Under the pieces are notes generated by a model. The model searched no databases, was not told the DNA's origin, and saw only the letters and a list, made by a program, of their open reading frames with translations. From Phycisphaerales bacterium (lineage in GTDB: Bacteria > Planctomycetota > Phycisphaerae > Phycisphaerales > UBA1924): a DNA stretch of 64,000 nucleotides. Each line of letters begins with the position of its first letter. Position 1 is the stretch's first letter. The position numbers were made by a program, and so were the translations under genes. The DNA lies in the NCBI GenBank assembly GCA_029260265.1, contig JAJDDO010000024.1:1055458-1119457 (forward strand). Reading direction: 5' to 3'. Below, piece by piece: positions 1-64,000 of this stretch.

Positions 1-1832
1 ATGGTTCAATACGAGGCACCGAAGCGGTTGATGCCGTGCTCGCTGAAAATGTCATCGAGGGCGATGTCTCGCAGGGCGGGGTTTACCGGTTTATGGTGAT
101 CGTCGCTCCCGGCCAAGCAGAACTCAAGGTCACGATTGCCTGGGACGATGCTCCGGGCACGCCGAATGTGGATCCTGTGCTCATCAATGACCTCGATCTG
201 CGTGTGATCGATCCCACCAGCGGGTTGCATCTTCCGTGGACGCTGAACCCTGCGGATCCGGGTGCACCTGCGGTGCAGACGAACCGGGATGGGATAAACA
301 ACATCGAGCAGGTTGCAATCAGTAATCCTCCCGCGGGCGTGTACGCCGTCGAGGTCAGCGGATTCAATATTTCATCGGGCGCTACACAAACCTTCGGCGC
401 GACCGCGACAGGCTCGATCATCAACTGCTCGTCCGATGGGCTGGTGGCGTTTAACGCCTCGCTCGTGAACTGCTCGGGATCTCAGACGGTCCGCGTGGTC
501 GATTGCGATCTGAACACTTCGGATACGGTTGTGGATTCGGTGAGTGTGCAGGTGTTCTCGGATACCGATCCATCAGGAATCATGCTGGTGCTGACCGAGC
601 AGGATCCCGCGTCGGCGACATTCGAGGGAAGCTTCAGTTTCGCAGACTCCAACGGAGCGGACATTCTTGTCTCCGAGGGCGACACGATCACCGCGGAGTA
701 TTTCGATGCGGATGATGGGAATGGCTCGACCAATGTACAGGTCTTGGCTACCATGACCGTTGACTGCACCTCCCCCGGGCTGGTTCAGGTTGCGGCATCC
801 AACATCGAGCCTCGGAGCGCGGACATTCATACCCGTACCGATGAGCCCGCGGCGGCGACGGTGTTCTATGGAACATCGATGGGCGCGTTGAACGATTCGG
901 CTTCGGCCAACTCGTTTGTTGAAATGCACGCTGTCGGTCTGCAGGGATTGAGCGATAACACATCGTATTTCTATGCGGTTGAGTTTACAGATCCGGCGGG
1001 CAATGTTTCGTACCACGACAACGCGGGCGCCGGCTACACCTTTACGACCCCGGATATCCCCGATTTCTTCTCAGAGGAAATCACATCCTTTGCTGTTGAG
1101 GGATCCCGCGCGTTGTTTACACCGATCGCAGGTGTTGAAGGATACGCGGCGTGTATGACGATGCTCGATGGCGGGATGCTGCCGTTCGATCCAACGGTCG
1201 GAACCTCGATCTCGCTCTCGGATGATGACTCTGAATCGGTCAGTATCACCGGCGGCGAATCCGTTGTGCTTTACGGGCAGTCCTTCACCTCGTTCTTTGT
1301 AGGATCAAACGGGTACATCACCTTTGGCAACTCGGATACCGATTACACCGAGACCATCGAGGACCATTTCAGCGAGTTGCGAATCGCCGGGCGGTTTGAT
1401 GATCTGAACCCGAGCGATTCGGGCACCGTGCGGTACCGGCAGCTCAAAGACCGTATGGTCGTCAGCTGGGACCGGGTGACCGAGTACAGCGGCGGCAACG
1501 AGAACACCTTCCAGATCGAGATGTTCTTCTCGGGCGAGATCGCGATTTCTTGGGAGACCCTCGAAGGCGGAAATGACGGGATCATCGGGCTCTCCGAGGG
1601 CAACGGCGTTGATCCGGACTTCGTGCCATCAGATTTCAGTTCCTATCCAGAGTGTGTTGAGGGTTGCTTAGCAGATATCAATGAGGATCAAGTCCTCAAT
1701 CTGCAAGATGTCTTTGCTTTCTTGGATGAGTTTAATGCCCAGACCGGGCTCGGCGACTTTGACCAAAATGGGCTTTACAACCTCCAGGATGTCTTCGCGT
1801 ACCTCGCCGTGTTTAATGCCGGATGTCCGTGA
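1..1832 (+). CDS. S8 (subtilisin-like) protease, C-terminal part, GC-type dockerin-anchored (5' partial)
   Basis: The reading frame is open from the left edge, so the catalytic domain lies outside the window. The first part seen (about codons 20-130) has the pattern of the beta-barrel domain that follows the catalytic domain in KP-43-type subtilases: a LKVTIAWDD-like strand, INDLDLRVI, then NNIEQV and GVYAVEVSG. A fibronectin-III-like stretch follows (about 835-1060), then a beta-rich domain. The C-terminus carries two dockerin/EF-hand-like repeats, each with a Dxx(D/N)xxxLNLQDVFA(F/Y)L core, and ends in GCP. NCBI calls such ends 'GC-type dockerin domain-anchored'. The protein is probably exported and anchored at or released from the cell surface. 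Protease identity is inferred, because no catalytic triad residue is visible here. Confidence 0.7.
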   Translation, partial: GSIRGTEAVDAVLAENVIEGDVSQGGVYRFMVIVAPGQAELKVTIAWDDAPGTPNVDPVLINDLDLRVIDPTSGLHLPWTLNPADPGAPAVQTNRDGINNIEQVAISNPPAGVYAVEVSGFNISSGATQTFGATATGSIINCSSDGLVAFNASLVNCSGSQTVRVVDCDLNTSDTVVDSVSVQVFSDTDPSGIMLVLTEQDPASATFEGSFSFADSNGADILVSEGDTITAEYFDADDGNGSTNVQVLATMTVDCTSPGLVQVAASNIEPRSADIHTRTDEPAAATVFYGTSMGALNDSASANSFVEMHAVGLQGLSDNTSYFYAVEFTDPAGNVSYHDNAGAGYTFTTPDIPDFFSEEITSFAVEGSRALFTPIAGVEGYAACMTMLDGGMLPFDPTVGTSISLSDDDSESVSITGGESVVLYGQSFTSFFVGSNGYITFGNSDTDYTETIEDHFSELRIAGRFDDLNPSDSGTVRYRQLKDRMVVSWDRVTEYSGGNENTFQIEMFFSGEIAISWETLEGGNDGIIGLSEGNGVDPDFVPSDFSSYPECVEGCLADINEDQVLNLQDVFAFLDEFNAQTGLGDFDQNGLYNLQDVFAYLAVFNAGCP

Positions 1833-1858
1833 TTGAGGGCGTGAAAAAATGAAGATTC

Positions 1859-1893
1859 AGCCGGGAGGGCACGATGCTCTCCCGGCTTTTTTT
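1859..1893 (+). terminator. Intrinsic terminator after the protease gene
   Basis: An 8-bp perfect stem (GCCGGGAG at 1860-1867 with CTCCCGGC at 1879-1886) is followed directly by seven T residues. It lies 27 bases after the protease stop codon. Confidence 0.85.
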
Positions 1894-1948
1894 ATGGGTG
1901 GCCCGATGCCGGTGGGCACCGATTGAGCCCCGAGCCTACGATCGGCGC

Positions 1949-3268
1949 ATGGTTCTCACTGACCCCATTCATGTGCTTCTCATCGGCGGCGGCGGGCGTG
2001 AGCACGCCCTTGCGCTCGGGCTCTCCCGATCCCCGATGCTCAAGACACTCTACGCGACGCACACCTCGAACCCCGGGATCGCCCGGCTCGCCGAGCCCGT
2101 CGATGTCCCGGTGTCCTCAGAAGAGATTTACCGGCTCAAACAGTTCTGTGATCGTAAAGCAATCGACTTGGTGGTGATCGGTCCTGAGGAGCCGCTCGCC
2201 CTCGGATGGGCAGATCAACTCAGGATCAGGGGCGATGGGACCGAGCGGTGGGTGTTTGGTCCCGACGCACGCGGGGCCAAGCTTGAAGCCGACAAGTCCT
2301 ACGCTAAGCAGTTTATGCGATCGGCATCCATCCCCACCGCGGAAGCGCGGATCTTTGATCGCCCCGAGCACGCGACCGAATATCTTCGTTCGCGTGATGA
2401 GTTGTATGTCATCAAGGCCGCAGGTCTTGCCAAGGGCAAGGGTGTGGTGATCCCGAAGACCAATGAAGAAGGACTCAACGCGATCGACGCGATGATGCGG
2501 GGCGGCGTGTTCGGCGACGCCGGGAAGACCATCCTTGTCGAAGAGATGCTCAACGGCACCGAGGTCTCGGTGCTGGCGTTGATGGACGGAAAAAACATCA
2601 TGATCCTCCCGCCCTGCCAAGACCACAAGCGGCTCGGCGATGCGGACACAGGACCGAACACCGGCGGGATGGGCGCGTTCTGCCCCGCCGAAACGATTTC
2701 TGAGCAGGTCATGCGTCAGCTTGAGACTGATGTGTTTGTGGCGGCTGCCGATGCGCTCCGGCGTGATGAGATCGAGTTCCGCGGCGTGCTGTACGCGGGC
2801 GTGATGCTCACGGCGGGCGGCCCGAAGGTGCTCGAGTTCAATGTCCGCTTTGGCGACCCGGAATGTCAGCCGCTGCTTGCTCGGATGGAATCTGATTTGC
2901 TCGAGCTGCTTGTCGCCACCGCATCGGGTCGGCTTGATGAGATTGACCTGCGTTTTCATGAGAAGCACGCGGTCTGTGTGGTGCTCGCCAGCAAGGGGTA
3001 TCCGAAGGATCCTCAGCTCGGGGACAGAATCACAGGTGTTGAGAGGGCCGAAGCGATGGACGATGTGTTCGTCTTCCACGCGGGGACCAAGCTCGATCCT
3101 GATGGGAATCTGATTACCGCCGGCGGGCGGGTGCTGGGTGTCACCGCACTCGGCGAGACCCCGGAGTTGGCCCGAAAACTGGCCTATCAGGCTTGCAAAG
3201 AGATCCAGTTTGAGGGGATGCAGATGCGGACGGATATTGCCTCGTTCGCGGTGACTGCTCCACGCTGA
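1949..3268 (+). CDS. purD: Phosphoribosylamine--glycine ligase (GARS)
   Basis: This enzyme ligates glycine to 5-phosphoribosylamine with ATP in the second step of de novo purine synthesis, in the cytosol. The N-terminus has the family pattern VLLIGGGGREHALA. The ATP-grasp part shows KAAGLAKGKGV, GTEVSVLAL, PCQDHKRLGD.DTGPNTGGMGA and the metal-binding end FNVRFGDPECQ. The 439 residues are normal for PurD. The frame is open further upstream to 1874, but that stretch overlaps the terminator hairpin and has no homology, so the ATG at 1949 is chosen. A second purine gene, purA, is 47 kb away, so the genes do not form a purine operon here. Confidence 0.95.
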   Translation: MVLTDPIHVLLIGGGGREHALALGLSRSPMLKTLYATHTSNPGIARLAEPVDVPVSSEEIYRLKQFCDRKAIDLVVIGPEEPLALGWADQLRIRGDGTERWVFGPDARGAKLEADKSYAKQFMRSASIPTAEARIFDRPEHATEYLRSRDELYVIKAAGLAKGKGVVIPKTNEEGLNAIDAMMRGGVFGDAGKTILVEEMLNGTEVSVLALMDGKNIMILPPCQDHKRLGDADTGPNTGGMGAFCPAETISEQVMRQLETDVFVAAADALRRDEIEFRGVLYAGVMLTAGGPKVLEFNVRFGDPECQPLLARMESDLLELLVATASGRLDEIDLRFHEKHAVCVVLASKGYPKDPQLGDRITGVERAEAMDDVFVFHAGTKLDPDGNLITAGGRVLGVTALGETPELARKLAYQACKEIQFEGMQMRTDIASFAVTAPR

Positions 3269-3310
3269 GTTCAATATCCATCGACTCAAGCGTTGGGCTG
3301 ATTGCCGGGC

Positions 3311-4696
3311 CTAGTTGCTTCGGCGGCTGGCCGCAGCGGTGAGCCAGGCGCCCGTACCGACGGCTTCGTCGCTCGTGCAATACCAGTTGACACGATCGAC
3401 ATCGGAGAGGTCTTTGCTGAGCACAAGCCGAAGCCCGTCGTCTGTTGGACCGAGCGAGAAGGTGAACATGTCGATTTCTGTGTTGCTCTGATTGAAGAGG
3501 TGGACAGCACCGGAGGAATCGTCATCGTCGTTCTTGCTGCTCACGCGTATGCCCGTCGCGGGCTTTGTACAGGTGACATCAACCAGCCGCGTGAGCGCTT
3601 GTACATATTGCGGGGTCGCGATGGCCCCGTCGACAATCCAATCCCCGGCTTTGCGGACGGCCTCAAATCGGGTCCGCCCGTCTTTGCCCGTGATCGAGAT
3701 CCGAGAGATGTCCGACGGTGATGTATCGCTGGGAACCTTGCTGATGTAGGCTTCGGGTGTGGGAGTCAGCGAGCTCAGGTCCTTGCCCTTGATCTGGATC
3801 ACGCTTGACCCTGAGTTGGTCGAGATCTGGGCAAAGAATACTTCGCCATCCATATCGGCCTGCCCGCCGATGACGAGCACCGCCGCCTCAGAATCAGCCT
3901 GCACTGAAACCGTAGCGATCGGTGTCTCGAATCCGTCTTGGATCGCTTTGTCAACTCGCTCGACGAAGCTCAGTGCGCTCAGCTCGAGCAGTGATCCGAC
4001 CAGATTGTCCGCCGTCGAATCCGAAGCCCTGGCTTGGAACGGTTTGGAGATCATCCATCCGCCGATCTCGCGGCTCAGCGTAACGGTGCTCGCTCCAGCT
4101 TGGAGAGAAACTTCTTCGACTTGCGATGGGGTGACGGCGAACAGTTTTTCTGAACGCCAAGGCAGGAAACCGGTGGTGATCATCGCGTCCTTGAGCTCGC
4201 TTTCAACCCGACCAAACCACCGAGATTGGACGATCCCCTCGTTGTCTCGTTCATCGACACGGATAGGAATGTACCCGCCGGCCGGTGTTGATCCAAAGGC
4301 GATATCGGTCTGCTTTCCATCCGCGTCGATGACTCGGATGGTCCCGGACAGATCGGCAATGGCATCGTCCTCACTGATGGCGATCCGCTGGGTTGCGAGG
4401 TTTCGGATGCCCGCACGGGCCCGGCGTTCGTCGCCGGCCCAGCTTTGCCGATGCCCATCCCCGCCCCAATAGACGATCCAACCAGTCTCGCCCTCGCCTG
4501 CCCGTTCAACTCTTTGGTCGTCAAGCCCCTCAACTGTTCGTACCAAGGCAACCACCCGCGCTGCATCTATGGGCAGCGAGCGCCAAGAATCCTGCTCCTG
4601 CGTGTGGGCTTTGACGGTGGATTGGCGAGAAATGACGACCACACCGCCGAGGAGGCCGGCGATGATGATCCAGAGGAGTATGGTTCGGACCTGCAT
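3311..4696 (-). CDS. DUF4340 domain-containing membrane-anchored protein
   Basis: The 461-residue protein has one N-terminal membrane helix (about residues 6-23) and a long beta-rich extracytoplasmic part. Patterns such as the SWRSL.IDAARVVAL..-type start, repeated EVSLQAGASTVTLSRE..GW-like units and a second 'DISRISITGKDGRTRFEAVRKAGDWIVDG' unit fit DUF4340, in which the same fold occurs in tandem. DUF4340 proteins are often coded beside gliding-type ABC transporter genes; none is next to this one, so the partner is unknown. It faces purD, leaving a gap of only 42 bases with no clear terminator. The function is not established for the family. Confidence 0.75.
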   Translation of the reverse strand: MQVRTILLWIIIAGLLGGVVVISRQSTVKAHTQEQDSWRSLPIDAARVVALVRTVEGLDDQRVERAGEGETGWIVYWGGDGHRQSWAGDERRARAGIRNLATQRIAISEDDAIADLSGTIRVIDADGKQTDIAFGSTPAGGYIPIRVDERDNEGIVQSRWFGRVESELKDAMITTGFLPWRSEKLFAVTPSQVEEVSLQAGASTVTLSREIGGWMISKPFQARASDSTADNLVGSLLELSALSFVERVDKAIQDGFETPIATVSVQADSEAAVLVIGGQADMDGEVFFAQISTNSGSSVIQIKGKDLSSLTPTPEAYISKVPSDTSPSDISRISITGKDGRTRFEAVRKAGDWIVDGAIATPQYVQALTRLVDVTCTKPATGIRVSSKNDDDDSSGAVHLFNQSNTEIDMFTFSLGPTDDGLRLVLSKDLSDVDRVNWYCTSDEAVGTGAWLTAAASRRSN

Positions 4697-4747
4697 AGGA
4701 ATACTGTATCGGGCGAAGCTGGACTTTGCACCCAGTCCGGACCGACA

Positions 4748-5446
4748 ATGAAGCAGATGAATACTCCATCACCCCATCCTCGACCGCTGATCGCGATCAC
4801 CCCGGACCTGCTCGATCGCAATGGGCACCAGACTATCCGTTGCACATCAGCGTATGGACAGAAGATCTGGGCTGCGGGCGGCATTGGTGTGGTGATCGAG
4901 CCATGCCTTGGGCACCTTGACGAGATCCTCGACCGGTTTGACGGTTTCGTGCTCTCTGGGGGGGATGATCCAAAGACCGAGCCGTTCGGCGTGCCAACGC
5001 ATCCAAAGACCACCGCGGTCCACACGGTTCGTCAAGAATTTGAGACCCGACTGCTCGAAGCCCTTGAACAGAGAAGGCCCAACACGCCGGTGCTCGGGGT
5101 CTGCCTTGGTATGCAGATGATGGCGTTGTGCTCGGGCGGGAAGCTCGATCAGTACATGCCCGATTCACTGATGACCCACGATCAGCACTGGGAGAACGAG
5201 CATGAGATTCTCGTTGCGAGCGATGCAGAGTTTCAGTCTGGGATGGTCCGATCAAAGCATCATCAAGCGGTCAGCGATCCTGGATCAATGCGTGTGCTCG
5301 CCCATGCGCCAGACGGCGTGATCGAAGCGATAGAGAATCCACAGCGAGGCTACTACATCGGGGTCCAGTGGCACCCAGAACGGACAGCGGATGATCGGCT
5401 TGGGCAATGGTTCTTTGATCGGCTCGTTGAATCGTGCCGAGACTAG
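4748..5446 (+). CDS. Class I glutamine amidotransferase / gamma-glutamyl hydrolase family (peptidase C26)
   Basis: This 232-residue enzyme has the triad glutamine-amidase fold: FDGFVLSGGDDP, the nucleophile elbow GVCLGMQMMA (Cys near residue 120) and the His-Glu pair in GVQWHPE. Family members (PuuD type) hydrolyse gamma-glutamyl amides such as gamma-glutamyl-GABA. The real substrate cannot be told from the sequence, and no putrescine-catabolism genes are nearby. The start is the ATG at 4748, just outside the divergent DUF4340 gene; an ATG three codons on (4757) is equally possible. The last four bases overlap the convergent metF gene. Confidence 0.8.
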   Translation: MKQMNTPSPHPRPLIAITPDLLDRNGHQTIRCTSAYGQKIWAAGGIGVVIEPCLGHLDEILDRFDGFVLSGGDDPKTEPFGVPTHPKTTAVHTVRQEFETRLLEALEQRRPNTPVLGVCLGMQMMALCSGGKLDQYMPDSLMTHDQHWENEHEILVASDAEFQSGMVRSKHHQAVSDPGSMRVLAHAPDGVIEAIENPQRGYYIGVQWHPERTADDRLGQWFFDRLVESCRD

Positions 5447-6372
5447 AACGGCAGGGTGGCGCCGCTGCCGAGCTGCCCCGAATCGCGGGCACCGAGCGTG
5501 CGGTAGATATCCATTGTTGCCGATGACGAGTTGAGTGTGTAGAAATGGATCCCGCGGACCGCGTTATCGAGCAGTTCGCGGCTCTGTTCCGTCGCCCAGT
5601 GCACACCAATCCGGCGGATGGCATCGTTTGACCCATCCGTTCTGCGGATCGCGCGAAGCAGCGGGGCGGGGAAGTGCATCCCGCGCGCAAGATCCGCCAT
5701 CCGCTTCATCCCTGCGACGCTTTGCACGGGCATGATTCCCGCCAAGATCGGGATGGTGATCCCAGCGAGCTCGCATCGATCGCGGAAGTCGTAGAAATCG
5801 TGATTGTCAAAGAACATCTGCGTGACCAGAAAATCGGCACCCGCATCGACCTTGGCCTTGAGGAAGTCCATCTCGACAAGCCGGTTCGGGGTGTCGGGGT
5901 GTCCTTCTGGGAATCCGGCGATCCCGATTCCGAATCCGCCTGGGACGCCGTTGGAGTCCTTGAAGTGACGGATGCGGGCGACGAGTTCTGAAGCATGCTT
6001 GAATCGCCCGGTCCCCCAGTCGTGTTCACAGTCGGACGGTGCGTCACCACGCAAGGCGAGGATGTTGCGGATTTTTTTGCTGACATAGTCTTCGAGGATG
6101 GTGTCAATCTCAACCTCGCTCTGGTTCACACAGGTGAGGTGCGGGATGGTGCAAAGCCCGGTTTGTTCGCGTGTCTGGTGCACAATCTGGCGGGTGAGCT
6201 CGCGAGTAGATCCGCCCGCTCCATAGGTGATCGAGACAAATGCGGGCCGGAGAGACTCAAGCTCTTGGATGTGCTCAAAGAGCTTCTCGGCACCGAGCTT
6301 GTTCTTCGGGGGGAAGAACTCAAACGAGAAGGTGGTAGGATTGGCTTGGAATATTTCGTGGATGTGGGCCAT
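5443..6372 (-). CDS. metF: 5,10-methylenetetrahydrofolate reductase
   Basis: MetF is a FAD enzyme that reduces methylene-THF to methyl-THF for methionine synthesis. The 309 residues match the family from end to end: TFSFEFFPPKN near the start, FVSITYGAGGSTR, HLTC, LALRGD, GIAGFPEGHP, a DFLVTQMFFDN strand and PILAGIMP. The gene meets the amidotransferase gene tail to tail with a 4-base overlap and starts divergently from the LuxR-type gene, with 137 bases between. ahcY and folD, also of one-carbon metabolism, lie at 8.6 and 20.7 kb. No palindrome like that upstream of the SahR-like gene was seen in front of metF. Confidence 0.95.
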   Translation of the reverse strand: MAHIHEIFQANPTTFSFEFFPPKNKLGAEKLFEHIQELESLRPAFVSITYGAGGSTRELTRQIVHQTREQTGLCTIPHLTCVNQSEVEIDTILEDYVSKKIRNILALRGDAPSDCEHDWGTGRFKHASELVARIRHFKDSNGVPGGFGIGIAGFPEGHPDTPNRLVEMDFLKAKVDAGADFLVTQMFFDNHDFYDFRDRCELAGITIPILAGIMPVQSVAGMKRMADLARGMHFPAPLLRAIRRTDGSNDAIRRIGVHWATEQSRELLDNAVRGIHFYTLNSSSATMDIYRTLGARDSGQLGSGATLPF

Positions 6373-6509
6373 TACTCATGCTTTCCGCAACGGGATCGGT
6401 GGTTTGTTGAATCGTCGGAGGTATCGGACCTCGTTCGTGAGAAATGATGGGCATTCGTGTTTGGCTGACGGTACACTGGAGATGAACCCGGATGGAGGAG
6501 CGACCGCTG

Positions 6510-7304
6510 ATGTTTTCTGATGTCTCCGCAAGAGATGTGCATGCGTGCTACGAGCTGATCGGCCAATGCCGTGAGCTTGGTGCTGATGTCGACGCATGGC
6601 GGTTGCATCTGCTCAATAAGATGCGATCCGTCGTGGGCGCACAGGTGGTGATCACTTCTGAGATTGAAAACTTCGGTGCGGGGACCGATGACGCTCCGCG
6701 ATCGCTCGGGCTGCATCGGGCCGGGTGGATCTCCGACGAGGCCGAGGCTCGATGGCGAGAGTATGCCCAGTCGATCCCATACGAGCACACACCCGAGTAC
6801 CCCTACCTGAGCAGGTTTTCTGGATCGACACTGATGCTCTCTCGTGATGAGATCTGGGGGCAGGGAACCTGGTATCGATCCAAGACTTTCAATGAGGTTC
6901 ACCGGGCTTGTGGGATCGATGACTATGTTATCTCGATCTGCAAGACCCCGATCGAGGGACGATGCACGACGCTCTGGCTGCATAAGGGTGTCGGTGAGCA
7001 AGATTTCACCGCCCGCGAGCAGGCCATTATCGCGATCATCCACAACGCGCTGAGCCACGAGATCGGCGGGTTTCTTTCGGCCTGCGACGAGCCCAAAATC
7101 AGCACCCTCACCAAGCGGAAAATGCAGGTGCTCCAGCAACTGCTCCTCGGTGATTCCGAGAAACAGATCGGCTTCGAGTTCGGCATCACACGGGCAACGG
7201 TCCACGAGCATGTGCTTACGCTCTATCGACACTTCGATGTTTCCAGCCGCGGCGAGCTGCTCGCCAAGTTCATCGGGCGTGCCCGCCCGCCGAGGGATAA
7301 CTGA
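6510..7304 (+). CDS. LuxR-family transcriptional regulator
   Basis: The last 60 residues form a LuxR-type (GerE) helix-turn-helix: LTKRKMQVLQQLLLGDSEKQIGFEFGIT..TVHEHVLTLYRHFDVSSRGEL. The first 200 residues are a separate sensory part with no motif recognised with confidence, although the length and pattern would suit a GAF-like fold. There is no phospho-acceptor receiver domain. The ATG at 6510 is preferred over 6492 because GGAGGAG lies 9 bases upstream (6494-6500). The target genes are unknown. It is divergent from metF, but control of metF is only a guess. Confidence 0.8.
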   Translation: MFSDVSARDVHACYELIGQCRELGADVDAWRLHLLNKMRSVVGAQVVITSEIENFGAGTDDAPRSLGLHRAGWISDEAEARWREYAQSIPYEHTPEYPYLSRFSGSTLMLSRDEIWGQGTWYRSKTFNEVHRACGIDDYVISICKTPIEGRCTTLWLHKGVGEQDFTAREQAIIAIIHNALSHEIGGFLSACDEPKISTLTKRKMQVLQQLLLGDSEKQIGFEFGITRATVHEHVLTLYRHFDVSSRGELLAKFIGRARPPRDN

Positions 7305-7327
7305 ACCGATTTTACAGTGCCTTGGTC

Positions 7328-8497
7328 TCATGGCACGGGCACTCGCTCGGTCATGATCGCACGCACGGCTTTGCCGATCGCCAAGATAAACACACACAGC
7401 TTCCGATCTCCGTCGCCGCGGAGTTTTCTTTGCATTTCATCAGGATCAACGATCTGCCCGCGGGTTTTGATCTCCACGATCCCGGCGTTCAGTGATTGCA
7501 GATGCTCGCGGACCTTGACATGATGCCACGCCATTGAATCGATCACCCGAAACGCGGTGGTCATCGGGTGCGCGGATGCTGACGATCCCGTAACGAGCCC
7601 GGTTCCAGGATGCACCAACGAGAGTGAAGTCGCCGCAAGCAACTCGTTCATCAGATCGGTACGCTCGACCGATGGATCGACCGTGTGGATGAACTGTTCG
7701 ATGGGGGATTCCTGTGTCGGCCGATCGGGGTCGCCAGCGAGTTGGGCGAGCACACTCCCATCCTTGCCCAGAAGGGTTGCCCGCCTTGCTGATTTGGCGA
7801 GCTTGCCAACCCAGAGGACCGCCTGGGTGAGCTTGCCAGACTCTGACAGGATTTCGATCTCGCCCGCGGGCAACTCGTCGGCGTGCACGCCGGGATGAAG
7901 TTTGATCGCGCCGTGGTGCCTTTTGGCAATAATCAGCTTCCAGATTTCCGGAGCGGGGCTTAGGTCTTCGAGCCGGCGCGAGCGTGCCCCATCGTCGGTG
8001 CGCCGCGATGGGTCAAGGTGGAACGCGCCTGCGGGCAGGTCTGGATCGAGCACATCGCAGACTGTGGTTTCGATCTTTGCGTTTTGTGCGCACATCCACG
8101 CCCTGGTTTCATCTCGGTCGACCCCAATGGTGTGCAGTCCGGCGAGGGCAAGCTGGATCGAATCGCCTCCGATGCCGCAGCAGAGATCGAGAATCGTGCT
8201 CTCTGGTTCGAGTTCCTGTGCAAACCGCGCGGCCTTGTACCTTGCCGAAGCGGTTGACGAGGACATCTCGATCCCCGAACAATCGCCCATGATCGTTGCG
8301 GCGAGGGATGGTTCAAACTTGCGGGCGGCTTTCGCTTTCGCTCGCGCGGACTCGATCGCAACCCCAACCTGCGATTGCGAGCATTTCTTGCGGAGCTGCC
8401 CGATCTGGGCTGCGGTAGGGTTGGTCGGGGCGCGTGCGACGACCGCCGACCCTTGGGGGGTCTGTGTCCATTGCCAGTCCTCGATCGTCCAGTTCAT
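7328..8497 (-). CDS. Class I SAM-dependent methyltransferase with THUMP-like C-terminus
   Basis: The 389-residue protein has methyltransferase motif I in ILDLCCGIGGDSIQLA (about residues 99-114) and the acidic motif II after it (GVDRDE). It also has a DPSRR motif in the place where related RNA/DNA methyltransferases have their active-site loop, and a C-terminal half like the THUMP-like domain of such enzymes. An N-terminal helical stretch precedes it. The substrate is unknown; nucleic acid is likeliest. The start codon touches the T-run of the ahcY terminator and has no visible ribosome-binding site, so a later start or leaderless translation is possible. It follows ahcY in the same direction. 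Confidence 0.7.
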   Translation of the reverse strand: MNWTIEDWQWTQTPQGSAVVARAPTNPTAAQIGQLRKKCSQSQVGVAIESARAKAKAARKFEPSLAATIMGDCSGIEMSSSTASARYKAARFAQELEPESTILDLCCGIGGDSIQLALAGLHTIGVDRDETRAWMCAQNAKIETTVCDVLDPDLPAGAFHLDPSRRTDDGARSRRLEDLSPAPEIWKLIIAKRHHGAIKLHPGVHADELPAGEIEILSESGKLTQAVLWVGKLAKSARRATLLGKDGSVLAQLAGDPDRPTQESPIEQFIHTVDPSVERTDLMNELLAATSLSLVHPGTGLVTGSSASAHPMTTAFRVIDSMAWHHVKVREHLQSLNAGIVEIKTRGQIVDPDEMQRKLRGDGDRKLCVFILAIGKAVRAIMTERVPVP

Positions 8498-8530
8498 AAA
8501 AAGGACAGCCCACCTTTCGGCAGGCTGTCC
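8498..8530 (-). terminator. Intrinsic terminator of ahcY
   Basis: Read on the minus strand, GGACAGCC (8530-8523) pairs with GGCTGTCC (8510-8503) around a 12-base loop and is followed by five T residues (8502-8498). The next base is the A of the start codon of the downstream methyltransferase gene. Confidence 0.8.
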
Positions 8531-8556
8531 CGGTGTGTTTTAATCAGTCATCATTT

Positions 8557-10053
<1,497 letters not shown>

Positions 10054-10104
10054 GTGATTTCCTTTTCAGGGTTGATATCCGGGTTCATCCCCCGGCGTGG
10101 TGGT

Positions 10105-11070
10105 TCAGACCCGCGCTACGGCGGCAAAGAGGGAAGGCCCGGATGCATCAACACCAGGGCGGAGTTTATTGATAACGACGCTCTTGAATCCTGCGTTCTT
10201 CAGCAGTTCAGTGATCTGTTCTTCGGTGAATCCAAGATGCTCGTGGCCCATCGCATGGCGGTATTCATCTCGTGCGTGGGCGAACATGTCAACGATCAGC
10301 ACGCACCCGCCGCCGTTGTCGTCGCGGAGTATGCGGGCCATTTCCTCGAGTGATGCCGAGGGATCGTCGATGTGGTGGAGGACTAGAAAGCATACCGCAG
10401 CGTCGACCGAACCCGATTGAAGCCCGAGCTTGGTGAGGTTGCCCTTGACAAACTTGATGTTCTTGCGGTTTGCTACACGGTCTTTGGCTGCATCAAGCAT
10501 GGCTTGGCTGCTATCGACCGCGATGACCTGCTTCACCCAGGGGCAGAGAAGCTCAGAGCAGTTTCCAGTTCCGCATCCAAGATCCGCGATGGTCCACGAT
10601 GGGTTGATAAGCCCGAGCATGGCTTGGTCGGTGAAACGCTGCCCGAAGAGTTCCGAACGCAGATCATCCCAGTGCCCGGCGTGTTCGCCAAAGAACGCTT
10701 CCGAATCGGTCATCCGTTCGGCGAGCACCGCGTGTAGCCTGCGATCGTCCTCGCTGTGGACGGGGTCCTCGCCGAGCTGATCGCGGATCGGAACCCACAG
10801 GGCTCGGTGCTGCACGCTGAGATCATCGAGGACAACCCGGTAAAAGGCGGACGGGCCGGAGGTGCGTTTGAATACCCATTGTCCATCGAGCAGGACCTTG
10901 AGGTGGCGAGAGCCGGAGGATTGGGGTATCTGCAGCACACGCACCAGCTCGCCAACAGCAAGCTCCTCGCGTTCGAGAACACGCAGCATCCGCAGCCGAA
11001 TTGGATCGCCGAGCTGCGAGAGCAGTTCAACGAGGGTTCCGTGCGTGTTGGTGCGTTGGGGGCTGGGCAT
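10105..11070 (-). CDS. SahR-like regulator: ArsR-type HTH fused to SAM/SAH-binding methyltransferase domain
   Basis: Residues 10-85 form an ArsR-type winged helix (LGDPIRLRMLRVL, then QIPQSSGSRHLKVLLDGQWV as recognition helix). The metal-binding ELCVCEL motif of true ArsR proteins is here ELAVGEL, with no cysteine, so it is not a metal sensor of that type. Residues 160-320 form a class I methyltransferase domain (IADLGCGTGNC, IAVDSSQ, CFLVLHHI). This architecture and the position just upstream of ahcY fit SahR, an SAH-responsive repressor of SAM-cycle genes described in Proteobacteria. A promoter and a 26-bp palindrome precede the gene, which suggests autoregulation. A plain ArsR-family methyltransferase is the alternative. 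Confidence 0.8.
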   Translation of the reverse strand: MPSPQRTNTHGTLVELLSQLGDPIRLRMLRVLEREELAVGELVRVLQIPQSSGSRHLKVLLDGQWVFKRTSGPSAFYRVVLDDLSVQHRALWVPIRDQLGEDPVHSEDDRRLHAVLAERMTDSEAFFGEHAGHWDDLRSELFGQRFTDQAMLGLINPSWTIADLGCGTGNCSELLCPWVKQVIAVDSSQAMLDAAKDRVANRKNIKFVKGNLTKLGLQSGSVDAAVCFLVLHHIDDPSASLEEMARILRDDNGGGCVLIVDMFAHARDEYRHAMGHEHLGFTEEQITELLKNAGFKSVVINKLRPGVDASGPSLFAAVARV

Positions 11071-11096
11071 GATCCATCAATCCGGATAGGTGGATC
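11071..11096 (-). promoter_or_regulatory. Candidate SahR-type operator (26-bp palindrome)
   Basis: The outer arms GATCCATC (11071-11078) and GGTGGATC (11089-11096) and the central palindrome ATCCGGAT (11080-11087) share the same centre. Eleven of the 13 opposed base pairs are symmetric. The element fills the space between the -10 box and the start codon of the SahR-like gene, where a bound repressor would block transcription. Confidence 0.65.
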
Positions 11097-11097
11097 A

Positions 11098-11126
11098 ATG
11101 GTACAAAATGGATTCGGGTTCGTCAA
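11098..11126 (-). promoter_or_regulatory. Sigma-70-type promoter of the sahR-ahcY unit
   Basis: On the minus strand, TTGACG (11126-11121), a 17-base spacer and TACCAT (11103-11098) form a good vegetative promoter. The transcript would start inside the palindrome at 11071-11096, giving a very short leader before the ATG at 11070. Confidence 0.65.
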
Positions 11127-11163
11127 CCATGCACCCAGAAAATCTCACTCGTTGGGTGATTGG

Positions 11164-11847
11164 CTACCGCGGGTCGAGGGCGATACTCGGGCCGGGGATG
11201 ATGCCCAGTGCACGGATTCTTGAGAGCAGAGCCTGGTCGGCGGGATCAAACCAGAGCGCATGGCGGAGCGAGAGGATTTCACTGTCGGTGTCCCCGATTT
11301 CGCGTGCAAAGTCGGCCATAGCGAGATGAGCAGTCGGCGAGGTATCGCCGGTAGCTTGGATGGCCGAGATCAGTGCCTCTCGGGCTTCGTCCATCATGCC
11401 CGCCATCGCGGCGTAATGGGCAAGCCTCAGCTGTCCGCTCCCTACGGGTCCTTCATTGACCGTGGCGCTCAGAAGGGACATCAGTTCTGCCCTCTTGCCC
11501 GCATTCATGAGGGCGCGGGCGAGTTCCTTGATGTAGACGACATTGCCCGGTTTGAGATCATGGGCGATGCGGAGATGATTGCTCGCATCGTTGTATTTTC
11601 CGAGCCTGTTCTCTATTCGTCCGAGCCGGTATTCGCCCTTTGCTTCATGCGGACGGAGTTCGACATACTTCGTCCACATTTCGTAGGCTTTCTGGAGATC
11701 ACCGGCATCTTCAGCGGCGCCGGCCATCACCAGCGCCTTGTTTGAATCCAAGGTCGTTTTGATCTTTCTTGGAGCCGAACACCCCGAGGCGATCAGCGTT
11801 GAGCAAAGAACGAGCGAAAGAAGGATGGCTGAGTGGATTGGTCGCAT
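11164..11847 (-). CDS. TPR-repeat lipoprotein
   Basis: The 227-residue protein starts with a lipoprotein signal peptide (hydrophobic stretch then LIASGC, lipidated Cys near residue 22). The rest is helical with tetratricopeptide-like repeats: KALVMAGAAEDAGDLQKAYEMWTKYVELRP, KGEYRLGRIENRLGKYNDASNHLRIAHDLKP and two or three weaker copies. TPR lipoproteins usually act as scaffolds at the periplasmic face of a membrane; no partner is evident. The ATG at 11847 is chosen because it starts the signal peptide, although the frame is open to 12006. It is upstream of, and co-directional with, the SahR-like gene, which has its own promoter. Confidence 0.75.
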   Translation of the reverse strand: MRPIHSAILLSLVLCSTLIASGCSAPRKIKTTLDSNKALVMAGAAEDAGDLQKAYEMWTKYVELRPHEAKGEYRLGRIENRLGKYNDASNHLRIAHDLKPGNVVYIKELARALMNAGKRAELMSLLSATVNEGPVGSGQLRLAHYAAMAGMMDEAREALISAIQATGDTSPTAHLAMADFAREIGDTDSEILSLRHALWFDPADQALLSRIRALGIIPGPSIALDPR

Positions 11848-11937
11848 GAGTGGGTCTCCATAGCCGGCGGCACCGGCTTGATGCAGTATAGAACGGGTAA
11901 ATCGCTGTGGTGCGCCGTGATCGACTACCATCAAGGT

Positions 11938-12321
11938 ATGCTCGCGAGCGTTGTTCTCAATCACGATCTGCCCGATGGCTCGACGCACTTTGACTGGATG
12001 ATTCAAGAGCCCAGCAGTCTAGAGCGGTGTTTGCTCACCTGGCGATGTGCAGATCGCCCAGATCATGCCAACTGGAATGGGTGCTGTGAACGGATCGGTG
12101 CCCATCGTCGGGTGTATCTCGGGTTTGAGGGTGAGTTGAGCGGTGATCGTGGGCGTGTTTCACGGCGGGCATCAGGTACGGTACTCGAGTTAGCTCAATC
12201 TGATCGCATCGTGGAAGCGACCATCCGATGGGCTGATTGTGTGCTGGTGTATCGCGGGCAGGCGTTGGAGAGTGATGGCGGGTGGGAATTTTCTGTACGG
12301 CGATTGGCCGCTGAGGGGTAG
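11938..12321 (+). CDS. LigD 3'-phosphoesterase-like domain protein (PF13298-like)
   Basis: This small protein (127 residues) has the layout of the stand-alone planctomycete proteins related to the DNA ligase D 3'-phosphoesterase domain: an early HDLPDGSTHFDWMI (compare HD....HWD/HYDFRLE), then LLTWRC, a central RRVYLGFEGELSGDRGRVSRRASGTV and a final V.Y.G-type strand. In LigD this domain trims 3' ends at breaks, but the catalytic His/Asp set cannot be fully assigned here. Stand-alone members may have another role. The start at 11938 puts the motif near residue 8; the Shine-Dalgarno signal is weak. No ku or ligD gene is in the window. Confidence 0.5.
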   Translation: MLASVVLNHDLPDGSTHFDWMIQEPSSLERCLLTWRCADRPDHANWNGCCERIGAHRRVYLGFEGELSGDRGRVSRRASGTVLELAQSDRIVEATIRWADCVLVYRGQALESDGGWEFSVRRLAAEG

Positions 12322-12412
12322 ACGAGCGTGCGAAGTTCTGGTATGTTTGATTCCGATCAGGCGTATGTTGCATGTTCGAGCAGCCGGCGTTTGCAGACTG
12401 AGGAGCTTCCAG

Positions 12413-12850
12413 ATGAGGGGACCAAATAGACATCCGTTGCCTCCGGGGTATTCTGGACCTGCGCCCGAGCGCAAGCCAGAGTCCAAAAAAGTCAAGCCAA
12501 AGCTCGAGCAGAGCCTTGATGACACGCTGCCGTTGGATCTTTCTCCTGAGATACCTCAGGCGGCTGGGGCTGCGAGCGAAGCGCCCAAAATTCATACCTT
12601 TGAACAAAATCTTGGGCGTCAGCACGAAGAATCGTGGGAGCGTTCACCCAATGTCACGGGGACGGGTGCGATCCATTGCAAGAGCTTTCATTGCAAGCTC
12701 ACGGGCGACAGCTTGGAGTTCCTCGATCAACAGATCAATGAATGGCTCGATAGGCATCCGCAGTATGAAGTGAAGTTTGTAACCACCTCAATCGGAACAT
12801 GGACGGGCAAGCTCAAAGAACCAAACCTGATCATCAATGTGTGGGTTTAA
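12413..12850 (+). CDS. Conserved hypothetical protein with basic, proline-rich N-terminus
   Basis: The gene encodes 145 residues. Residues 1-80 are low-complexity, rich in Pro, Lys and Glu, and probably disordered. The last 60 residues look folded: IHCKSFHCKLTGDSLEFLDQQINEWLD and VKFVTTSIGTWTGKLKEPNLIINVWV. The C-terminal pattern is reminiscent of small conserved planctomycete proteins of unknown function; I do not assign it to a family. GAGGAG at 12400-12405 lies 7 bases before the ATG at 12413, which decides the start. It lies between the LigD-like gene and the thermonuclease gene, all on the plus strand. Confidence 0.6.
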   Translation: MRGPNRHPLPPGYSGPAPERKPESKKVKPKLEQSLDDTLPLDLSPEIPQAAGAASEAPKIHTFEQNLGRQHEESWERSPNVTGTGAIHCKSFHCKLTGDSLEFLDQQINEWLDRHPQYEVKFVTTSIGTWTGKLKEPNLIINVWV

Positions 12851-12925
12851 ACCCACGGGCAAAGATTCCCAGCGGTGTGAGGGATGGGGCGCATCATGGG
12901 AAATTCATTTTGAAAGTAGCGAAGA

Positions 12926-13738
12926 ATGATCCTGCAGATCGCGATGGGTGTGGTGGGGGCGTGCTTGATGCTCTTGGTGCCTCAAGAGCCGGCGGTCGCA
13001 CCTGAAGACGCTCCGCCGGTTGTCGAGGTGCCCAAGATTGAGCGGATGAAGCTCATGCGTGTTGTGCGCGTGATTGATGGCGATACGATTATTCTCGACC
13101 TCAATGGCAAAGAAGCCCGCTTTGAACTGCTCGGTGTCAACGCTCCAGAATACATCGAACGCGATCCGACCCCGCGTCGGCACGCTCGCCAGGCGTGGTT
13201 CGCCCTGCACACGTTGCTCGACGATGAGTGGGTGTATGTTTCATATGATCCGAACTTCCGAAGAGACATCGCAGGGCGATTGACGGGCTTTGTATTCCGC
13301 ACGCCAGATATGCTGTTCGTGAATTTGGAGATCATCCGTCAGGGATACGCCGAGCACACCGATCGGAAGACCAAGCTTTTTCAAGAGCCGCTCGCGTGGT
13401 GGGAGCAGCATGCCCGCGAATCTGAGAGAGGGATCTGGGGCGATGAAGAAGTCCAGATTGAGAAACCTCCAAAGCCCGATCCGGTGCCGCCGCCGGTTGA
13501 GTTGAGCCCCGAGCCTGTCGACCCGATTGAGCCAACTGAGCAGATTCAAAGCCACTCGGAGCGGTCGGTGTATCTGACCAAGAGTGGTTCCAAGTACCAC
13601 ACGCGGGATTGCCAGCATTATTCACCAAACTGCCGACGCGTGCCGCTTTCTCAGGCCCGCAAAGACCACCAGGCTTGCAGTGTCTGTAAGCCCGATGAGC
13701 CAGAACAAGATGATGGGCCGGTGGAGAAGGATGGATAA
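12926..13738 (+). CDS. Thermonuclease-family (SNase-like) secreted nuclease with Cys-rich tail
   Basis: The N-terminus (residues 1-20) is a hydrophobic signal or anchor. Residues 43-175 are an SNase-like OB fold: VVRVIDGDTI, RFELLGVNAPEY, YDPNFRRDIAGRLTGFVF, NLEIIRQGYAE and the final RESERGIWG. SNase family members cut DNA or RNA outside the cytoplasm with calcium. A Pro/Glu-rich linker (about 175-210) leads to a tail with VYLTKSGSKYHTRDCQHY and later C..V/C pairs, a motif seen at the ends of several secreted nuclease-like proteins and possibly metal-binding. Which of the catalytic Arg/Glu residues of staphylococcal nuclease are kept is not certain from reading alone. Confidence 0.8.
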   Translation: MILQIAMGVVGACLMLLVPQEPAVAPEDAPPVVEVPKIERMKLMRVVRVIDGDTIILDLNGKEARFELLGVNAPEYIERDPTPRRHARQAWFALHTLLDDEWVYVSYDPNFRRDIAGRLTGFVFRTPDMLFVNLEIIRQGYAEHTDRKTKLFQEPLAWWEQHARESERGIWGDEEVQIEKPPKPDPVPPPVELSPEPVDPIEPTEQIQSHSERSVYLTKSGSKYHTRDCQHYSPNCRRVPLSQARKDHQACSVCKPDEPEQDDGPVEKDG

Positions 13739-13782
13739 TCCGTCAGTGATGCTCACCGCGAATCTACGCCGATACAACTAAT

Positions 13783-15633
13783 ATGTGTGGCATTCTTGGC
13801 ATTCTTTCGGCGGCGCCCTCCGCCTATTCACTCGATTCTTCGGTTGTGCACGCCATGCGTGACCGCCTGGTCCATCGTGGACCCGATGACCAGGGGCTTT
13901 GGCATGGTGAGATGGGATGGCTTGCACATCGCAGGCTCGAGGTGATCGACCCGAGCCATGCCGGGCATCAGCCGATGTTGACCGCAGACGGGCGATATGT
14001 CATCGTCTACAACGGCGAGTTGTACAATGATGCCGAGATCCGGGAAGAGCTTGAAATCCTCGGCGTGCGGTTTACCACGCATTGCGATACCCAAACGGTG
14101 CTGCACGCGGTTGCTCAATGGGGGCTTGGAGCTGCGGAGAAACTCCGTGGGATGTACGCCCTGGCATTGGTCGACACGCAAACCAAGACGGTGATCCTTG
14201 GGCGTGATCCGATGGGCATCAAGCCCTTGTACACCACATGGACGGATTCGGGATGTCTGGTCTTTGGTTCAGAGATTCCCGCCCTGCTCATGCACCCAGA
14301 GGTCGGCTGCCGCCCTGATTGGGTGACCGTGAGTGCGTACCTCTCATCGATCCGCACAACGCTTGGGAGGCGGACGATGTTTGATCGGATCGAGTGCCAC
14401 CCGCCGGGCGAATGGGTGAAGATTTCTCTTGAGCGAAGAGCTGAAATTGAGCGTGTCAACTGCTGGGAGAACTTCGCGCCGATGACGACAGAGGACTCGG
14501 ACGCATCCGCGTTGGTCCGCGATGTGGTGACGGACTCTGTAATCGCGCACCTGCGGACAGATGTGCCTATGTGTGCCCTGCTCTCTGGGGGTTTGGATTC
14601 AGCGATCGTGTCCTTGATCGCCAGGCGCGAGCTCGGAACGCTACGGACCTACTGCGCAGGTGCCAAGGTAGATGGGTTCGATGATGATTTTTACTACGCG
14701 CGAATGATGGCCGAAAAGATTGGCACCGAGCACACCGAAGTGGTGATCGAGCAAGAGGATTTCGCGTTGAGCTGGAGTTCGATGATCGAGCACACCGGTG
14801 TGCCGATGTCGACGCCCAATGAGGTTGCGATTCAGGCGGTTGCGAAACGATTGCGCGCGGATGGCAATGTGGTCGCGCTCAGCGGCGAAGGGGCCGACGA
14901 ACTCTTCGGCGGGTACGCCCCGATCATGATGCAAGCGACGGCGCATCTTCGCGGGTTGGATGATCCCGCCGACCTTGATGGCGGGTTGTTTCATCTGGAG
15001 TCCAATGCGTGGATCACCCGTGAGCAAAAATCGCTGGTACTCAATGCAGACGCTTGGTCGCTGGCTCAAGAAGATCGGGCGATGCGTGCGTTTTACCGCG
15101 AGGGTTTTCGCGATATTCAGCGCGGCACAGCGGGCTGCTCTGGGCTCGAACCGCATCTGCGGTTCCTCCGCAAGATGAATCTCTCAAACCTTCTGCAGCG
15201 TCTTGATACGGCAACCATGGTTGCTTCGGTCGAGGGACGGACGCCGCTGGCGGATATGCGGGTTGCTCGATTGGCTGAATCGCTGCCGATGAGTGCGAAG
15301 TTTGTCGCGGGGACTGATCAGATCGAGGGCGGGACCAAGATCTCGCTCCGCGATGCGTTCCGTGATGATCTGCCCGCGGCGATTGTCAATCGGCCCAAGC
15401 AGAGCTTCCCCATGCCGTTCCAGTCATGGGTAGCTCAGCACGCAACGGCACTCCGCACGAGCGGGTTTGCACGATCCGTGTTTACGGCAGAATCGATCGA
15501 TCTGGTAGGAGCCAAGCCACAGGAGCTTTGTATGCTTGCTTGGCCGATGATTAATCTCGCGCTCTGGGGCGAGCGGTGGTGGGGCGACGGGGTAGATGGC
15601 CCGCTCAGAGCGCTTTGCGCGGCTGGACAATAA
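13783..15633 (+). CDS. asnB: Asparagine synthetase (glutamine-hydrolysing)
   Basis: AsnB makes asparagine from aspartate with glutamine nitrogen and ATP. Cys2 in MCGILGIL is the glutaminase nucleophile; VHRGPDDQG and the VIVYNGELYND stretch complete the N-terminal Ntn domain. The C-terminal synthetase has the PP-loop LLSGGLDSAIV (about residue 266), GEGADELFGGY and EGRTPL. At 616 residues it is the normal length for the asn_synth_AEB type. Related AsnB proteins work in surface polysaccharide modification, but no glycan genes surround this one. Its last 29 bases overlap the convergent thrE-like gene. Confidence 0.9.
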   Translation: MCGILGILSAAPSAYSLDSSVVHAMRDRLVHRGPDDQGLWHGEMGWLAHRRLEVIDPSHAGHQPMLTADGRYVIVYNGELYNDAEIREELEILGVRFTTHCDTQTVLHAVAQWGLGAAEKLRGMYALALVDTQTKTVILGRDPMGIKPLYTTWTDSGCLVFGSEIPALLMHPEVGCRPDWVTVSAYLSSIRTTLGRRTMFDRIECHPPGEWVKISLERRAEIERVNCWENFAPMTTEDSDASALVRDVVTDSVIAHLRTDVPMCALLSGGLDSAIVSLIARRELGTLRTYCAGAKVDGFDDDFYYARMMAEKIGTEHTEVVIEQEDFALSWSSMIEHTGVPMSTPNEVAIQAVAKRLRADGNVVALSGEGADELFGGYAPIMMQATAHLRGLDDPADLDGGLFHLESNAWITREQKSLVLNADAWSLAQEDRAMRAFYREGFRDIQRGTAGCSGLEPHLRFLRKMNLSNLLQRLDTATMVASVEGRTPLADMRVARLAESLPMSAKFVAGTDQIEGGTKISLRDAFRDDLPAAIVNRPKQSFPMPFQSWVAQHATALRTSGFARSVFTAESIDLVGAKPQELCMLAWPMINLALWGERWWGDGVDGPLRALCAAGQ

Positions 15634-16843
15634 CATTGGCGAGCAAGAGCCCGATTACTATTGATACACCGATGAAAAATACACCGATCGCGGTCTGAAG
15701 CCCGCCGAGCGTATCGGCGTCGAGGAACGCGGTCAGGCTTCGGAACCCGACCGAGCCGGGCACGAGGATCAACAGCCCGGGCAGGGTCAAGATGGCTGCG
15801 GGGCGATTGGTCGTCCGAGCATACACATTGCTCGCAACGCCGACACACGCAGCCGCGAAGGCGATGCCGATCTGATTCCCCATTGTCGATGATCCAAACT
15901 GAGCGCTGTACACCGCGATGAACGATGCCAAAACCATCATGCCCACATCACGCGGGCGTGCGCGAAACATCACCACGAAACACATCGCAGCAAGCAGCAC
16001 AGAGATCGGCACGGTCCACCAGGGCATCTCGACCGCGTCGACAGGATCAAAGTTGGGCAGCAGGGTGTGGGCGATCCCGGTGCCGACAGCGACGCCAAAC
16101 CCGATGATGAGCAGGACCATCAAACCACCAATCAGCCGAGCGCTCCCAGAGACAATATTTCGTGTTGCCAACTCGCTCATTGAGACGGTGATGGTGAATC
16201 CGGGCAAAAGAATGATGAGCCCCGCGAGGACGGTGAGCGGTGCGTTGTAGGGTCCGATGACTGAGCCTGCGCCCCAGGCGATGGTCGCGGCGAGCACGCC
16301 GGATCCGAACTCGATGAGCCTCGCAAACTCGCGGTTCTTCCCGGCGAGTTGGATCATGATCCCGATTGTCCAGCCAATGATCGCGGTGACACCGATCTCC
16401 GCCGGTCCACCGCCGAGGAACACGCAGGCGTTCCCCGAGACGACCCCGAAGCACAGCACTTCGAGCCATGTCGGGTAGGGCGAAGGCTCGTTGAGCACCG
16501 CCTTTGTTCGCTCCACACCCTCTGATGGGGTAATCGATCCGTCGTTGACCAACTCGATGAGCTCGTCGAGTTTGACGAGCTTGGCGAGTTGGATATCGCC
16601 TGGGATGACCCGCTCGAGGATTGTCGAGCGATGGCTCTCGGTCTCGATGGAAACGAATACCGATGTAGGCGTTGAAAAAATGCCGGCCTTGAGATTCAGA
16701 CGCTCTGCGCATTGGCTCAGGGCGTCTTCGAGGCGGTGGGCGGAGGTGCCGTAGGTACCGAGTGCCTGGGCGATCGTGACGAGGAACTCGATCCGATCAT
16801 CACGGACGATGCGCTCGGTTTGGTGCAGAGCGTGATGATCCAT
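15605..16843 (-). CDS. ThrE-type threonine/serine exporter family protein
   Basis: The 412-residue protein has the two parts of the ThrE family: an N-terminal soluble plus membrane region (GTYGTSAHRLEDALSQCAERL, then EVLCFGVVSGNACVFLGGGPAEIG) and a C-terminal membrane block (ThrE_2-like, with TTNRPAAILTLPGLLILVPGSVGFRSL). About ten hydrophobic segments are visible. Characterised members export threonine and serine across the inner membrane; the substrate here is inferred only from the family. It starts 3 bases after the end of an orphan oppF gene, so the two are probably co-transcribed. It overlaps the end of asnB by 29 bases. Confidence 0.85.
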   Translation of the reverse strand: MDHHALHQTERIVRDDRIEFLVTIAQALGTYGTSAHRLEDALSQCAERLNLKAGIFSTPTSVFVSIETESHRSTILERVIPGDIQLAKLVKLDELIELVNDGSITPSEGVERTKAVLNEPSPYPTWLEVLCFGVVSGNACVFLGGGPAEIGVTAIIGWTIGIMIQLAGKNREFARLIEFGSGVLAATIAWGAGSVIGPYNAPLTVLAGLIILLPGFTITVSMSELATRNIVSGSARLIGGLMVLLIIGFGVAVGTGIAHTLLPNFDPVDAVEMPWWTVPISVLLAAMCFVVMFRARPRDVGMMVLASFIAVYSAQFGSSTMGNQIGIAFAAACVGVASNVYARTTNRPAAILTLPGLLILVPGSVGFRSLTAFLDADTLGGLQTAIGVFFIGVSIVIGLLLANVIVQPRKAL

Positions 16844-16846
16844 TGA

Positions 16847-17731
16847 TTACATGCTGCCACCGTCGAAGATGACTCGGTCAATCTTGCGGCGTGGGTCAGG
16901 CTCGGGGACCGCAGACAGCAGCGACTGGGTGTACTTGTGCTGTGGATCGGTGATGATCTGCTCGCGTGAACCGTCTTCAACAATCTGACCCTTGTACATC
17001 ACCGCGATTCGTTTGCAGACATGCTGGATGACGGCCATGTCATGGGAGATAAAGAGATAAGAAAGCTGGAACTCGTCCTGCAGATCCATAAGCAGATTGA
17101 TGACCTGGGCTTGGATAGACACATCGAGCGCGGAGGTTGGCTCGTCACAGACGATGAACTTTGGTTCGAGCGCCAGCGCACGGGCGATGCCGATGCGTTG
17201 GCGTTGTCCGCCTGAGAACTCATGGGGGTACCGGTCTGCAGCAGCGCGGGGCATGCCGCAGCGTTCGAGGAGGGATTCCACACGATCACGGAGTTCATCC
17301 TTATTCTTGATCATCCCATGGATAACGAGTGGCTCGCCAACGATCGAAAGGATCCGCATACGAGGATTGAGCGATCCCGCGGGATCCTGGAACACGATCT
17401 GCATATCTCTTCGGAGGCGTTGGAGTTCCGTACCCGAAGCGCGGAACACATCGTGCCCATCAAAGATCACGCGCCCGCCGGTCGCGGGGACAAGCCGGAG
17501 GAGGGTTCTGCCGACGGTGGTCTTGCCACACCCGGATTCGCCGACGAGCCCGAGGGTCTCGCCGGGCTTGATGTTGAAGGAGACGCCGTCGACCGCTTTG
17601 AAATGGTCGGTGACGCGTTGGAGCAGCCCCGAGCGGATCGGGAAATAGGTCTTCAGGTCATCGACGACCAGCAATGGCTTTTCAGTTGCGGTCGTGGATT
17701 CGGTGGATTCGAGTACTGCGGTGTCAGTCAT
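16847..17731 (-). CDS. Oligopeptide/dipeptide ABC transporter ATP-binding protein (OppF/DppF type)
   Basis: The sequence shows Walker [10 protein letters not shown], the Q-loop, the signature [14 protein letters not shown], Walker [13 protein letters not shown] and the switch histidine in [20 protein letters not shown] near the start and the LNPRMRI segment are typical of OppF/DppF. The ATG at 17731 gives 294 residues; the frame is open to 17866, but that would run into the tRNA-Phe. The C-terminal oligo_HPY extension is short. No permease, binding protein or OppD gene is adjacent, so it must pair with components coded elsewhere. Confidence 0.85.
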
Positions 17732-17799
17732 GCATCCATCGTAGCCGAACGAATCAAGGTCCGAAAGGAAGTTGGGGTGAGTTTCGGTGATGATTTCGG

Positions 17800-17827
17800 T
17801 TGACGCAGGGGATTTGCGGTGTACTGT
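17800..17827 (+). promoter_or_regulatory. Promoter of tRNA-Phe
   Basis: TTGACG (17800-17805), a 16-base spacer and TACTGT (17822-17827) end 12 bases before the mature 5' end of the tRNA. Confidence 0.6.
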
Positions 17828-17839
17828 TAGCGTTCTACC

Positions 17840-17912
17840 GGGCAGGTAGCTCAGTTGGTAGAGCACTGCATTGAAAATGCAGGTGTCGGCGGTTCAAGTC
17901 CGCCTCTGCCCA
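17840..17912 (+). tRNA. tRNA-Phe (anticodon GAA)
   Basis: A full cloverleaf of 73 bases is visible. The acceptor GGGCAGG pairs with TCTGCCC, with one G-U and discriminator A. The anticodon stem CTGCA/TGCAG encloses TTGAAAA, giving anticodon GAA. The T arm GGCGG-TTCAAGT-CCGCC is perfect. CCA is not encoded. Confidence 0.97.
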
Positions 17913-17921
17913 TTGTCGACG

Positions 17922-17952
17922 CCGAGGATCAAATGATCCTCGGTGTTTTTTT
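17922..17952 (+). terminator. Intrinsic terminator of tRNA-Phe
   Basis: A perfect 9-bp stem (CCGAGGATC at 17922-17930, GATCCTCGG at 17935-17943) with an AAAT loop is followed by TG and seven T residues. It lies ten bases after the tRNA. Confidence 0.9.
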
Positions 17953-17960
17953 GTTGAATT

Positions 17961-18515
17961 TCAATGCGATTGCGAGTCGGTGAGATTCATCTGCTGGGCG
18001 AGCAGATCAGAGTACGAGCCTGCGATTGGTTCGCCAAGAGCGGGGGCAAAGGTGGCGCGGAGTTCCTCGGCAATCCGTTCAACTTGCCCATCGGGTTCGT
18101 TCCCGGCAACCAGAATTTCAAACTCAAAGAACCACCCGAGATCGACCACCTCGTCGAGATGAATCCGAACATTGTTCCAGAGATAGAACTCGCGGGTTTT
18201 TTCGACCACAAGCCACTCGGGGAGCGGTGCCTGTCCGAAGCGTTCAATAACCTCGGCGTGTGTGTAGAGATGAAAATCAGACACCTTTGGTGCCACGGTC
18301 GTCGGGCGATCGTAGAAAATGTACTCGACGGGCTCGGGCGAGCCGACCGCACGGTCGATCGCAACGGCTTGGCGTTTTTTAAGCCGCCCGCGTGCGATGT
18401 TGTAATAGGTGTCTGTCTGACGGAGCCGAACGGTGAGCGGGGCGTTGATCTTTGTACAGATCATGCGGGCGATTTGTGGATCGCGGAGCTCTGCTTTGTA
18501 CTCGTAGTTCTGCAT
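17961..18515 (-). CDS. CYTH-domain protein (class IV adenylate cyclase-like)
   Basis: The 184-residue protein has the CYTH tunnel-fold pattern: an early YEYKAE, then RLRQTDTYYNIARGRLKKRQ, FYDRPTT, VVEKTREFYLWNNVRIHLDEV and LGWFFEFEI. CYTH enzymes act on triphosphates with magnesium (class IV cyclase or triphosphatase). The canonical ExExK start is kept only as NxExK, so the first glutamate is lost. Closest by look are the 'class IV adenylate cyclase' annotations, but cyclase activity is not implied. The ATG at 18515 is chosen because it starts the motif and lies 16 bases after ligA, as the second gene of a ligA transcript. Confidence 0.75.
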   Translation of the reverse strand: MQNYEYKAELRDPQIARMICTKINAPLTVRLRQTDTYYNIARGRLKKRQAVAIDRAVGSPEPVEYIFYDRPTTVAPKVSDFHLYTHAEVIERFGQAPLPEWLVVEKTREFYLWNNVRIHLDEVVDLGWFFEFEILVAGNEPDGQVERIAEELRATFAPALGEPIAGSYSDLLAQQMNLTDSQSH

Positions 18516-18531
18516 GAGGGTCTCCGTTGGG

Positions 18532-20718
<2,187 letters not shown>

Positions 20719-20721
20719 TCA

Positions 20722-21600
20722 ATGGCTGCCAAGATCATTGATGGACGGGCTCTGGCGGAGGCATTCCGCTCGGCGACCGCTGAGCGGGCGGCGGCACTGC
20801 GTGCAGCGGGAAACCCGGCCAAGCTCGATGCGATTCTGGTTGAATCCGGGGACAACGGCGCACGGGTCTACGCAGAGAATCAGCATAAAACCTGTGAAAA
20901 GCTCGGGATCAGGTATGAGCTGCACACGCTCGCGATGGGCTCGGATGAATCTGCGATCGCAGCCAAAATCCACGAGCTGAATATGGACCCATCCGTCCAC
21001 GCGATCATGATGCATATGCCTCTGCCCGATGAGGTCGACGCGTACCGGATGCAGAGCATGATCGATCCGGACAAAGATGTCGAAGGCGTGCACCCGGCCA
21101 ATATCGGCAATGTGGTCTATGGGCGATCGATGCGAGCGCCGTGTACAGCCTTGGCGACGCTGAAACTGATCGAATCCACCGGCGAGGATATCAAGGGCAA
21201 GCGGTGCGTGGTGGTCGGGGCGTCGGCGGTGGTCGGGCGACCGATCGCGGTGCTGCTGATGCAGCGTGAAGCGACGGTGGTGAGCTGCAACAAGCTTACC
21301 TGGGGGCTTGATCGGTTGTGCAGGAGCGCGGATATTTTGATCCCCGCCGCCGGGGTCGCTGGGCTGATCACCCCCGATATGATTAAGCCCGGCGCGCTCG
21401 TCGTCGATGTCGGTGTCAACCGTGTGAAGGGTGCGGATGGAAAATCCGTGACCGTTGGCGATGTATGCTCTGAGGGTGCTGCCAAGGTTGCCGGGTGGAT
21501 GAGCCCGGTTCCGGGAGGGGTTGGGCCGATGACGGTGGCGGTCTTGCTGCACAATGTGGTGGATCTTGCCCAGAATTCGGGTGCGGGATGCAACCTCTGA
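20722..21600 (+). CDS. folD: Methylenetetrahydrofolate dehydrogenase / methenyl-THF cyclohydrolase
   Basis: FolD converts methylene-THF to formyl-THF with NADP and supplies one-carbon units for purines and initiator tRNA. The 292 residues show YAENQHKTCEKLGI (active-site Tyr and Lys), PLPDEVD, DPDKDVEGVHPANIG, PCTALATLKLIE, the Rossmann GASAVVGRPIAVLL and VVDVGVNRV near the end, with PGGVGPMTVAVLL closing. The start at 20722 matches family starts; the frame is open far upstream, but there it overlaps ligA. It belongs functionally with metF in this window. Confidence 0.95.
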   Translation: MAAKIIDGRALAEAFRSATAERAAALRAAGNPAKLDAILVESGDNGARVYAENQHKTCEKLGIRYELHTLAMGSDESAIAAKIHELNMDPSVHAIMMHMPLPDEVDAYRMQSMIDPDKDVEGVHPANIGNVVYGRSMRAPCTALATLKLIESTGEDIKGKRCVVVGASAVVGRPIAVLLMQREATVVSCNKLTWGLDRLCRSADILIPAAGVAGLITPDMIKPGALVVDVGVNRVKGADGKSVTVGDVCSEGAAKVAGWMSPVPGGVGPMTVAVLLHNVVDLAQNSGAGCNL

Positions 21601-21667
21601 GTGTGTGTCGCGTTGAGATATAAGGTGAGAATCAGGGTTTCGGATTGACTCTGCGGAGGATTGACCA

Positions 21668-21976
21668 TTGAATCAGGACATGCAGACACTCGCTTTTCTA
21701 CCGAACCTGGGTTGGCCCGAGATGCTCATCATCGGGGTGGTCATGCTTTTGCTCTTTGGGCGTCGATTGCCCGAGGTCGGCAAGAGCCTTGGTGAGGGGA
21801 TTGTGTCTTTCAAGCGTGGGCTCAAGGACATCGGCGATGGGATCGACGCGGAGGCCTCCAAGCCTGCGAAGTTTGATTCCGCCCGCCCGCCTCTGACCGA
21901 GGGCGTTGATAAGCGGGTCGCACAGACCGAGCCGGTATCTGAGCCGATGAAGGAAGAGTACAACAAGAGCGAATGA
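21668..21976 (+). CDS. tatA: Sec-independent protein translocase TatA/TatE-type subunit
   Basis: The 102-residue protein has a short N-terminal tail, one membrane helix (LGWPEMLIIGVVMLLLFG), the family hinge FGRRLPEVGKSLGEG and an amphipathic helix (IVSFKRGLKDIGDGI), then a charged tail. TatA forms the variable pore of the twin-arginine pathway that exports folded proteins. The TTG at 21668 is chosen because GGAGGA (21655-21660) lies 7 bases upstream; the first ATG (21680) is 19 bases away. tatC is not in the window. Confidence 0.9.
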   Translation: MNQDMQTLAFLPNLGWPEMLIIGVVMLLLFGRRLPEVGKSLGEGIVSFKRGLKDIGDGIDAEASKPAKFDSARPPLTEGVDKRVAQTEPVSEPMKEEYNKSE

Positions 21977-22025
21977 GACCTGATGAAGGGAGCCAGGCTT
22001 CGGCACCAGAGTTTGGGTTTCGAGG

Positions 22026-22053
22026 TTGTTTTTCGGTGGAAATGGGCTACGAT
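22026..22053 (+). promoter_or_regulatory. Promoter of tRNA-Met
   Basis: TTGTTT (22026-22031), a 16-base spacer and TACGAT (22048-22053) lie 13 bases before the tRNA. Confidence 0.45.
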
Positions 22054-22066
22054 CCATCCACCTTTT

Positions 22067-22140
22067 GGCGAGGTAGCTCAGCTGGCTAGAGCGTAGGATT
22101 CATAACCCTAAGGTCGAGAGTTCAAGTCTCTCTCTCGCCA
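22067..22140 (+). tRNA. tRNA with CAT anticodon (elongator Met, or Ile2)
   Basis: This is a 74-base cloverleaf. Acceptor GGCGAGG pairs with TCTCGCC with one G-U and discriminator A. The anticodon loop TTCATAA gives CAT. The T arm GAGAG-TTCAAGT-CTCTC is perfect. It lacks the C1-A72 mismatch and triple G-C stem of an initiator. The stem TAGGA/CCCTA leaves an A-C opposition next to the loop. A lysidine-modified Ile2 cannot be excluded. CCA is not encoded. Confidence 0.93.
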
Positions 22141-22343
22141 TTTCATCCGCCGGTGCGGGTCATTCGACCGCTGCGGGTACAGTTCCAGAACCAACTCATG
22201 CCCTGATCGCCCTTGTGGGCACCGTGATGGCGGATGCTTGGCGGGTTTGAATTGCCGATATAGTTCGTTCAATCAGAATTTTGATGCAATTTCTGGTATT
22301 CTTGGTCGTTGTGGTGGTAGAAAATCACTTGGAGGTCTTTGAA

Positions 22344-23291
22344 ATGCAGAATCGCGTGATCGCAATCGGGGTGTTGGTTCTTGGAGCGTCTGCTCTCGGA
22401 GCCGGGGTCATTCTTTTGAACAGTGACCATGACAGGGTTGATCCTCAGGATGCTCAGGCACTGGACCAGAGTGCGCCGCAGCAGATGGTCGCTTCTGCAC
22501 AGGGGTCTGGAATTGATATCCCCGAGGCTCTGCCGGAAAGCGTTGAGGTGCCTGAGAATGTTCGGGGCAACGGACGGCGGGGCGATCGTGGAGATGGGTT
22601 CTCAAGGATTGAAGATCGGATTAAAGAGTTTGACCTTGACGGCGACGGGATTCTTTCCGCCGACGAACGCAGAGCGATGCGTGAGAAAATGCGCGCCGAT
22701 TTCATGGCACGCATGGACCTCGATGGTGATGGAAAGCTGAGCCTGGAGGAACGGGTGATCGCCCAACGCGAGCGGATGCTCGGATCAGATCGCGGGCAAC
22801 GCCGTGCGATGCAGTTCGACGCGGATGGCGACGGGATACTGTCGGAAGCGGAAGTCGCTGCGCTTGACGCTTCGATTGCCGAACGCGAGCAGGAACGCAT
22901 CGATCGTGATCTTGAACGATACGACGCGGACGGCGACGGGGTGCTCTCTGAAGCTGAGCAGAACACACAGAGGCAGGAGCGTGAACAGCAGCAGGAACAG
23001 AGGATTCAGCAGTTCACCCAGGGCTTTGATGAGGACGGCGATGGGGAGCTCAATGAGGATGAGCGGGTCAACGCATTCGCGACCATGCGCGATCAGCGGG
23101 ATCTGGATCAGTTCCTTTCACGATACGATACCGACAAAGATCGCGAGATTGATGCCGACGAGTACCAGCAGTTCCTCAATGCCTATGCCAGCAAGGAAAA
23201 CTTCGCCGATGTCACCAGAGATGGAACAGTCGACGCGGAGGATGTCATGGCATTCCGTGATTACAACGCTCGGGTGAACTCAAATCCATGA
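22344..23291 (+). CDS. Secreted EF-hand calcium-binding protein with seven loops
   Basis: Residues 1-24 are a signal peptide or anchor (VIAIGVLVLGASALGAGVILL). After an acidic, low-complexity linker, about residues 92-310 hold seven EF-hand-like loops: five close to consensus (DLDGDGILSADE, DLDGDGKLSLEE, DADGDGILSEAE, DADGDGVLSEAE, DEDGDGELNEDE), then DTDKDREIDADE and a shortened TRDGTVDAED. The helices between are rich in Arg, Glu and Gln. It probably binds several calcium ions outside the cytoplasm. GGAGG at 22331-22335 lies 8 bases before the ATG at 22344, which decides the start. It is just upstream of the two-partner secretion operon, but a link is only positional. Confidence 0.75.
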   Translation: MQNRVIAIGVLVLGASALGAGVILLNSDHDRVDPQDAQALDQSAPQQMVASAQGSGIDIPEALPESVEVPENVRGNGRRGDRGDGFSRIEDRIKEFDLDGDGILSADERRAMREKMRADFMARMDLDGDGKLSLEERVIAQRERMLGSDRGQRRAMQFDADGDGILSEAEVAALDASIAEREQERIDRDLERYDADGDGVLSEAEQNTQRQEREQQQEQRIQQFTQGFDEDGDGELNEDERVNAFATMRDQRDLDQFLSRYDTDKDREIDADEYQQFLNAYASKENFADVTRDGTVDAEDVMAFRDYNARVNSNP

Positions 23292-23318
23292 GTGGATGCA
23301 TCGGGTCGGCTTGCTGAG

Positions 23319-23654
23319 TTACTCTGAGCCGAGCGCGAACGAGCTTTGTGAACTCTCGAAGTAACCACCCGCGTGAGCGCATTGCCACGCGAGCCAATCG
23401 CCGGCGATGAGTGATGGGCCGGGGGCAGCGGATGCTTGTGCGCTTTGAGTGGTGATCTCGGGCCACCAATCGAGCCACAACTCGCTGAGTTCGGTTGATG
23501 CAATCTCGCTTGGAACAGGGTGCACGAGTTCTGGGATCACTGCTTGGCGTTGCTGAATGGATCTGCATCCGAGCGGCGCGGCGCAGAGAGTAATGAGGGC
23601 AAGAACGGTGACAGTGCGGCGAGCGAATCGTGGTGCGGTGGTGCGTGTGTGCAT
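23319..23654 (-). CDS. Small hypothetical lipoprotein
   Basis: The 111-residue protein has an Arg-rich n-region, a hydrophobic stretch (VTVLALITLCAAP) and a lipobox-like PLGC with Cys near residue 33. The mature part is short and Trp-rich (LWLDWWPEI, DWLAWQCAH), with no domain I recognise. It is convergent with the EF-hand gene and divergent from tpsB. The start at 23654 is chosen for the signal peptide, although the frame continues to 23702. It could be a small envelope factor of the secretion locus, but nothing beyond position supports that. Confidence 0.5.
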   Translation of the reverse strand: MHTRTTAPRFARRTVTVLALITLCAAPLGCRSIQQRQAVIPELVHPVPSEIASTELSELWLDWWPEITTQSAQASAAPGPSLIAGDWLAWQCAHAGGYFESSQSSFALGSE

Positions 23655-23802
23655 AATCCAGATTTCGGCATGATTTCTATGGATGGCAACAAGCGAGTCC
23701 ATTCAGCGCAAGGAATGGTCCAATCACGCGGATTGGGCCGAAAATCATCTGAAAAACGCGGTTTTCGGACCAGATCTGTTCGGGTTTGGGGCGTCTTTGT
23801 GG

Positions 23803-23808
23803 TATGAT
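23803..23808 (+). promoter_or_regulatory. Possible -10 box for the tpsBA operon
   Basis: TATGAT matches the consensus in five of six bases and would give a leader of about 40 bases before the TTG start at 23857. No good -35 box is visible at the right distance, so an activator or another sigma factor would be needed. Confidence 0.3.
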
Positions 23809-23856
23809 TTGCAGGGAGCGATTCGTCCGTGCTTGAGTCACGCGGGAGGTTCTTTG

Positions 23857-25803
23857 TTGCTCAAACTTGAAGATGTGTGTTTGTATCCACGCCGAGCGTT
23901 GATGATGCTCATCATTTGCTCACTTGTTTGCTGTGTACCCGCTCGGGGTCAAGCAGATGTGCCCGAGGCGCCTCGACCAATCCAGCCAGAGTTTGAACGC
24001 GACGGATACGCGTATCCGGTCAGCGGGCTCGTTTTTCGATATGTGTTCCCGCACCCGGATCTACCTGATGCAGACAGCCTCGGTGCGGTTGTGGTGCCAT
24101 TGACACCAACCAGCGATGGGTACATCGCGGTGGTCGAGGGGGCGGAGATCCAGCTGATTCGGCTTGGTGATCTCGGGGCCGACGGGGCGGTGATGATTTA
24201 TGGTTCTGCGTTGGCTGCGATAAATCAGGGCGTTCGAGATTATCTCGAATCAGCAATCGGGCTCATCGGGCATCTTGTGACCCCTGATGCTGCGGAGGTT
24301 GCGTACCAGTCAACGCGAGAGGACCTTCGAGGTCATGATCAACGCACGCTGAGTGTGCTGGTCTGGCGTGCTGTGGTCGGCGAGGTGCGTAGTGTCGCGC
24401 ACGGCGATCGGATCGCAGAAGACGAATCCAGCGCAGAGAGCAATATCAATCATCCAAGCCACCAAAGGCTCCGCGATCGAGTTGAGGTTTCGCGGGGCGA
24501 TCTGCTGACCCGCGAATCGCTCGACGATGAGATCCATCGGTTGAACCGTCATCCGGGGCGTCGTGCAGATGTGACGGTCGCGCCGACTCAGAAACCCGGA
24601 GAGGTGCTGGTGGATTTTCTGATCACCGAGCCGCGTCCTTGGACCGTGTTCGCACAGATCAGCAACACCGGGACCGGTTCAACGGATGTCTGGCGTGAGC
24701 GATTTGGGTACATAAATCGACAGCTGACCGGGCGCGATGATATCTTGCAGTTTGATTACATCACCGCGGGGTTTGATGAATCGCATACATTGCTCGGGTC
24801 GTACTCGTTTGATCTCGGCTCGAAGGCACGGGCCAAGGTCTTTGGGCGGTGGAACGAATACACGGCCCGTGATGTTGGGCTCGGGTTTGAAAACTTCGCG
24901 GGTGAGGGGTACGAGTTTGGTGCCGAGGTCGCGGTGAATGTGTACCAGGACGGCCCGAAGTTTATCGATCTTGTTGGCGGGGCGAGGTTCGAGCATATTG
25001 ATGTGCAGAATCAAGTGTTCCTGATCAGCGGACGCGAGAGTTTCTTCCTGCCCTACGGCGGTGTGCGTTACGAAAAGCACACGCCTGTGCATAATGCGTT
25101 TGGCGAGTTGATCATCGAAACCAACTGGGCATCAGTCGCCGGGACAAACGCTTCGGGGGTGCAACGGCTTGGGCGGTTCGGGGTCGATGATGATTTTACG
25201 ACCCTGCGAGGGCAGCTCACGCATTCGTTTTTTCTTGAGCCGATTTTGGATCCGCATGGTTTTCGAGGGGACTATGGCGAAGGACGGATGGCGCTTGCCC
25301 ATGAGGTGTTTGTGTCTGTTCGTGGGCAATACTCGTTCGATGGACGGCTCGTGCCCAACTATGAGTTTGTCGCGGGCGGATTCCACACCGTTCGTGGGTT
25401 CCCCGAATCGTCAACCGTTGGCGACGACGCGTTGATCGGCACGCTCGAGTATCGGTATCATTTGGGTCGGGCAACACGCGTGGGCGACGCGGATGATCAG
25501 GGGGCCAATGTCTTTGGCCGCCCCTTCCAGAGTGTGCGAACCCGCCCGTACGGAACCGCGGATTGGGATGTGATCCTTCGTGGGTTCTTCGACTTTGGGT
25601 TTATCAATGTCAACGATGCGCCGTTCTTTGAACGCGATGAATCACTCGCCGGTGTCGGCGTTGGGGTCGAAGCAAGGCTTCGGCGGAACCTGACCGTGCG
25701 TCTTGACTATGGGGTCGCGATGACGGATATCGGGCAGGGCGCCGGGCAGACAACGAGCAGTGGAGATGGACGGCTTCATTTCTCAGCGACAATTGTTTAT
25801 TAG
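23857..25803 (+). CDS. TpsB: outer-membrane transporter of two-partner secretion (ShlB/FhaC/HecB family)
   Basis: TpsB proteins are Omp85-type barrels that export one TpsA partner. This protein has a signal peptide (LMMLIICSLVCCVPARG), a POTRA-like region ending near residue 258 (SRGDLLTRESLDDEIHRLNRHPGRRADVTVAP.....VLVDFLITE) and a barrel of alternating strands. It has the conserved lid-loop motif as HTVRGFPES (about residue 512) and a C-terminal aromatic end (ATIVY). The TTG start at 23857 is preferred because GGGAGG (23844-23849) lies 7 bases upstream; an earlier frame opening at 23683 would overlap the lipoprotein gene. The substrate gene follows after 20 bases. Confidence 0.8.
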   Translation: MLKLEDVCLYPRRALMMLIICSLVCCVPARGQADVPEAPRPIQPEFERDGYAYPVSGLVFRYVFPHPDLPDADSLGAVVVPLTPTSDGYIAVVEGAEIQLIRLGDLGADGAVMIYGSALAAINQGVRDYLESAIGLIGHLVTPDAAEVAYQSTREDLRGHDQRTLSVLVWRAVVGEVRSVAHGDRIAEDESSAESNINHPSHQRLRDRVEVSRGDLLTRESLDDEIHRLNRHPGRRADVTVAPTQKPGEVLVDFLITEPRPWTVFAQISNTGTGSTDVWRERFGYINRQLTGRDDILQFDYITAGFDESHTLLGSYSFDLGSKARAKVFGRWNEYTARDVGLGFENFAGEGYEFGAEVAVNVYQDGPKFIDLVGGARFEHIDVQNQVFLISGRESFFLPYGGVRYEKHTPVHNAFGELIIETNWASVAGTNASGVQRLGRFGVDDDFTTLRGQLTHSFFLEPILDPHGFRGDYGEGRMALAHEVFVSVRGQYSFDGRLVPNYEFVAGGFHTVRGFPESSTVGDDALIGTLEYRYHLGRATRVGDADDQGANVFGRPFQSVRTRPYGTADWDVILRGFFDFGFINVNDAPFFERDESLAGVGVGVEARLRRNLTVRLDYGVAMTDIGQGAGQTTSSGDGRLHFSATIVY

Positions 25804-25823
25804 CAATCGCAAAGGAGCAGAGC

Positions 25824-28595
25824 ATGAGACAAGAAATGACTCGGACGACTCGGTGGGGATTCTCCGGATTTGCCGCCAGGTGCTTTGTGGCATGCGGGCT
25901 CGCTGTTGGAGTTGCGGCTGCAAACCCTGGCCAGGATGATGTGGACAGCACGCAGGGCGATGTCCAGTTCATCTGGGAGGACGGGTACCTCACAATCATC
26001 GCGGCTGATGGATCAATCATCGATTGGTTCAACTTCGATATCGGCGAGGGGGAGACGGTTGAGTTCATGATGCCCGGCGTGGACGGGCGTGTTCTGAACC
26101 GGATTCTGAGCGGGGTGCCGACCGAGATCATGGGAGATCTACTCTCCAACGGGCGGGTGTACATCGCCAATCCGTCTGGTGTGATCTTCGGGAACAATGC
26201 GGTGGTTGATGTCGGGGCGTTGTATGCTGCTGCGGGGAATATTTCGAACGATGATTTCGTCGCGGGGATCAATCGATTCACAGACGCACGCGGTGTGGTC
26301 GAGAATCGCGGGTTGCTTCGGGGCGATCTGATCTCATTGATCGGCGGGCGTGTGGCCAATCACGGGACTATTTCTGCGCCGCTCGGAACGGTCATCCTCG
26401 CAGCGGGTGAAGAGGTTCTCATTGGCGAGCATCTCGGTCATATCTATGTACAGATCGTGAAGCCGAGCGATCTTGAACAGAGCGGAGAGTTCGCTTCAAT
26501 CGGAGCCGATGGCCTGGACCTTGCTGCGGGCGATGTCTTTTCGATCGCTGCGTGGAACACGGGGGCGATTGAGGGCGGGAATGTGCAGATGGTTGCCGGC
26601 TCGGGCACGACGCGCGTTTCTGGATCAATCAACGCTTCAATGGGCGATGTCGGCGGTGAGGTGAGCTTGATCGGTGATGAGGTCCAAATCATCGGGGCGT
26701 CGATCAATGCGACCGGCGAAGCCGGCGGCGGGCGGCTGCTCGTGCAGGGAGATCAAATCCGAATAGATAGCACACAAGCGGGTGACCAAACAAGGGGCGA
26801 GGGAATTGTCGCCGGCGAGATTGAGATCGTCTCCACGGGTGAAGGTGCCATATCGCTCGGGGCGGATCTGCTGGCGACCGATGGGTCGGTGACGCTTGAT
26901 GGTGATGTCGAGTTGATTGATGATGTCGCGATCGTGTCGTTGGGCGATGACGCAATGATTGATGTGATCGGTTCGATTGATTCAACCGATAGCGCCTTCC
27001 ATAGCCTGTCGCTCAGCGCTGAGGGTGGGATGGTGAACCTGCATGGTCCGATCGGGACAGGCCCCGGCGATTCAAGGGTCGGCTCGCTTGAAGTGCGGGC
27101 GGACTTGGCTCGGGTTGGGTCGGATGTGTTTGTCCGCGATGCGATGAGTTTCTTTACGCCGGTTGCCGTGTTTGGTGATTCGGTGACCTTCCATGCCGGC
27201 GACGGGACCGCGTTGTTCGGAGATGACATTTACTCAGAGGTGATCGGTGCATCCAATGTTGCGTTTCTGTATGATGGCATCGCGTATGCGGGCGATGGAG
27301 AAGCAAGGACGCCGTTCAAGTTCCGTGGGAATATCGGAATCGGCCCGGTCGTCGGACCATTCGATGTTGTAGGCGGCGACTTTGGGACCATCAGATTTGG
27401 CGATGATCTCGGAGTACCGAGCAGTGCCGTCGCGTTTATGTTCGCCGACGGAGCGACGCCCGGGATGGGGCTGATGAGCGGGGCAGATTTTAATCTGGAC
27501 GCGCTGTTCCGTGTTGCAGCCCGTGACTCGATCCTGATGGGACGCGGGCAGAAGTTGTTGAGCTTTGGCTCGCTTTCCATGAGTGCCAAAGGCCCCGGCG
27601 AGACCCTGGTCGAGATCGGCGATGTCAATGTGCTCGGCAATCTGCTGGTGACCTCGCTCGGCTTTGAGGGTGGCGAGATCCATCTGCTCGGACGCGACGG
27701 GAGCCTCGTTGATTCGGTCGACTCGGAGGGGGATCGCATCAACGGGATCATCGACGAAGGGGCAGAGATCATCGTGATGGGCTCGCTGACCATGCTCGGT
27801 GATGTGTCGGTCGATGGCGGGGTTGTGCGCGTCGGCGCCGACAGTTTCCGAATCGCAAACAATGATGGTACCGGGAGCGTCGGGGATTTGGATATTGAAA
27901 TTTTCCCTGGCGGCGTATCGCTTGATCTCTTCCGAAGTGTGCTCGAGGGCGGGAGTGAGTTGTTCTATCCATACGACCTGTTCTTGCTTTCTGAGGATGA
28001 TCCGACGCCGGTGGCGGATCTGGCGACGAGCTTTGTGGATGATGACCGGATCGATGTCCGCGATGATCCTGCTCTCATTGCAGGGCTCGAAGTACTCGCC
28101 GAGTTGTCCATGAATCCGAGTGCGCCTTCAGTGTCGGTTCAGCATGATCTTCAGCGTGTTGGCGGGGCGCGATACGATAAAATGGATGCCGCAAGCTTTG
28201 GGGTGACCATTGATCGGTTGTCCCCTCGCTCGGTGCGTCGATTAGCAGGGGCGTATGTCGGGCTGCTCGGTCAAAGAGCCGAGGCGGAATCACCCGCACG
28301 GATTGAGACACCCCGGGTGAAGGAGAAACTTGCGTGGCTCTGGGTACAGACCCAGGCGGCGGGAGTCACCGATGCCGATGCATATGCTGTTGAGCATGAT
28401 GCGGCGGGGCATGAGATCCTTGGAAGGGTTCAAAAGGTGTTCGACGCGATCCGGATGCTCGAGTTGACTCCGCTTGAAATCGCACGCGCCGAGGTCCGGT
28501 TTGCTGACATTATCCGTCCGGCAATCATCCCGCGGGGCGGGTTTGATCTTCATTGGATCGGTGTCTCTGATGCGGAGACGATCGCTGGGCGTTGA
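25824..28595 (+). CDS. TpsA: filamentous-haemagglutinin-type secreted exoprotein
   Basis: The 923-residue protein begins with a signal peptide to about residue 33. The TPS domain follows: GDVQFIWEDGYLTIIAADGSIIDWFNFDIGEGETVEF, then the hallmark YIANPSGVIFGNNAVVDVGALYAAAG near residues 112-138, where classical TpsA proteins have NPNGI. A repetitive, glycine- and valine-rich beta-helix continues to about residue 700. The last 170 residues are different: helical and charged (SPRSVRRLAGAYVGLLG, EKLAWLWVQTQAA, ILGRVQKVFDAIRMLELTPLEIARAEVRF). AGGAG before the ATG fixes the start. It should be carried across the outer membrane by the upstream TpsB. Adhesin or another role is open. Confidence 0.8.
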   Translation: MRQEMTRTTRWGFSGFAARCFVACGLAVGVAAANPGQDDVDSTQGDVQFIWEDGYLTIIAADGSIIDWFNFDIGEGETVEFMMPGVDGRVLNRILSGVPTEIMGDLLSNGRVYIANPSGVIFGNNAVVDVGALYAAAGNISNDDFVAGINRFTDARGVVENRGLLRGDLISLIGGRVANHGTISAPLGTVILAAGEEVLIGEHLGHIYVQIVKPSDLEQSGEFASIGADGLDLAAGDVFSIAAWNTGAIEGGNVQMVAGSGTTRVSGSINASMGDVGGEVSLIGDEVQIIGASINATGEAGGGRLLVQGDQIRIDSTQAGDQTRGEGIVAGEIEIVSTGEGAISLGADLLATDGSVTLDGDVELIDDVAIVSLGDDAMIDVIGSIDSTDSAFHSLSLSAEGGMVNLHGPIGTGPGDSRVGSLEVRADLARVGSDVFVRDAMSFFTPVAVFGDSVTFHAGDGTALFGDDIYSEVIGASNVAFLYDGIAYAGDGEARTPFKFRGNIGIGPVVGPFDVVGGDFGTIRFGDDLGVPSSAVAFMFADGATPGMGLMSGADFNLDALFRVAARDSILMGRGQKLLSFGSLSMSAKGPGETLVEIGDVNVLGNLLVTSLGFEGGEIHLLGRDGSLVDSVDSEGDRINGIIDEGAEIIVMGSLTMLGDVSVDGGVVRVGADSFRIANNDGTGSVGDLDIEIFPGGVSLDLFRSVLEGGSELFYPYDLFLLSEDDPTPVADLATSFVDDDRIDVRDDPALIAGLEVLAELSMNPSAPSVSVQHDLQRVGGARYDKMDAASFGVTIDRLSPRSVRRLAGAYVGLLGQRAEAESPARIETPRVKEKLAWLWVQTQAAGVTDADAYAVEHDAAGHEILGRVQKVFDAIRMLELTPLEIARAEVRFADIIRPAIIPRGGFDLHWIGVSDAETIAGR

Positions 28596-28596
28596 G

Positions 28597-29322
28597 ATGA
28601 AACCCAGTGTGGATGCGGTGAAACTTGCGGGACAGCTGCGCCCAGGTGAGTTGGTGGGCAAGACGGTCGTCGTGATTGATGTGCTGCGTGCATCGACGAC
28701 CATTATCGCTGCTCTGGATGCGGGCGCTCTGGGCGTGATTGCCAAGCGTGATATCGAATCTGCTCGCCAATGCGCAGGGTCTATCGATAGGGCGTTGCTT
28801 GGGGGCGAGCGGTCGGCGGCACACATTGAAGGCTTTGATCTGGGGAACTCCCCGCTTGAGTACAGCCCGGCGGTTGTTGATGGACGGGTGATCGTGCTCT
28901 GCACCACCAACGGAACCAAGGCAGTCAAAATCGCCATGGAGGGCGAGTTGGTCATGATCGGAGCAATAACCAATCGTGCTGCGGTTGTTGATGAAGTCAT
29001 CGAAGCGGGGCGTGATATCATGCTAGTGTGCTCGGGGACCGATGGAGAAGTTTCCGAAGAAGACTGCTTCGCTGCAGGGTTAATCGCTGAGCTGCTTGAT
29101 GGATGGGGAACGCTCACCGAGCGGGCACGAGAGCTATCCATAAATGCTGGTACTGCGTTATGCGGTGCGGGAGATATCGAGAGCGTTCTATTTCGCACCT
29201 TTCATGGGCACAGGCTTCATCAACTCGGCCATGCATCTGATATCCATGCAGCTGCGAGAATGGATTCCTCGAAATGTGTTCCGATGCTCGATAAGGGTGG
29301 GATGCTGTCATTGATGCGCTAG
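28597..29322 (+). CDS. comB: 2-phosphosulfolactate phosphatase family protein
   Basis: ComB removes phosphate from 2-phosphosulfolactate in coenzyme M synthesis in archaea; in bacteria the family is widespread and the real substrate is often unknown. The 241 residues show the family signatures VVVIDVLRASTTIIAALDAGA, LLGGERSAAHIEGFDLGNSPLEY, VLCTTNGTKAV, a VCSGTDGEVSEEDCFAAGLI segment and a HGHRL.QLGHASDI end. No comA or comC is near. The start lies one base after the tpsA stop (TGAgATG), with no clear ribosome-binding site, which suggests translational coupling. An ATG at 28570 inside tpsA is the alternative. Confidence 0.8.
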   Translation: MKPSVDAVKLAGQLRPGELVGKTVVVIDVLRASTTIIAALDAGALGVIAKRDIESARQCAGSIDRALLGGERSAAHIEGFDLGNSPLEYSPAVVDGRVIVLCTTNGTKAVKIAMEGELVMIGAITNRAAVVDEVIEAGRDIMLVCSGTDGEVSEEDCFAAGLIAELLDGWGTLTERARELSINAGTALCGAGDIESVLFRTFHGHRLHQLGHASDIHAAARMDSSKCVPMLDKGGMLSLMR

Positions 29323-29351
29323 AATAGAGCGGTTTTCGAAAGGAGCGCACC

Positions 29352-30098
29352 ATGTACACCTTGGTTTTAATCCGTCACGGTCAGAGTATCTGGAACAAGG
29401 AAAATCGATTCACCGGGTGGAGGGATGTAGATCTCTCTGAGCAGGGGGTTCGAGAGGCCAAGGCCGCGGGAAATCTGCTCAAGGATGAAGGATTTGTTTT
29501 CGACGAGGCGTACACCTCGGTACTCAAGCGTGCGATCCGGACACTGTGGTTCAACCTCGAAGAGATGGACCAGATGTGGATCCCTGTTTATCGTTCTTGG
29601 AAGCTCAACGAACGCCATTATGGCGCTCTGCAGGGGCTGAACAAGGCCGAGACCGCCGCCGAGCATGGCGAGGATCAGGTCAAGATCTGGCGGCGGAGCT
29701 ACGACATCCCGCCGCCAGCACTCGAAAAATCAGATGAGCGTTGGCCCGGCCACGACCCGCGGTATGCGAACATCCACGAGTCGGAAATTCCATGCACCGA
29801 GTGCCTCAAGGATACCGTCGAGCGTGTGGTGCCGTACTGGAACAATGAGATTGCACCCAAAATCAGAGCCGGCAAGCGTCTGCTCATCGCGGCGCACGGC
29901 AACTCGCTGCGGGCGTTGGTCAAGCACCTCGACGGGATCTCCGACGAGGACATCGTCGGCGTCAACATCCCGACCGGGATGCCATTGGTCTATGAACTCG
30001 ATACCGAACTGAATCCGGTATCCAAGCGGTACCTCGGCGACCCCGCAGCGGTTGAGGCCGCGATGGCCGCCGTAGCCGCACAGGGCAAAGCAAAGTAA
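29352..30098 (+). CDS. gpmA: 2,3-bisphosphoglycerate-dependent phosphoglycerate mutase
   Basis: GpmA interconverts 3- and 2-phosphoglycerate in glycolysis and gluconeogenesis. The 248 residues match the family throughout: phospho-histidine motif [53 protein letters not shown], the RRSYDIPPP segment and the second active-site histidine in [26 protein letters not shown] is placed well before the ATG. It follows comB by 29 bases and may be read from the same transcript as the secretion operon, although a separate promoter is likelier for a central enzyme. Confidence 0.95.
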
Positions 30099-30103
30099 TA
30101 TTC

Positions 30104-30250
30104 TTACCGGGTCATTTCGCGTTTGAGCTGAACCCTGCGTTGCTTGCTCGCTTCGCGTTTGCGTCGCTTGCGTGAGATGCTCGGCAGTTTGTTCAGCATG
30201 CTATCACCCCAGACCTTCAGCCGACTTGGTTTGGTGTGTCCGTGGTTCAT
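30104..30250 (-). CDS. 48-residue, highly basic peptide, translationally coupled to the M24 peptidase
   Basis: The reading frame is MNHGHTKPSR-LKVWGDSMLN-KLPSISRKRR, followed by a Lys/Arg/Gln-rich end finishing in EMTR. Its ATG overlaps the stop codon of the upstream M24 peptidase gene as ATGA, a hallmark of coupled genes in real operons and repeated at other gene pairs in this window. About 16 of 48 residues are Arg or Lys, so it probably binds nucleic acid or the ribosome. I recognise no ribosomal protein in it. An internal Met at residue 18 could give a 31-residue form. The family is unknown. Confidence 0.55.
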   Translation of the reverse strand: MNHGHTKPSRLKVWGDSMLNKLPSISRKRRKREASKQRRVQLKREMTR

Positions 30251-31410
30251 GCCCAGCTCAGCCCCTCGGGCAATCTATTGAAGTTCTCATACCCGTCTTC
30301 GGTGACCACAACCATGTCCTCGATGCGGATGCCGCCGATGGCTTTGCAATACAGGCCCGGCTCGATGGTGATCACATCGCCGGCGATCAGTGCGGGTCCG
30401 CCGACATCCAAAAGCGGGGGCTCATGCACATCGAGTCCGATCCCGTGACCGGTGCCGTGCACCATAGCACAGTGTGTATCCGGAGCATCATCGTCGGGCA
30501 TCGTGACGCCGTATCCATGCTTGGCGAGGACTGCGATGGTTGCCCTGTGCATCTCATCGCCGGTGACGCCTGCTTTTGTGATGCCTTGCGCTGCTTGCTT
30601 GGCTTCGACGACGGCGGCATGCATCCTGGCAACCTCTTCCGGGATATCACCGTGAACAACCGTGCGGGTGCAGTCGCCGTTGTATCGGGTTGCTGAGATG
30701 AACGGGAACAGGTCGATGATCACAGGCTGGGCAGTTTTCAAGGCGCCCGCCCCGCGATGGTGACAATCCGCACCTATTGGCCCGCCCGCGGTGATCGAGC
30801 CGTGTGGTGTCGAGGCTCCGTGCTCAAGAAAGAACACATCGATCATCCGTGCAAGCCGCTCTGAGGTCAGCGGGGAGCCATCGCAGTGGAGGACGCCATC
30901 AGAATCAGCGGTTGCATTGGCGACCGTCGTGCAGGCGTAGGACATGCATTTCTCGGTGAGGTTCTGAGCCGCGCGGAGATGACCCAACTCGGTTGGGTCC
31001 TTCGATCGTCGATCGAGCACGAATAGGTCCGGATCGCAGGTGACCGTGATCCCCGCCTCTTCGATGATGTGCGCGTTGAGCAAGGGCAGGCTGCGGTCTG
31101 CGGTGACATGGGTGATCCCGCGTCGGCGTAGGCACTCGGCGATGGATTGGGCGGTTGCGATGGTCCGATCGCCTGACAATCCGCCGGCGGGGGTAAAGTC
31201 AGAATACCCGAAGCACTGGTCAACGCTCGCGTGCTTACGGGCACGCCCAAGTTCGATCTCGCGCAAGATAAGTACCCGCTCTTTTGTTTCGCTCGCATCG
31301 AACTCGATATAGCCGACCGGATCACCAACCCCAAATTGGACTTTGTGGTACAACGAGAGGTTGGTAAGCGGGACGCCGCCCATGACGATTGCGTGGTTGT
31401 CGTTGCTCAT
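30247..31410 (-). CDS. M24-family metallopeptidase (Xaa-Pro aminopeptidase-like)
   Basis: The 387-residue protein has the pita-bread fold: DLFPFISATRYNGDCTRTVV (two metal aspartates), MVHGTGHGIGLDVHEPPLL (metal and substrate histidines), the glutamate in TIEPGLY and a last glutamate in GIRIEDMVVVTEDG. An N-terminal creatinase-like part precedes it. Such enzymes remove N-terminal residues before proline in the cytosol. The start at 31410 lies 25 bases from the divergent xthA start; an ATG at 31383 would widen the gap. Its stop overlaps the start of a 48-residue basic peptide gene. Confidence 0.85.
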   Translation of the reverse strand: MSNDNHAIVMGGVPLTNLSLYHKVQFGVGDPVGYIEFDASETKERVLILREIELGRARKHASVDQCFGYSDFTPAGGLSGDRTIATAQSIAECLRRRGITHVTADRSLPLLNAHIIEEAGITVTCDPDLFVLDRRSKDPTELGHLRAAQNLTEKCMSYACTTVANATADSDGVLHCDGSPLTSERLARMIDVFFLEHGASTPHGSITAGGPIGADCHHRGAGALKTAQPVIIDLFPFISATRYNGDCTRTVVHGDIPEEVARMHAAVVEAKQAAQGITKAGVTGDEMHRATIAVLAKHGYGVTMPDDDAPDTHCAMVHGTGHGIGLDVHEPPLLDVGGPALIAGDVITIEPGLYCKAIGGIRIEDMVVVTEDGYENFNRLPEGLSWA

Positions 31411-31435
31411 GAAGCACAATAGGGCGATAGACTCC

Positions 31436-32206
31436 ATGATGCGGATAGCAACATGGAATGTCAACGGTCTGCGGGCAGCAATCCGCAAGGGATTCGGAGA
31501 TCATCTTCAACGGCTCAGCCCCGATGTGCTGCTGATGCAAGAGGTGCGTGCGCTCAAAGAGCAGCTTCCTTCCGACTGGATTGAACCGAGCGGGTGGAGC
31601 ACGCTCTGGCACCCCGCGGAGAAAAAGGGGTACTCTGGGACCGCGATCTGGGCGAATCAGGATCAGAAAGAGGAACAACGCGGCGCGGGCGAACCAGACC
31701 CGGAGGGGCGGGTCATTGTTTCCCGGGTCGGAGGGGTCCGGGTTGTGAGCGTGTACCTACCCAGCGGGTCATCGGGCGAGCATCGCCAGGCGGAAAAAGA
31801 CCGTTGGCTTGGTTTCTTCCATGAATGGACGAGCAAGCTCGCCCGATCGAGGGTTCCAACCGTCCTCGGCGGAGATTTCAACATCGCCCACACCGCGCAG
31901 GACATTTTTTATGCCAAGAGCAATGAAAAAAACTCGGGGTTCTTGCCGCACGAACGCACCTGGATGGGCGAGCTGCTCTCGCAGGGGTGGGGTGATGTGG
32001 TCCGCGAGAAGTTTGGCGATGTGGACGGCCCGTATTCATGGTGGTCAAACCGAGGTCAGGCGCGGGCGTTGGATCGTGGTTGGCGTATTGATTATTTGCT
32101 CGTGAACAAGGCCGCGAAAAAGCTGGTCACCGATTGTTTCATTGATCGCCAGAGCGGGCTGGAAGTCTCTGACCATGCAATGGTGGTGGTGGATCTTGAT
32201 GTCTAG
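31436..32206 (+). CDS. xthA: Exodeoxyribonuclease III (AP endonuclease family)
   Basis: XthA cuts DNA at abasic sites and trims 3' ends in base-excision repair. Visible residues are MRIATWNVNGLRAA (Asn), the metal glutamate in LLMQEVRA, the catalytic GGDFNIAHTAQD, WWSNRGQARALDRGWRIDYLL and the C-terminal SDHAMVVVDLDV with the active-site histidine. At 256 residues the length is normal. Two ATGs in a row (31436, 31439) can start it. The stop codon lies in a CTAG shared tail to tail with the desulfurase gene. Confidence 0.95.
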   Translation: MMRIATWNVNGLRAAIRKGFGDHLQRLSPDVLLMQEVRALKEQLPSDWIEPSGWSTLWHPAEKKGYSGTAIWANQDQKEEQRGAGEPDPEGRVIVSRVGGVRVVSVYLPSGSSGEHRQAEKDRWLGFFHEWTSKLARSRVPTVLGGDFNIAHTAQDIFYAKSNEKNSGFLPHERTWMGELLSQGWGDVVREKFGDVDGPYSWWSNRGQARALDRGWRIDYLLVNKAAKKLVTDCFIDRQSGLEVSDHAMVVVDLDV

Positions 32207-33414
32207 CGTTCGTTCGATGACTCCGCGATGATGCGGACCGCGCTGAGGAATCGGCCAATCTGCTCGGGTGTGGTTGCGGTGCCGGGAGAGACGCGAACGC
32301 CGCCATCGGTGCAGGTGCCGATGGCGTTGTGGAGTTCCGGCGCACAGTGCACCCCGCCTCGGGCGGCGATGTGATGCTCGGTATCGAGTATCGCGCCGAC
32401 CTCGCGGGCACAGAGCCCCTTGATATTGAACAGCACCACCGGCATTCGGTTTTCGATCGTCGGCTTGCCGTAAATCATCACGCCGGGGATGGTCTTGAGC
32501 CCCTCAAGAATCTGTGCGGTCAGCGACATCTCGTGCTCATGGATTGACTCGCAGCTTGCGTCCATCGCTGCGAGCAGCCCAGCGAATCCGACAGCGTTTG
32601 GTGTGCCCGCTTCGAGTGCATCAGGCAGGTGCGTGGGCATCTCGAGCCCGGGGGCGATTGATCCGGTTCCGCCTCGGCGTTCGCAAAAGAGCCTCGGGTT
32701 TGTGCAAGATTCTGGGAATGCGCGTTCGCTGACATAGAGCGCCCCGGTCCCCGTTGGACCCCGCAGCCCCTTGTGCCCGGCGATGGTGAGCAGATCAATG
32801 TCATCGCGTTGGACATCGATCGCGATATGACCCCCGGTCTGCGCAGCGTCGACCATAAAAAGCACATCGGGTGATCGCTCGCGGATCGCCCTGGAGACTT
32901 GCCCGACGGGCTGGATCGTGCCGAGCACATTTGAAGCGTGTGATACGGTGACCAGCACGGTGCGTTCATTGCACGCGTCGGCGATAGCTTGCGGATCCAT
33001 CAAGCCTTGATGATCGCACGGCACGATAACGAGATCGAGCAGCCCGTCGCTCGCGAAACAATGCAAGGTGCGGAGCACCGCGTTGTGCTCGATCGCGCTG
33101 GTGACGACATGGATCTTGAAATCGGGGGGGCAGCATTTTAGTGCAGCACGGACCACGCCATGAATCGCAAGGTTGATCGAATCTGTGCAGCCCTGGGTGA
33201 GCACCACGCGCATGGATTGAGGTGCGTTGATCAACTCGCCAATCCGAGAGCGAGCAGCCTCGATAGTCCGTGCTGCTTGGCGTGCGAGGTGATGCCCGCC
33301 GCGCCCAGGGTTGCCGCCCTTGGTCCGCAGAAAGTCGACCATCGCCTCGCCAACCGATTCGGGCTTGGGCCAGCTCGTCGCCGCATTATCGAGGTAAATG
33401 AAGTCCCTGTGCAT
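32203..33414 (-). CDS. Cysteine desulfurase-family class V aminotransferase
   Basis: This PLP enzyme of about 403 residues resembles the NifS/SufS-like 'cysteine desulfurase family' group. The start is YLDNAATSWPKPESV; GCTDSINLA, THASNVLG (seen as SHASNVLG) and VDAAQTGGH follow; the PLP lysine is in IAGHKGLRGPTGTGALYV; and the cysteine loop is ARGGVHCAPELHNAIGT. It would release sulfur from cysteine for clusters or thio-nucleosides, but no SufBCD, IscU or tRNA thiolase gene is close, so its acceptor is unknown. The ATG at 33414 is chosen by homology. A methyltransferase gene lies 28 bases upstream in the same direction. Confidence 0.85.
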   Translation of the reverse strand: MHRDFIYLDNAATSWPKPESVGEAMVDFLRTKGGNPGRGGHHLARQAARTIEAARSRIGELINAPQSMRVVLTQGCTDSINLAIHGVVRAALKCCPPDFKIHVVTSAIEHNAVLRTLHCFASDGLLDLVIVPCDHQGLMDPQAIADACNERTVLVTVSHASNVLGTIQPVGQVSRAIRERSPDVLFMVDAAQTGGHIAIDVQRDDIDLLTIAGHKGLRGPTGTGALYVSERAFPESCTNPRLFCERRGGTGSIAPGLEMPTHLPDALEAGTPNAVGFAGLLAAMDASCESIHEHEMSLTAQILEGLKTIPGVMIYGKPTIENRMPVVLFNIKGLCAREVGAILDTEHHIAARGGVHCAPELHNAIGTCTDGGVRVSPGTATTPEQIGRFLSAVRIIAESSNER

Positions 33415-33442
33415 GAGCCCAGTATACCCGGATTCCGGGCGT

Positions 33443-34213
33443 CTAGACACGCCCGGCGACCAGCACGATGAACGAATCTTCCAGATCGTCCTCGGCGTTG
33501 ACGACGGGGGTGATGTAGGCGTTGCCCTCATCATCGACCGCATCGGCGAGCTTGGCATAGACATCGGTCTGGGAGAACCCGGCATCGCTCATCGCGTCAC
33601 GGAGCTCCGGGATCGACCAGAGCCTCCATTCATAGATAAACGCGTCAAACAGCTCTTCCTCGATCACCCCCGCCCGCTCGATGCGGAAGTGGATCAGGTT
33701 GGTCACCATCCCGGTGGTGGGGTCTGCTTGGTGCTGTTCCCAGGTGTATCGGCAGAGCTTACCGCCGGGCATCGGGTGAGCGCGGTGGACGCCACCCAGG
33801 GTGTAGGCGGACTCGCCGCCGTAGGTGTCACAGATAAACACGCCTCCGGAGCCCTCGAGTCTTTTTCGTGCATGCGAGAGGTATTCAACCAGCTCCGCAC
33901 GGGTGTGCAGGTACCCGATAGAAAAGTTGCCCACGAACAGCACATCGATCGGGGTGCTGATCTCGCGGACATCGCACTGATGCTTGGCGACCCGGGGATG
34001 ATCGTCACGAAAACTCAGTGCCTCGTTCTCAAGATCGACAGCGATCGCAGAACAGTCATCGCGTTGTACCCAGAGGTGCGAGAGGGCGCTGGTCCCCGCG
34101 AAGTCTTCGCCGAGAACTCTTGGATCTTCGCCGTGGATGGCGCGAATCAGCGGCACAAGATCCTTGGGCGATTGCACACACAACTCGTACAGATCATGCT
34201 TTGATAGTGTCAT
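33443..34213 (-). CDS. Class I SAM-dependent methyltransferase
   Basis: The 256-residue protein has a shortened motif I (GEDFAGTSALSHLW), then IAVDLENEAL, a DVLFVGNFSIGYLHTRAELVEYLSHARKRLEGSGGVFICDTYGG block typical of small-molecule methyltransferases, and a beta-rich end. The classic GxGxG loop is replaced by FAGTSA, as in some members of the family. The substrate is unknown. It precedes the desulfurase-like gene by 28 bases and may be transcribed with it. Confidence 0.7.
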   Translation of the reverse strand: MTLSKHDLYELCVQSPKDLVPLIRAIHGEDPRVLGEDFAGTSALSHLWVQRDDCSAIAVDLENEALSFRDDHPRVAKHQCDVREISTPIDVLFVGNFSIGYLHTRAELVEYLSHARKRLEGSGGVFICDTYGGESAYTLGGVHRAHPMPGGKLCRYTWEQHQADPTTGMVTNLIHFRIERAGVIEEELFDAFIYEWRLWSIPELRDAMSDAGFSQTDVYAKLADAVDDEGNAYITPVVNAEDDLEDSFIVLVAGRV

Positions 34214-34247
34214 ATGATGGAGGCAGCTGTTCTGCTATGAGATCGGC

Positions 34248-34586
34248 TCAAGATGCTGCCGCAGCGGCACCCATTATCCCGACGATGATTACAACATAGA
34301 CGATGATGAAGAGGATGTAGGCTGCGGAGAGCGAGATCCCGATCCAGCCGCAGATCTTCCCGGTCTTCGCCATTCCCGCAGAAGCTTCTGGGGCGGACCC
34401 GTCCGCAATACCCGCCATCGCCTTCTTGGAGAACATGACAGCTAGAATTCCACAGACTAAGCCCGGGATGAGATATGCCCAGCAAAACAGGATGGAACAA
34501 ATCCCAAGAACCATTGAGGCGATTGCTCGTCCACTGGTCTGCTGAGGGGCGGGGGAGTACTGCACGGTTGGTTGTTCTTCACTCAT
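34248..34586 (-). CDS. DUF4190-like two-helix membrane protein
   Basis: The 112-residue protein has a soluble, Pro/Gln-rich N-terminus and two membrane helices (about residues 25-50 and 83-107). The pattern GRAIASMVLGICSILFCWAYLIPGLVCGILAVMFSKKA is typical of DUF4190. The family is small and of unknown function. The ATG at 34586 fits its usual start; the frame is open nine codons further. It follows the ABC permease gene in the same direction after a 78-base gap. Confidence 0.7.
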   Translation of the reverse strand: MSEEQPTVQYSPAPQQTSGRAIASMVLGICSILFCWAYLIPGLVCGILAVMFSKKAMAGIADGSAPEASAGMAKTGKICGWIGISLSAAYILFIIVYVVIIVGIMGAAAAAS

Positions 34587-34664
34587 AGCGCAATAATACC
34601 AAACAATGGGCATTCGTGGCTGACCGGAGCTCGAATAATTTGATCATTTTGAGCACGCTCGGCA

Positions 34665-36077
34665 CTACGCCATCCGGATCCATTTGAAAAGTGTCCTCAG
34701 GTTCGGGGGTTTTCCGAACATCAGCAGCCCGACCCGGAACACCTTGGCAGCGAACCAGAGGAACAGGACCACCGCGATCGCGTTGAGCACAATCGCCGCC
34801 ATGACCTGCCATGTGGGGGGCGGGTCATTGGATGAAACCCGCATGATCATGATGAACGGGGAGATCGGCGGGACGAAGCTCGTGATTGTCGAGAACAGCG
34901 AGTTCGGCGCCCGGATCACGGGCATAAAGAAGATGTAGGGCAGGATCATCATCATCATGACCGGGGTCATCAATGACTGGGCCTCGCGGAGGTCATTGAC
35001 CGCCGAGCCAACCGCCGCCATCAGCGACGCGAACATGAAATACGCGAGCAGGAAGAACACGAAGATGTACAAGAAAGTCACCGGGGTGACCAGATCGTTG
35101 CGGTTAAAGAATACCAGCCCCGCGATCCCGACGCCGTTGTAGATGGTCAGCAGCGAGAGCCCGACGCCCATCTGTCCGACGATTTTTCCGGTCATCAGCT
35201 CGAGCGGTGAGACCGCCGAGAGCAGCACCTCGACCACGCGGCTTGATTTTTCTTCGACCGTCGTGGTCAGCAGGTACTGCCCGCCCGTCATGCACGCCAT
35301 CAGCAAGAGCATGAGCGACGCGAACGGGATCGCAAAGTTGGTCAGCCCAGAAGATTCGTTGCGTTCGCCTTGCTCGGTGATCTCTTTGCTCTTGCGTGCT
35401 CTGACCGAGCTGAGTTCAATCACGGTATCGCGGTCGATATTGGCGTTCTGGTATCGGAGTTCGCGGATCGACCACCTCACCGAGTCCTCGATTTCATTGA
35501 TGGTTTCCTCGTTGAGCTTCGGGCGGAAGTAGGCTTGGTAGACGCCGTAGCCCTCCTCGTCGTTGACCTTGCGTGTTGCGTCGGCGTCGATCTCGACGAT
35601 CGCGATGAGTGTTTCGATATCCGCATCCGAGTCGGCGGTGGTGGCCACTTGCTCGCGGAGCTCGGCCTTGAGCTCTTCGATGTCCGCGTCTGCTGCGGTT
35701 GGGATCACGCGAAACTTGGGATAGCGGATCATTTGTGCCGCGTTGTCGATCGCATCGTTTGCCTTCTCGCCGACGAGTCCGCCGATGAGCCCCTTGGCGG
35801 CGTCTTTTATTCCCTCGGCTGTGGCAATCCATCGTTGCTCAACCTGCTCGGGTGATAGACGATCGATCGCGACATCGCTGACCTCGCCAGATCGGTCGAG
35901 CACATAAATCGTCCCGGCGTCGGCGGGGGGTTGTGAGCGCATGGTGACCATCACCACAACCATGATGACCAGCACCATTACCGCCGGCAGCACCAACGCG
36001 CCGATGATGAATCCCTTGGTGATCGCCGTCGATGCAAACTCGCGAGCTGCAACCCGGAGTACCTTTGATACATTCAT
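34665..36077 (-). CDS. ABC-2-type permease (NatB/YhaP-like)
   Basis: The 470-residue protein has one N-terminal membrane helix, a soluble domain of about 170 residues (residues 55-240) and a block of five or six membrane helices at the C-terminus, the arrangement of NatB-type sodium-efflux or drug-efflux permeases. SPLELMTGKIVGQMGVGL and an EEKSSRVVEVLLSAVSP segment are the conserved coupling region. Its start overlaps the end of the ATPase gene by four bases (ATGA), so the two are made together. The transported substrate is unknown. Confidence 0.85.
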   Translation of the reverse strand: MNVSKVLRVAAREFASTAITKGFIIGALVLPAVMVLVIMVVVMVTMRSQPPADAGTIYVLDRSGEVSDVAIDRLSPEQVEQRWIATAEGIKDAAKGLIGGLVGEKANDAIDNAAQMIRYPKFRVIPTAADADIEELKAELREQVATTADSDADIETLIAIVEIDADATRKVNDEEGYGVYQAYFRPKLNEETINEIEDSVRWSIRELRYQNANIDRDTVIELSSVRARKSKEITEQGERNESSGLTNFAIPFASLMLLLMACMTGGQYLLTTTVEEKSSRVVEVLLSAVSPLELMTGKIVGQMGVGLSLLTIYNGVGIAGLVFFNRNDLVTPVTFLYIFVFFLLAYFMFASLMAAVGSAVNDLREAQSLMTPVMMMMILPYIFFMPVIRAPNSLFSTITSFVPPISPFIMIMRVSSNDPPPTWQVMAAIVLNAIAVVLFLWFAAKVFRVGLLMFGKPPNLRTLFKWIRMA

Positions 36078-37060
36078 GATGCTGCCTCCTCGGAATCCGC
36101 ATTCTCGCCAGCAAGCAGATCCGCACGCAGCTGCTCGGCGTCTGCGCCGCGTTCACCCCCGGTGACGATCTCAATAAAGACATCCTCCAGGGTCGGCTTC
36201 TTGATCTCGATTCGGTTCATCGGATGGGCAGCCAGAAGCTTGCCCATCGCTGTTTGAGGATCCATCCCCTCGCGGAGAATCACTTCAAGGGCACCCTCAA
36301 CCACCGAAACATGGGCGACCCCATCGACCTGGCCAATCTCATCCGCGATCCCAAGCCCGGCGGTGGGGGCGATGTGAATCGCCCGAGGATCAAAGCGGGT
36401 ACGGATGTCGTCGATTGTGTCGTCGAGCACTTTTTTGCCCTGATGGATCATCACGATATGGTCGCAGAGCTGCTCTGCCTGGAACATCACATGGGTCGAA
36501 AAGATCACGGTTTTACCGCTGGTGTGCAGCTCGTCGATCAGCCCACGCAGCAACCTCATGTTGACGGGATCAAGCCCGGAGAACGGCTCATCGAGGATGA
36601 TCAAATCCGGGTCGTGGAGCACCGAGGCAATGAACTGCACCTTCTGCTGCATTCCCTTTGAGAGCTCTTCGCACTTTTTCTTGTACACCTCGGTGAGCTC
36701 GACGCGCTCGAGCCATTGCATCACGGTGGCGTTGAGCCCGTGGGAATCGAGACCCTTCAGCCGACCGATGTGCTTGAGAAACGAGCCGACCTTCATTTTC
36801 TTGTAAATCCCGCGTTCCTCAGGGAGGTACCCGATCTGGTCCTTCGACTCGATCGCCGAGTGCTTCCCAAGCACAGAGAGCTCGCCGCGGTCTGGGAACA
36901 GGATCGACATGATCATGCGGATGGTGGTTGTCTTGCCGGCGCCGTTTGGCCCGATGAATCCGTAGATCGAGCCAAGGGGGATATCGAGATCGATCCCTTC
37001 GACAGCTACTTTCGGTCCGAAAGTTTTCCGGACGCCTTGCATTGAAACCGCGTTGGTCAT
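36074..37060 (-). CDS. ABC transporter ATPase (NatA-type)
   Basis: The 328-residue ATPase shows Walker A GPNGAGKTT, the Q-loop GYLPEERGIYKKM, signature LSKGMQQKVQFI, Walker B LIILDEPFSGLDPVN and H-loop FSTHVMFQAE. The form 'LPEERGIY' is typical of the NatA/YhaQ group. A DUF4162-like C-terminal domain follows (about residues 215-305), and the end is acidic. The partner is the permease encoded downstream with an ATGA overlap. The start is 131 bases from the divergent prfA gene. Confidence 0.9.
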   Translation of the reverse strand: MTNAVSMQGVRKTFGPKVAVEGIDLDIPLGSIYGFIGPNGAGKTTTIRMIMSILFPDRGELSVLGKHSAIESKDQIGYLPEERGIYKKMKVGSFLKHIGRLKGLDSHGLNATVMQWLERVELTEVYKKKCEELSKGMQQKVQFIASVLHDPDLIILDEPFSGLDPVNMRLLRGLIDELHTSGKTVIFSTHVMFQAEQLCDHIVMIHQGKKVLDDTIDDIRTRFDPRAIHIAPTAGLGIADEIGQVDGVAHVSVVEGALEVILREGMDPQTAMGKLLAAHPMNRIEIKKPTLEDVFIEIVTGGERGADAEQLRADLLAGENADSEEAAS

Positions 37061-37191
37061 GAAAACCCCTCTGAGCGTGGTGCAGAATCCTTGTGGATGG
37101 TCTGCTCAGTGTACGCCGGTGATGTGTCTGGTTGGGAATCTCGGCGTTCTGATGTCGCTCAATCGTGTTGAATCGCCCTACCCTACCGCGG

Positions 37192-38286
37192 ATGTCTATC
37201 GCCCCGATCGAATCTGCCCTGCGAGCCAAGCTCGACCAACTCCGCACACAATACGCGGAGTTATCCGAACGGCTCGTCGCTCCAGATGTACTCGCCGATC
37301 ATAAGCAGGTTGCAGCGATATCAATCAAGCGAGCCGCGATCGCTCCCGTTGTCGAGGGTTTCGAGGCATATCTCGCGGCAGCGAATGATGCGGAGGAACT
37401 GTCTGAGGCGATCGCCGGCGATGATGCAGAACTCGCCGCGTTCGCCCGCGAAGAACTCCCCGGGGTCGAGCAAAGGGCCACGGAGTTGATCGAGCAGATC
37501 AAGCACACCTTGGTGACAGCGGACGACCGGGCGGTCGGATCAGTGATCCTTGAGATCCGCGCGGGGACAGGTGGCGATGAGGCTGCGCTGTGGGCTCGCG
37601 ATCTGCTCCAGGTCTACACGCGCTATTCGTCGAGTAAGGGGTGGACGGTGGACGAGATGGATATGGTGGTTGATTCCGGGTTTGGAGGAATCCGACACGC
37701 GGTCGTCAATATCCGAGGCGATGGGGTTTGGCAGGAAATGAGCTTTGAGGCAGGCGTGCATTCGGTCAAGCGTGTTCCCGCGACGGAAACCCAGGGTCGG
37801 ATTCATACTTCTACCTGCACGGTTGCGGTGCTGCCCGAGCCCGAGGAGATCGAGGTCGCGATTGATTGGACCAACGATGTCGACGAGCATGTGACCACCT
37901 CGCAGGGACCCGGCGGGCAGAATGTCAACAAGGTCGCCACCGCGGTCCACATGATTCATAAACCGACCGGGGTCGAAGTCCGGATGCAAGAAACCAAATC
38001 CCAGGCGCAGAACCGTGAAAAAGCTAAACGGCTTCTGATGGCGAGGGTCTATGAGATCGAGCGTCAAAAGATCGACGCCGAGCGGGCAGCCGAACGAAAA
38101 GGACAGATCGGCACCGGGCAGCGATCAGAAAAAATCCGGATCTATCGGTACCAAGACAACATCGTGGCTGATCAGAGGCTGGGCGAGAAGTTCAGCAAGA
38201 ACAAGGTTATTGATGAGGCCGACCTTCAGCCGCTGTTTGATGCGCTGATCGAGCAGCAGACCGCCGAACGCCTCGCATCATTGTGA
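37192..38286 (+). CDS. prfA: Peptide chain release factor 1
   Basis: RF1 ends translation at UAA and UAG. The tripeptide anticodon PAT is visible in KRVPATETQGRIHTST, and the peptidyl-hydrolase motif GGQ in TSQGPGGQNVNKVATAVHM. RIYRYQDNIVADQR near the end is also diagnostic for RF1 against RF2. At 364 residues the length is normal. The ATG at 37192 is chosen; the frame begins at 37165. prmC, the methylase for the GGQ glutamine, is not adjacent. Confidence 0.96.
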   Translation: MSIAPIESALRAKLDQLRTQYAELSERLVAPDVLADHKQVAAISIKRAAIAPVVEGFEAYLAAANDAEELSEAIAGDDAELAAFAREELPGVEQRATELIEQIKHTLVTADDRAVGSVILEIRAGTGGDEAALWARDLLQVYTRYSSSKGWTVDEMDMVVDSGFGGIRHAVVNIRGDGVWQEMSFEAGVHSVKRVPATETQGRIHTSTCTVAVLPEPEEIEVAIDWTNDVDEHVTTSQGPGGQNVNKVATAVHMIHKPTGVEVRMQETKSQAQNREKAKRLLMARVYEIERQKIDAERAAERKGQIGTGQRSEKIRIYRYQDNIVADQRLGEKFSKNKVIDEADLQPLFDALIEQQTAERLASL

Positions 38287-38389
38287 GCGAGCAGGGGCTT
38301 CAAGCCGATCCGTGGGTCTCGCCGATGAAACAGCATTCTCCTATGCGTCCGGCTCGGGCTCAGGCATCGTCCGATCCGGTGAACCGTGC

Positions 38390-38417
38390 TATAGTTTCGT
38401 CAGGGCGAGAACGCCCT
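38390..38417 (+). promoter_or_regulatory. Putative promoter -10 box and 5' stem-loop of the acyl carrier protein gene
   Basis: TATAGT (38390-38395) is followed by a perfect stem AGGGCG-AGAA-CGCCCT (38402-38417). If transcription starts about seven bases after the -10 box, the mRNA would begin with this hairpin, which could protect its 5' end. No T-run follows, so it is not an ordinary terminator of prfA. The -35 region is poor. Confidence 0.35.
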
Positions 38418-38451
38418 CACTATTCACAGAAATGCCCCGAGAGAACCATCA

Positions 38452-38838
38452 ATGGAACGATCTGAAATCCTTGACAAAGTCCGCGAACTGCTTGTCGACG
38501 CCCTGGCGGTCGATGATGATGAGGTCACCCCCGAAGCCACACTGATTGGTGATCTCGGCGCGGAATCCATCGACATCCTCGATATCTCCTTCAAGCTCGA
38601 ACAAGACTTCGGGTTCAAGATCGCCCAGGGCGAACTCTTCCCCGAGGGCGTCACCAAAGACCCGGACTTTGTTCAAGACGGCGTCGTGACCGAAAAAGGG
38701 CTCGAGTTACTCAAAGAGCGCGTGCCGCACTTTAATCTTGATACGCTCAAGGCCGACCCATCTGTCGAGAATGTTGCCAAGATCTTCACCGTCGATGCGT
38801 TGGTCACCTTCTGCGAACAGAAGCTGCAGACCGCCTGA
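38452..38838 (+). CDS. Long-form acyl carrier protein
   Basis: Residues 1-55 are a standard ACP core with the phosphopantetheine serine in LIGDLGAESIDILDI. The protein is 128 residues against about 78 for AcpP, because of an insertion of about 40 residues (from IAQGELFPEGVTKDPDFVQDG to VPHFNLDTLKADPS) before the last helix (FTVDALVTFCEQKL). This longer form points to a specialised lipid or polyketide pathway. A FabZ-like dehydratase gene follows after 32 bases, so the two probably work on the same acyl chain. Confidence 0.85.
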   Translation: MERSEILDKVRELLVDALAVDDDEVTPEATLIGDLGAESIDILDISFKLEQDFGFKIAQGELFPEGVTKDPDFVQDGVVTEKGLELLKERVPHFNLDTLKADPSVENVAKIFTVDALVTFCEQKLQTA

Positions 38839-38870
38839 ACAGTCCGCCAGAACCGGCGCGGGGAGTCTTC

Positions 38871-39398
38871 ATGCGATGGATGTGGATTGATCGGATTGTC
38901 GAGTTGGTGCCCGGCGAGAAGCTTGTTGCGGTCAAGCACATCTCGATGGCTGAGGAACATATCCACGAACATTTTCCATCGACCCCGAACCGAAAGCCGA
39001 TGCCGATCATGCCGATGTCGCTTGTGGTCGAGGGCATGGCGCAGACCGCGGGCGTGCTTGTCGGGCACGCGGAAGGCTTCAAGGAAAAGGTGGTGCTCGC
39101 CAAGGTCTCCAAGGCCGAACTCACCCGTGAGCCAACCCCCGGCTGCACGCTGCGGTACACGGCGATCATCGAGCAACGGACAGCGGTCGGGGCGTCGACG
39201 AAAGGGATTGTGGAGCTGATTGATCCGCAAGCAACGGCAAATTCTGCAGAGTCCGCACAGGTTATTGGTTCGATTGACCTTCTTTTTAGTCATTTGGACA
39301 ACAACATGACCGGCGTGCAGTATCCTAAAGAGAACTTCGTGTTCAGTGAGTCGTTCAAAACGCTGATGGAAACAAGTGGTATCGAAGCCGATTTTTAA
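38871..39398 (+). CDS. FabZ-like beta-hydroxyacyl-ACP dehydratase (hotdog fold)
   Basis: The 175-residue protein has DRIVELVPGEKLVAVKHIS, the active-site histidine in EEHIHEHFPS, PIMPMSLVVEGMAQTAG (catalytic Glu) and a long C-terminal part with two more strands. It is longer than FabZ (about 150) and the PIMPGVL motif is changed to PIMPMSL, so it is a divergent member, probably specific to the unusual ACP encoded just upstream. A second FabZ-like gene lies at 41670-42095 on the other strand. Confidence 0.75.
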   Translation: MRWMWIDRIVELVPGEKLVAVKHISMAEEHIHEHFPSTPNRKPMPIMPMSLVVEGMAQTAGVLVGHAEGFKEKVVLAKVSKAELTREPTPGCTLRYTAIIEQRTAVGASTKGIVELIDPQATANSAESAQVIGSIDLLFSHLDNNMTGVQYPKENFVFSESFKTLMETSGIEADF

Positions 39399-39417
39399 CA
39401 ACAGAACGAGAGAATCC

Positions 39418-39987
39418 ATGACCATTCAACCCACATTCAAAGCCGCCGCCCGTTTGGGGCTCGTTTTTGCACTCACCTCTCTCTTGGTCGGCTGCGGAGC
39501 CTGGACTCCAGACCGGGCCCACAACTCACCAGATCGCACCGTCCGCCGACCGCACACCGCGATGCGTGGACCGGCATACAAGCGATTGATCTTGACACTC
39601 AACGAGTCAAACCAGCTGAATGTCCGGGCCAACGAGTACGCTGATGCGCTCGAAGCCAGTGGCGAGGTTGACCCGATGACCCTGCTCGACGCACGCCAGC
39701 TTGCCGACGATGTCGCGCAGTTCGCTGACGATGTCGAATGGTCACTGGCCAACAACCAGCGGATGCAGTGGCACCGCTCGCGGATGGACGAGCTCTGGGA
39801 TACCCATGTTGATCTGTACCCGCAGGACGAGGCGTTCGCCGATTCGTACCGAACCAAAGACATGCGGAAGCGGTCGTTCAAGATCCAGCTCAAGCAGGCG
39901 TACAAAGAACGCTGGAACCTTGATTTCGAGAAGGCCCGTGACCAGGTCATGGAACGCCAGCGCCAAGATTTCCTCGAATCGCTCTGA
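39418..39987 (+). CDS. Hypothetical lipoprotein, helical
   Basis: The protein (189 residues) starts with a lipoprotein signal peptide (FALTSLLVGCG, lipidated Cys near residue 25). The mature part is mostly helical and highly charged, with many Asp, Glu, Arg and Gln and no known domain. The ATG at 39418 is chosen for the signal peptide; the frame begins at 39376, inside the dehydratase gene. It follows the ACP-dehydratase pair closely (19 bases), so it may be part of the same transcript. I recognise no family. Confidence 0.65.
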   Translation: MTIQPTFKAAARLGLVFALTSLLVGCGAWTPDRAHNSPDRTVRRPHTAMRGPAYKRLILTLNESNQLNVRANEYADALEASGEVDPMTLLDARQLADDVAQFADDVEWSLANNQRMQWHRSRMDELWDTHVDLYPQDEAFADSYRTKDMRKRSFKIQLKQAYKERWNLDFEKARDQVMERQRQDFLESL

Positions 39988-39998
39988 GCCGAGAACAC

Positions 39999-41663
39999 TC
40001 AGGAATCCGAACCAAGCTTTTCACGCACCAGTTGATCGAACAGATCGGCTGGTGCCTTTTTGTTTGTCCACATCTCGAACTGTGCCTCGGCTTGCTTGAC
40101 GAACATCTGCACGCCATCGATGGTGCGGAACCCGCGTTCTATGGCAGCCTTGAGCATCGGGGTCTCGATCGGGTTGTAGACCGTATCAAAAAACACGGTT
40201 TCCGGCGGGAGCGTCATGTCTGGGATGGGGATGGAAAGCCCCTCGGGGTCCGGGCCGCCGGTCATGCCGATTGGGGTGCAGTTGATGTACAGATCGCATT
40301 CTTGTTCGATTGCTTGATCCAGCGTGATCGCGTTGATGCTCGATCGAGCGTGAATGGTCTTGCCGTTGGTAACTTCCTTTGCGAGATCAGCAGCTCTTGA
40401 ATGATTTCGGTTTGCAACAAAGATGACGCACCCTTGTTCATACAGACCATGAGCGGCTCCTCTAGCCACGCCACCTGCCCCGATCAGCATGACTCTCAAC
40501 CCCTGGGTTGAAGGGTAGAGCTCTCGAACAGTCTCAAGGATTGCAAAGGTATCCGTGTTCTCGGGATGCGGACTGTAGAGCGTCCGTATCAGTGAACCCT
40601 CATACTCATACTCATCGACTTCAAAGACCAGAGTATTTGCCGCTTGATGGATAGTGGCGAATGATGCAGTACAATCGAGAACGGGGAAAACGCATACAAG
40701 ATTCTCTTTGTGAGGGATCGTCACGCTGGCACCCGCAAGTTCCAATGATGAATCAATCAAAGCAAGCATCGTCGCCTTGAACGATTCATAGCTCCCCTCG
40801 ACCGGCATCGGCACATACACCCCGTTCCACCCGACCGCCTCAAACCCCGCGTTGTGCACGAGCGGCGACATTGACTGCGTCACCGGCCATCCGATGATGC
40901 CGTAGACCTTGGTGTCCTTGTTGATCTTGCGGAACCGGTAGAGCTTGATGAGTTCTTCGATAGTCGGCTGCCCGGGCGCGGTCTGGGATTCGTCATGCAG
41001 CGTTGCGAAGGTCAGCAGCCCGCCGAACTTGGGCGCGAGCACCCGGCTCATCAATCCGAACTCGCCCATGCACAACGCGATCATCGGCTTCTGACGCTGG
41101 GCGAGCAGCTCAAACATCTCGAGGTTGTCACGGATGCTGCGAGCGCGGTACGCGACCTTCATCACGCTGCACGCTTTCTCGTCCTGCATGGCGAGGATCT
41201 TGCGCGTGAGGTCCGATGGGCGTTGCTCAAAGTCGTGGGTAGAGAGGATCAGCCGTGTGCTGAGGGTGCGTTTCTGCTTGGGATGGTCCACCGCGAGGTT
41301 GATTTTCTGGCGGATATTCTTCGAGCGTGTGTAGGTCGCCAGCTCGACATCGATGTATGCCGGCGGATGATCGGAGGTGCCCAGAGCCTCGAACATACTG
41401 ACACGCTCATCGTCATCGCCGTGGTACTCGCCGCCCTCCCAGTGCGGTCGGCAGGTGACGACGCACGGCAGCGGCGAGGCCTTGACGAGATCGAGAATCC
41501 GATCAATCCGATCCTGAAGCAGATCCGTTGAATCTTCTTGGTCCTCGAAATACACATCAATCCGGAACTCGACCATGTCCGCGCCGTGCTCGGCGGCAAG
41601 GATCGCGTCGCGAATAGCTTCGTCGTGGGTCTCGACCATCAAGGGCACACAAATCATGGTCAT
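39999..41663 (-). CDS. aroDE: Bifunctional 3-dehydroquinate dehydratase / shikimate dehydrogenase (AroD-AroE fusion)
   Basis: The 554 residues join two enzymes of the shikimate pathway. Residues 1-225 are a type I dehydroquinase: EFRIDVYFED, the active-site His in ILSTHDFEQ and the Schiff-base Lys in VMKVAYRA. Residues 250-554 are AroE: GWPVTQSMSPLVHNAGF (substrate serines), VTIPHKE with the catalytic Lys, AANTLV, an ENTDTF segment, the NADP site IGAGGVARGAAHGL, NRNHSRA and NCTPIGM. The same order is known in plants and in some planctomycetes and chlamydiae. It lies six bases after a FabZ-like gene. Confidence 0.93.
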   Translation of the reverse strand: MTMICVPLMVETHDEAIRDAILAAEHGADMVEFRIDVYFEDQEDSTDLLQDRIDRILDLVKASPLPCVVTCRPHWEGGEYHGDDDERVSMFEALGTSDHPPAYIDVELATYTRSKNIRQKINLAVDHPKQKRTLSTRLILSTHDFEQRPSDLTRKILAMQDEKACSVMKVAYRARSIRDNLEMFELLAQRQKPMIALCMGEFGLMSRVLAPKFGGLLTFATLHDESQTAPGQPTIEELIKLYRFRKINKDTKVYGIIGWPVTQSMSPLVHNAGFEAVGWNGVYVPMPVEGSYESFKATMLALIDSSLELAGASVTIPHKENLVCVFPVLDCTASFATIHQAANTLVFEVDEYEYEGSLIRTLYSPHPENTDTFAILETVRELYPSTQGLRVMLIGAGGVARGAAHGLYEQGCVIFVANRNHSRAADLAKEVTNGKTIHARSSINAITLDQAIEQECDLYINCTPIGMTGGPDPEGLSIPIPDMTLPPETVFFDTVYNPIETPMLKAAIERGFRTIDGVQMFVKQAEAQFEMWTNKKAPADLFDQLVREKLGSDS

Positions 41664-41669
41664 GGGTGT

Positions 41670-42095
41670 TTATCCGGCGGTGGGGGTGAGTACTGCTGGG
41701 CGGAGGGTAAGCCGACCAGAACAGGCGACGGGCAACTCGGCGGATGGGTCCTCGCCGGGCTCTATGAGCCGGACATCACCCTTGAGGTCGATCGAGCCGT
41801 CGTCGTTGTCCTTGAGTTTTTTCATGATGATCCGGATGGTCGCTCCGGGGCGGACGAAGGTGCCATATTTGAGGGCGCGGGCTCTGCACAGCACCCACGG
41901 AACCTTGGCGGCGTCCTCCGGGTCGATGAGCCTGCGGGACGCCTGGGTCATCGCTTCGAGCATCATGACGCCGGGCAAGACCGGGAAGGTGGGGAAGTGG
42001 TCCTGGAGGTATTCCTCGGCGTTGGAAACATGCTTGATCGCGATGATCTGGTCATCGGATTGTTCGAGTACGCGGTCGATCAGGGTGAAGTGCAT
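41670..42095 (-). CDS. FabZ-like beta-hydroxyacyl-ACP dehydratase (second copy)
   Basis: The 141-residue hotdog protein has DRVLEQSDDQIIAIKHVSNAEEYLQDHFPTFPVLPGVMMLEAMTQASR: the catalytic His in DHFP and Glu in MLEAMTQ are both kept. It is closer to ordinary FabZ in length and motif than the gene at 38871. FabZ removes water from 3-hydroxyacyl-ACP in fatty-acid synthesis. The start at 42095 is chosen to match the family. It is followed after six bases by aroDE on the same strand and faces the recO start across a 47-base gap. Confidence 0.8.
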   Translation of the reverse strand: MHFTLIDRVLEQSDDQIIAIKHVSNAEEYLQDHFPTFPVLPGVMMLEAMTQASRRLIDPEDAAKVPWVLCRARALKYGTFVRPGATIRIIMKKLKDNDDGSIDLKGDVRLIEPGEDPSAELPVACSGRLTLRPAVLTPTAG

Positions 42096-42142
42096 GGATG
42101 AGTATATGCTGGGCTCATGCGTTTGCGTGCATATCGTCACAG

Positions 42143-42907
42143 ATGCCCGGTGTGAGAGATATCGCGATATGTGTGCGCCATTGGGATTGGTCGGAGACCT
42201 CCCAGACGCTCTCGCTGATGACCCGCGAGCATGGGCTGCTGCGGTGCCTTGCCAAAGGGTCCAAGCGTGAGAAGAGCGCGTTTTCGGGCGGGCTGGAGCT
42301 CTGCACGCTCGGCGGGTTTAATGCGATTGTCAAGCCGAACACCGAGTTGGCCCTGCTGACCTCGTGGGATCTTCAAGATCCGATGCCGATGGTTCGCCGA
42401 ACAAGCGAGCGGTTTAACGCGTGCATGTACGCGATCGATCTGATCCCGCGGCTGATCCTTGATCACGATCCGCATCCCGAGGTGTTTGATGCTTTATTGG
42501 CGTTGCTTGAAACAATCGGAGGCATGGAGCCGTGCGATCGGGGTGTACCGATCCTCTCAGTGTTGGTGTGGTATCAATGGCAACTGCTGGTGCACACCGG
42601 TTCCAAGCCCGAACTGCATGTTGATGTTCGAACCGGCGAAGAGATCGAGCACGCCAAGGTCTATGGGTTCCAGACCCATCACGCGGGCGTGACTGTGGAC
42701 CCCGGATCTCAAACCACCGATGGGCTGGTCCGTGTGCGGGCACGAACCATCGAGGTCCTCCGTGCGTTGGACGGCGGGGCTGGGTTTGAGGATTTTTTGG
42801 GGTATCAGCGGGGTGAACTCGAGCGGAGCGGTCGGCTTCTTGGGTTGTGTCTTGCGACGATCATCGGGAATGAGTCGGCTGCTTTTCGGGTCGTTTACCC
42901 CGGTTAG
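42143..42907 (+). CDS. recO: DNA repair protein RecO
   Basis: RecO loads RecA on single-stranded DNA with RecR. The 254 residues show the N-terminal OB fold (AICVRHWDWSETSQTLSLMTREHGLLRCLAKGSKREKSAFSGGLEL) and a helical C-terminal part with a partner-binding region. No zinc finger of four cysteines is evident. The ATG at 42143 is chosen because the OB-fold strand follows directly. recR and recF are not in the window. Confidence 0.85.
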   Translation: MPGVRDIAICVRHWDWSETSQTLSLMTREHGLLRCLAKGSKREKSAFSGGLELCTLGGFNAIVKPNTELALLTSWDLQDPMPMVRRTSERFNACMYAIDLIPRLILDHDPHPEVFDALLALLETIGGMEPCDRGVPILSVLVWYQWQLLVHTGSKPELHVDVRTGEEIEHAKVYGFQTHHAGVTVDPGSQTTDGLVRVRARTIEVLRALDGGAGFEDFLGYQRGELERSGRLLGLCLATIIGNESAAFRVVYPG

Positions 42908-43034
42908 TCGGGTTGTGTTCGTAGGTATTGTCTCTCGATCTACGCGCCCCGCTTATCTGGCTTGCGGTGCATGCCGATAGATGCTTCGGAGACCTCATCG
43001 CTGATGGATCGGCCTTGGGGAAAGCTCTTGAAAT

Positions 43035-44558
43035 ATGAAGATCGGTATGGATACTGAACTGATGGCTGAAATCTTGAGTTGCCCCGCGCTCCCGTCGCTT
43101 CCTGCGGTCGCGGTCAAGGTCTTGGAACTCACCGCAGACCCCGATGTCAAGATCGATGAACTCGCTAAGCAGATTCAAAACGACCAAGCGCTCTCGACCA
43201 AGATCCTCCGCACCGTCAACTCAAGCTTTTATGGACTCCGCAAGCGGTGTGCATCGATTGAGAAGGCGCTGGTGTATCTCGGGCTTGGCCCGGTGAAGAG
43301 CTTGGTGCTCGGATTCTCGCTCGTTTCGACGCTTGATGAATCCTATGACGATCGATTTGATTACATGGACTATTGGCAACGCGGTCTTCATACCGCGATC
43401 GCTGGGAAGATTATCGCGGAAGCGACCGGGTCGGACGATATCGCCGACGAGATCTTCCTTGCCGGCTTGTTTCAAGACATCGGCATGGTGGCGATGTACA
43501 AGACCATTGGGTACGAATACCTCGAAGTGGTCGAGAAGACCGATGGCGTGCACAGCAAACTCGCAAAGCATGAACTCGATGCATTCGAGCTTCAGCACCA
43601 GGATGTTGGTGCGGCACTTGCTGAGAAATGGCGGCTCCCAGAAGAGATCGTTATCCCGGTGAAGTTCCACCAACGCCCGACGGCATGCCCGACCGACTAC
43701 TCCAAGGCTGCACGATGCGTGGCGCTCGCCAATCTTGTGCATTCGGTCTTGGTCTCTGATGATCCGACGCAACCACTCCGCGAGGCATACAAACGGGGCG
43801 AGACCTGGCTTGGGCTGAGCGAGTCTCAGCTCGATGAGATCCTGCTCTCCGCGGGGGAATCAGCGCGTGAACTCGCATCGATCTTTGATCTTGATATTGG
43901 CGCGATCCCGCTCGCCGAGGATGTGCTCGCCAAGGCCGATCGGCAGCTCATCGAGCTGTCCAAGGATCAGAAGATCGAGAGCTATGCCGCCAAAGAACTC
44001 AGCAGCCTGCTTGTTGGCGAAGAGGGGATGGATCCGGTCACTGGAATCTTTACCCGCGATGGATTCAACCAAGCGGTCCGCCAGGCATTCCTCAAGGGTG
44101 CAACCGGGGAGATCGATCTGACGGTTGTTCAACTCATGCTCACGGGTCTTGATGAGTTGAGCAGCGCGATGGGTGACGAGCCGCACGACGAGGTGGTCAT
44201 CGGAACGACCGTGATGCTCCTGAAACACTTCGAGCCAATGGGCGGCGTGGTGTGCCGGCTTGGGGACGCGGTGTTTGCGGTTGTGCTCCCTCAGGTTAGC
44301 CGGCGCGATGCAACGCGGACCGCCGATGAATGCTGTTCAGAGTTTAGTAGAATGCTCACTGGATGGTTGCCCGACATCGATGGCGTCCAGGAGATGATCA
44401 AAATGAGCATCGGAATTTCAACCCTCGACACAGACTCGCGTGGTGTGCTCAAGACCCCAGAGCTGCTTGTTACCGCAGCGGGGCGTGCAGTCCAGGCGGC
44501 CAAACTCGTCAACGGTTCAGCCGTGCGTGCGTTTATTCCACGCAAAAATGCCGCCTAA
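43035..44558 (+). CDS. HDOD-domain signalling protein with degenerate GGDEF domain
   Basis: Residues 8-215 are an HDOD domain: LPSLPAVAVKVLELTADPDVKIDELAKQIQNDQALSTKILRTVNSSFYGL, an LVYLGLGPVKSLVLGFSLV helix and LAGLFQDIGMV. After a linker, residues 330-500 follow the layout of a GGDEF domain (DPVTGIFTRDGFNQAVRQAF; a five-stranded sheet), but the catalytic GG(D/E)EF is RLGDAVF, so cyclic-di-GMP synthesis is not expected. It may bind a nucleotide or dimerise. It is probably a cytoplasmic signalling hub. The neighbours (recO, an M16 peptidase) do not suggest a pathway. Confidence 0.85.
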   Translation: MKIGMDTELMAEILSCPALPSLPAVAVKVLELTADPDVKIDELAKQIQNDQALSTKILRTVNSSFYGLRKRCASIEKALVYLGLGPVKSLVLGFSLVSTLDESYDDRFDYMDYWQRGLHTAIAGKIIAEATGSDDIADEIFLAGLFQDIGMVAMYKTIGYEYLEVVEKTDGVHSKLAKHELDAFELQHQDVGAALAEKWRLPEEIVIPVKFHQRPTACPTDYSKAARCVALANLVHSVLVSDDPTQPLREAYKRGETWLGLSESQLDEILLSAGESARELASIFDLDIGAIPLAEDVLAKADRQLIELSKDQKIESYAAKELSSLLVGEEGMDPVTGIFTRDGFNQAVRQAFLKGATGEIDLTVVQLMLTGLDELSSAMGDEPHDEVVIGTTVMLLKHFEPMGGVVCRLGDAVFAVVLPQVSRRDATRTADECCSEFSRMLTGWLPDIDGVQEMIKMSIGISTLDTDSRGVLKTPELLVTAAGRAVQAAKLVNGSAVRAFIPRKNAA

Positions 44559-44573
44559 AATCACCTTTGTTTA

Positions 44574-45797
44574 TCACTCCGACGGAAGCATCTTGCCGAT
44601 TGTGCACGCATCAAGCGGGTATCGATCGCAGAGCGATCGCAAATCGTTGACGCTCACACGCCCGATCTGCTCAAGCTCATCTGCAAGCGGGATGTATTGC
44701 CCGGTCATGGTCCACAGGCGACCAAGGCGCTGCATCCGATCGCTCGGGCGTTCAGACCCAAGCGTGGACGCGGTGACCATCTTTGATCGAAGTTTTTCGA
44801 GGTCCGATTCGTCAAGTGAATCTCGCAGAGAGCTGATCTCTCTGCTCATCGCATCCCAGATCGCATCGAGTTTCTCTGGGTCCCCAGAAGCGTAGAGGAA
44901 GAAATCGCCGCACCCATCGAGCCCGTCGTACGCCGCCTGCGCTTCTTCTGCGAGCCCGGTCTCGATCAACGCCCAGTGGAGGCGTGAGTTATCCGCGCCG
45001 CCCAGGATCTGCGCGAGCAATGCCGCTGCGTATCGCTGATCATCCGTGACGCTCGGTGCATCGCAGAGGGCGATGAGGTACCCGCGGTTGACCCGCTCAT
45101 CGCGGATTGTGAACGGCTCTTGGGCGGTTGCTGGCTTGGTTGTATCGCGGGCGGGGCGCGTTGTTTGCCACGAGCCGCAGAGGGTGTTGATCTGGTCCAC
45201 ACATGCATCGAAATCGAGCTTGCCCGCAAGGGCGACGACGGTGTTGTCTGCGGAGTAGCGTGTATTGAAGTACTCAGCCATCGAATCGCGTGACATCGCT
45301 TTGATTGAATCCGGAGTTCCCAGCACGCGATGGGCGAGCCCGTGGGTGCCGTAGTGGCGTTCGACACATGATTCATACAGAACCCAGAACGGGTTGTCGG
45401 CGTACATTGCAATCTCTTCAAGAATGACATTCTTCTCGGTGTCAAAGTCGCTCTCTCGAAGGGCCGGGCGCATCATGGTGCCGAGCATGTCGGTCGCTGC
45501 AGTCAGTTTTTCGGGCAAGACATGGGCGTAGAAGCAGGTCATCTCCCGCGAGGTGTAGGCATTGTTGTTCGCGCCGATATCATCGAATCCGCGATTGATC
45601 GCATCGGCGTCGAGTTGCTCAGTCCCCTTGAACATCATGTGCTCAAGAAAATGGGAGACACCCATCAGGTTTGTCTGCTCATCGCGTGCGCCGGCTTTGA
45701 CAAAGAAACCCGCAGCAGCAGAATGGGCGGATGGATCGATCTCGGCGATGATGGCCATGCCGTTGTCGAGGGTTGATTGCTTGAAGTTGACACTCAT
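44574..45797 (-). CDS. M16-family zinc metallopeptidase
   Basis: The zinc site HxxEH is in GVSHFLEHMMFKGTE (about residues 48-52), with the third ligand in VILEEIAMYADNP. The rest follows single-chain processing-peptidase-like M16 proteins (407 residues, an active and an inactive half: LAGKLDFDACVDQ, DERVNRGYLIALCDAPS). No signal peptide is seen, so it is cytosolic. Substrates are unknown; relatives degrade short peptides or process precursors. Its start overlaps the end of thiD2E by four bases (ATGA), suggesting coupled translation. Confidence 0.88.
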   Translation of the reverse strand: MSVNFKQSTLDNGMAIIAEIDPSAHSAAAGFFVKAGARDEQTNLMGVSHFLEHMMFKGTEQLDADAINRGFDDIGANNNAYTSREMTCFYAHVLPEKLTAATDMLGTMMRPALRESDFDTEKNVILEEIAMYADNPFWVLYESCVERHYGTHGLAHRVLGTPDSIKAMSRDSMAEYFNTRYSADNTVVALAGKLDFDACVDQINTLCGSWQTTRPARDTTKPATAQEPFTIRDERVNRGYLIALCDAPSVTDDQRYAAALLAQILGGADNSRLHWALIETGLAEEAQAAYDGLDGCGDFFLYASGDPEKLDAIWDAMSREISSLRDSLDESDLEKLRSKMVTASTLGSERPSDRMQRLGRLWTMTGQYIPLADELEQIGRVSVNDLRSLCDRYPLDACTIGKMLPSE

Positions 45798-46897
45798 GCA
45801 CGGAGTGTAGGTGCCGAGAGGCGCTCAACAAGTTTCTGACAGACGGACTTTGGATCTTCACTCCCGCATACTGCGGCACTTACCGCCACGCCCCGGCACC
45901 CGATGTCCGTCAACTCAGACACATTGTCTGGCGTGATCCCGCTGATCGCGAGATGAGGAACATGCGCGGTACGAGGCTCGGCAATGAATGCCCGGATGAG
46001 CTCGCAACCAGAATGATTCGGCTTGGGCTTGGTCAAAGATGGGAAAATCGGACCGAGCCCGCATGAGTCCGCCCCATTTTCAATCGCCACGAGTGCATCG
46101 TCAATCGACGAGCAGGTCCGCCCAATCCATCGCGCCGGGCCCAGTATCTGGCGTGCTGCAGCGGTAGGAAGGTCACCCCTTCCGAGGTGAATGCCGTCGG
46201 CATTGGCGAGTCTGGCGATGCCGACATGATCGTTGACGATGACATCAACCCCCACACCGCGGCAGGTTTCAACCAATCGTGAGCAGTGTTCAAGCAGCTG
46301 TGAATCCGTCATGGCTTTCTCGCGAATCTGAATGCAATCAGCCCCGCCTTCAACAGCAAGCTTGATCAGCTCTGAACACGAAAACTGGGTGCACAACTTC
46401 TCGGTCACCAGCACACACAGCTTCCACTGCGGGCATGGTGGCGCGAGACGAAGGACCAACCGTTTTTCAAGCTCATAGACGGTGTAACGCAGAGTCTCGA
46501 AGACTCGTGCGTCGGCACCAATCGCTTTGGAGACTTCTTCGATGACCCGCAATGCCTCACCAACGCGCTTTGCGGCGGCGACCACGATGCTCGCGAGCCC
46601 ATTTTCACGGTTCTGTTCAAGCGCGGTCGTGATGCCTGTGCCGACATCGCCCGGGGTGTCTCTCGAAGCGAGGAGGTCAAACTCGGAAATGGGGAGGGCA
46701 CCGATTGCTGCTCGCATACGGTGCCGAGCAACCTTGCACTGTTCGGCGAGCGATTGGTCATCGAGCGCGAATCGAGCAGCATCTTCCATCATCCGGAGCC
46801 CCTCGCGGGCACGGTTGGCGTTGGCATCAACTATGCGAGCTGCGTGGTCCACGGGCAGGATTCCTTTGGGGAACAACGGACGATCCAGACCAACCAT
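45794..46897 (-). CDS. thiE: ThiD2-ThiE fusion: HMP-phosphate kinase / thiamine-phosphate synthase
   Basis: Residues 20-165 match the ThiD2 domain (ARIVDANANRAREGLRMMEDAARFALDD, LLASRDTPGDVGTG, RVIEEVSKAIG), described as a strictly monofunctional HMP-phosphate kinase often fused to ThiE. Residues 175-367 are a ThiE barrel: IQIREKAMTD, VIVNDHVGIARLANADGIHLGRGDLP, IGRTCSS, GADSCGLGPIFPSLTKP and a LAISGITPDNV strand. It would make HMP-PP and join it with the thiazole to thiamine phosphate. The ATG at 46897 is chosen; a TTG at 46918 is possible. The M16 gene follows with an ATGA overlap. Confidence 0.85.
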   Translation of the reverse strand: MVGLDRPLFPKGILPVDHAARIVDANANRAREGLRMMEDAARFALDDQSLAEQCKVARHRMRAAIGALPISEFDLLASRDTPGDVGTGITTALEQNRENGLASIVVAAAKRVGEALRVIEEVSKAIGADARVFETLRYTVYELEKRLVLRLAPPCPQWKLCVLVTEKLCTQFSCSELIKLAVEGGADCIQIREKAMTDSQLLEHCSRLVETCRGVGVDVIVNDHVGIARLANADGIHLGRGDLPTAAARQILGPARWIGRTCSSIDDALVAIENGADSCGLGPIFPSLTKPKPNHSGCELIRAFIAEPRTAHVPHLAISGITPDNVSELTDIGCRGVAVSAAVCGSEDPKSVCQKLVERLSAPTLRA

Positions 46898-47040
46898 AGG
46901 AGGCAAAGAGCGTTGCAAACCAGTGGTTTACAGTCATTGGATGCGACAGAAGTGTCTGGACGGGATACAGTCGATGTTCCTAAAGTGGCAGCAGCGAGCT
47001 GATCCAGCTTCCAAGTCCTGCCCGTGTGGGGAACCACGAG

Positions 47041-47853
47041 ATGAACAACAGACCAACACAAGTTGAGCCCAACGAACGCGTCACCTTCGCGATCAGGTAC
47101 GAAGACGAGCACATGCTGGTCGTCGAGAAGCCAACGCGGACCGTCTCACAGCCTGGGGTTGGGCATCAGCACGATACCCTCCTCAATGGTCTGATGGCCC
47201 AATATCCCAAGCAGCTGCGTAACCTAGGGGTCAACCGGGATTTCGGGCTCGTTCACAGGCTCGACCGTGAAACCAGTGGGTTGCTCGTGATCGCACTGTC
47301 CCCGAACGCCTATGACGGTCTCCGCGAGCAGTTCGAGAACCGCAAGGTCAACAAGTACTACTGGGCGGTATGCCACAAGGCCCCGCGTGAGCCGCAAGGT
47401 GTGATCCGCAAGCCGATCCTCGACGAGATCAAACGAACCAGCCGATACACCTCGGTTCGGACCTCGAGGATCTCGAACAAGGGCAAGCCCGCGCTGACCG
47501 CGTATCGGGTGCTGCAGAGCAGCGATCTGGCCGCACTGATCGAAGCACGCCCCGTCACGGGCAGGCTCCATCAGATCCGCCTGCACCTGAGCATGATCGG
47601 AGCGGCGGTGCTCGGTGATTCTCAGTACGGCCCCAAAAAAATGAAGTTCGGCGCTCCCCGCCTTGCACTGCATTCACATCGCATCTCTTTGACGCACCCA
47701 ATCACGCACGAGCAGGTTGATGTCCGGACCAAGTTCCCCAAAGACCTGCGGACACTGCTCAAGAAGCTCGATCTCATCCGCCCAGATATCGACCAATCTC
47801 CCTCAGTCGAGAAGAGCACCGATCAGCTCTCCACCGACGCGGTCGGCGAATAA
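47041..47853 (+). CDS. RluA/RluD-family pseudouridine synthase
   Basis: The 270-residue enzyme has the catalytic aspartate in HRLDRETSGLLVIA (about residue 75), VVEKPTRTVSQPG at the start, YWAVC, RPVTGRLHQIRLHLSMIGAAVLGDSQYG and LHSHRISLTHPI. There is no N-terminal S4 domain, so it is nearer RluA or RluC-like enzymes without S4 than RluD. It modifies uridines in rRNA or tRNA; the site is unknown. A GTG at 47026 could extend it by five residues. The last 51 bases overlap the convergent hemW gene. Confidence 0.9.
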   Translation: MNNRPTQVEPNERVTFAIRYEDEHMLVVEKPTRTVSQPGVGHQHDTLLNGLMAQYPKQLRNLGVNRDFGLVHRLDRETSGLLVIALSPNAYDGLREQFENRKVNKYYWAVCHKAPREPQGVIRKPILDEIKRTSRYTSVRTSRISNKGKPALTAYRVLQSSDLAALIEARPVTGRLHQIRLHLSMIGAAVLGDSQYGPKKMKFGAPRLALHSHRISLTHPITHEQVDVRTKFPKDLRTLLKKLDLIRPDIDQSPSVEKSTDQLSTDAVGE

Positions 47854-49074
47854 AAAACCATGATCGGTAAGCACCCAACGCTCCGCGTACGGGTGCTCTA
47901 TCCACCCTGAATCGTGGCAACTCTGGACTGCTTGACATAACTGATCTTGCTTCTCGATGGTCGATGCGGTCATCCTCGCGCTCACAGCATCCACCCCTTC
48001 GCTCAATCGAATACTGGTCATCAGCAGATCCATCAGAGCTCGTCGGGTATCCGGCGGTTCGATGTCACAGATCGGGGCGAACCCGCGATCGCTCAGTTTG
48101 AGATAATCATCCAGCCTCGGCGTGTTTTTCCATCGGTACCCATTGAGATGCCCGGATGCGCTCGGTCCCACAGCAAGCCAAGGCTCGCTCCTCCAGTAGT
48201 TCATGTTGTGCAAGCATTCCGCGCCGGGCTTGGCGTGGTTGGAGACCTCGTACCGCTTGAATCCGGCTGCGTCGAAGGTTGCGAGGCAATGGTTGTACAT
48301 ATCGACCTCAAGCTTCTCGGGCGCTCTGGAAAACTGCCCACGGTTGAGCCTCGCGGTCATCGCGGTGTTGGGTTCGTAGGTCAGCCCGTACGCCGAGATG
48401 TGCTCGATCGGCAGACTCAGCGCATGCTCAAGATCGGCATCGAAATCTTCCAGCGTCTGCCCCGGGATGGCGTAGATGAGATCAATCGATCGTCTAGATA
48501 TGCCGGCGTTGCCGAGTGTCTCGAGTGCTTCGGGCACACGATCCGGGTTGTGGTGGCGTTCGAGCGCCTTGAGGTGGTCGGTGTTAAATGATTGTGCACC
48601 GATCGAAGCCCGGTTGACTCCGCCGCCAGCCAGCACTTCTGCGATCTGGTTGTCAACCGTTTCGGGATTGCATTCAACGCTGAACTCGCCTTTGCCATCC
48701 CGGATCTCGGAGAGATCAAAGACCGAATGGAGCTCCGCAAGAAGTCTCTCCCAGAGCTTGGGTGCGAGCAGGGTTGGGGTGCCGCCGCCAACGAAGACGG
48801 TTTCCAGCGGAAGATCCGGGAAGTAGGAAGCCTGTGCTCTGAGCTCCCTGATAAGCCGATCGGTGAACGCGGCTTGGCGATCCTGCCGATCAACGATCGA
48901 GTAAAAATCACAATAGTGGCATTTATGGAAGCAGAACGGGATGTGGATATAGAGTGATTTCGGCGGGGTTGTGTTTGGGTATGCCGCGCCGGATGCCGAT
49001 CTTGGTGCAAACACTTGGCGCGAAGATCCGATTGAGCGTTGCATAGGCAGCGAAATCGCGGTATCGTCCGTCAT
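47803..49074 (-). CDS. hemW: HemW-type radical SAM protein (haem chaperone)
   Basis: The 423-residue protein has the radical SAM cluster motif IPFCFHKCHYCDFYSI, GGGTPTLL, ECNPETV, GVNRASIGAQSFN, DLIYAIPGQTLEDFDADL and YEVSNHAKPGAECLHNMNYW, all in HemW order. HemW proteins were long called oxygen-independent coproporphyrinogen oxidases, but HemW acts as a haem chaperone. The N-terminal 70 residues before the motif are longer than usual. The ATG at 49074 is used. The gene overlaps the pseudouridine synthase gene by 51 bases tail to tail and is divergent from the FHA gene. Confidence 0.9.
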   Translation of the reverse strand: MTDDTAISLPMQRSIGSSRQVFAPRSASGAAYPNTTPPKSLYIHIPFCFHKCHYCDFYSIVDRQDRQAAFTDRLIRELRAQASYFPDLPLETVFVGGGTPTLLAPKLWERLLAELHSVFDLSEIRDGKGEFSVECNPETVDNQIAEVLAGGGVNRASIGAQSFNTDHLKALERHHNPDRVPEALETLGNAGISRRSIDLIYAIPGQTLEDFDADLEHALSLPIEHISAYGLTYEPNTAMTARLNRGQFSRAPEKLEVDMYNHCLATFDAAGFKRYEVSNHAKPGAECLHNMNYWRSEPWLAVGPSASGHLNGYRWKNTPRLDDYLKLSDRGFAPICDIEPPDTRRALMDLLMTSIRLSEGVDAVSARMTASTIEKQDQLCQAVQSCHDSGWIEHPYAERWVLTDHGFLFADRVGGELIGALLD

Positions 49075-49138
49075 GTGTGGCAGGTCTCCTGGTGCCAAGG
49101 CCGGGGGAGGTATTCCATGCTTGGAAAGGATTGTATTC

Positions 49139-49612
49139 GTGCAAGTAGCCCTCGTACGCGTTGCCCCCAACGGGCAGACTCAAAGAGTTCCAATATCACG
49201 CTCGAGCACCATTATTGGTCGCAATGACGATTGTCATATCAGAATCCGCTCCGCCGGGATGTCTCGCAAGCATTGCGAGGTGATCGTGGAGGGCGGAGAT
49301 CTCACCATACGAGATCTCGGTTCGAGCAACGGTACCTACATCAACCAGGAAAAGATTTCCTCCCAGCCAACTTCTGCGGGAGATCTTGTCTCGGTTGGTG
49401 GATTGGTGTTTCTTGTTGAGGTGAACGGGATTCCCGAGGATATCGATGCGGCTCTGCTCTTCGAAGATGGCTTGCCAGAAGTAGAGAATCATGTTCCGCC
49501 AACTCAACCCCAGCCCCCCCTGGTGCCCGCTGGGAAGGCGAAGGAAGATTCGAGCATGATGGACTTCGAGTTCGATCTCGATGATGATGACGACGAACAG
49601 CCACCGCTCTGA
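49139..49612 (+). CDS. FHA-domain protein with acidic tail
   Basis: Residues 1-95 are a forkhead-associated domain: SSTIIGRNDDCHIRIRSAGMSRKHCEVIV, LTIRDLGSSNGTYIN and GDLVSVGGLVFLV. FHA domains bind phosphothreonine peptides, so the protein should read a Ser/Thr kinase signal. A linker with Pro/Gln follows and the C-terminus is strongly acidic (FEFDLDDDDDEQPPL). The GTG at 49139 is chosen because GGAAAGGA (49123-49130) lies eight bases upstream; the open frame is much longer. No kinase gene is in the window. Confidence 0.8.
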   Translation: MQVALVRVAPNGQTQRVPISRSSTIIGRNDDCHIRIRSAGMSRKHCEVIVEGGDLTIRDLGSSNGTYINQEKISSQPTSAGDLVSVGGLVFLVEVNGIPEDIDAALLFEDGLPEVENHVPPTQPQPPLVPAGKAKEDSSMMDFEFDLDDDDDEQPPL

Positions 49613-49635
49613 AACACACATCAGAGTACACAGTT

Positions 49636-49670
49636 AAAAAGGGCACCTCCAATGTTGGAGGTGCCCTTAC
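49636..49670. terminator. Bidirectional terminator between FHA gene and zinc-ribbon gene
   Basis: An 11-bp stem (GGGCACCTCCA at 49641-49651, TGGAGGTGCCC at 49656-49666) with an ATGT loop has AAAAA before it and TTACTTTT after it. The T-run is perfect for the minus-strand gene and broken for the plus-strand gene. Confidence 0.85.
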
Positions 49671-49689
49671 TTTTAATCTTGGCGTTGGA

Positions 49690-49860
49690 TTACTTGGTGG
49701 TTCCCGAACTGTCGGCCGGTGAGGGCTTTGCGCCAGGCACACGGATGTTGGTGCCGCATTCTTTGCAACGAACAGTTTTTCCGCGTGCGATCTCGGGGAC
49801 CGCGAGGACTTTTCGGCAAGTCAGATTTGGACACATGATACGGACCATTTTATCAGCCAT
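49690..49860 (-). CDS. Small zinc-ribbon protein
   Basis: The 56-residue protein has four cysteines in the CxnC...CxxC pattern of a zinc ribbon: MCPNLTCRK and RCKECGTNI, followed by a disordered Ser/Thr tail. Small zinc-ribbon proteins of this sort are frequent in planctomycetes and are of unknown function; the N-terminal layout resembles MJ0042-type fingers. GAGGAG lies just before the ATG at 49860. The start faces purA across a gap of 194 bases. Confidence 0.75.
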   Translation of the reverse strand: MADKMVRIMCPNLTCRKVLAVPEIARGKTVRCKECGTNIRVPGAKPSPADSSGTTK

Positions 49861-50054
49861 TGAAAGCTCCTCTGAACAGTCATGATATCGGCATTCGATC
49901 TGGACACCAAGACAACACGGTCCTGTTTGATTGTGCATCGGCCCTCATGATCGGAACATTCGGATCCGGTGGCCACCACCGACGACAACGGGGACTATCC
50001 TTGGGTGCCGATAAGTCTTTCGATACCAAATTCTGCCCGAATGAGGGGGTTCAT

Positions 50055-51395
50055 ATGGTTCACGAGCGTACCGGGTCACGAGCAAACGCAGTTGTTGGGC
50101 TTCAATGGGGTGACGAGGGCAAGGGGAAGCTTGTCGATCTGTTGGCATCAGAGTTTGATGCGGTTGTCCGGTACAACGGCGGCGCAAACGCCGGGCATTC
50201 TGTGGTTGTGGGGGGCGAACGCTATGCGTTGCACCTTGTCCCCTCGGGGATCCTCTCGCCGGATGTCCTAGCTGTCATAGGCAATGGCGTGGTGATTGAT
50301 CCGCACCGATTACTCGAAGAACTACGCACCCTCCAAGATCGTGGTGTCGATACATCTGGGATGGTCATTTCCGACCGGGCCCATATCGTGATGCCTTATC
50401 ACAAAGCCGAGGATGCATTGCGAGAGGAACTGCTCGCGCCGGCAGCGGATCGAGGACCCGAGCAGACCAAGAGGGTCGTTTCCGCAATCGGAACAACCCG
50501 GCGTGGGATCGGCCCGGCGTACGCAGACAAGGTGCACAGGGCGACGGCGATCAGGATCGGTGATCTGCTCAATCGAGCCGTCCTCGCGAGCAAGCTCGAG
50601 ATGATCTGCTCGATGAAAAACGCGGTGTTCGAATCCCTGCACCCAGGTGAGCACGAATCCTTTGATGCAGTTCAACTCACCGATGAGATGGTCAAACTGG
50701 GCGAGCTGCTTGCCCCAATGATCAGCGACACCGCGTATCTGCTTGATGATCTCAGACGCGAGGGAAAGTCGATCCTGTTTGAGGGTGCGAATGCGACGAT
50801 GCTTGATGTTGATCATGGGACCTATCCGTATGTGACGAGCTCGAACTCGTCAGCGCTCGGGATCGGGCCTGGCAGCGGGGTGCCGCCTCAAGCGGTGACC
50901 AAGATCATTGGGGTGGTCAAGGCGTACTGCACCCGTGTGGGCGGCGGTCCGATGCCAACGGAACTCTTCGACGATGTTGGTGACGCCATCCGTCAGAGAG
51001 GGCGGGAGTTCGGGACCACGACCGGCCGACCACGGCGTGTCGGCTGGCTCGATCTGGTCGCATTGAAATATGCTGCCATGATCTCGGGCGCGACCGAGCT
51101 GTGCATTACCCTGCTTGATGTGCTGTCTGGAGAGCCGGAACTGAAACTCGCTGTGGAATATGAGATGCCCAGCGGGCGGACCGCCCGATTCATCGCCGAC
51201 GGGATACTTTTAAGCGATGCGACCCCGATCTATGAAACCATGCACGGGTTTTCCGAAGATATTACTGGGGCGAGGTCGTTTGACGAACTCCCACCCAACG
51301 CCAGAGCGTATATCGAGCGGATAGAAGCATTTGTAGGCGTGCCGGTTCGGACCGTTTCTGTCGGTCCAGATCGTGAACAGACCATTCGGCGATAG
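50055..51395 (+). CDS. purA: Adenylosuccinate synthetase
   Basis: PurA joins aspartate to IMP with GTP, the first committed step to AMP. The 446 residues show the P-loop-like GLQWGDEGKGKLVDLLA, VRYNGGANAGHSV, GNGVVIDP, AIGTTRRGIGPAYADK, VPPQAV, YCTRVGGGPMPTEL and RPRRVGWLDLVALKYA. The ATG at 50055 is chosen by homology, with GAGGGGG close upstream; the frame is open to 49860, but the extra sequence is not family-like. It is the first of four co-directional genes (purA, uppS, cdsA and the coiled-coil gene). Confidence 0.95.
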   Translation: MVHERTGSRANAVVGLQWGDEGKGKLVDLLASEFDAVVRYNGGANAGHSVVVGGERYALHLVPSGILSPDVLAVIGNGVVIDPHRLLEELRTLQDRGVDTSGMVISDRAHIVMPYHKAEDALREELLAPAADRGPEQTKRVVSAIGTTRRGIGPAYADKVHRATAIRIGDLLNRAVLASKLEMICSMKNAVFESLHPGEHESFDAVQLTDEMVKLGELLAPMISDTAYLLDDLRREGKSILFEGANATMLDVDHGTYPYVTSSNSSALGIGPGSGVPPQAVTKIIGVVKAYCTRVGGGPMPTELFDDVGDAIRQRGREFGTTTGRPRRVGWLDLVALKYAAMISGATELCITLLDVLSGEPELKLAVEYEMPSGRTARFIADGILLSDATPIYETMHGFSEDITGARSFDELPPNARAYIERIEAFVGVPVRTVSVGPDREQTIRR

Positions 51396-51419
51396 TTGAC
51401 CGAAGATGGGGGATTTGAA

Positions 51420-52253
51420 ATGTCTGTGAGTCAAGTCGAACAAGCGAACCAGATAGCCCTCGATCGGATCAAATCAAAGTTTCCACAGGCGGACCCGGAT
51501 CGGTTCCTTGTGCGCGTGCCTCACGCCAAAATCCCTCGTCACATCGCGATTATCATGGATGGCAACGGGCGATGGGCCCAAGAGCGAGGCTTTGCTCGTG
51601 TGGTCGGGCATCGCAACGGGATGAAGGCGGTGCGTGAAGCGGTCGAAACCTGCGCCAAGATCGGGGTCGAGGTGCTCACGCTCTATTCATTCAGCTCAGA
51701 AAACTGGTCACGCCCAAGCGATGAAATCCAGGCGCTGATGCAGATGTGCGAGATGTACTGCGCTGGTGAGCAGGATGCATTGGCCGAGAATAATGTTCGT
51801 GTACGCGTGATCGGTCGCCGGGCAGGGCTACCCGATGAAGTGGTGGGGGCGTTAGATCTTCTTGAACAAACAACAGCGGGTTGCACCGGGTTGACGCTCT
51901 GCCTTGCGATCAACTATGGATCTCGCGACGAGATCGTGGATGCGGTGCGTTCGATCGCAAAGCGGGCGGTCGAGGGGGAGATCGACCCGTCGCGGATTGA
52001 TGCCGAACTGGTTTCGGAGTCCTTGTACACTGCGGGGATTGACGATCCCGAGCTGTTGATCAGAACCGGCGGAGATTGGCGGGTGAGCAACTACCTGCTC
52101 TGGCAGATTAGTTACAGCGAGATCCTTGTGCTCGATGAATACTGGCCCGATTTCGATCAGCAGGCACTTTGCAACGCGGTGGAAGTCTTTGCCTCCCGGT
52201 CGCGGCGGTTTGGCGGCATCGAATCCGAGGCTGAGGATCAGGGCACCGGATGA
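51420..52253 (+). CDS. uppS: Isoprenyl transferase (undecaprenyl diphosphate synthase)
   Basis: UppS makes the C55 lipid carrier for peptidoglycan and glycans. The 277 residues show AIIMDGNGRWAQERG (catalytic Asp), VGHRNGMKAVREAV, LTLYSFSSENWSRP, INYGSRDEIVDAV and RTGGDWRVSNYLLWQISYSE. A 25-residue N-terminal extension precedes the core. GGGGGA lies six bases before the ATG at 51420, decisive over the earlier TTG. It is 24 bases after purA and 33 before cdsA, so the genes form one transcript. Confidence 0.93.
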   Translation: MSVSQVEQANQIALDRIKSKFPQADPDRFLVRVPHAKIPRHIAIIMDGNGRWAQERGFARVVGHRNGMKAVREAVETCAKIGVEVLTLYSFSSENWSRPSDEIQALMQMCEMYCAGEQDALAENNVRVRVIGRRAGLPDEVVGALDLLEQTTAGCTGLTLCLAINYGSRDEIVDAVRSIAKRAVEGEIDPSRIDAELVSESLYTAGIDDPELLIRTGGDWRVSNYLLWQISYSEILVLDEYWPDFDQQALCNAVEVFASRSRRFGGIESEAEDQGTG

Positions 52254-52286
52254 GCCATCTCCGGGCTGCGGTGCTACCCTCTGTTC

Positions 52287-53186
52287 GTGCTAAAACACCG
52301 ATTAACTCTGGGTCCGGTTTTTATCGTCGCGATCATTCTGTTTGCGTACCTCGACGAGGTGCTCGATCATCTTTCGACGCCAGCGTGGGTGCCCTACCAC
52401 AAGGACACACTCCCGCCTGGCATGGTGGTTTTTGTGGTGATGATGGTGCTCAGTTCCTTTGGGGCCCGTGAGGTTGCACGGATTTTGCGTGCCAAGGGCG
52501 ATGAGATCGGCACCCTTTTCGCGGTCGCGATCTCACTCTCTGGGTTGCTCTTGATCGGATTCATCCCGGTTGAGATCACGGGCACGATCGGGCTCGCGGT
52601 AGGTGTTTCGTCTGTTGCCTTGGTGTTTGTCAGCGGGTTGATCTACGCGATCCGGAAGAAGCAAATTGATGGCGCGATCGGCATCGGTGGCGGCGTGCTC
52701 TTGATCTATGTGTATATGGGGCTGATGCTTGGGTTCATGGCGTTGATCCGACGAGAGCATTCGATCTGGGTTTTGGTATGGGTGCTGGCATGCGTGAAGT
52801 CTTGTGACATCGGCGCGTTCTTTACCGGCACGACAATCGGGAAGAACAAGCTCATCCCCTGGTTGAGCCCGGGCAAGACCTGGGAGGGGCTCGTTGGCGG
52901 GATGATTACCAGCGGCGGGGTTGGTGCGATCGGCGCTTTGATGCTTTCTTCTGCGGGGATCAGTTCACCTGGAGTGCTCGCGGGCGGCCTGATGGGCTTT
53001 GTGTTTGGTGGGCTTGGACAGATGGGGGATCTGACCGCGAGTTTGATGAAACGCGATGCCCAGATGAAGGACTCGGGTTCGAGCCTGCCCGGGTTTGGCG
53101 GGGTGCTGGACATCATCGATTCGCCGGTGTTTGTGGCCCCATTTGCGTTCTGGGCCCTTCGATTGGTGGCGGTGCTCTCGTCTTGA
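52287..53186 (+). CDS. cdsA: Phosphatidate cytidylyltransferase
   Basis: CdsA makes CDP-diacylglycerol for all phospholipids. The 299-residue protein has about eight membrane segments and the family motif in SPGKTWEGLVGG and SLMKRDAQMKDSGSSLPGFGGVLDIID. The histidine usually present in PGHGG is Phe here (PGFGG), and DRID is DIID. The start codon is GTG (52287), with the first membrane helix soon after. uppS-cdsA is a common gene pair. Confidence 0.9.
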   Translation: MLKHRLTLGPVFIVAIILFAYLDEVLDHLSTPAWVPYHKDTLPPGMVVFVVMMVLSSFGAREVARILRAKGDEIGTLFAVAISLSGLLLIGFIPVEITGTIGLAVGVSSVALVFVSGLIYAIRKKQIDGAIGIGGGVLLIYVYMGLMLGFMALIRREHSIWVLVWVLACVKSCDIGAFFTGTTIGKNKLIPWLSPGKTWEGLVGGMITSGGVGAIGALMLSSAGISSPGVLAGGLMGFVFGGLGQMGDLTASLMKRDAQMKDSGSSLPGFGGVLDIIDSPVFVAPFAFWALRLVAVLSS

Positions 53187-53245
53187 TGGGTGCGGGCTGG
53201 CTACACTGTCTGTATATGAAGATTCAAGGTGCACGGGAGATCTGC

Positions 53246-54001
53246 ATGACTGTAACCCACAAGCTGCTCGCATTGTTTCGCGTCGATAAAGAGATGCATG
53301 GTTTACAAGCGAGGCTGAACGCTGCGGAGAACTTCCTCGGTGCCCAGACGAAGCTCTTGGCCGAGCTTGGGGCTCAATCAGAGTCGTATCAAGCTCAGAT
53401 CCGCCAGTTGACCGCGAGCGAATCCAATGCCGAGGGCGAGAGCAACCGGGTCACGGTGCATATCGATGATCTTCGCGAGAAGATGAACAACGCTTCGACA
53501 AACAAAGAATACAAAGCACTGCTCTCTGAGGTCAACAACCTCAAGGAGCAACGCGACGAGCATGACCGTGAAGCCATGACACATCTCGAAAAGATCGAAG
53601 AGTTGAAGTCTGAGCTCGGCGAGGTTCAAGAGAAACTCGATGAGCGAGAGAAGGTCCGCACGGTCGCCGAGTCCGAGCGTCAACAGCGATCCGACGAGAT
53701 CGCTGATCAGCTCGCAGAGCTGAGGACCAAGCGTGAGGATCTTGTCGCCGATGTGCCCGTCGATGCATTGAGGGTCTACGAGTCTCTCCTGAAATCGCGG
53801 GGCGAAGAGGCGATGGCGCCACTGGAAATCGCAGACCGCAAACGCCACGAGTATGTCTGTGGCTCATCGATGATGAGCGTGCCGGTTGAGGTCGCCGCGT
53901 CTCTGATCCAGGGCAAGCTGACCATTTCCCCCAATGACGGGTGCATCCTCTACCTGACCGAGGAGGTCGAAGAGGAACTCGCGGGCGCATTCAAGAAGTA
54001 A
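53246..54001 (+). CDS. Coiled-coil protein, CT398/zinc-ribbon family, with degenerate ribbon
   Basis: Residues 8-165 are a long coiled coil. The C-terminal 60 residues have the layout of the C4-type zinc ribbon of the CT398 family (RKRHEYVCGSSMMSVPVEVAASLIQGKLTISPNDGCILYL), but three of the usual four cysteine positions are changed: only Cys205 and Cys233 remain. Relatives act with RpoN or flagellar/type III export in other bacteria; the role here is unknown. The ATG at 53246 is chosen because GGGAGA lies just upstream; the frame starts at 53183. It is the last gene of the purA-uppS-cdsA run. Confidence 0.7.
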   Translation: MTVTHKLLALFRVDKEMHGLQARLNAAENFLGAQTKLLAELGAQSESYQAQIRQLTASESNAEGESNRVTVHIDDLREKMNNASTNKEYKALLSEVNNLKEQRDEHDREAMTHLEKIEELKSELGEVQEKLDEREKVRTVAESERQQRSDEIADQLAELRTKREDLVADVPVDALRVYESLLKSRGEEAMAPLEIADRKRHEYVCGSSMMSVPVEVAASLIQGKLTISPNDGCILYLTEEVEEELAGAFKK

Positions 54002-54027
54002 AAAGCATCCTGGGCGGCTGAGAGTTT

Positions 54028-55095
54028 TTAGATCAAAGGCTCTTCGGTGAACGACGCGGGCAGTTTTTCAAGCCCGAGGTGTTCGCACGCGCGTTGGGTG
54101 AGCATCCGCCCGCGACGGGTCCTTGCGAGGAATCCGATCTGGAGCAGGTAGGGCTCGACAACATCCTCGAGTGTCCCGGTGTCCTCGTTCATTGTTGCTG
54201 CGACAGCTTCGAGCCCAACGGGCCCGCCGTTGTAGACCTTGCGGATGGTGCTCAGATAGCTCCGGTCAAGATCATCGAGCCCGATCGCGTCCACGCCTTC
54301 GAGCTGAAGGGCGGCGTCCACGATGGAATCAGAGAGCTGCCCGTCCGCACGAACATCCGCGTAATCGCGGACGCGACGCAGGAGCCTGTTGGCGATGCGG
54401 GGGGTGCCTCTTGATCGTTCCGCGATCTGAGAGAGCGTGCTGGAATCTTGATCGCTTGCACTCATTTTGAGCAGGTTGGCTGATCGGTTGAGGATGTGCA
54501 CCAGCTCATGCTCCGCGTAGTACTTCAGGTGGTGCGTGATCCCAAATCTGGACCGGAGTGGCGAGCTGAGCAGCCCCGCGCGGGTGGTCGCTCCGATGAG
54601 CGTGAACGGGGCGCAGTTGATCTGCACAGTCCGAGCATTGAGCCCGGTATCCAAGCAGACATCAATGCGGAAGTCTTCCATCGCGGGATAGATGAACTCC
54701 TCGACTGCGACGGGGAGACGATGGATCTCGTCGATGAAGAGCACATCTCCAGGCTGCAATCGTGTAAGCACCGCGACGAGGTCGGTGCCTCTTGCGAGCG
54801 CCGGGCCCGAGGTGGTGTGCACCTTGGTCCCCAACTCGGTGCTGATGACATGGGCGAGCGTGGTTTTGCCGAGCCCCGGTGGCCCGTGGAGGAGGACATG
54901 TTCGAGTTGCTCAACATGCTCGATATCACTCGCGGCATCTTGCCGTGATTTGACCGCCTGGATCGCGATGAGCAGGCGTTCGATCAGATCGGGCTGACCA
55001 ACATACTCATCGAGGGTCTTTGGACGCAGTGCCCAGTTGGCGTGCTCCTCGACAGGGCTGGTTTCGGTGGGGGAGATGAGTCGTTCGGTGGCCAT
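54028..55095 (-). CDS. ruvB: Holliday junction branch-migration ATPase RuvB
   Basis: RuvB drives branch migration with RuvA. The 355 residues show Walker A LHGPPGLGKTTLAHV, Walker B LFIDEIHRLP, sensor 1 IGATTRAGLLSSPLRSRFG, the arginine-finger region and the C-terminal winged helix (EPYLLQIGFLARTRRGRMLT). The N-terminus has WALRPKTLDEYVGQ. ruvA and ruvC are not adjacent, a common split in planctomycetes. The ATG at 55095 is used. Confidence 0.95.
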   Translation of the reverse strand: MATERLISPTETSPVEEHANWALRPKTLDEYVGQPDLIERLLIAIQAVKSRQDAASDIEHVEQLEHVLLHGPPGLGKTTLAHVISTELGTKVHTTSGPALARGTDLVAVLTRLQPGDVLFIDEIHRLPVAVEEFIYPAMEDFRIDVCLDTGLNARTVQINCAPFTLIGATTRAGLLSSPLRSRFGITHHLKYYAEHELVHILNRSANLLKMSASDQDSSTLSQIAERSRGTPRIANRLLRRVRDYADVRADGQLSDSIVDAALQLEGVDAIGLDDLDRSYLSTIRKVYNGGPVGLEAVAATMNEDTGTLEDVVEPYLLQIGFLARTRRGRMLTQRACEHLGLEKLPASFTEEPLI

Positions 55096-55175
55096 TGTTT
55101 CTAGTCTATCGGTTTGTGTCCGGGTATGGCGTGATTAGTGTTCAATTCACTCAGGAATCGGCCCAATGGATCAAG

Positions 55176-55201
55176 AAAAAGGGTGCCCAGATCGGGCACC
55201 C
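55176..55201 (-). terminator. Intrinsic terminator of the M28-type peptidase gene
   Basis: Read on the minus strand, GGGTGCCC (55201-55194) pairs with GGGCACCC (55188-55181) and is followed by five T residues (55180-55176). It lies about 36 bases after the stop codon. Confidence 0.85.
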
Positions 55202-55237
55202 TTGGGGTTCACACATGAAGAGCTCTCAGTCCTTGGT

Positions 55238-57208
55238 TTATTCGTCGTCGGCGGACCGTGGGAGCAAATCCGGCGCGTTGGCGAGGTTGTAGGCCAAGAC
55301 GGCCGCGTTGGTCGCGGATTGAATCAGGTATTCTTCGATCGCTTCTTCGAAGGTGTCGTTCTGGGTGTGCCAGGTATGCTGGTAGTCGGCGCGACCGACT
55401 TCATCCCAGAAGAAACCGGGCATGCCGTGCTGATTGAACGGGGCGTGGTCGGATCCTTTGTGGGTGTTGATTTTGTCACCGGTTGGGCGGATGTTGACAT
55501 TCATGTACGCCTCGTCAATCTCGGAGTAGAACTGCCCGTTGATTGGTGCGGTTGCTGCTGCGAGGTAATCGACCATAAAATCGGCAGCGGGGATCCCGCC
55601 TTCATAGTTGGTGCCGCCGTCATCGACAAAGGTCGCCGAGATCCGGTCTTGCTGATCCTGGCTGAGAGATTTCACATACCCCTTGGAACCCAAGAGCCCC
55701 TGTTCTTCGCCGCTCCAGAGCGCGAATCGGATGGTGCGTTTGGGCTTGATACCCGCAGCGGTCAGGATCCGTGCAGCCTCGATGGTGACTGCGGTGCCAG
55801 TTGCATTGTCGGTGGTGCCCAATGAGCCCGGGCCGTCCCATGAATCGATATGACCAGAGATGATGACGACTTCGTCCGGCTTCTCGGTGCCTGTGATCTC
55901 AGCGATGACATTGTAAGTCGGGATCGGGCCCTCGGTGAGTTTGTGCGGGAGATCGAACTCGACGAGGATATCAACACCCTCGTGCGCACGCGCTGAGATG
56001 TAATCGAAGTCGCTCTGGCGCACATTGATCTCGATGTCCTTGGGGTAATCGCTGGCTTTGCGGGACCGCCACTTGTTCGCTGATGTTGTCCAGACGCGTT
56101 CATCCATCGAGCTCGAGATGAACCCGTTTGGATTCTCGCTGAGGACCGCGGCCATGACCGCTTCGGGTGAATCGCCCTGGGGCGCATCCCCATCGTCGTT
56201 GGCACCCCTTGAGAAGGCAAGATTGAAGTTGTTGCCCGATGAAGAGTGCGAGATCCCTGTTGCGGAGTCGCCATCAAAGGTGAGCTCGATCTTCGATGAC
56301 CCCATCGAGTGCTTCCATTGGAAATTGATGGTGTCCCCCTCGCGGGTGAAATCAGAGATCGGGCCTTCCGAGAAACCGGTGATCGTCATCGTGCCGGTGA
56401 CCGGGGACGCCGATTCATCGAATGTCAGGGTTGCGGGGACGGGCGAGCCGTGGTAGTCGAAGGTGCCGTTCCATTCGTTGGAATCGGTTGGCGAGGTTGG
56501 CTCGGAAACAGCGGCGGCTTTGGTCTCTGTGATGTTCTCTCTGATTTCGTGGCGTTGGTCCATCCGGTTGCGCATCTGGTAACCGACCGAGCGGATGCCG
56601 CCTTTGCCGGTGTAGTTTGGATCGAGCAAGATCCAGCGATCTGCAAAGCGACCCTTGTGCGCTTCGTATTCTTCGAGTGAATCCGGGAGGCTGATGACTT
56701 GCCCGCCGAGCGGGCCATCAGTGCCTCGTGACCATGAGAGGGTTGAGAACTGCATCTGGCGGAGCTCTTTGCCCTCATCACCGGAACCATCGGGTGCGAG
56801 CAGCACCCGTCCGGTGGAATCGCCGCGATCGAACCTGGTCGCGATCACGCCCCATTGCTGGAGTTCGGATTTGTCCAGCCCCAGTTCCTCAAAGTAATCG
56901 CGTGCCCAGTTCTGAGCATTCCAGAGGTTGGTCGACCCGGTGAGTCTTGGGCCGTGGTCTGTGGTGAGCACCGCGAGGGTCTCCATGATGTGCGAGTTGT
57001 GCTTGCCCTCTTCGATGATCTGAGCGACCGCATCTTCTTCACCCATCTGGATATCGGGGACATCGACTTCTTGCCCATCAACCACGGCGAATGGTTCGAA
57101 GTCATCGGAGGCATTGAGCTCGATGCTGTAGGTGGTGCTCGCGCATCCGACGAGTGTGATGCAAGTGCCCGCGAGGGCGGCGATGGTCATGCGTGGGTAA
57201 AGGCTCAT
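55238..57208 (-). CDS. Lipoprotein zinc peptidase, M28 family, with inserted beta domain
   Basis: A lipoprotein signal ends in ITLVGC (Cys near residue 22), so the protein is membrane-anchored outside the cytoplasm. Metal ligands of the M28 fold are visible: SGHIDSWDG (His), TTDNATG (Asp), WSGEEQGLLGS (two Glu), VDDGGTNYE (Asp) and QHTWHTQND (His). Between about residues 235 and 335 there is a beta-rich insertion (NEWNGTFDYHGSPVPATLTFDE through SKIELTFDGDSATG), like the secreted lipocalin- or PA-like inserts of other peptidases. It could be an aminopeptidase or carboxypeptidase. Its terminator lies at 55176-55201. Confidence 0.85.
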   Translation of the reverse strand: MSLYPRMTIAALAGTCITLVGCASTTYSIELNASDDFEPFAVVDGQEVDVPDIQMGEEDAVAQIIEEGKHNSHIMETLAVLTTDHGPRLTGSTNLWNAQNWARDYFEELGLDKSELQQWGVIATRFDRGDSTGRVLLAPDGSGDEGKELRQMQFSTLSWSRGTDGPLGGQVISLPDSLEEYEAHKGRFADRWILLDPNYTGKGGIRSVGYQMRNRMDQRHEIRENITETKAAAVSEPTSPTDSNEWNGTFDYHGSPVPATLTFDESASPVTGTMTITGFSEGPISDFTREGDTINFQWKHSMGSSKIELTFDGDSATGISHSSSGNNFNLAFSRGANDDGDAPQGDSPEAVMAAVLSENPNGFISSSMDERVWTTSANKWRSRKASDYPKDIEINVRQSDFDYISARAHEGVDILVEFDLPHKLTEGPIPTYNVIAEITGTEKPDEVVIISGHIDSWDGPGSLGTTDNATGTAVTIEAARILTAAGIKPKRTIRFALWSGEEQGLLGSKGYVKSLSQDQQDRISATFVDDGGTNYEGGIPAADFMVDYLAAATAPINGQFYSEIDEAYMNVNIRPTGDKINTHKGSDHAPFNQHGMPGFFWDEVGRADYQHTWHTQNDTFEEAIEEYLIQSATNAAVLAYNLANAPDLLPRSADDE

Positions 57209-57336
57209 CCGATTCTCCTGAAAGTTTGATCAAGGGCTGAATGCCTTGGTGTTGGTGTACCAAGATGATGATCCCGCGTTGCGGTTGATCGATCCAAGGA
57301 TCACTCTAGGAGTCCACATCGCGGAGTTGCACCGGA

Positions 57337-58761
57337 TTATTCAAGAGGGAGCCCCTTCTTTTTCCAGAGCTTGAGCAGGGCTTTGAGTTCGATTGGTTCC
57401 CAGATTCGCCCGTTGGCTAGCTCGATGCGTAGAAGGTCATTCTTCTCATTATAGAGCGAAACCGTTGCAGGGGTGGTCTCTGTTGCTTTCGTCGTCACAC
57501 GCCAGAGCCCCGGCGATTCTTCTGGTTGCTCGACTGAGTCCCAGCGGAGGGCGACCGTGTTGGTGCTTGAGTTGTAGGCGTAGGAGGCGTACTCGCCGGG
57601 CAGGTGCTTGGATGCCAGCAGGGCAGATTGAAGGTAGGTTTGGACCTGAGAGATGTATCCCTCGCCTTCGATCAGCGGGCGGGTCACAGACGGGGGCTGA
57701 TCATTCTGCTGAAGGTAAACGGTCATGCTGGTGTTGTGGCGGGCGCCGGTGATCGAGGAGTTGACCTTGCGTTGCTCGGCATCCGCATTGGCGGAGATCG
57801 CGGGGAGTTCTTCGATGAGGGACATGCGGATGGTCCAGGCTTCATCTGCCTGATCATCGGAAGCAAAGAAGATGGCGCGGGTATCTATTCGCAGGTTCTT
57901 TTCGAGCGCCATCGCATCGAGTTGGAAGAGGTACCCAATTGTGCGATCGTCCTCTGACCATTCAGACTTTGGTTTCTCGGACATCTCGCCTTTGTATCCG
58001 GCCCATGAGCGAACTCGGCGGTACCCATGCTCGGTGGCGTCCATCTCGTCGCCGGTTGAAGCGGGGGTGTAAAGCCGTTCCCAGTGATCTGTCTTGTTGC
58101 CGGTGAGGACAGCACGATAATCTTCTATCGTGAGCGTGTCCAGGAAGGCCAGGGTCGAGAGAATCGCGGCGGTTCGGCGTGTGTTTTCGATATCGGGGTT
58201 GCCCAGATCGATGGTGCCGACGGATGTTTCGTAGATTCTTTGTGCTGTCTCAAAGTCTTTGGCGTCGGTGCGGAGTTCAAAGACGAGAAAGTTGCGAGGC
58301 TTGTTCTGGAAGATGGTGTACCCGGTCATCTTGTCTTCGCCGCCCTTGGGATCGGGCTGGCGGATGTAGAACCGTTCACCCGCCCAGAACTTGATTTTGA
58401 GCTGTGTCCGGGAGATCAACTCGCCGGTGGCACGGGTTCCGTACCCTCCGGTCAGCCGTTGAATGATGTTCTCGGCGACCATGCTGGAGGTGAGGTCGGG
58501 GTTGGTGGTTTTTTGCCCCTTTATCGTCATCAGCCCGGTATCGCCCTCGAAGGCGATGGCGGTGGTGGATTCTGAGCCATAGGACACGGTTTCTGCAACA
58601 GCCCCTTCCGGGAGGTACAGCGTGAGCCCGAGTGACTGGAGCGTGGTGGTGGTCTTGGCAAGGTTGACCGGCGAGCGGGTATCGTCTGCCGGCTGGGCGA
58701 CGAGTTGGGCGGTGCCCAAAGTAATCATGATGGCGGCAAGAAGAATGGGGTTGAGTCTCAT
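57337..58761 (-). CDS. Secreted hypothetical protein
   Basis: A signal peptide is seen (ILLAAIMITLGTAQLVAQ, cleaved near residue 22) on a 474-residue protein. The mature sequence is a mixture of strands and helices with no domain I recognise: repeated TTAIAFEGDTGLMTIKGQ-like strands, LGLTLYLPEGAV, an FFASDDQADEAWTIRMSLIEE helix and a tail with WEPIELKALLKLWKKKG. GGAGAG precedes the ATG at 58761, which decides the start. It lies upstream of, and divergent from, the S10 ribosomal operon. Confidence 0.6.
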   Translation of the reverse strand: MRLNPILLAAIMITLGTAQLVAQPADDTRSPVNLAKTTTTLQSLGLTLYLPEGAVAETVSYGSESTTAIAFEGDTGLMTIKGQKTTNPDLTSSMVAENIIQRLTGGYGTRATGELISRTQLKIKFWAGERFYIRQPDPKGGEDKMTGYTIFQNKPRNFLVFELRTDAKDFETAQRIYETSVGTIDLGNPDIENTRRTAAILSTLAFLDTLTIEDYRAVLTGNKTDHWERLYTPASTGDEMDATEHGYRRVRSWAGYKGEMSEKPKSEWSEDDRTIGYLFQLDAMALEKNLRIDTRAIFFASDDQADEAWTIRMSLIEELPAISANADAEQRKVNSSITGARHNTSMTVYLQQNDQPPSVTRPLIEGEGYISQVQTYLQSALLASKHLPGEYASYAYNSSTNTVALRWDSVEQPEESPGLWRVTTKATETTPATVSLYNEKNDLLRIELANGRIWEPIELKALLKLWKKKGLPLE

Positions 58762-59083
58762 GGGGCTCTCCGGGGGGCGAGGGTCGTTGTCTGGTTCTCT
58801 TCGGCTGATTGGGCAGAGTTGATCGAAACTGGAAGGCAGATTTGACACGAGTTCATATTTGGGGTGAATTTCTTGTATCGGAGCGGCGTGATGATTGACT
58901 CGGCTTGGGCGAAGCCTACCCTTGGGGCCCTGCTGATTGTACGGAGTTGATCCTCGGTATGGCGGCGGGCAGACCAATCGCGGTTGCGGTTGATCTGAAA
59001 CAGGTGAATGAGCGATGCGTCGGCCAAGCTGGCTTGCGATATGAACCGCCCGGATGGGCCATAGATGATCGAGGATACGCTAT
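58762..59083 (+). other. 322-base region upstream of rpsJ
   Basis: It holds no convincing gene. It contains a promoter candidate (58842-58870) for the ribosomal operon and a weak second -35-like TTGACT at 58895-58900. A TTG-started open frame (58905-59087) ends in an ATGA overlap with rpsJ but has no Shine-Dalgarno or recognisable homology. The long leader of over 200 bases could have regulatory structure, but none as clear as in the two spacers inside the operon was seen. Confidence 0.5.
58842..58870 (+). promoter_or_regulatory. Candidate promoter of the S10 operon
   Basis: A perfect -35 box TTGACA (58842-58847), a 17-base spacer and TGAATT (58865-58870, three of six matches). It would give a leader of about 205 bases before rpsJ. 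Confidence 0.4.
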
Positions 59084-59395
59084 ATGAGTACTGGAAGCAG
59101 GATTCGAATTCGGATGGAAGCGTATGACCATATTGCGCTCGACTCATCGGCTCGTGAAATTGTCGATCACGCCAAGCGAACAAATGCAAAGGTCAAGGGC
59201 CCGGTGCCATTGCCGACCCGCATCGAGCGATACACCGTTCTGCGTGGGCCGTTTGTCGATAAAAAATCTCGTGAGCAGTTTGAGATCCGCACCCATAAAC
59301 GGATTATTGACATCCATGAGCCCAATGCACGCACGGTCGAAGCGCTCAACAGGCTCGTCGTTCCAGCGGGCGTCTTTGTAAAGATCAAAGCATAA
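59084..59395 (+). CDS. rpsJ: Ribosomal protein uS10
   Basis: The 103-residue protein has [10 protein letters not shown] (normal start of S10), [38 protein letters not shown] and the end [16 protein letters not shown]10 sits in the 30S head and, with NusB, in antitermination complexes. It opens the S10 operon here, with no tuf or fusA upstream. It is separated from rplC by a 153-base structured spacer containing a terminator-like hairpin. Confidence 0.95.
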
Positions 59396-59402
59396 TACAG
59401 TT

Positions 59403-59440
59403 CAGGATTGCTTGAGAGAGCAGTCCTGGTTTTCTTTTTG
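59403..59440 (+). terminator. Terminator-like hairpin between rpsJ and rplC
   Basis: CAGGATTGC (59403-59411) pairs with GCAGTCCTG (59420-59428), nine pairs with one G-T, and is followed by GTTTTCTTTTTG. It starts eight bases after the rpsJ stop. It could end rpsJ-only transcripts or act as an attenuator. Confidence 0.7.
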
Positions 59441-59548
59441 TATGAACCGACTTGCCCTTGAAAAGAAGGGGTAAATCAAAAACTTCCTCTGTCAGCATCT
59501 GCTGGCACGAAGCCGAACCCGTCGGAATACGGGATGAAGGATTCGAAA
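59441..59548 (+). promoter_or_regulatory. Structured leader of rplC
   Basis: Three further stem-loops follow the terminator-like hairpin: CCCTT/AAGGG (59455-59470), GTCAGC-ATCT-GCTGGC (59491-59506, with one G-T) and CCCGT-CGGAAT-ACGGG (59518-59533), the last ending four bases before the Shine-Dalgarno AAGGA at 59537. Such a leader would suit control of the rest of the operon by a ribosomal protein. No strong promoter was found inside it. Confidence 0.5.
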
Positions 59549-60235
59549 ATGACACTTCCGAGCAAAGGCGCCCACATGCTGGGGCAGAAGATTGGGATGA
59601 CCCGCGTTTATAACGACGAGGGTGTTTCATTCCCGGTGACCATCATCAAGCTTGATCCCAACACGGTGACCCAAGTGCGGACCCCCGAGGTTGATGGATA
59701 CTCTGGCGTTCAGATTGGTGCGGGCGATCTCAAACCTCGGAACTCGACGATGCCGATGATCGGGCACGATGCCAAGGCTGGGGTTGCTCCAAGGCGGAAG
59801 CACTCCGAGTTCCGTCTTGAGGACGGGAAGCACAGCGACTATGAACTCGGACAGACCATTTCGGTTGATGTGTTCAATGATGTGAAGTTTGTCGATGTGA
59901 TCTCGATCAGCAAGGGCAAGGGCTTTATGGGTCCCATGCGTCGGTATGGCTTTAAGGGCCAGTTGGCGTCTCATGGTGTTGAGCGGAAGCATCGTTCGCC
60001 GGGTTCAATCGGTGGACACGGCAACAATGCCGGTAAAGCCGGTCGGATCAAGAAGGGCAAGCGGATGGGCGGGCATACCGGGAACACACGGAATACCATG
60101 CGGTCCTTGGATGTTGTTCGGGTGCTTGAAGATGAAAATATTCTTTTGGTGAAAGGCCCGGTTGCTGGGCACGCCACCTGTTGGGTCGAGGTTCGTCCTG
60201 CGACCAGATTGAATCGTTCGAAACAAGGAAAATAA
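59549..60235 (+). CDS. rplC: Ribosomal protein uL3
   Basis: L3 is recognised by GQKIGMTRVYNDEG, the GKGFMGPMRRYGFKG and SHGVERKHRSPGSIGG core, KKGKRMGGHTGN and NTMRSLDVV. The 228 residues are normal, with a short extension before the usual start. The ATG at 59549 is chosen because AAGGA lies seven bases upstream. The gap to rplD is 258 bases, which is unusual for this operon. Confidence 0.95.
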   Translation: MTLPSKGAHMLGQKIGMTRVYNDEGVSFPVTIIKLDPNTVTQVRTPEVDGYSGVQIGAGDLKPRNSTMPMIGHDAKAGVAPRRKHSEFRLEDGKHSDYELGQTISVDVFNDVKFVDVISISKGKGFMGPMRRYGFKGQLASHGVERKHRSPGSIGGHGNNAGKAGRIKKGKRMGGHTGNTRNTMRSLDVVRVLEDENILLVKGPVAGHATCWVEVRPATRLNRSKQGK

Positions 60236-60493
60236 TCCTTGCTGAGTTGATATTGGGGGTGGGGGTGTCAATACTCTCCACCCTGAGATCGGCAGGTCGT
60301 TGAATGACGAAACCACCGAATGGAATTTGGATATTGCCCCGAGAAATCGGGAGTCAATGCCGAGTCCAAGCCATGCGACGAACGGCCCATTAAGGGTTGG
60401 CCTGAGAAGGCGATATTCGGAGCTGGCAAGGGCGAGTGAACCGGGAGCTGGAGCTTCTGGGGATTCATGAGGCGTGCGGAAGGGTAAAGACCA
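60236..60493 (+). ncRNA. Candidate structured RNA / leader between rplC and rplD
   Basis: The 258-base gap contains GGGTGGGGG with CTCTCCACCC (about 60258-60293), TCGT-TGAATG-ACGA (60297-60310), CCCGA-GAAA-TCGGG (60338-60351) and GCCT-GAGA-AGGC (60400-60411). The last two carry GNRA tetraloops, which are enriched in folded RNAs. The sequence ends in GGAAGGG nine bases before the rplD start. A 29-codon open frame (60304-60393) lacks a ribosome-binding site. The role is unknown; an L4- or other r-protein-binding leader is the first guess. Confidence 0.5.
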
Positions 60494-61171
60494 ATGGATG
60501 TCCCCGTCTACACAATGAGCGGTTCGCAGAGCGGCACCATGCCGATCGACGAGATTGCGCTCGGTGAAATAGTCAATGCTGACCTGCTCAAGCAGGCATT
60601 CGTGATGTACCACGCGAATCGGCGTCAGGGTTCTGCAAGAACCAAGAACCGATCAATGGGCGCGTACACGCATAAGAAGCTCTACAAACAGAAGGGGTCC
60701 GGCAACGCTCGGCATGGTGACAAAAATGTCAACCTGTTCCGTGGTGGTGCGATGACCTTCAATAAGAAGCGTACTCGGGCAGACTATCACAAGTCGATGC
60801 CGATCAAGATGCGCCGCAAGGCGAATCGCAATGCTCTGCTCTCGAAGATCCTTTCTGACGAAATCCGGATCATCGACGGGCTCAAGTTTGCTGCTCCAAA
60901 GACCAAGGACTTTGTTGCGTTCCTCGATGCCATCAAGGTTGATCGTTCGGCGTTGGTCGCTCTCTCGGGTGATGCGGAGAAGAGCAAGAATGCTCGTCTT
61001 TGTGCTCGGAATATTGAGGGCGTTCAGATGTGTCGTTCGGATCAGCTCAATGCGTTTGAGATGCTCAATAACCGGTTCTTGGTGATCGACAAGTCTGAGC
61101 TTGAGGCTTGGCTGACCGGCCCGAGTTCGCAGACTGGCAAGATTGTCAAATCTGACGGGGGTGCCAAGTAA
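60494..61171 (+). CDS. rplD: Ribosomal protein uL4
   Basis: L4 is recognised by the conserved loop (RQGSARTKNRSMGAYTHKKLYKQKGSGNARHGDKNVNLFRGGAMTF pattern) and KMRRKANRNALLSKI. The 225 residues are normal. L4 lies near the exit tunnel of the 50S subunit and in E. coli is the autogenous repressor of this operon. GGAAGGG at 60478-60484 is the ribosome-binding site. Its stop overlaps the rplW start by one base (TAATG). Confidence 0.95.
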   Translation: MDVPVYTMSGSQSGTMPIDEIALGEIVNADLLKQAFVMYHANRRQGSARTKNRSMGAYTHKKLYKQKGSGNARHGDKNVNLFRGGAMTFNKKRTRADYHKSMPIKMRRKANRNALLSKILSDEIRIIDGLKFAAPKTKDFVAFLDAIKVDRSALVALSGDAEKSKNARLCARNIEGVQMCRSDQLNAFEMLNNRFLVIDKSELEAWLTGPSSQTGKIVKSDGGAK

Positions 61172-61452
61172 TGGTTCATGAACACTACATTCTTCGCAAG
61201 CCACTGCTCACTGAAAAGAGCACGGCGTTGATGGAAGATTTTAATGTCTATGCCTTCGAGGTTGACCGGCGTGCATCGAAAGATGACATCAAGGGTGCGG
61301 TCGAGAAGGCGTTTGGTGTCAAGGTGCTGAAGGTGACAACGCAGGTCCGCAAGGGCGGGGCGCGTCGTTTTAAGTACGGCAAGGTTGCGGAAAACAGCTG
61401 GAAGCGTGCAATGGTGCGTGTGGCTGAAGGGGACACCATCGAGCTCTTCTGA
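61171..61452 (+). CDS. rplW: Ribosomal protein uL23
   Basis: The 93-residue protein has LRKPLLTEKSTALMED near the start and a GVKVLKVTTQVRKGGARRFKYG core, with the KRAMVRVAEGDTIELF end. It stands at the exit of the peptide tunnel. The start overlaps the rplD stop by one base, so translation is coupled. rplB follows after 25 bases. Confidence 0.95.
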   Translation: MVHEHYILRKPLLTEKSTALMEDFNVYAFEVDRRASKDDIKGAVEKAFGVKVLKVTTQVRKGGARRFKYGKVAENSWKRAMVRVAEGDTIELF

Positions 61453-61477
61453 GTTTGGGTGAGAAAGGATTGCTGAT

Positions 61478-62335
61478 ATGGGCATTCGTGTCTACAAGCC
61501 AACCAGTGCAGGGCGTCGAAACGCGTCGGTGAACCTCCATGAGGCGATCACCAAGAAGACGCCGGAGAAGAGTCTGCTTAAGCCGCTGCCGAAAACCGGC
61601 GGGCGGAATCATCAAGGAAAGATCACTGTCCGCGGTCGTGGCGGCGGTGCCAAAAGAATGTACCGTCAGATCGACTTCAAGCGTCGGAACATCGAAGGTG
61701 TCGTTGGCAAGGTTGTTGGGATCGAGTACGATCCAAACCGCTCGTGCCACATCGCACTGATCGAGTACGCCGACGGGATGAAGCGGTACATTCTTGCTCC
61801 CAACGGGCTGACCGATGGGGACACAGTTGTGACGAACTCGACGGAGTCTGTTGAGCCAGTTACTGGCAACTGCATGGCTCTTCGGTTTATCCCAACGGGT
61901 ATGAATGTGCACAATATCGAGTTGCTTCCTGGTTCTGGTGGCAAAATTTGCCGCTCGGCGGGTACTTCTGCTCGGTTGACGAATAAAGAAGGAAAGTACG
62001 CGACATTGGTGATGCCTTCGGGCGAAACCCGTCGTGTCCTGATTGATTGCCGTGCGACGGTTGGTGTTGTGGGAAACTCTGATCACCAGAACCGTCGTTT
62101 GGGCAAGGCGGGCCTGAGTCGTCACCTCGGTCGTCGTCCGAAGACCCGTGGTGTGGCGATGAGTCATCATGCTCACCCGATGGGTGGTGGTGATGGTCGC
62201 AGTAAGGGTGGTCGTGCACCGGCAAGTAAATCTGGCACGCTGGCAAAGGGTGGCGGTACTCGCAACCGCAAGAAGCCATCGCAGGATTTGATCCTTCGTC
62301 GTCGCAAGAGCAAGCGTTACGGGCAGTTGAAATAA
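61478..62335 (+). CDS. rplB: Ribosomal protein uL2
   Basis: L2 shows the family start MGIRVYKPTSAGRR, GRNHQGKITVRGRGGGAKR-type RNA-binding region, a DPNRSCHIALIEYADG strand, AGTSARLTNKEGKYATLVMPSGETRRV and the end HPMGGGDGRSKGGRAPASKSGTLAKGGGTRNRKKPS with the conserved histidine (MSHHAHPMGGG). At 285 residues the length is normal. L2 is needed for peptidyl-transferase assembly. Confidence 0.96.
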   Translation: MGIRVYKPTSAGRRNASVNLHEAITKKTPEKSLLKPLPKTGGRNHQGKITVRGRGGGAKRMYRQIDFKRRNIEGVVGKVVGIEYDPNRSCHIALIEYADGMKRYILAPNGLTDGDTVVTNSTESVEPVTGNCMALRFIPTGMNVHNIELLPGSGGKICRSAGTSARLTNKEGKYATLVMPSGETRRVLIDCRATVGVVGNSDHQNRRLGKAGLSRHLGRRPKTRGVAMSHHAHPMGGGDGRSKGGRAPASKSGTLAKGGGTRNRKKPSQDLILRRRKSKRYGQLK

Positions 62336-62353
62336 TACTCTGGAGGTACCCCG

Positions 62354-62638
62354 ATGGGTCGCAGTTTGAAAAAAGGTCCGTATGTCGACGAGAAGCTCTA
62401 CCTCAAGGTAGAGAAGCAGCGCGAAGCGGGCACCAATAATCCGATCAAGACCTGGGCGAGAGCATGCACGATCGTGCCTGAGTTCGTCGGGTTCAAGTTC
62501 CTGATCCACAACGGGCGTTCATTCCCCGAGGTGTATGTGACGGAAGACATGGTTGGGCACAAGCTTGGGGAGTTCGCGTTGACGCGTACATTCCGTGGGC
62601 ATACGAACAAGAAGGAAGGCCTGAAGTCCGGGCGCTAA
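62354..62638 (+). CDS. rpsS: Ribosomal protein uS19
   Basis: The 94-residue protein has [20 protein letters not shown], the [48 protein letters not shown] pattern and a short basic end. It lies in the 30S head and touches the A-site tRNA region. GGAGG lies just before the ATG. The gap to rplV is 27 bases. Confidence 0.96.
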
Positions 62639-62665
62639 CCCGGTCCAGTCAGGAAGGAATACACA

Positions 62666-63211
62666 GTGAAACTTCGATCTGAAGAACTGAAAAAACGAGC
62701 CGCCGAAGCCGGTGTGAGCGCTGAACAGCTCGCTGACGCGATCAAGCGTGACGGGATGAAGAGTGACAAAGCGCTCTCCGCCGTGAACAACTGGATGGGT
62801 GGTCGTGATCACCCTCGTTGTCGTCGTGCTGATATCGAAGCGCTCGGTGCCGCTGTCGGTTGTCTGCCGAAGGACATCGCCAAGTTTACCTCAGCGGTGA
62901 ATCACACTCGTGGTAGCCAGAAGAAGGCCAAGCTTGTCGCCGACCTGGTCCGCGGGAAGGATTGCCTTGATGCGACCAACATGCTTGATTTCAATACCAA
63001 GCGTGCTGCGGTAAGCTTCAAGAAGGCCATTCATGCGGCGTGTGCTGATGCCGAGCAGCTAGGTGCGGACGCGAGTTCGTTGTTCATCTCTGAGGTGAGC
63101 GTCGATCGTGGGATGCACATCAAGCGGTTCCGTCCGAAAGACCGCGGTCGGGCACACCCGATTCTTAAGAGAACATGCAATATCACCGTATCAGTGCAGG
63201 AGCGTAGCTAA
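62666..63211 (+). CDS. rplV: Ribosomal protein uL22 with N-terminal helix-turn-helix-like extension
   Basis: Residues 77-181 are ordinary L22 (TRGSQKKAKLVADLVRGKDCLDATNMLDF, KRAAVSFKKAIHAACADAEQLGAD, VDRGMHIKRFRPKDRGRAHPILKRTCNITVSV). Residues 1-75 are extra and look like an XRE-type helix-turn-helix: GVSAEQLADAIKRDG, then DKALSAVNNWMGGRDHP and RADIEALGAAVGCLPKDIAKF. The start codon is GTG (62666), with AGGAAGGA seven bases upstream, so the extension is very probably translated. E. coli L22 has 110 residues; this has 181. Its stop overlaps the rpsC start by one base. Confidence 0.9.
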   Translation: MKLRSEELKKRAAEAGVSAEQLADAIKRDGMKSDKALSAVNNWMGGRDHPRCRRADIEALGAAVGCLPKDIAKFTSAVNHTRGSQKKAKLVADLVRGKDCLDATNMLDFNTKRAAVSFKKAIHAACADAEQLGADASSLFISEVSVDRGMHIKRFRPKDRGRAHPILKRTCNITVSVQERS

Positions 63212-63912
63212 TGGGTCAAAAAACACATCCATTCGGTTTCCGGCTTGGTATTACCGAAGCGCACATCTCGCGTTGGTATGCACCCAAGGCGCTTTATGGC
63301 GAGCTGCTCGTTGAAGACGAGAAGATCCGCCAGTATCTTGATAATCGGCTCAACCGTGTTCCACCGAACGCGATGGTTGCCGAGATTCAGATCGAGCGTA
63401 CCCGCGAAGAGTTGAAGATCATCTTGCGTACCGCTCGTCCTGGTTTGGTCATCGGTCCCAAGGGCGCCGAGGTTGATCGGATGACCGAAGAGCTGCAGTA
63501 CATGACAGGGCGTAAGGTTTCGATCACGATTATCGAGATCCGCGAGCCCGACATGGATGCCCAGCTGGTCGCAGAGAATGTTGCTGAAGCCCTCAAGAAG
63601 CGTGGCGGTTTCCGCCGTGTGGTCAAGATGAAGACAGAAGCCGTCATGGCAGCAGGGGCTCTTGGTGTTAAGATTCAGATTTCTGGCCGCCTCGGCGGTG
63701 CAGAGATGAGCCGGAAGTTGGATGCCCGTCTTGGTGCGTTGCCTTTGTCAACGCTTCAGGCGAACATTAACTATGGTTTCGCCGAGAGTCACACGACTTA
63801 CGGCATTATTGGTGTGAAGGTATGGATCTACAAGGGTCCATACTCGAGCGAGGTTGATGAGAACCAGTCGAACGCTGCCGGTGCCCAGGCCCGTGCGCGT
63901 GGTCGTCGCTAA
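63211..63912 (+). CDS. rpsC: Ribosomal protein uS3
   Basis: The 233 residues have the start MGQKTHPFGFRLGIT, the KH domain with RPGLVIGPKGAEVDRMTEELQ and IEIREPDMDAQLVAENVAE, a DARLGALPLSTLQANINYGFAES end region and a basic tail. S3 lies at the mRNA entry of the 30S subunit. The start overlaps rplV by one base. rplP follows after 18 bases. Confidence 0.96.
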   Translation: MGQKTHPFGFRLGITEAHISRWYAPKALYGELLVEDEKIRQYLDNRLNRVPPNAMVAEIQIERTREELKIILRTARPGLVIGPKGAEVDRMTEELQYMTGRKVSITIIEIREPDMDAQLVAENVAEALKKRGGFRRVVKMKTEAVMAAGALGVKIQISGRLGGAEMSRKLDARLGALPLSTLQANINYGFAESHTTYGIIGVKVWIYKGPYSSEVDENQSNAAGAQARARGRR

Positions 63913-63930
63913 TAGGGAAGGTGAATAGAT

Positions 63931-64000
63931 ATGCCTCCATATAAGATTCCCAAGCGGGTGAAGCATCGCAAAGAGTTCCGTCGTGTGCGTGATCGCAAAG
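63931..64000 (+). CDS. rplP: Ribosomal protein uL16 (3' partial at window edge)
   Basis: Only the first 23 codons are present: a short start MPPYK, then IPKRVKHRKEFRRVRDRK, which fits the PKRVKYRKxxRGR start of L16. The position after rpsC is the conserved order. GGGAAGG lies upstream of the ATG. Confidence 0.8.
   Translation, partial: MPPYKIPKRVKHRKEFRRVRDRK

Follow-up and report, generated by a model that had tools for sequence, protein, structure and literature searches.

What occupies the 258 nt between rplC and rplD in the S10 operon of a Phycisphaerales bacterium, and does it act on the gene that follows? The window, which is the whole stretch of 64,000 nt of DNA that was analysed, carries the operon on the + strand in the order rpsJ, rplC, rplD, rplW, rplB, rpsS, rplV, rpsC, with the last five genes assigned by reading translations. 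A sequence-only reading had described the gap as structured, with a G-rich first stem and two GNRA hairpins, and had proposed a new ribosomal-protein leader or an embedded small RNA. Its coordinates for the gap were exact (the last base of rplC is 60235, the first of rplD 60494), and the G-rich stem (60255-60283) and both hairpins (CCCGA-GAAA-TCGGG at 60338-60351 and GCCT-GAGA-AGGC at 60400-60411) were found again. The genes and the parts of the RNA are given in window coordinates.

59084-59395, + strand: rpsJ, head of the S10 operon
59549-60235, + strand: rplC (ribosomal protein L3), preceding the gap; translation could also begin in frame at 59534
60236-60493, + strand: rplC–rplD intergenic RNA, whole gap, from gene ends and fold; the match of model R1 spans 60286-60503
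60255-60283, + strand: P1, G-rich hairpin, outside model R1
60287-60321, + strand: P2, outer stem 60287-60292/60316-60321, inner stem 60295-60299/60308-60314
60338-60351, + strand: apical part of P3 with GAAA loop, a variable hairpin
60355-60476, + strand: closing helix, 60355-60361 with 60471-60476, enclosing P4 and P5
60360-60366, + strand: CCGAGTC block
60370-60427, + strand: P4, 60370-60373 with 60424-60427
60400-60411, + strand: GAGA tetraloop hairpin within P4
60428-60435, + strand: AAGGGCGA block, consensus AGGCGA
60441-60460, + strand: P5, variable hairpin
60478-60484, + strand: likely rplD ribosome-binding site GGAAGGG, read from the sequence
60494-61171, + strand: rplD (ribosomal protein L4), the gene preceded by the RNA

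Fold and coding potential of the gap

When the 271-nt stretch from 60230 to 60500 was folded, its energy was -107.1 kcal/mol compared to -86.8 ± 4.7 kcal/mol for 200 dinucleotide shuffles (z = -4.31), and none of the 200 shuffles did as well. The gap is non-coding and structured beyond chance. The sequence-only reading had named a translated region, a decayed gene and a lack of conservation as outcomes that would speak against it, and none of these was borne out. Each reading frame of the window's gap contained stops, the distance from CCGAGT to the end of the stretch taken fell in all three phases among relatives (33, 26 and 23 of the 82 motif-bearing loci, out of 87 up to L093), and what is conserved is base pairing. 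Nothing was found in favour of a translated region or a decayed gene, which is about as improbable as any explanation we considered. The Rfam search proposed in that reading was carried out with Rfam 15; positions 60100-60600 matched no family even at E≤10, and at the gathering threshold the whole window gave two tRNAs only. RNase P RNA was rejected as an identity for the gap; the genome's RNase P RNA sits on another contig.

The G-rich stem P1 appeared variable among relatives when the gaps were read. GNRA hairpins with at least four pairs occurred in 55 of 109 related gaps, with a mean of 0.80 per gap compared to 0.22 in mononucleotide shuffles; the GNRA loops are enriched, not universal, and not part of the conserved core. 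A sigma-70-like promoter match was also seen at 60247-60275 (TTGATA, 17 nt, AATACT), extending into P1, and TTGAT...CAATAAT recurred in several gaps from the same genus. Three such matches were found in the stretch compared to 1.6 expected, and they may be due to chance.

Conservation and covariation within the order

A search for L4 found rplD in 148 of 151 related genomes, and the rplC–rplD region was taken from 110 of them (L006-L115); 23 of these loci belong to other families of the order and the rest to the window's family, f1. The gap could be measured in 109 of the 110, since L016 lacked rplC. All 109 gaps were long, from 130 to 527 nt, where a length can be up to 3 nt too large if the ATG of rplD lies one codon upstream of the alignment offset. 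Apparent non-ATG starts of rplD in other families were rejected as an artefact of the same offset, with the ATG one codon upstream. CCGAGTC, CCAAGTC or CCGAGTT was found in 105 of the 109 gaps (exceptions L060, L079, L087 and L091). The order of the blocks was fixed: P2 as nnCGGnAGGTC..hairpin..GAAACCnCCGnn, followed by CCGAGTCGATTCCG, CGGATAGGCGA, AGGCGTCnGACGAGG and the ATG of rplD. The conserved core consisted of the two-part P2, CCGAGTC, P4, AGGCGA and a helix that closes beside the ribosome-binding site.

When 72 gaps were aligned freely with MAFFT, the consensus structure was poor, and alignment A1 took its place, built from 22 same-family gaps with the window's copy excluded. For the 24 named pairs in A1, 90.3% of the cells paired, compared to 28-46% in slid controls, and 15 pairs were changed on both sides. 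None of 500 shuffles reached the paired cells, the doubly changed pairs or the covariation score of A1, and 39 of 500 reached its number of pair types. A covariance model based on A1, R1, matched the window's copy at E 1.8e-12, a value that is rough like all R1 E-values due to a shortened calibration. It matched 94 of 100 rplC–rplD loci at E≤0.01, or 72 of 78 when the 22 training copies were excluded, in a search that left out L016, L088, L096, L098, L101, L105, L109, L112, L114 and L115. Within the family 85 of 86 loci were matched (the miss was L082), and in other families 9 of 14 (misses L095, L106, L107, L108 and L113). The 3′ end of the match extended into rplD in L099, L100 and L104.

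RNAalifold applied to the 94 R1 matches predicted 15 pairs in P2 and P4, and 14 of these showed compensatory changes. In the 94 copies, double changes were found at 10 of 11 pairs in P2, whose inner stem carries an AA bulge (60311-60312), and at 4 of 4 pairs in P4. A 21-pair structure, with the inner P2 pairing from RNAalifold and the closing helix added, paired in 93.6% of the cells compared to 78.7% when shuffled and 31-43% when slid; 18 of the 21 pairs were doubly changed, which was reached by 1 of 500 shuffles. Alignment A2 was fitted to R1 and for this reason favours the R1 structure, and the count from the unfitted A1 agrees in direction. The covariation shows selection on pairing, as expected of a ribosomal-protein leader. 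The sequence-only reading had called for conservation and covariation to be examined in related genomes, and the outcome, both in model matches and in compensatory pairs, was strongly positive.

The other families of the order were aligned separately (A4, 21 gaps). Their plan was the same but shorter, with AAGGCC..GGAACC inside the outer stem of P2 showing two-sided pair changes and 93% of the P2 cells paired. After P2 came CGACAA, CCGAGTC or variants, P4, GGCGA, a hairpin and AGGTGA. For the whole named structure, no shuffle equalled the paired cells, the doubly changed cells or the covariation score, and the number of doubly changed pairs was reached by 101 of 500; the P4 columns are off by one in many rows, and these figures therefore understate P4. 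Model R2, based on A4, gave 54 matches at E≤1 over 100 loci. Two of them, L206 (E 0.42) and L156 (E 0.86), lay downstream of the rplD start and were taken as false. R2 matched same-family loci outside its training, for example L063 at 3.8e-8 and L027 at 2e-4, and gave no match to the window's copy (L006). The evidence was weaker in families f5 and f6, where R2 matched L115 (3.8e-5), L096 (0.005) and L106 (0.42), and where L101, L105, L112 and L114 gave no model match and showed reduced forms by eye. Judged from these alignments and models, the gap RNA is one copy of an RNA common to the window's family and to most other families read in the order.

Half of 80 named contigs carried the element (L138-L176 and L179). 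Their titles were mostly Phycisphaerales, Phycisphaerae and other planctomycete names, and 38 of the 40 had an R1 or R2 match at the site at E≤1 (only 0.1-0.2 in L166 and L179), with the element in L156 and L168 assigned by reading. The named and unnamed sets overlap (L138 is L032), and the counts are not additive. The other 40 named loci (L177, L178 and L180-L217) gave no R1 match at E≤1 and, with R2, the false L206 match only. Their rplC–rplD gaps ranged from -4 to 132 nt, with 36 of 38 measurable gaps below 90, and their titles included Sedimentisphaerales, Pirellulaceae, Gemmataceae and Chloroflexi. Four of these 40 (L178, L189, L190 and L194) carried Phycisphaerales titles; thus the boundary of the element follows sequence groups and not the submitters' labels.

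Whole genomes were searched as well. Across the class, R1 matched 43 of 397 genomes with one match each, 42 of them in the same genus or family, and G039 was the sole match among the same-order genomes listed. The filters were stricter here, and at least three same-family genomes (G086, G113 and G066) were missed though their gaps (L083, L084 and L077) match. Across the phylum, R2 matched 11 of 392 genomes, ten in the order and one false, and missed the window's genome, further genomes of f1 and those listed from f5 and f6. Among the 54 matches from both searches (43 from R1 and 11 from R2), 31 were examined; 30 lay between rplC and rplD. The remaining one, in G692 (L228) from the phylum search, was taken as false, being inside a long ORF with no rplC or rplD nearby. 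By these sequence searches, the RNA is well supported, common to one bacterial order and not found in the tested relatives outside that order.

These positions bear on two other explanations. A size of 130-527 nt and long-range pairing would suit a ribozyme, or a mobile intron that became fixed in the gap and decayed, yet no Rfam family matched even at E 10, each matched genome had one match, at the same position wherever checked, and the structure takes in the start region of rplD itself; we regard this origin as very improbable. The embedded small RNA of the sequence-only reading would be released from the mRNA of the S10 operon and act in trans; the large size, the stability and the sequence conservation of the RNA are in its favour. 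What speaks against it is that the conserved part continues up to the ribosome-binding site and start codon, that no terminator-like site was found in the gap, and that there was no true match away from rplD (30 of the 31 examined were at rplD and the other was false). We hold a small RNA to be unlikely. The other half of that proposal, a cis-acting leader, fits because the conserved RNA ends at the rplD start.

The closing helix and the start of rplD

The closing helix forms where GACnGCC (in many genomes; CAAUGCC in the window) before CCGAGTC pairs with GGCGUC or GGCGUG. The latter strand lies directly 5′ of the rplD ribosome-binding site, and in the window a single base (60477) separates the two. 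Of the 86 same-family loci, 19 lacked an anchor and had been dropped beforehand; over the remaining 67, pairing within the own genome exceeded all 2000 permutations. On A2, the closing helix alone beat 500 of 500 shuffles in paired cells, doubly changed cells and covariation score, whereas its doubly changed pairs were reached by 109 of 500 and its pair types by 198 of 500. When the helix was slid by +2, 70.7% of the cells still paired, without covariation. The three outer pairs were unformed in 25 of 78, 15 of 79 and 39 of 80 sequences that have bases there. In other families, NCC could pair with GGN of the ribosome-binding site in 34 of 45 rows (permutation p 0.07; 45 rows from 49 loci after 4 identical ones were dropped, with L096 kept though anchored at the wrong CC). 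This is only suggestive of the CCG block pairing with the ribosome-binding site itself in those families.

The region from -14 to +3 of rplD was unpaired with a probability of 0.486 compared to 0.463 with shuffled upstream sequence (Wilcoxon p 0.002), and its openness was below the shuffled-upstream value in 45 of 109 loci. Default sequestration of the rplD start was not supported, as the start region was slightly more open than with shuffled upstream sequence. Ribosomal-protein leaders often, though not necessarily, resemble the site of their ligand in rRNA, and no sequence mimicry of 23S rRNA was detected here. Four blocks compared to the genome's own 23S rRNA (Rfam positions 15-2044) did no better than shuffles, as 20, 68, 93 and 23% of 60 shuffles did as well, and the best match of R1 to the 23S locus had E 1. 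The best match in that R1 search, at E 0.047, was short, covered a start-codon region in the RNase P locus L116 and was taken as chance.

The fold ends at the start of a ribosomal-protein gene, in an operon that L4 controls in E. coli, and for this reason a feedback leader is the best reading. We consider it probable that the gap RNA is a cis-acting ribosomal-protein leader in the Phycisphaerales S10 operon, with L4 as the likeliest ligand, repressing translation of rplD. A conserved RNA is present, it lies directly ahead of rplD, and its helix closes beside the ribosome-binding site; binding of a protein, L4 as that protein, and repression by its binding would follow from the model. L4 is suggested as candidate by gene position and by what it is known to do in other S10 operons. 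Assuming that the RNA is co-transcribed with the operon, the rpsJ-rplC-rplD-rplW-rplB mRNA would carry a folded domain just ahead of rplD. When free ribosomal protein, most likely L4, outnumbers rRNA, it would bind the core made up of P2 with its AA bulge, CCGAGUC, P4 and AGGCGA, all of them conserved. The bound protein would stabilise the helix that closes beside the ribosome-binding site, or in other families possibly over the site. Translation of rplD would fall as a result, and that of rplW and rplB with it through coupling. A simple version of repression is opposed by the lack of resemblance to 23S rRNA at Rfam positions 15-2044, the lack of default start hiding, and the weakly supported pairing between NCC and the ribosome-binding site in other families. 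Closure stabilised by a repressor would be compatible with all three results.

The evidence from structure and position names no ligand, and the element could instead be an rplD cis-regulatory leader with another ligand (L3, L23 or L2) or with none, for example one that recruits ribosomes independently of rplC translation. The slightly more accessible start would suit a standby or initiation role, and rplD probably needs its own initiation because 130-527 nt lie between it and rplC in the 109 measured loci. On the other hand, L4 leader binding has been established or proposed in other S10 operons (PMC7247131, PMC7186457), and it is not obvious why a pure initiation aid would need a fold of such size and conservation. 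We regard this alternative as rather unlikely, with L4 feedback the preferred reading.

Relation to known leaders and to the rpsJ–rplC gap

The leader of the E. coli S10 operon is among the closest known systems. According to PMC7186457, L4 is the autogenous regulator of that operon and acts on its 5′ UTR through inhibition of translation or transcription. The S10 leader described there and the gap RNA have in common the operon, a structured RNA, L4 as ligand or candidate ligand, and ribosomal-protein feedback (PMC7186457). In contrast to that 5′ UTR, the gap RNA lies ahead of the third gene, rplD, and lacks an Rfam match; the comparison is by location and role. None of the copies checked had the E. 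coli-type location: in the window, as in the 30 true matches, the RNA follows rplC and precedes rplD. L4 is also described as binding the E. coli tnaC-tnaA spacer and lowering TnaA translation (PMC7186457). This spacer resembles the gap RNA in being intergenic, about 220 nt long, bound by L4 and able to lower translation of the next gene (PMC7186457), but it is not part of a ribosomal-protein operon, and the likeness is one of description.

Table 1 of PMC7247131 lists an L4 leader proposed for Archaeoglobi, and the main text of that paper does not contain the word Planctomycet. This candidate shares with the gap RNA L4 as proposed ligand and the rplC-rplD-rplW-rplB genes (PMC7247131). It differs in being archaeal and, as the listed genes begin with rplC, in presumably lying upstream of rplC, and the comparison is by description (PMC7247131). 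The Rhodopirellula-1 candidate motif, considered here from one table row, is listed for Proteobacteria and Planctomycetes (PMC2864571). The Pirellulaceae locus L209 lacked the element, with no R1 match and a 50-nt rplC–rplD gap.

Inside the window, a terminator-like hairpin with a T-run was seen at 59402-59439, between rpsJ and rplC, and similar hairpins followed rpsJ in many relatives by reading. It is possible that the hairpin marks an attenuation site or an operon boundary; four terminator-like sites were found in the stretch compared to 2.3 expected. Planctomycetes outside the group had, by reading, another short hairpin in the rpsJ–rplC gap, approximately GTCGCGTGAGCYTNATCGCGCGAA, which recurred in L192, L200, L204, L206, L207, L210 and L212.

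A second candidate RNA was observed ahead of rplC, at 59483-59512, built as a stem, a CUCU internal loop, a hairpin, two bases and a stem. Its outer stem varied in a compensatory manner (CUUC/GAAG, GAUC/GAUC, GUUC/GAAC, CGUC/GACG, GCUC/GAGC and GGUC/GACC). The strict pattern was found in 24 of 63 gaps from the order compared to 0.5 expected from mononucleotide shuffles, with L032 and L138 being the same sequence, and in 2 of 37 other gaps compared to 0.5 expected. Apart from the window, it was seen in L007-L009, L015, L020-L023, L025, L026, L028, L029, L032 and L034, and in L138, L143, L146, L148, L156, L166-L168 and L179. Tentatively, two successive lineage-specific RNAs, one before rplC and one before rplD, may set L3 and L4 separately and replace the single 5′ leader of the E. 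coli type, with the rplD element binding protein via a fold unlike the rRNA site; we would put this extended scenario among the doubtful ones.

Ribosomal-protein feedback RNAs are known mostly from Proteobacteria and Firmicutes. Some act within an operon: the S7 site between rpsL and rpsG is an intercistronic ribosomal-protein leader and, as is proposed for the gap RNA, a regulatory RNA ahead of the gene of its own ligand, in another operon and for another protein. Searches of the open-licence literature turned up neither a structured RNA in the rplC–rplD gap nor a Planctomycetota ribosomal leader. By kind, the element is a candidate ribosomal leader, a conserved structured RNA directly upstream of a ribosomal-protein gene, with a fold, a size and a position within the operon that are its own. 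Probably this is a control element not described before, which adjusts the amount of L4 and is located at an unusual place within a highly conserved ribosomal operon. If L4 binds, the RNA would represent another solution to L4 feedback and a good case of protein–RNA recognition that arose without an obvious copy of the rRNA site.
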